Source of the DNA: Chitinophagaceae bacterium
Lineage (GTDB): Bacteria; Bacteroidota; Bacteroidia; Chitinophagales; Chitinophagaceae
Reading direction: 5' to 3'
Length of the DNA stretch: 10,205 nucleotides
Assembly: GCA_019454915.1 (NCBI GenBank)
Contig: JACFNM010000131.1
Span: 1 to 10,205 of the forward strand
A program made the translations under genes and the position numbers. A model generated the notes under the pieces. That model was not told where the DNA came from and did not search any database. It worked only from the letters and a program-made list of their open reading frames with translations. Shown one piece after another: positions 1-10,205 of this stretch. Each line of letters opens with the position of its first letter. The first letter of the stretch is position 1.

Positions 1-8
1 TGAAAATA

Positions 9-680
9 ATGAGCAAAATAATAAGCATCAGTACCCTATTGACATTTTTTATTTTCTCCGTTTACTCCCAAACAGGAAATAATGGTCTTGGTAACAGCGA
101 CCCTAATGCCAAAAAAATCTTAGATGCCGTAACGGCGAAATTCAAGTCCTACCAAACCGTTAAAGCGGAATTTGAGCTTCAGATAGAAAACGCCTCGGGA
201 AAAACGCAAGGAACAAAAAAAGGTACCGCTTATATAAAAGGTAATCAGTATAAGGTTGAACTATCCGACCAGCAGATATTTTGCAATGCGGACAAAATAT
301 GGACCTATGACAAGAGTTCCAACGAGGTGCAGATCAGTAAATTTGAGGCAGGCGGAGAAAGTTTCTCTCCTCAGAAAATTTTTACGAGCTATTATGATAA
401 AGATTTTCTGTACAAACTAAACGGAGAAAAAAAAGAGGGCGCTAAAATATTACAGGAAATTGAATTGACTCCTGCAGACAAATCCAGGAACATATTCAAA
501 ATACTGGTATTCATAGACAAAGCCAATAAAAATATCGTTTCAACCCGGCTATTCGAGAAAAACGGGAACCGCTATGTATACCGCATAACCAGTTTTGTAC
601 CTAATACCAAACTGGACAATAATTTCTTTGTATTTAACACCGCCGCCCACCCGGACGTAGAGGTTATAGATCTGCAGTAA
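9..680 (+). CDS. lolA: LolA-like outer-membrane lipoprotein carrier protein
   Basis: A 223-residue protein that probably acts in the periplasm, shuttling lipoproteins from the inner-membrane release complex to the outer membrane. Residues 1-20 form a signal peptide (short basic start, then a hydrophobic stretch ending VYS) with no lipobox cysteine, so the mature protein should be soluble. The rest follows the LolA pattern: an early amphipathic helix and strands (residues 35-85), the typical DKIWTYDKSSNEVQI block at about 95-109, and a C-terminal FVFNTAAHPDVEVIDL ending. The length matches the family. The ATG at 9 is chosen because it begins the signal peptide. The frame stays open for the few bases upstream, so an extension cannot be formally excluded. 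A TGA at 1-3 in another frame could be the stop of an upstream gene. In Bacteroidota a LolA-like gene often follows ftsK, but that neighbour lies outside the window. No clear terminator follows. Family assignment is good; a direct test of lipoprotein transport is not possible from sequence. Confidence 0.87.
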   Translation: MSKIISISTLLTFFIFSVYSQTGNNGLGNSDPNAKKILDAVTAKFKSYQTVKAEFELQIENASGKTQGTKKGTAYIKGNQYKVELSDQQIFCNADKIWTYDKSSNEVQISKFEAGGESFSPQKIFTSYYDKDFLYKLNGEKKEGAKILQEIELTPADKSRNIFKILVFIDKANKNIVSTRLFEKNGNRYVYRITSFVPNTKLDNNFFVFNTAAHPDVEVIDLQ

Positions 681-738
681 GAATGGCACTGACCGGAGAG
701 TGGTAAGAAAAAGTAAACCTACCTGATTAACAGTGTAA

Positions 739-772
739 TTGTAAGTAACATTGCAATTTTCCGTATCCTTTG
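739..772 (+). promoter_or_regulatory. Candidate Bacteroidota-type promoter for the thioredoxin-fold gene
   Basis: A TTG at 739-741 is followed 22 nt later by TATCCTTTG (764-772). This resembles the Bacteroidota -7 box TAnnTTTG with one extra base. Transcription would start near 776-780, leaving a leader of about 25 nt before the ATG at 804. The extra base in the -7 box makes this a weak call. Confidence 0.35.
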
Positions 773-803
773 TCAGTTATATTTATAGTCAAATCGTCTG
801 TTT

Positions 804-1382
804 ATGCCAACGTATATACTAATTTTGCTGATAGGTTTGTCGGCGTTGCTTTTCAAGCCCCTATTGCCACCTGAGGCCATTGTTGAGTCTCCGGAATCCA
901 TCGCAGGTCAGTTATCCGATAAAACAGAAAAGCTGCAATGGCTGACCCTCGATGAAGCTGAAGCTGAAATGGCGCTTCAAAAAAAAGACATTATCATTGA
1001 TCTATATACCGATTGGTGCGGCTGGTGCAAGGTCATGGATAAGAACACCTACACCCACAGACAGGTGATTGACTATGTACAGCATAATTTTTACCCGGTG
1101 AAAATAAATGCTGAAACGAGAGATATGATAACGTGGAGAGGAAGACAATTCAAATATAATGACGCTTACCGGGTAAATGATTTTGCCATTCTGCTGACCG
1201 GTGGCCGACTGTCCTACCCTTCCACGGTTATTATACCCGCCGATGGTTCCACTCCCCAGGCAGTCCCCGGCTACCTTAAGCCGGCGGATATGGAGCTTAT
1301 CCTCAAATACTTTGGAGAAGGACACTTCGGCAAAATCCCCTTCCAGGACTACCAGAAGAACTTCAAACAGACATGGAAATAA
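804..1382 (+). CDS. Membrane-anchored thioredoxin-fold protein with CGWC motif
   Basis: A 192-residue protein of the thioredoxin superfamily, closest in layout to the thioredoxin_7/DUF255-like group. Residues 4-22 are hydrophobic and end in LLPP, which suggests an uncleaved N-terminal anchor or a signal peptide facing the periplasm. The active site is WCGWCK with redox cysteines C72 and C75, preceded by the strand IIIDLYTD. The cis-proline expected opposite the active site is present in LSYPSTVI (P139). This fold and dithiol pair fit a protein that reduces or isomerises periplasmic disulfides, but the substrate is unknown. The CGWC spacer differs from the CGPC of general thioredoxins and is usual in the thioredoxin_7 type. 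No Shine-Dalgarno sequence precedes the ATG at 804. The gene lies 123 nt after lolA, and its transcript probably ends at the hairpin at 1463-1492. Confidence 0.85.
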   Translation: MPTYILILLIGLSALLFKPLLPPEAIVESPESIAGQLSDKTEKLQWLTLDEAEAEMALQKKDIIIDLYTDWCGWCKVMDKNTYTHRQVIDYVQHNFYPVKINAETRDMITWRGRQFKYNDAYRVNDFAILLTGGRLSYPSTVIIPADGSTPQAVPGYLKPADMELILKYFGEGHFGKIPFQDYQKNFKQTWK

Positions 1383-1433
1383 ATTAAATTCATGAATACA
1401 AAATATGAAAGCCAGTCATAACGTTATATGTCT

Positions 1434-1457
1434 GGTTTTTCATAGGATATTGGATTT
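1434..1457 (+). repeat. Conserved 24-nt box, copy 1
   Basis: Core TTTTTCATAGGATATTGG, preceded by GG and followed by ATTT. All 24 nt are identical to copy 2 (1629-1652) and to copy 4 on the minus strand (7560-7583). It starts 51 nt after the stop codon of the thioredoxin-fold gene and is separated from the following terminator stem by the 5-nt spacer AAAGC. It would therefore lie in the 3' untranslated part of that mRNA. Its function is unknown, and it does not match the Bacteroidota promoter consensus. Confidence 0.85.
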
Positions 1458-1462
1458 AAAGC

Positions 1463-1492
1463 GGGGCAGGATGTCTATCCAGCCCTTTTTTT
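1463..1492 (+). terminator. Intrinsic terminator hairpin of box module 1
   Basis: Two 4-bp stems are joined by an A-A mismatch: GGGC (1464-1467) pairs with GCCC (1482-1485), and GGAT (1469-1472) pairs with ATCC (1477-1480). The loop is GTCT, and seven T residues follow (1486-1492). It most likely ends the transcript of the thioredoxin-fold gene, whose stop codon is at 1380-1382. Confidence 0.8.
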
Positions 1493-1628
1493 ATTGGTTT
1501 TTTCTCCTACACTCTCCGTTTTATCTCCTAATCATAACTTCCAGAGGTGTTTTTCCTGGCTTTTCGGGTATTCTAAAAAACTTTAATCTTCTATGCAACC
1601 TTTACGGCGAACCTGTTGTCTATTATTT

Positions 1629-1652
1629 GGTTTTTCATAGGATATTGGATTT
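1629..1652 (+). repeat. Conserved 24-nt box, copy 2
   Basis: An exact copy of the box at 1434-1457, 195 nt downstream in the same direction. The 6-nt spacer AGAAAC leads to the hairpin. No protein gene lies between copy 1 and copy 2, so any RNA ending here would be a non-coding transcript or read-through from the first terminator. Confidence 0.85.
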
Positions 1653-1658
1653 AGAAAC

Positions 1659-1684
1659 GGGGCCGGATGTCTATCCAGCCCTTT
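1659..1684 (+). terminator. Intrinsic terminator-like hairpin of box module 2
   Basis: The architecture is the same as in module 1: GGGC (1660-1663) with GCCC (1678-1681), GGAT (1665-1668) with ATCC (1673-1676), and loop GTCT. A C-A mismatch replaces the A-A mismatch. The T-run is short and interrupted (TTTG), so termination may be weaker than at copy 1. Confidence 0.65.
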
Positions 1685-1849
1685 GTTATATTTATTGAGC
1701 CCACCAATAAGCACCACCCTTTTGATAAGTTTCGCTATCAGCAATTAATACAAAATCTATTTATCACATATCTTAATCTCAGTAAATGAGGGAGATAAAA
1801 AATTTATTTCTGAACCGCTCACATATACTAAAAAGAGCTTATTTTCGAC

Positions 1850-1870
1850 TTTTCATAGGATAAGGTTTAA
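1850..1870 (+). repeat. Divergent box, copy 3
   Basis: TTTTCATAGGATA is identical to the other copies. The 3' half then diverges, reading AGGTTTAA instead of TTGGATTT. It points the same way as copies 1 and 2 and is again followed by a strong terminator hairpin, but after a longer spacer of about 24 nt. The spacer contains two near-repeats of GGTTTAA (1864-1870 and 1879-1885). Confidence 0.65.
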
Positions 1871-1894
1871 TGGTTAACGGTTTAAAGATTAGTA

Positions 1895-1930
1895 CCCCTC
1901 CCCCGACTTTTCGGGAGGGGGTTTCTTTTT
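1895..1930 (+). terminator. Strong intrinsic terminator upstream of dprA
   Basis: CCCCTCCC (1895-1902) pairs with GGGAGGGG (1913-1920) to make an 8-bp stem with a 10-nt loop, followed by GTTTCTTTTT. The stem sequence is unrelated to those of modules 1 and 2, although the same box precedes it. It lies about 60 nt before the dprA start and isolates dprA from upstream transcription. Confidence 0.88.
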
Positions 1931-1989
1931 AGCGGAGATATAATCCGTGAAACGATATTCCTCAGTCAGAAAAACATCATCACCGTACT

Positions 1990-3090
1990 ATGTCAAATGA
2001 CCTTTTTTATCAGATAGCGCTAACCATGATCCCGTTCATAGGGGATGTGCATGCACGGGAACTAATGCAACACTTTGGAGATGCCGAAAAGGTATTTTCC
2101 GCAAAAAAATCCACACTCAACCGCATACCCGGAATCGGTACCATTCGCTCGGAAAATATTAAATCTTTTAACGATTTCAAACGCGTAGAAAAGGAGATTG
2201 ATTTTATTGAGCGGTACAAAATCCAGGTACTTCAGTTCACGGAAACCAACTACCCAAAACGGTTAAGCCATTGTTATGATGCCCCTGTTTTACTTTACTA
2301 CAAGGGGAATGCGGACTTAAATTCCTCCAAAATCCTGTCGGTAATCGGCACCCGGAACCCCACTGATTATGGAAAGGAAATGGTGGAAAACCTCATCAGG
2401 GATTTGGCAAAACACGACGTGGTGATATGCAGCGGGCTTGCCTACGGCATAGACACGCACGCTCATAAAGCCGCCTTAAAAAATAGTCTGTCCACCGTTG
2501 GCGTCCTGGCTCACGGTTTGGATCGTATTTATCCGCCGGCAAATAAATCTTTAGCCAAAGAAATGACAGAACAGGGTGGTTTATTAACTGATTTCATCTC
2601 CGGCACTAAACCCGATAAGCAAAATTTCCCGAAACGAAACCGGATTGTGGCCGGTATGTCCGATGCCACGCTGGTAATAGAGACTCAGATGAATGGCGGC
2701 AGCATGATAACCGCAGAGCTGGCTAACAGCTATAACAGAGAGGTATTTGCTCTGCCCGGAAAAATTACAGATACTAAAAGTACTGGATGCAACTACCTAA
2801 TCGGCAACAATAAAGCGGCATTAATCACCGGCGCGGACGACATCCTGAACATGATGAACTGGCAAAACACACCCGCGAAGAAAAGAGTAATCCAAAGAGA
2901 ATTATTTGTTGACCTTACGGAAGAAGAAAGGTTAATCCTGAGCATCATTACCGAAAAAGAAGCCGTTTCGATTGATGAAATGATACCACTCAGTCAACTG
3001 AACAGCGGCGCCATAGCTGCCGCTATCCTGAGCCTTGAATTGGAGGGGCTCATCACCACCCTTCCGGGAAAAATTTACCGGCTCAGTTAA
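1990..3090 (+). CDS. dprA: DNA-processing protein DprA (Smf)
   Basis: A 366-residue cytoplasmic protein that binds incoming single-stranded DNA and loads RecA during natural transformation. The layout is complete. An N-terminal helix-hairpin-helix/SAM-like part (about 10-60, with IPGIG at 46-50) is followed by the Rossmann-like DprA core (about 80-290) and a C-terminal winged helix (about 308-366, ending GLITTLPGKIYRLS). Core signatures are visible: VIGTRNPTDYG (118-128), CSGLAYGIDTHAHKAAL (147-163), FPKRNRIVAGMS (213-224), NGGSMITA (235-242) and ALPGKITDTKSTGCN (254-268). The length is normal for Bacteroidota. The ATG at 1990 starts the conserved N-terminus; no Shine-Dalgarno sequence precedes it. 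The gene sits between a strong terminator (1895-1930) and guaB (76 nt downstream, with its own promoter), so it is probably transcribed alone. No other competence gene is in the window. Confidence 0.96.
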   Translation: MSNDLFYQIALTMIPFIGDVHARELMQHFGDAEKVFSAKKSTLNRIPGIGTIRSENIKSFNDFKRVEKEIDFIERYKIQVLQFTETNYPKRLSHCYDAPVLLYYKGNADLNSSKILSVIGTRNPTDYGKEMVENLIRDLAKHDVVICSGLAYGIDTHAHKAALKNSLSTVGVLAHGLDRIYPPANKSLAKEMTEQGGLLTDFISGTKPDKQNFPKRNRIVAGMSDATLVIETQMNGGSMITAELANSYNREVFALPGKITDTKSTGCNYLIGNNKAALITGADDILNMMNWQNTPAKKRVIQRELFVDLTEEERLILSIITEKEAVSIDEMIPLSQLNSGAIAAAILSLELEGLITTLPGKIYRLS

Positions 3091-3130
3091 CAATTGCAGG
3101 ATGCAGGCTGCTCCGCCCGCAGGAATAAAA

Positions 3131-3163
3131 TTTGGTTGCTATTTATCCGCTACCCTATCTTTG
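3131..3163 (+). promoter_or_regulatory. Bacteroidota-type promoter directly in front of guaB
   Basis: TTTG (3131-3134) and TATCTTTG (3156-3163) are 21 nt apart. The second matches TAnnTTTG exactly. Only three bases (CAC) separate the -7 box from the guaB ATG at 3167, so the RNA would begin at or within a few bases of the start codon. An alternative -35-like TTG lies at 3136-3138. Confidence 0.6.
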
Positions 3164-3166
3164 CAC

Positions 3167-4660
3167 ATGGCAACAACTATCAATTCCGCTAGAGGAAAAT
3201 CTACTCCAAAATTTTTCGGTGAAGGCTTAACCTTCGATGATGTTTTACTGGTACCGGCCTATTCAGAAGTCCTTCCCCGGGAAGCAGATATCAGCACAAG
3301 GCTCACAAAAAATATCACGTTGAATATTCCGCTGCTTTCGGCGGCAATGGATACCGTTACTGAAGCAGATTTGGCTATTGCCCTCGCAAGAGAAGGCGGC
3401 TTGGGTATTCTTCATAAAAACATGACGATTGAGCGACAGGTTGAGCAGGTTCGAAAAGTAAAACGCAGCGAAAGCGGTTTGATCTTAGACCCTATCACTC
3501 TGCGTGAAGACGCCACCATCGGCGACGCTTTAAAACTCATGCATGAAAATAAGATAGGCGGTATTCCCATCATTGATATCAATAGAAAACTGGTAGGCAT
3601 CCTCACCAACCGGGATCTACGTTTCGAAACTACCCTGAAAAAAAAGGTAAGTGAGGTAATGACAAAAGAAAGATTAATAACCGCTCCCGAAGGAACCGAC
3701 CTGGTGAAAGCAAAAAAGATTCTTAGTCAATATAAAATTGAGAAACTACCGGTAGTAAATAAAAAAGGTGAATTGACAGGACTTATTACCTATCGCGACA
3801 TTTTACAATTGCAAAGTCATCCCAATGCGGTAAAGGATAATTTTGGACGTCTATTAACGGGAGCCGCTTTGGGTATTACAGCCGATTTAATGGACAGGGC
3901 CTACGCTTTACAACAGATTGGCGTAGATATTGTTTGTCTTGACAGCGCCCACGGACATAGCGCCAAAGTAATCGAATCGCTTAAGAGGGTAAAAAAAGAA
4001 TTTAAACAACTTCCCGTTATCGCCGGCAACGTGGGTACGGCAAGTGGAGCGAAAGCACTTGCTGAGGCGGGTGCAGACGCTGTTAAAGTGGGTATCGGGC
4101 CCGGCTCCATTTGCACCACCCGGATTGTAGCAGGCGCAGGAGTACCTCAGATTACCGCCATTATGGAAGCCGCCTCCGTACTCCATAAGATGAACGTACC
4201 TTTGATAGCTGACGGAGGTATTCGCTATACAGGAGACCTGGTAAAAGCCCTGGCCGCTGGCGCTAATGTAGTGATGATGGGGAGCATCTTCGCAGGAACA
4301 GAAGAAAGTCCCGGAGAAACGATTATTTACGAAGGCAGGAAATTCAAGCAATACCGGGGTATGGGTTCTTTAGGGGCCATGGGCCAGGGAAGCGGCGACC
4401 GTTACTTCCAGGATGTGGAAGCCGATGTTAAGAAATACGTACCGGAAGGAATTGAAGGACGTGTGGCATTTAAAGGAAATCTGAGTGAAATCGTATATCA
4501 ATATACCGGTGGATTACGGTCGGGGATGGGCTATTGCGGTGCGCCAAATATTGCTGCCCTACAAAAGGCGCAATTTATCCGTATAACCAATGCCGGCATG
4601 AATGAGAGTCATGCCCATGATATCGAAATAACCCGGGAAGCTCCTAACTATACAAGATAA
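3167..4660 (+). CDS. guaB: IMP dehydrogenase
   Basis: A 497-residue cytoplasmic enzyme that oxidises IMP to XMP with NAD+, the committed step of GMP synthesis. The N-terminus has the family start [17 protein letters not shown] (21-37). Two CBS domains occupy about residues 105-217, inserted in the (beta/alpha)8 barrel; in this family they bind purine nucleotides and tune activity. The catalytic loop GPGSICTTR (311-319) carries the nucleophile C316. The IMP-binding [12 protein letters not shown] (346-357), the [14 protein letters not shown] block (371-384) and the flap [20 protein letters not shown] with the Arg-Tyr pair R412/Y413 are all intact. The ATG at 3167 is preferred over an in-frame ATG at 3035 because the earlier one lies inside dprA and adds 44 residues foreign to the family. 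There is no Shine-Dalgarno sequence; a promoter box ends three bases upstream, suggesting a very short or absent leader. Confidence 0.97.
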
Positions 4661-4810
4661 ATGACTTAAGCTTCGCATGAATCTTTTTCCAGGATAACCG
4701 GAATTTTTGTTGAATGATATTTGAAAATCCCCGTGGGAAATAATTATTGCCGAGATTTGAAGCAGGGAAGATTTCTTCTTAGCTTCAATCATTCATGCAT
4801 AATTCAGCCA

Positions 4811-7519
4811 ATGATAGTCATTAAAAAAATTGCGGCGGTCTCTGTCTTACTTTGCCTGCTGTTTAGCATTTCATCACCCGCGCAAACCATCCCATCGCCA
4901 CGGGAACATTTCGGATTCAATATCGGCGATGATTATATGTTAGCCAATTACACCCAGGTGGAGTCCTATTTCAATAAAATAGCCGAAGCATCCGACCGGG
5001 TCAAATTACAACCTATTGGTAAAACAGAAGAGGGACGAAATCAGTATATCGTTATTGTGTCTTCCCCGGATAATTTATCTCATCTTTCAAAATATCAGGA
5101 CATCTCTACGAAATTAGCGAGAGCGGAAGGCATCCCGGAAGATGAAGCGCGACAATTGTCATTGGAAGGTAAAGCGGTAGTTTGGATTGACGGCGGGCTA
5201 CATGCCACGGAAACCGTGGGCAGCCACCAGTTAATCGAAACACTCTATCAGTTAGTCAGTAGAAATGATGCCGAAACACAACGAATATTAAATGATGTCA
5301 TTATCCTGCTCGCCCAGGTGAACCCCGATGGACAGGAGTTAGTGGCAAACTGGTATATGCGCGAAGCCGAACCGGCAAAACGAAAAATGGATATACCCCG
5401 TTTGTATCAGAAGTATATCGGGCATGATAATAACCGGGACTTCTACATCAATAATATGAGTGAGAGTAAAAATATCTCACGCGTGTTATATGTGGACTGG
5501 ATACCTCAAATTTTATATAACCATCATCAGTCGGGCCCGGCCGGCACCATATTAGCGGGTCCTCCCTATCGCGATCCTTTCAACTTCGCTTATGACCCGC
5601 TGGTCGTTACCGGTATTGATGCTTTGGGTGTAGCCATGATTAACCGGCTCAATGCAGAAAACAAGCCCGGATTTACCAGAATGAACGGCTCGGTGTACTC
5701 TACCTGGTGGAATGGCGGTTTGCGTACAACTGCCTATTTCCACAATATCATTGGCTTACTGACGGAGATAACCGGCAACCCTGCTCCATCCGAAATTCCG
5801 CTGGTTCCGAACAGACTAACCCCCAATAGCGCCACACCCAATCCGGTCATTCCTCAAAAATGGCATTTCAGAAACGCAATTGATTATTCCGTATCGCTCA
5901 ATTACGCGATTTTAGATTACGCTTCTCGAAATAAAGATCACCTGCTTTACAACATTTATAAGATGGGCAGAAACAGCATTGAGCGCGGAAGTAAGGATCA
6001 CTGGACGCTCACCCCCAGGCTTATTGATTCGGTTAAATCTGTTGCGCAAAGAAACCCAAAAGCGACTAATAATGCTATACCGGCGGCTTATTTTGATTCA
6101 GTTTATCAAAATCCCGCTTTCCGTGATCCGAGAGGCTATGTCATTCCTTCCAATCAAAAGGATTTTTGGACAGCAACCCAGTTTGTTAATGCACTCATTA
6201 GCTCCGGTATCCGCGTAGAAAAAGCAACGGCTGCCTTTTCTGTCGAAGGGAAGGATTATCCGGCAGGTTCTTTTATCATTAAAACTGACCAGGCTTTTCG
6301 TCCTCATGTCCTGGATATGTTCGAACCACAGGATCATCCCAACGACTTTCAATATCCCGGAGGGCCTCCCATACGTCCCTACGACGCTGCCGGATGGACC
6401 TTAGCCTACCAAATGGGAATTCAGTTTGACCGGATACTAAACGATTTCCGGGGGCCTTTTATCACGATACCCTATGGGGAACTACAAACAGCTATACAGG
6501 GCGTAAAACTAACCCCTTCCCGTGCCGGGTACCTTATCAGCCCGGAAGAAAATGAGGCTTTTGTTGCGGTCAATGAATTACTGAAAAAAGGTATCGAGGT
6601 ATATCGTGTGTCGAAAAATGAGTCTTCGATTAAGGCGGGTACTTTTTATATACCGGCAAAGGGTTATGAACTTTTGAAAAATCACTCACTAAAAAAGGGG
6701 TTGACTGTTCATCCGTCCGGAAAAGTGCCCACATCTAAAACAAAAATATCACCGGCAAGAATCGCTCTTTTCGACCAATATGGCGGAGCCATCGCATCCG
6801 GCTGGGCACGGTGGCTGCTGGAGAGGTTTGGCTATTCATTTTCGGTCATTTATCCGGGAGAAATAGATAATGGGGGATTGAACAAAAAATATGATATTCT
6901 GCTTTTTGTTGATACACAGATGCCCACCCGAACGACAGAACTAAAAAGGACTCAACCGAAATCAGAAGAAATTCCGGCTGAGTTCCGCAACCGGCTCGGG
7001 TACATCACTATAGAAAAAACCGTTCCCCAAATCAAACAGTTCCTTGAACAGGGAGGTGTTGTATTAACGATTGGGAATGCCACATCGCTCGCTTACCTAC
7101 TGGAACTTCCCGTACAAAATGCTTTAACTACCAGAAGTGCCGCCGGCGAGTCAAAGTCTTTGTCGCAGAATGATTACTTCATACCGGGCAGTATCCTGAA
7201 TGCAATCATTGATATTAATCAACCGGAGAACCGGGGTATGGACACTACGGCTGATATGGTATTCAATCAATCAAATGTGTTCCGGCTAAATCCGGACGCT
7301 GTATCAGGAGGACTGCGCCCGCTGGCCTGGTTTGGTGAAGATAAGCCCTTAAGAAGCGGATGGGCCTGGGGACAAGGATATCTGAAGGAGGGCATTATTG
7401 CCTTTTCTATGCCTGTGGGCAAAGGCAAATTTTACGCATGTGCCACTCAAATCACCTTTCGTGCCCAACCATACGGAACATTTAGAATGCTTTTCAATCA
7501 ACTATACCGGTCGCTTTAA
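4811..7519 (+). CDS. Large secreted M14-family zinc metallopeptidase
   Basis: A 902-residue exported protein. Residues 1-24 form a signal peptide (MIVIKK, a long hydrophobic core, then SSPAQ). The M14 carboxypeptidase domain covers about residues 40-370. The zinc motif HATE (H131, E134) lies in WIDGGLHATETVGSHQ. NPDG (171-174), a substrate-binding DNNRD (206-210), a candidate third zinc ligand H238 or H239 in YNHHQSG, and the catalytic glutamate E319 in LLTEITGNP follow in the expected order. The remaining 500 residues are an extension without a signature I can name. The part near 650-745 (RIALFDQYGGA, then a hydrophobic YDILLFVD strand) resembles an alpha/beta glutamine-amidotransferase-like fold, which is a weak inference. 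The substrate may be peptides or peptidoglycan fragments. The ATG at 4811 is chosen over an in-frame ATG at 4721 because it starts the signal peptide. The gene lies 150 nt after guaB and ends 11 nt before a terminator hairpin. Confidence 0.9.
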   Translation: MIVIKKIAAVSVLLCLLFSISSPAQTIPSPREHFGFNIGDDYMLANYTQVESYFNKIAEASDRVKLQPIGKTEEGRNQYIVIVSSPDNLSHLSKYQDISTKLARAEGIPEDEARQLSLEGKAVVWIDGGLHATETVGSHQLIETLYQLVSRNDAETQRILNDVIILLAQVNPDGQELVANWYMREAEPAKRKMDIPRLYQKYIGHDNNRDFYINNMSESKNISRVLYVDWIPQILYNHHQSGPAGTILAGPPYRDPFNFAYDPLVVTGIDALGVAMINRLNAENKPGFTRMNGSVYSTWWNGGLRTTAYFHNIIGLLTEITGNPAPSEIPLVPNRLTPNSATPNPVIPQKWHFRNAIDYSVSLNYAILDYASRNKDHLLYNIYKMGRNSIERGSKDHWTLTPRLIDSVKSVAQRNPKATNNAIPAAYFDSVYQNPAFRDPRGYVIPSNQKDFWTATQFVNALISSGIRVEKATAAFSVEGKDYPAGSFIIKTDQAFRPHVLDMFEPQDHPNDFQYPGGPPIRPYDAAGWTLAYQMGIQFDRILNDFRGPFITIPYGELQTAIQGVKLTPSRAGYLISPEENEAFVAVNELLKKGIEVYRVSKNESSIKAGTFYIPAKGYELLKNHSLKKGLTVHPSGKVPTSKTKISPARIALFDQYGGAIASGWARWLLERFGYSFSVIYPGEIDNGGLNKKYDILLFVDTQMPTRTTELKRTQPKSEEIPAEFRNRLGYITIEKTVPQIKQFLEQGGVVLTIGNATSLAYLLELPVQNALTTRSAAGESKSLSQNDYFIPGSILNAIIDINQPENRGMDTTADMVFNQSNVFRLNPDAVSGGLRPLAWFGEDKPLRSGWAWGQGYLKEGIIAFSMPVGKGKFYACATQITFRAQPYGTFRMLFNQLYRSL

Positions 7520-7523
7520 AGGC

Positions 7524-7558
7524 AAAAAAGGGGCCGCATAAAAATGCACCCCGTTTTT
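7524..7558. terminator. Bidirectional terminator between convergent genes
   Basis: GGGG (7530-7533) pairs with CCCC (7549-7552) and GCAT (7536-7539) with ATGC (7544-7547), around the loop AAAA and an asymmetric CC/A internal mismatch. A run of five T follows on the plus strand (7554-7558), and a run of six A precedes it (7524-7529), giving T6 on the minus strand. It can end the M14 peptidase transcript from one side and the two-component transcript from the other. Its stem geometry matches modules 1 and 2. Confidence 0.85.
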
Positions 7559-7559
7559 A

Positions 7560-7583
7560 AAATCCAATATCCTATGAAAAACC
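7560..7583 (-). repeat. Conserved 24-nt box, copy 4 (inverted)
   Basis: Read on the minus strand it is identical over all 24 nt to the copies at 1434-1457 and 1629-1652. The 7-nt spacer TAAAAAC leads to the hairpin at 7530-7552. In this orientation it lies in the 3' untranslated region of the two-component operon, about 180 nt past the response-regulator stop codon. Confidence 0.85.
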
Positions 7584-7762
7584 TGTTTCAAATTTATAAT
7601 CTCAAACCGGTAATCGGAAACGTTTGCATTCCTTTTTAGTATTCAGTAAGATTTGCCGTGTATTTTGCATGAAATCAACTATTATTTTCAAGTCCGAAAC
7701 AAAAAAAATTAGCAATCGTATTACAATTCCTTTTAACCTGTCACCCATTCCTTTGAAATACA

Positions 7763-8512
7763 TCAAAATCTGGAAAAAAGTTCCATGAATTCCTGCTTCC
7801 TGCTACGCGATACGGTTATGCTATCCCCATTATCCATAACAAGATGCCCACCTTCTCCCCGGATGAATTTTTTTACATGGTTGATGCCGATAAGAAAGGA
7901 GCTGTGAACCCGGAAAAACTCCGGACCACTCAGTACTTCGTCCAATTCTTTCAACACCCTGGATACCGTAATTTTTTTGTTATCGGACAGGATAACAGTG
8001 GTATAATTACTCTCCGCCTTGCAGTACACAATATCCCTGGTTTCCACAAAGATCAGTCCCTCGTTCGTTGTCAGCGCTATACGATTAGGAGCCGATTTAG
8101 AAGACCGGTTAAGCTTTTGCATTAAAAGCGAATATTGATCCTCACTAATATTTATCCTCTTTTCTGCTATACGCTGGATAGTAGTTTTCAAATCATCGGG
8201 ATCTACCGGCTTTAAGAGGTAGTTGATAGCCGCAAATTTGAAAGCCTTAATGGCAAACTGATCATGAGCCGTACAAAATACAATCTCAAACGAATGGTTT
8301 CTAACCTGCTCCAGCATATCAAAACCATTCATTTCCGGCATATTGATGTCCAGAAAAACAATCTCAGGATCAAGCCGGTTAATCGCGTCAATGCCTTCCT
8401 TTGCCGAGTTACATAAGGCGAGGATTTCCACCTCCGGACAATAGGTTTTCAGTAACCATTCCATCATTTCCAGGGAATTGATTTCATCGTCTACTAAAAT
8501 ACATTTTAACAT
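7763..8512 (-). CDS. LytTR-family response regulator
   Basis: A 249-residue cytoplasmic transcription factor of the LytR/AlgR type. The receiver domain (about 1-118) has the acidic pair D8/D9 in LVDDE, the phosphoacceptor D55 in VFLDINMPEMNG, T81 and K101 (LLKPVD), so all switch residues are present. A short linker leads to the LytTR DNA-binding domain (about 144-246), with the family blocks IVYCKAESNYT and FFRVHSSFLIGINHV. The ATG at 8512 is chosen because it begins the receiver fold directly (MLKCILVDDE). An upstream in-frame ATG at 8608 would add 32 residues inside the kinase gene. It starts 10 nt after the kinase stop codon, so the two are one operon and almost certainly one signalling pair. 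No Shine-Dalgarno sequence is visible in the 10-nt gap. The target genes cannot be read from this window. Confidence 0.95.
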   Translation of the reverse strand: MLKCILVDDEINSLEMMEWLLKTYCPEVEILALCNSAKEGIDAINRLDPEIVFLDINMPEMNGFDMLEQVRNHSFEIVFCTAHDQFAIKAFKFAAINYLLKPVDPDDLKTTIQRIAEKRINISEDQYSLLMQKLNRSSKSAPNRIALTTNEGLIFVETRDIVYCKAESNYTTVILSDNKKITVSRVLKELDEVLSGPEFFRVHSSFLIGINHVKKFIRGEGGHLVMDNGDSITVSRSRKQEFMELFSRF

Positions 8513-8522
8513 AATCAGGGTT

Positions 8523-10205
8523 TTAGGGTTCGTTAACAGGAATATGCAGGGTAACTTTAGTGCCCAGCCCTTCTCCCCGGTCGTCTTCCAAATCTTCAAT
8601 TTCAACAAGGCTGTCCGGTTGAGAGGGTTTACTCATCAGTCTCAACCTGTTTTCCGTCAGTTTCATCCCCAGAGATTTTTTATTTAATGTTTCTCCGTTC
8701 TTTAATTCATCCGCCTTCTTTCTCCCCACTCCATTGTCTTCTATAATGCATTGTAAAACGCCCTCCTCGCCCCAGCTAATGGAAATAGTCAAATAACCAC
8801 CTGATTCTCGATGTAACAATCCATGCCAGATAGCATTTTCCACATAGGGCTGAATAATTAACGGAGGAACATAGACACTTTCAGGATACACGTCATCGGA
8901 AAACCGGATATCACATTCTATCTTTTTTTCAAACCTGATTCCTTCCATTTCCATATACAATTTCAGCGCTTCCAACTCACGGGCCAAGGTTATTGATTTA
9001 GAATTTGAATTATCCAAAATGAGCCTGATAAGTCTTGCAAACCTGGTCAGATAAAGAGATGCCGTTACCGGATCACTTTTTACAATATAGCGATTTATAG
9101 AATTGAGGCAATTAAAAATAAAATGAGGATTCATCTGGGCCCTCAATGCCTGCATTTTTGTTTCTTCTAACTTTTGCTTGGTTTCTTTAATAGTTAATTC
9201 CGCTATCAGCTTTTCGCTTTCGGCCCTGGTCTTTATGATTTTGTTAGCGCATAAGGAAGCGATAGCCGCCAATACAGACAAATGCTTGGGTTTAAAAAAA
9301 TTCCGCTTTGCATGACTTCCATATATAGCGCCCCACACATAATCGTCTATAAAAACCGGCACAGCAATTTCGGATAACAACCGTTCGTTCTGCCGGCGTC
9401 CAGGTATGCGCCCAAATCCCATACTTCGCATTTCTGACCTGCCCTTCCGAATTGCATTAAGAGCTAATTGATACCCGTCAAAGTCCGGGTAAAGTTTCTT
9501 CACGTCATTACACGGTAAAAAGGATGCAACTTCTTCAACCTCCTCCGTGTCAGAATCCTTTTTAAAAATGACACAATTATTAAAGTGTAGCCTGTTGATA
9601 CAATTCCTGACGATGCCGGGAAGCATCTCCGCTTCATCCAACGACTGGTATATGTCAGAAGCAAAATAGTTGATGGCATGGGCAGTATCCAATTCCTCTT
9701 TGTGCAGCTTTATCCGCCATTTGTGGTTGATGAGCAGGCCTGCTATAATAATAATGGCCAGAAGTAACCCCAGCATAATAAACCACCACGACAACCAGAA
9801 GGGAGACAGTACCCGGAATTTAAGCCCATTGCTTGCATTTTTCCAATCCACCTGATTGAGACTCGCCTGCATTTCCAATACATAATCTCCCGGTAACAAA
9901 GCGGAAAAACTAACCTTATTCCCTCCGTCAATTTCTTTCCATTCCGTATCTCTGCCAATCAGCTTATACCTGTATTTAACTTTTTCAGGATTATTAAAAT
10001 ACACGGCTGAAAAAGTCACCTCCAGGGTTCTGTCGGAATAGGGAAGCGGTTTGATGGAATCCAGGGTGTAGCGGGAATAGTCCTTATCGGCTATCCGAAC
10101 CCTGCTGATGTAGGCTTCAAAAGATTCATAGGGAGCGGAAAACGTTTCCGGCTGCCAGTAATTGATTCCATTGATTCCAACAAAATAAAGGATATTGTCT
10201 TTATC
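8523..10205 (-). CDS. LytS-type sensor histidine kinase with Y_Y_Y and GAF domains (N-terminus missing)
   Basis: The last 560 residues of a membrane sensor kinase. The reading frame stays open to the window edge, so the GTG at 10019 is not the start. The first visible residues include VGINGINYWQP, typical of the final blade of a two-component-regulator beta-propeller. A Y_Y_Y domain (about 50-132, with YRYKLIGRDTEW) follows, then one transmembrane helix (about 137-160). A probable GAF-like domain (about 182-324), a coiled coil and the His_kinase part come next: phosphoacceptor H361 in QMNPHFIFN, N-box QPYVENAIWHG (N457), and EDNGVGR and GMKLTENRLRLM for ATP binding. Sensing is therefore likely periplasmic through the propeller, with a second cytoplasmic input through the GAF-like region. 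It phosphorylates the LytTR regulator encoded immediately downstream. Propeller kinases of this kind often respond to polysaccharides, but nothing here shows the ligand. Confidence 0.93.
   Translation of the reverse strand, partial: DKDNILYFVGINGINYWQPETFSAPYESFEAYISRVRIADKDYSRYTLDSIKPLPYSDRTLEVTFSAVYFNNPEKVKYRYKLIGRDTEWKEIDGGNKVSFSALLPGDYVLEMQASLNQVDWKNASNGLKFRVLSPFWLSWWFIMLGLLLAIIIIAGLLINHKWRIKLHKEELDTAHAINYFASDIYQSLDEAEMLPGIVRNCINRLHFNNCVIFKKDSDTEEVEEVASFLPCNDVKKLYPDFDGYQLALNAIRKGRSEMRSMGFGRIPGRRQNERLLSEIAVPVFIDDYVWGAIYGSHAKRNFFKPKHLSVLAAIASLCANKIIKTRAESEKLIAELTIKETKQKLEETKMQALRAQMNPHFIFNCLNSINRYIVKSDPVTASLYLTRFARLIRLILDNSNSKSITLARELEALKLYMEMEGIRFEKKIECDIRFSDDVYPESVYVPPLIIQPYVENAIWHGLLHRESGGYLTISISWGEEGVLQCIIEDNGVGRKKADELKNGETLNKKSLGMKLTENRLRLMSKPSQPDSLVEIEDLEDDRGEGLGTKVTLHIPVNEP

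Follow-up and report, generated by a model that had tools for sequence, protein, structure and literature searches.

The box repeated across the window (here the whole 10,205-nt stretch of DNA that was analysed) probably belongs to the genes of a paralogous family of trans-acting, Hfq-independent small RNAs (sRNAs) of about 60 nt in Chitinophagaceae, a reading to which we give a probability of roughly 70%. Each full copy of the box is the 5' end of a predicted stand-alone sRNA gene of about 60 nt, and the best reading of the group is that of a FopS-like paralogous sRNA family. At the level of sequence, the copies are shown to be multicopy, mostly intergenic and, as synteny indicates, vertically kept at the window locus.

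Box copies in the window

The 24-mer GGTTTTTCATAGGATATTGGATTT occurs in three identical copies, at 1434-1457 and 1629-1652 on the plus strand and at 7583-7560 on the minus strand, while a divergent copy at 1850 has 13 nt exactly in common with them (TTTTCATAGGATA). The 17-mer core, with up to three mismatches, has four matches in the window against 0.11 expected, and none of 200 shuffles reached four. The boxes are real and their frequency is far above chance. The sequence-only reading, which had described a repeated 24-nt box with a GC-rich hairpin behind every copy, is thus upheld on both points, the hairpin being seen at all four copies. Good T-runs follow at 1486-1492 and 7529-7524; the one at 1682-1687 (TTTGTT) is weak. 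It is also true, as that reading stated, that the box itself is no TAnnTTTG promoter, yet the minus-strand copy has one directly upstream (TAAATTTG, 7596-7589). The features are as follows.

804..1382, plus strand: thioredoxin-like gene (PF13899), upstream neighbour conserved by synteny
1401..1433, plus strand: predicted promoter of copy A, with CGTTA at 1422-1426 and an AATAT-rich element near 1402-1407
1434..1492, plus strand: predicted sRNA copy A, type I; 5' segment 1434-1457, hairpin 1463-1485, T-run 1486-1492; 5' end placed by the conserved GG
1594..1622, plus strand: predicted promoter of copy B, with TGCAAC at 1594-1599 and GTCTA at 1618-1622
1629..1687, plus strand: predicted sRNA copy B, type I; 5' segment 1629-1652, hairpin 1659-1681, weak T-run
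1840..1847, plus strand: -7-like element TATTTTCG of the type II unit; a TAnnTTCG-like sequence recurs there in the genus
1850..1930, plus strand: predicted type II sRNA unit; core TTTTCATAGGATA, then AAGGTTTAATGGTTAACGG, strong hairpin at about 1900-1921, T-rich end
1990..3090, plus strand: dprA (PF02481), downstream neighbour conserved by synteny
7524..7583, minus strand: predicted minus-strand sRNA, type I; 5' segment 7583-7560, hairpin 7552-7530, T-run 7529-7524
7589..7596, minus strand: predicted -7 promoter element TAAATTTG of the minus-strand copy, fitting the profile of the copies
7763..8512, minus strand: LytTR response regulator (PF00072 and PF04397) upstream of the minus-strand copy

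Architecture of the predicted sRNA

The unit consists, in order, of a promoter, a GG, the near-invariant unstructured segment GGUUUUUCAUAGGAUAUUGGAUUU, an A-rich spacer, a covarying hairpin and a T-run; the GG stands at -3/-2 in 96-97% of copies and the T-run at +52 to +58. A hairpin followed by a T-run was found by our filter in 220 of 228 exact copies, which bears on the earlier suggestion that the box is an sRNA target. Of the other eight, six form a hairpin but lack four consecutive T, one is cut short, and the last (L186) is not an sRNA unit; this exact 21-mer match lies antisense to the start of a lipoprotein gene, a single case that we do not count as evidence.

In the inner part of the hairpin, four pairs closing a U-rich tetraloop are conserved with compensatory changes. 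Two of the six tested pairs change on both sides, a result that 178 of 500 shuffles reach too; the number of cells with changes on both sides and the covariation score exceed all 500. Of the earlier proposal that the box is conserved while the hairpin arms vary, the first half stands, but the variation is not free, given these compensatory changes and the 92% identity of the copies at 1434 and 1629 across the entire unit. A pairing predicted by RNAalifold within the box (columns 6-9 with 18-21) never varies and is not claimed, although it was included in the covariance model R1.

By their 3' part, the units fall into at least three types in Chitinophagaceae; in types II and III the second half of the 5' segment is altered and the core is kept. 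To enter the profile counts, a copy had to have 70 nt of sequence ahead of the box and 90 nt behind it; those with an upstream region at least 62% identical to a kept one were then removed, giving 143 non-redundant copies out of 227, among which L186 is still counted. The invariance of the box is in part ascertainment, because the search pattern fixes its positions 0-16 (0-19 in named records); the genus search allowing mismatches gives a fairer view.

Promoters

The motif TAnnTT[TC][GA] lies at -17 to -14 in 73 of the 143 non-redundant copies, against a mean of 2.4 and a maximum of 8 in shuffles, and is absent there from the other 70; about half of the copies thus carry it some 6 nt before the conserved GG. 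TTG precedes it by 19-21 nt in 35 instances. The strict form TAnnTTTG is found, in register, in 30 of 143, other copies having different promoters. The predicted promoters of the tandem pair (copies A and B) are unlike the common TAnnTTTG type and, by inference from their sequence, ECF-like: CGTTATA or CGTTAGA recurs with the upstream element at the copy A locus across the genus, and TGCAAC..GTCT stands before 15 of the 227 copies, most of which are copy B in genomes of the genus. The 5' end of the type II unit is uncertain because its -7-like element is nearer the box than in type I.

Distribution

The genus of the window's genome is probably Agriterribacter. This genome holds six exact copies and the divergent sibling. 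The advice of the sequence-only reading to search complete genomes and relatives was sound. There are 4-11 exact copies per genome in all 12 genomes of the genus, and the exact 17-mer is present in 186 of 294 genomes of the family (reversed control, 0 of 294). Matches at exactly two mismatches in the genus are near background, since there are 22 of them against 19 for the reversed control at up to two; two of them, L291 and L294, are variant sRNAs, and the others resemble chance matches. In the order, the 17-mer with one mismatch gave one match each in 5 of 131 non-family genomes (reversed control, 2 of 131). Across the phylum, the covariance model had a match at an E-value of 0.01 in 40 of 247 genomes, 8 of which belong to the family, and the 32 matches outside it score at most 36.3 bits. 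Homologues outside the family were rejected on inspection of nine of these 32, eight resembling ordinary terminators behind genes and one (L145) chance. IMG/VR viral contigs also hold copies; in two viral contigs the copy lies directly behind tRNA genes.

Proposed mechanism and target tests

Under the sRNA reading, transcription would start at the GG, and the box would be a seed for pairing with mRNAs, start codons and their surroundings being the likeliest sites; the complement of its core is TATCCT-ATG-AAAAACC (UAUCCU-AUG-AAAAACC in RNA). The effect would be translational repression like that exerted by FopS in Bacteroides; an RbpB-like RRM-1 protein may bind the sRNA, and different sigma factors could feed different signals into one regulon.

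We infer this mechanism, as the start-codon target tests gave no specific signal. TATCCT before ATG was observed once among 945 starts (0.59 expected). In 12 genomes, TATCCTATGRRRRD had 117 matches, namely 82 exact type I sites, 11 at or near type II sites (nine inspected) and 24 others; the latter number, obtained by subtraction, shows no excess outside the sRNAs against 41 for a permuted pattern. Pairing at starts was no more specific than with gene interiors, duplex energies exceeding shuffles everywhere, and 26 SusC-like genes showed no stronger pairing than the 901 other genes. In genomes that lack the 17-mer, several 13-mer matches lying exactly at start codons of secreted proteins, three of them in G012, were set aside; ATGAAAA alone explains them, since none of the three inspected (of four) in G012 is an sRNA.

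Hfq, which an Hfq-dependent sRNA would need in its host, was not found: with PF17209, none of the 294 family genomes passes the cut-off and three have weak matches below it, while 5 of 14 control genomes are positive. Bacteroidota are reported to lack classical sRNA chaperones (PMC11697453). RRM proteins occur in 91 of 98 genomes and track the number of boxes in statistics that ignore kinship. The link to an RNA-binding protein suggested earlier is plausible, and it is the co-occurrence with RRM_1 genes that speaks for it.

The same co-occurrence would fit a protein decoy, in which the unstructured segment binds an RNA-binding protein (probably RRM-1) and so titrates it, the amount left free depending on the copies and their several promoters. 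Conservation of the entire segment of about 20 nt and the lack of a target signal in our tests agree with such a role. We nevertheless consider it unlikely, as the related FopS pairs with mRNAs (PMC11697453, accessible part) and types II and III retain the core but differ in the latter half of the segment.

Genomic context

Sufficient flanking sequence was available for 126 non-redundant copies: 83 follow a gene on their own strand, 34 follow one on the opposite strand, and 9 overlap an ORF. Where the preceding gene shares the strand, its stop codon lies a median of 161 nt away. For 71 of 117 copies, the next gene downstream is on the opposite strand. Over all copies, 34 of 227 overlap an ORF, against 1790 of 2270 random positions. 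The tandem-pair locus has the same neighbouring genes in 12 of 12 genomes of the genus, and a LytTR response regulator like that beside the minus-strand copy also neighbours the copies at L033, L085, L091 and L097.

Of the roles proposed earlier (a protein-binding site in the 3'-UTR, a cofactor signal for termination, an sRNA target or a mobile repeat), which as a set are partly supported, these data bear on the 3'-UTR element, or more broadly a terminator module serving the upstream gene by protecting or terminating its mRNA, with promoter-like motifs as secondary features. The same-strand majority, the frequent opposite downstream genes and the presence of a functional terminator would suit it. 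However, the copies do not always lie behind a same-strand gene, the distance to the stop is long, copy B comes after a terminator and not a gene, a promoter motif stands in register with the box before about half of the copies, and a terminator alone leaves the conserved box unexplained. We therefore regard this reading as quite improbable, although, given the same-strand majority, the unit could additionally serve the upstream gene as its terminator. A mobile repeat or insertion-sequence end spreading with its terminator, also raised earlier, would account for the many copies, the tandem copies and those in viral contigs, but is very hard to reconcile with the preserved neighbours of the main locus, the differing flanks of paralogous copies and a shared profile that fades outside the promoter-to-terminator span, where such an element should show variable insertion sites and shared surrounding sequence.

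Significance and comparison with known systems

The family would bear on how sRNAs of Bacteroidota act and how old their networks are. The recently described FopS group controls nutrient uptake genes in gut Bacteroides. A segment of about 20 nt, similar to the FopS seed and present in several genes per genome across much of the family, suggests that such a system may extend from gut Bacteroidaceae to environmental Chitinophagaceae; if true, its age and partners become testable. More tentatively, and at somewhat less than even odds, UUUUCAUAGGAUA could mark a single branch of a larger Bacteroidota superfamily, made up of sRNAs that bind start codons and including FopS. In Chitinophagaceae this branch would comprise three or more types that have diverged at the 3' end and persist, in the absence of Hfq, alongside an expanded set of RRM proteins; control by different sigma factors would let several stresses converge on one seed. 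Phages would carry the branch too, in two contigs directly behind tRNA genes.

Tandem copies are known for NsiR1. NsiR1 and cyano_het_sRNA (RF02399, RF02596) resemble the present family as short sRNAs with a terminator, but are cyanobacterial and match weakly (cyano_het_sRNA in the window, 20.4 bits versus 35.7; NsiR1 at L313, 20.4 versus 39). Among other Rfam families, MicC, SorY, rliI, RcsR1 and several more also matched weakly and were dismissed as chance. Rfp18 of Flavobacterium is likewise conserved across a Bacteroidota genus but, by its description in the available part of PMC9723704, is strongly structured, with pairing assigned to its third stem-loop. GibS of Bacteroides thetaiotaomicron, compared by description, works without Hfq, and its conserved single-stranded 5' seed is reported to pair around start codons; it differs as a single gene with two seeds (PMC7366714, available part).

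The comparison with Rfam, also advised by the sequence-only reading, was well judged and gave FopS (RF04319) of Bacteroides as the nearest named family, clearly below the gathering threshold of 56 bits. The best score was 30.4 bits, at the type III locus L324 (with a second of 29.5); the window gave 21.4 (1432-1495) and 19.3 (1847-1931), L001 20.3 and the type II copy at L035 24.8, and for the window and L001 other Rfam families had lower E-values than FopS. When the 5' segment was compared with FopS, which was picked after the Rfam match, window type I, window type II and the type II copy at L044 beat all 5000 shuffles, with shuffle p values of 0.0008 for L001, 0.0014 for L313 and 0.035 for type III.

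As far as the accessible part of PMC11697453 goes, FopS is a paralogous sRNA family of Bacteroidaceae that acts through pairing with mRNAs (at the start codon of SusC-like mRNAs, which it thereby represses), is bound by the RRM-1 protein RbpB and has canonical sigma-ABfr promoters (TAnnTTTG). Its authors raise one seed under different promoters as an idea for paralogous sRNAs in general and, in that part, do not report it for FopS; the present family would be a natural case. The copies here score 19-30 bits against the 56 required, and the two differ in bacterial family, in the core (CAUAGGAUA here, CAUgGUAUU in FopS), in the at least three 3' types and in the other, ECF-like promoters of some copies; our start-codon tests gave no SusC target signal. 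What they have in common is several paralogs per genome, a length of about 65-70 nt, TAnnTTTG-type promoters (here predicted for part of the copies), a terminator hairpin, a phylum without Hfq but with RRM proteins, and a conserved unstructured 5' segment that contains GUUUUUCAU in both, the alignment extending past it.

The box as part of a predicted multicopy RNA family

The sequence-only reading had described three identical 24-mers and a divergent fourth copy, and all stand in the window where it placed them, well above chance (four matches where 0.11 are expected, a number that none of 200 shuffles reached). A 3'-UTR binding site was one of the roles it had offered for the repeat. The box units are best read instead, from their sequence, as a widespread multicopy family of small RNAs (sRNAs) with a near-invariant 5' segment, and we put the probability that they are a set of sRNA genes at about 0.9. 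No description of this family was found in searches confined to the open-access literature.

Features of the window discussed here
804-1382, thioredoxin-like gene, upstream neighbour of the cluster, preceded by a LolA-like gene
1434 (+), copy A of the box
1629 (+), copy B of the box
1850 (+), type II unit (the divergent copy)
1990-3090, dprA, downstream neighbour of the cluster
7583-7560 (-), minus-strand copy of the box

Distribution and types

The window's genome (4.64 Mb, 802 contigs) holds six exact copies of the 17-mer core plus the divergent copy, and all 12 genomes of the genus carry 4-11 exact copies each. In a sample of the family Chitinophagaceae, 186 of the 294 genomes, from 67 of the 101 genera, have the exact 17-mer; its reversed control occurs in none of the 294. 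In a sample of the order, allowing up to one mismatch, the 17-mer was found in 15 of 18 family genomes; outside the family, 5 of 131 genomes had one mismatched match each, against 2 of 131 for the reversed control. The longer 21-mer is present in at least 118 database stretches. Among the matches listed (80 records), labels are mostly Chitinophagaceae, Chitinophagales, Bacteroidetes or Bacteroidota, with some Sphingobacteriales and one Bacteroidales by label; these matches include Niastella, Flavihumibacter, Ferruginibacter, Terrimonas, Puia, Filimonas, Cnuella and Foetidibacter, and Agriterribacter humi YJ03 carries the box.

The divergent copy represents a second type, TTTTCATAGGATAAGGTTTAATGGTTAACGG, which was read near the tandem pair in 9 of the 12 genus genomes, with pattern matches nearby in 2 more, and which recurs in other genera (loci L313, L314, L317, L318 and L328). 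A third type, TTTTTCATAGGATATGGTTA followed by a hairpin, was found in genera without the 17-mer (L143, L305, L310, L324, L326, L327 and L333); judged by sequence, such genera can hold type III. The core common to the types is UUUUCAUAGGAUA. A shared 13-mer matches 14 times in genome G116, where the three matches inspected are type III, and is present in 20 of the 40 genomes of the set without the 17-mer, many of its matches being non-sRNA units.

Promoter motifs, predicted transcript start and hairpin

When 143 non-redundant copies were aligned by the box, the profile showed a -7 element, TAtcTTTg, at -15 to -8, with a pyrimidine (-4) and GG (-3/-2) closer to the box; downstream of the box come A-rich bases, a stem with a G-rich and a C-rich arm, and a T-run at +52 to +58. 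TAnnTT[TC][GA] starts within -17 to -14 in 73 of the 143 copies (2.4 on average and at most 8 in shuffles), and the strict TAnnTTTG in 30 (0.4 on average in shuffles). A TTG lies 19, 20 or 21 nt before TAnnTT[TC][GA] in 17, 13 and 5 instances, exceeding every other spacing, and this combination is the Bacteroidota promoter described in PMC7366714. The other half of the copies has no such motif at -17 to -14, some of them carrying different conserved motifs. From this layout we interpret the box as the beginning of the transcript and the unit as a predicted RNA gene of about 60 nt. Stop-to-stop reading frames of at least 150 codons overlap 34 of 227 copies, against 1790 of 2270 random positions.

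In the hairpin, 99.0% of cells are paired, falling to at most 57% when the partner is slid, and both sides have changed in 20 cells against 5.6 in shuffles; on these counts the hairpin is constrained as RNA. Its loops are mostly U-rich tetraloops. A hairpin and T-run filter on 228 exact copies gave 8 failures, namely six that still have a hairpin, one truncated copy (L055) and one non-sRNA unit (L186). In the upstream profile, an A-rich block at -57 to -53, some 20 nt further upstream than the -33 region, resembles an UP element and suggests strong promoters. Orthologous variant units in two genomes (G004 L291 and G005 L294) have TTTTCTAAGGATATTGG in place of CATAGG with the hairpin intact, and would be natural seed variants.

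Loci in the window

Copies A and B and the type II unit sit between the thioredoxin-like gene and dprA; in the stretches examined, both neighbours were seen in 10 of the 12 genus genomes and one in the remaining 2. LolA and thioredoxin homologues also precede boxes in L230, L244 and L247. Neither copy A nor copy B has the TAnnTTTG motif. Upstream of copy A are CGTTA and an AATAT-rich element, and of copy B TGCAAC and GTCTA, both arrangements recurring at this locus; by inference, these are putative ECF sigma promoters. In the minus-strand copy, TAAATTTG precedes the GG by 6 nt. This copy is located behind genes for a LytTR regulator and a histidine kinase, and the LytTR gene also adjoins copies in four other genus genomes (L033, L085, L091 and L097).

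Possible protein partner and targets

No Hfq match passed the cut-off in the 294 family genomes (3 were weak), in a search that was positive in 5 of 14 control genomes. RRM_1 is present in 91 of 98 genomes. With relatedness uncorrected, box number correlates with RRM number (Spearman 0.65; 0.49 with genome size removed). The 17-mer is present in none of the 7 genomes that lack RRM, in 3 of the 23 that have no more than one, and in 60 of the 75 that have two or more.

The search for targets has so far been negative. Within the complement of the core lies AUGAAAAAC, but TATCCT is not enriched before ATG (1 observed, 0.59 expected, 945 starts). In 12 genomes, TATCCTATGRRRRD matched 24 times away from the sRNA sites, whereas a permuted pattern matched 41 times. 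Pairing was better than in shuffles at starts (z -2.4), but almost as much so in gene interiors (-1.85) and upstream (-1.75), and the starts of 26 SusC-like genes (PF13715) did not pair better than those of 901 others (p 0.35); all these tests would miss short or gapped pairing at few genes. L186 (minus strand, about 3867-3890) has neither the hairpin nor the promoter of the sRNA units; there, across the start codon of a lipoprotein gene (MKNSLVTILFVAFFITGC...), 21 nt are exactly complementary to the box, which may be a target or a chance match.

Units on contigs labelled viral

Contigs that are viral by IMG/VR label carry type I (L426 and L429) and type II units (L436-L444), most with a hairpin and T-rich end. 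Two type II units lie directly behind tRNA genes, 3 nt after the 3' end of tRNA-Met and followed by tRNA-Trp (L440:572-595, minus strand) and 6 nt after that of tRNA-Ala (L442:5212-5235, plus strand), so their 5' ends may be made by tRNA processing. FopS, a Bacteroides sRNA family, has been reported from a phage too (PMC11697453).

Comparison with FopS

A comparison with Rfam, which the sequence-only reading had proposed, gave FopS (RF04319) as the nearest family, with all scores far below its 56-bit threshold. It was the top match of the type III locus L324 (30.4 and 29.5 bits), with E-values of 0.014 and 0.021 for the short stretch alone and 0.58 and 0.85 in an eight-locus search. In window positions 1400-1960 it ranked first by bits (21.4 at 1432-1495 and 19.3 at 1847-1931), three other families having lower E-values, and it was absent from the whole-window search at E 5. 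The printed Rfam consensus of FopS has GUGUUUUUCAUgGUAUUAGAUUUAAGGUUAAuAAAaGA at its 5' end. In alignments of the 5' segments alone to FopS, tests that were not blind because FopS was chosen after the Rfam match, the window's type I and type II and the type II of L044 exceeded all 5000 dinucleotide shuffles; p was 0.0008 for type I of L001, 0.0014 for type II of L313 and 0.035 for type III.

As described in PMC11697453, FopS of B. thetaiotaomicron has 14 members of about 65-70 nt. They act at the start codon to repress translation of SusC, and RbpB, an RRM-1 protein, antagonises them. We consider it an even bet that the present family works in the same way, by start-codon pairing with an RRM partner. 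The Chitinophagaceae RNAs are alike to FopS in the 5' segment but miss the Rfam threshold, and we therefore call these predicted RNAs FopS-like, not FopS.
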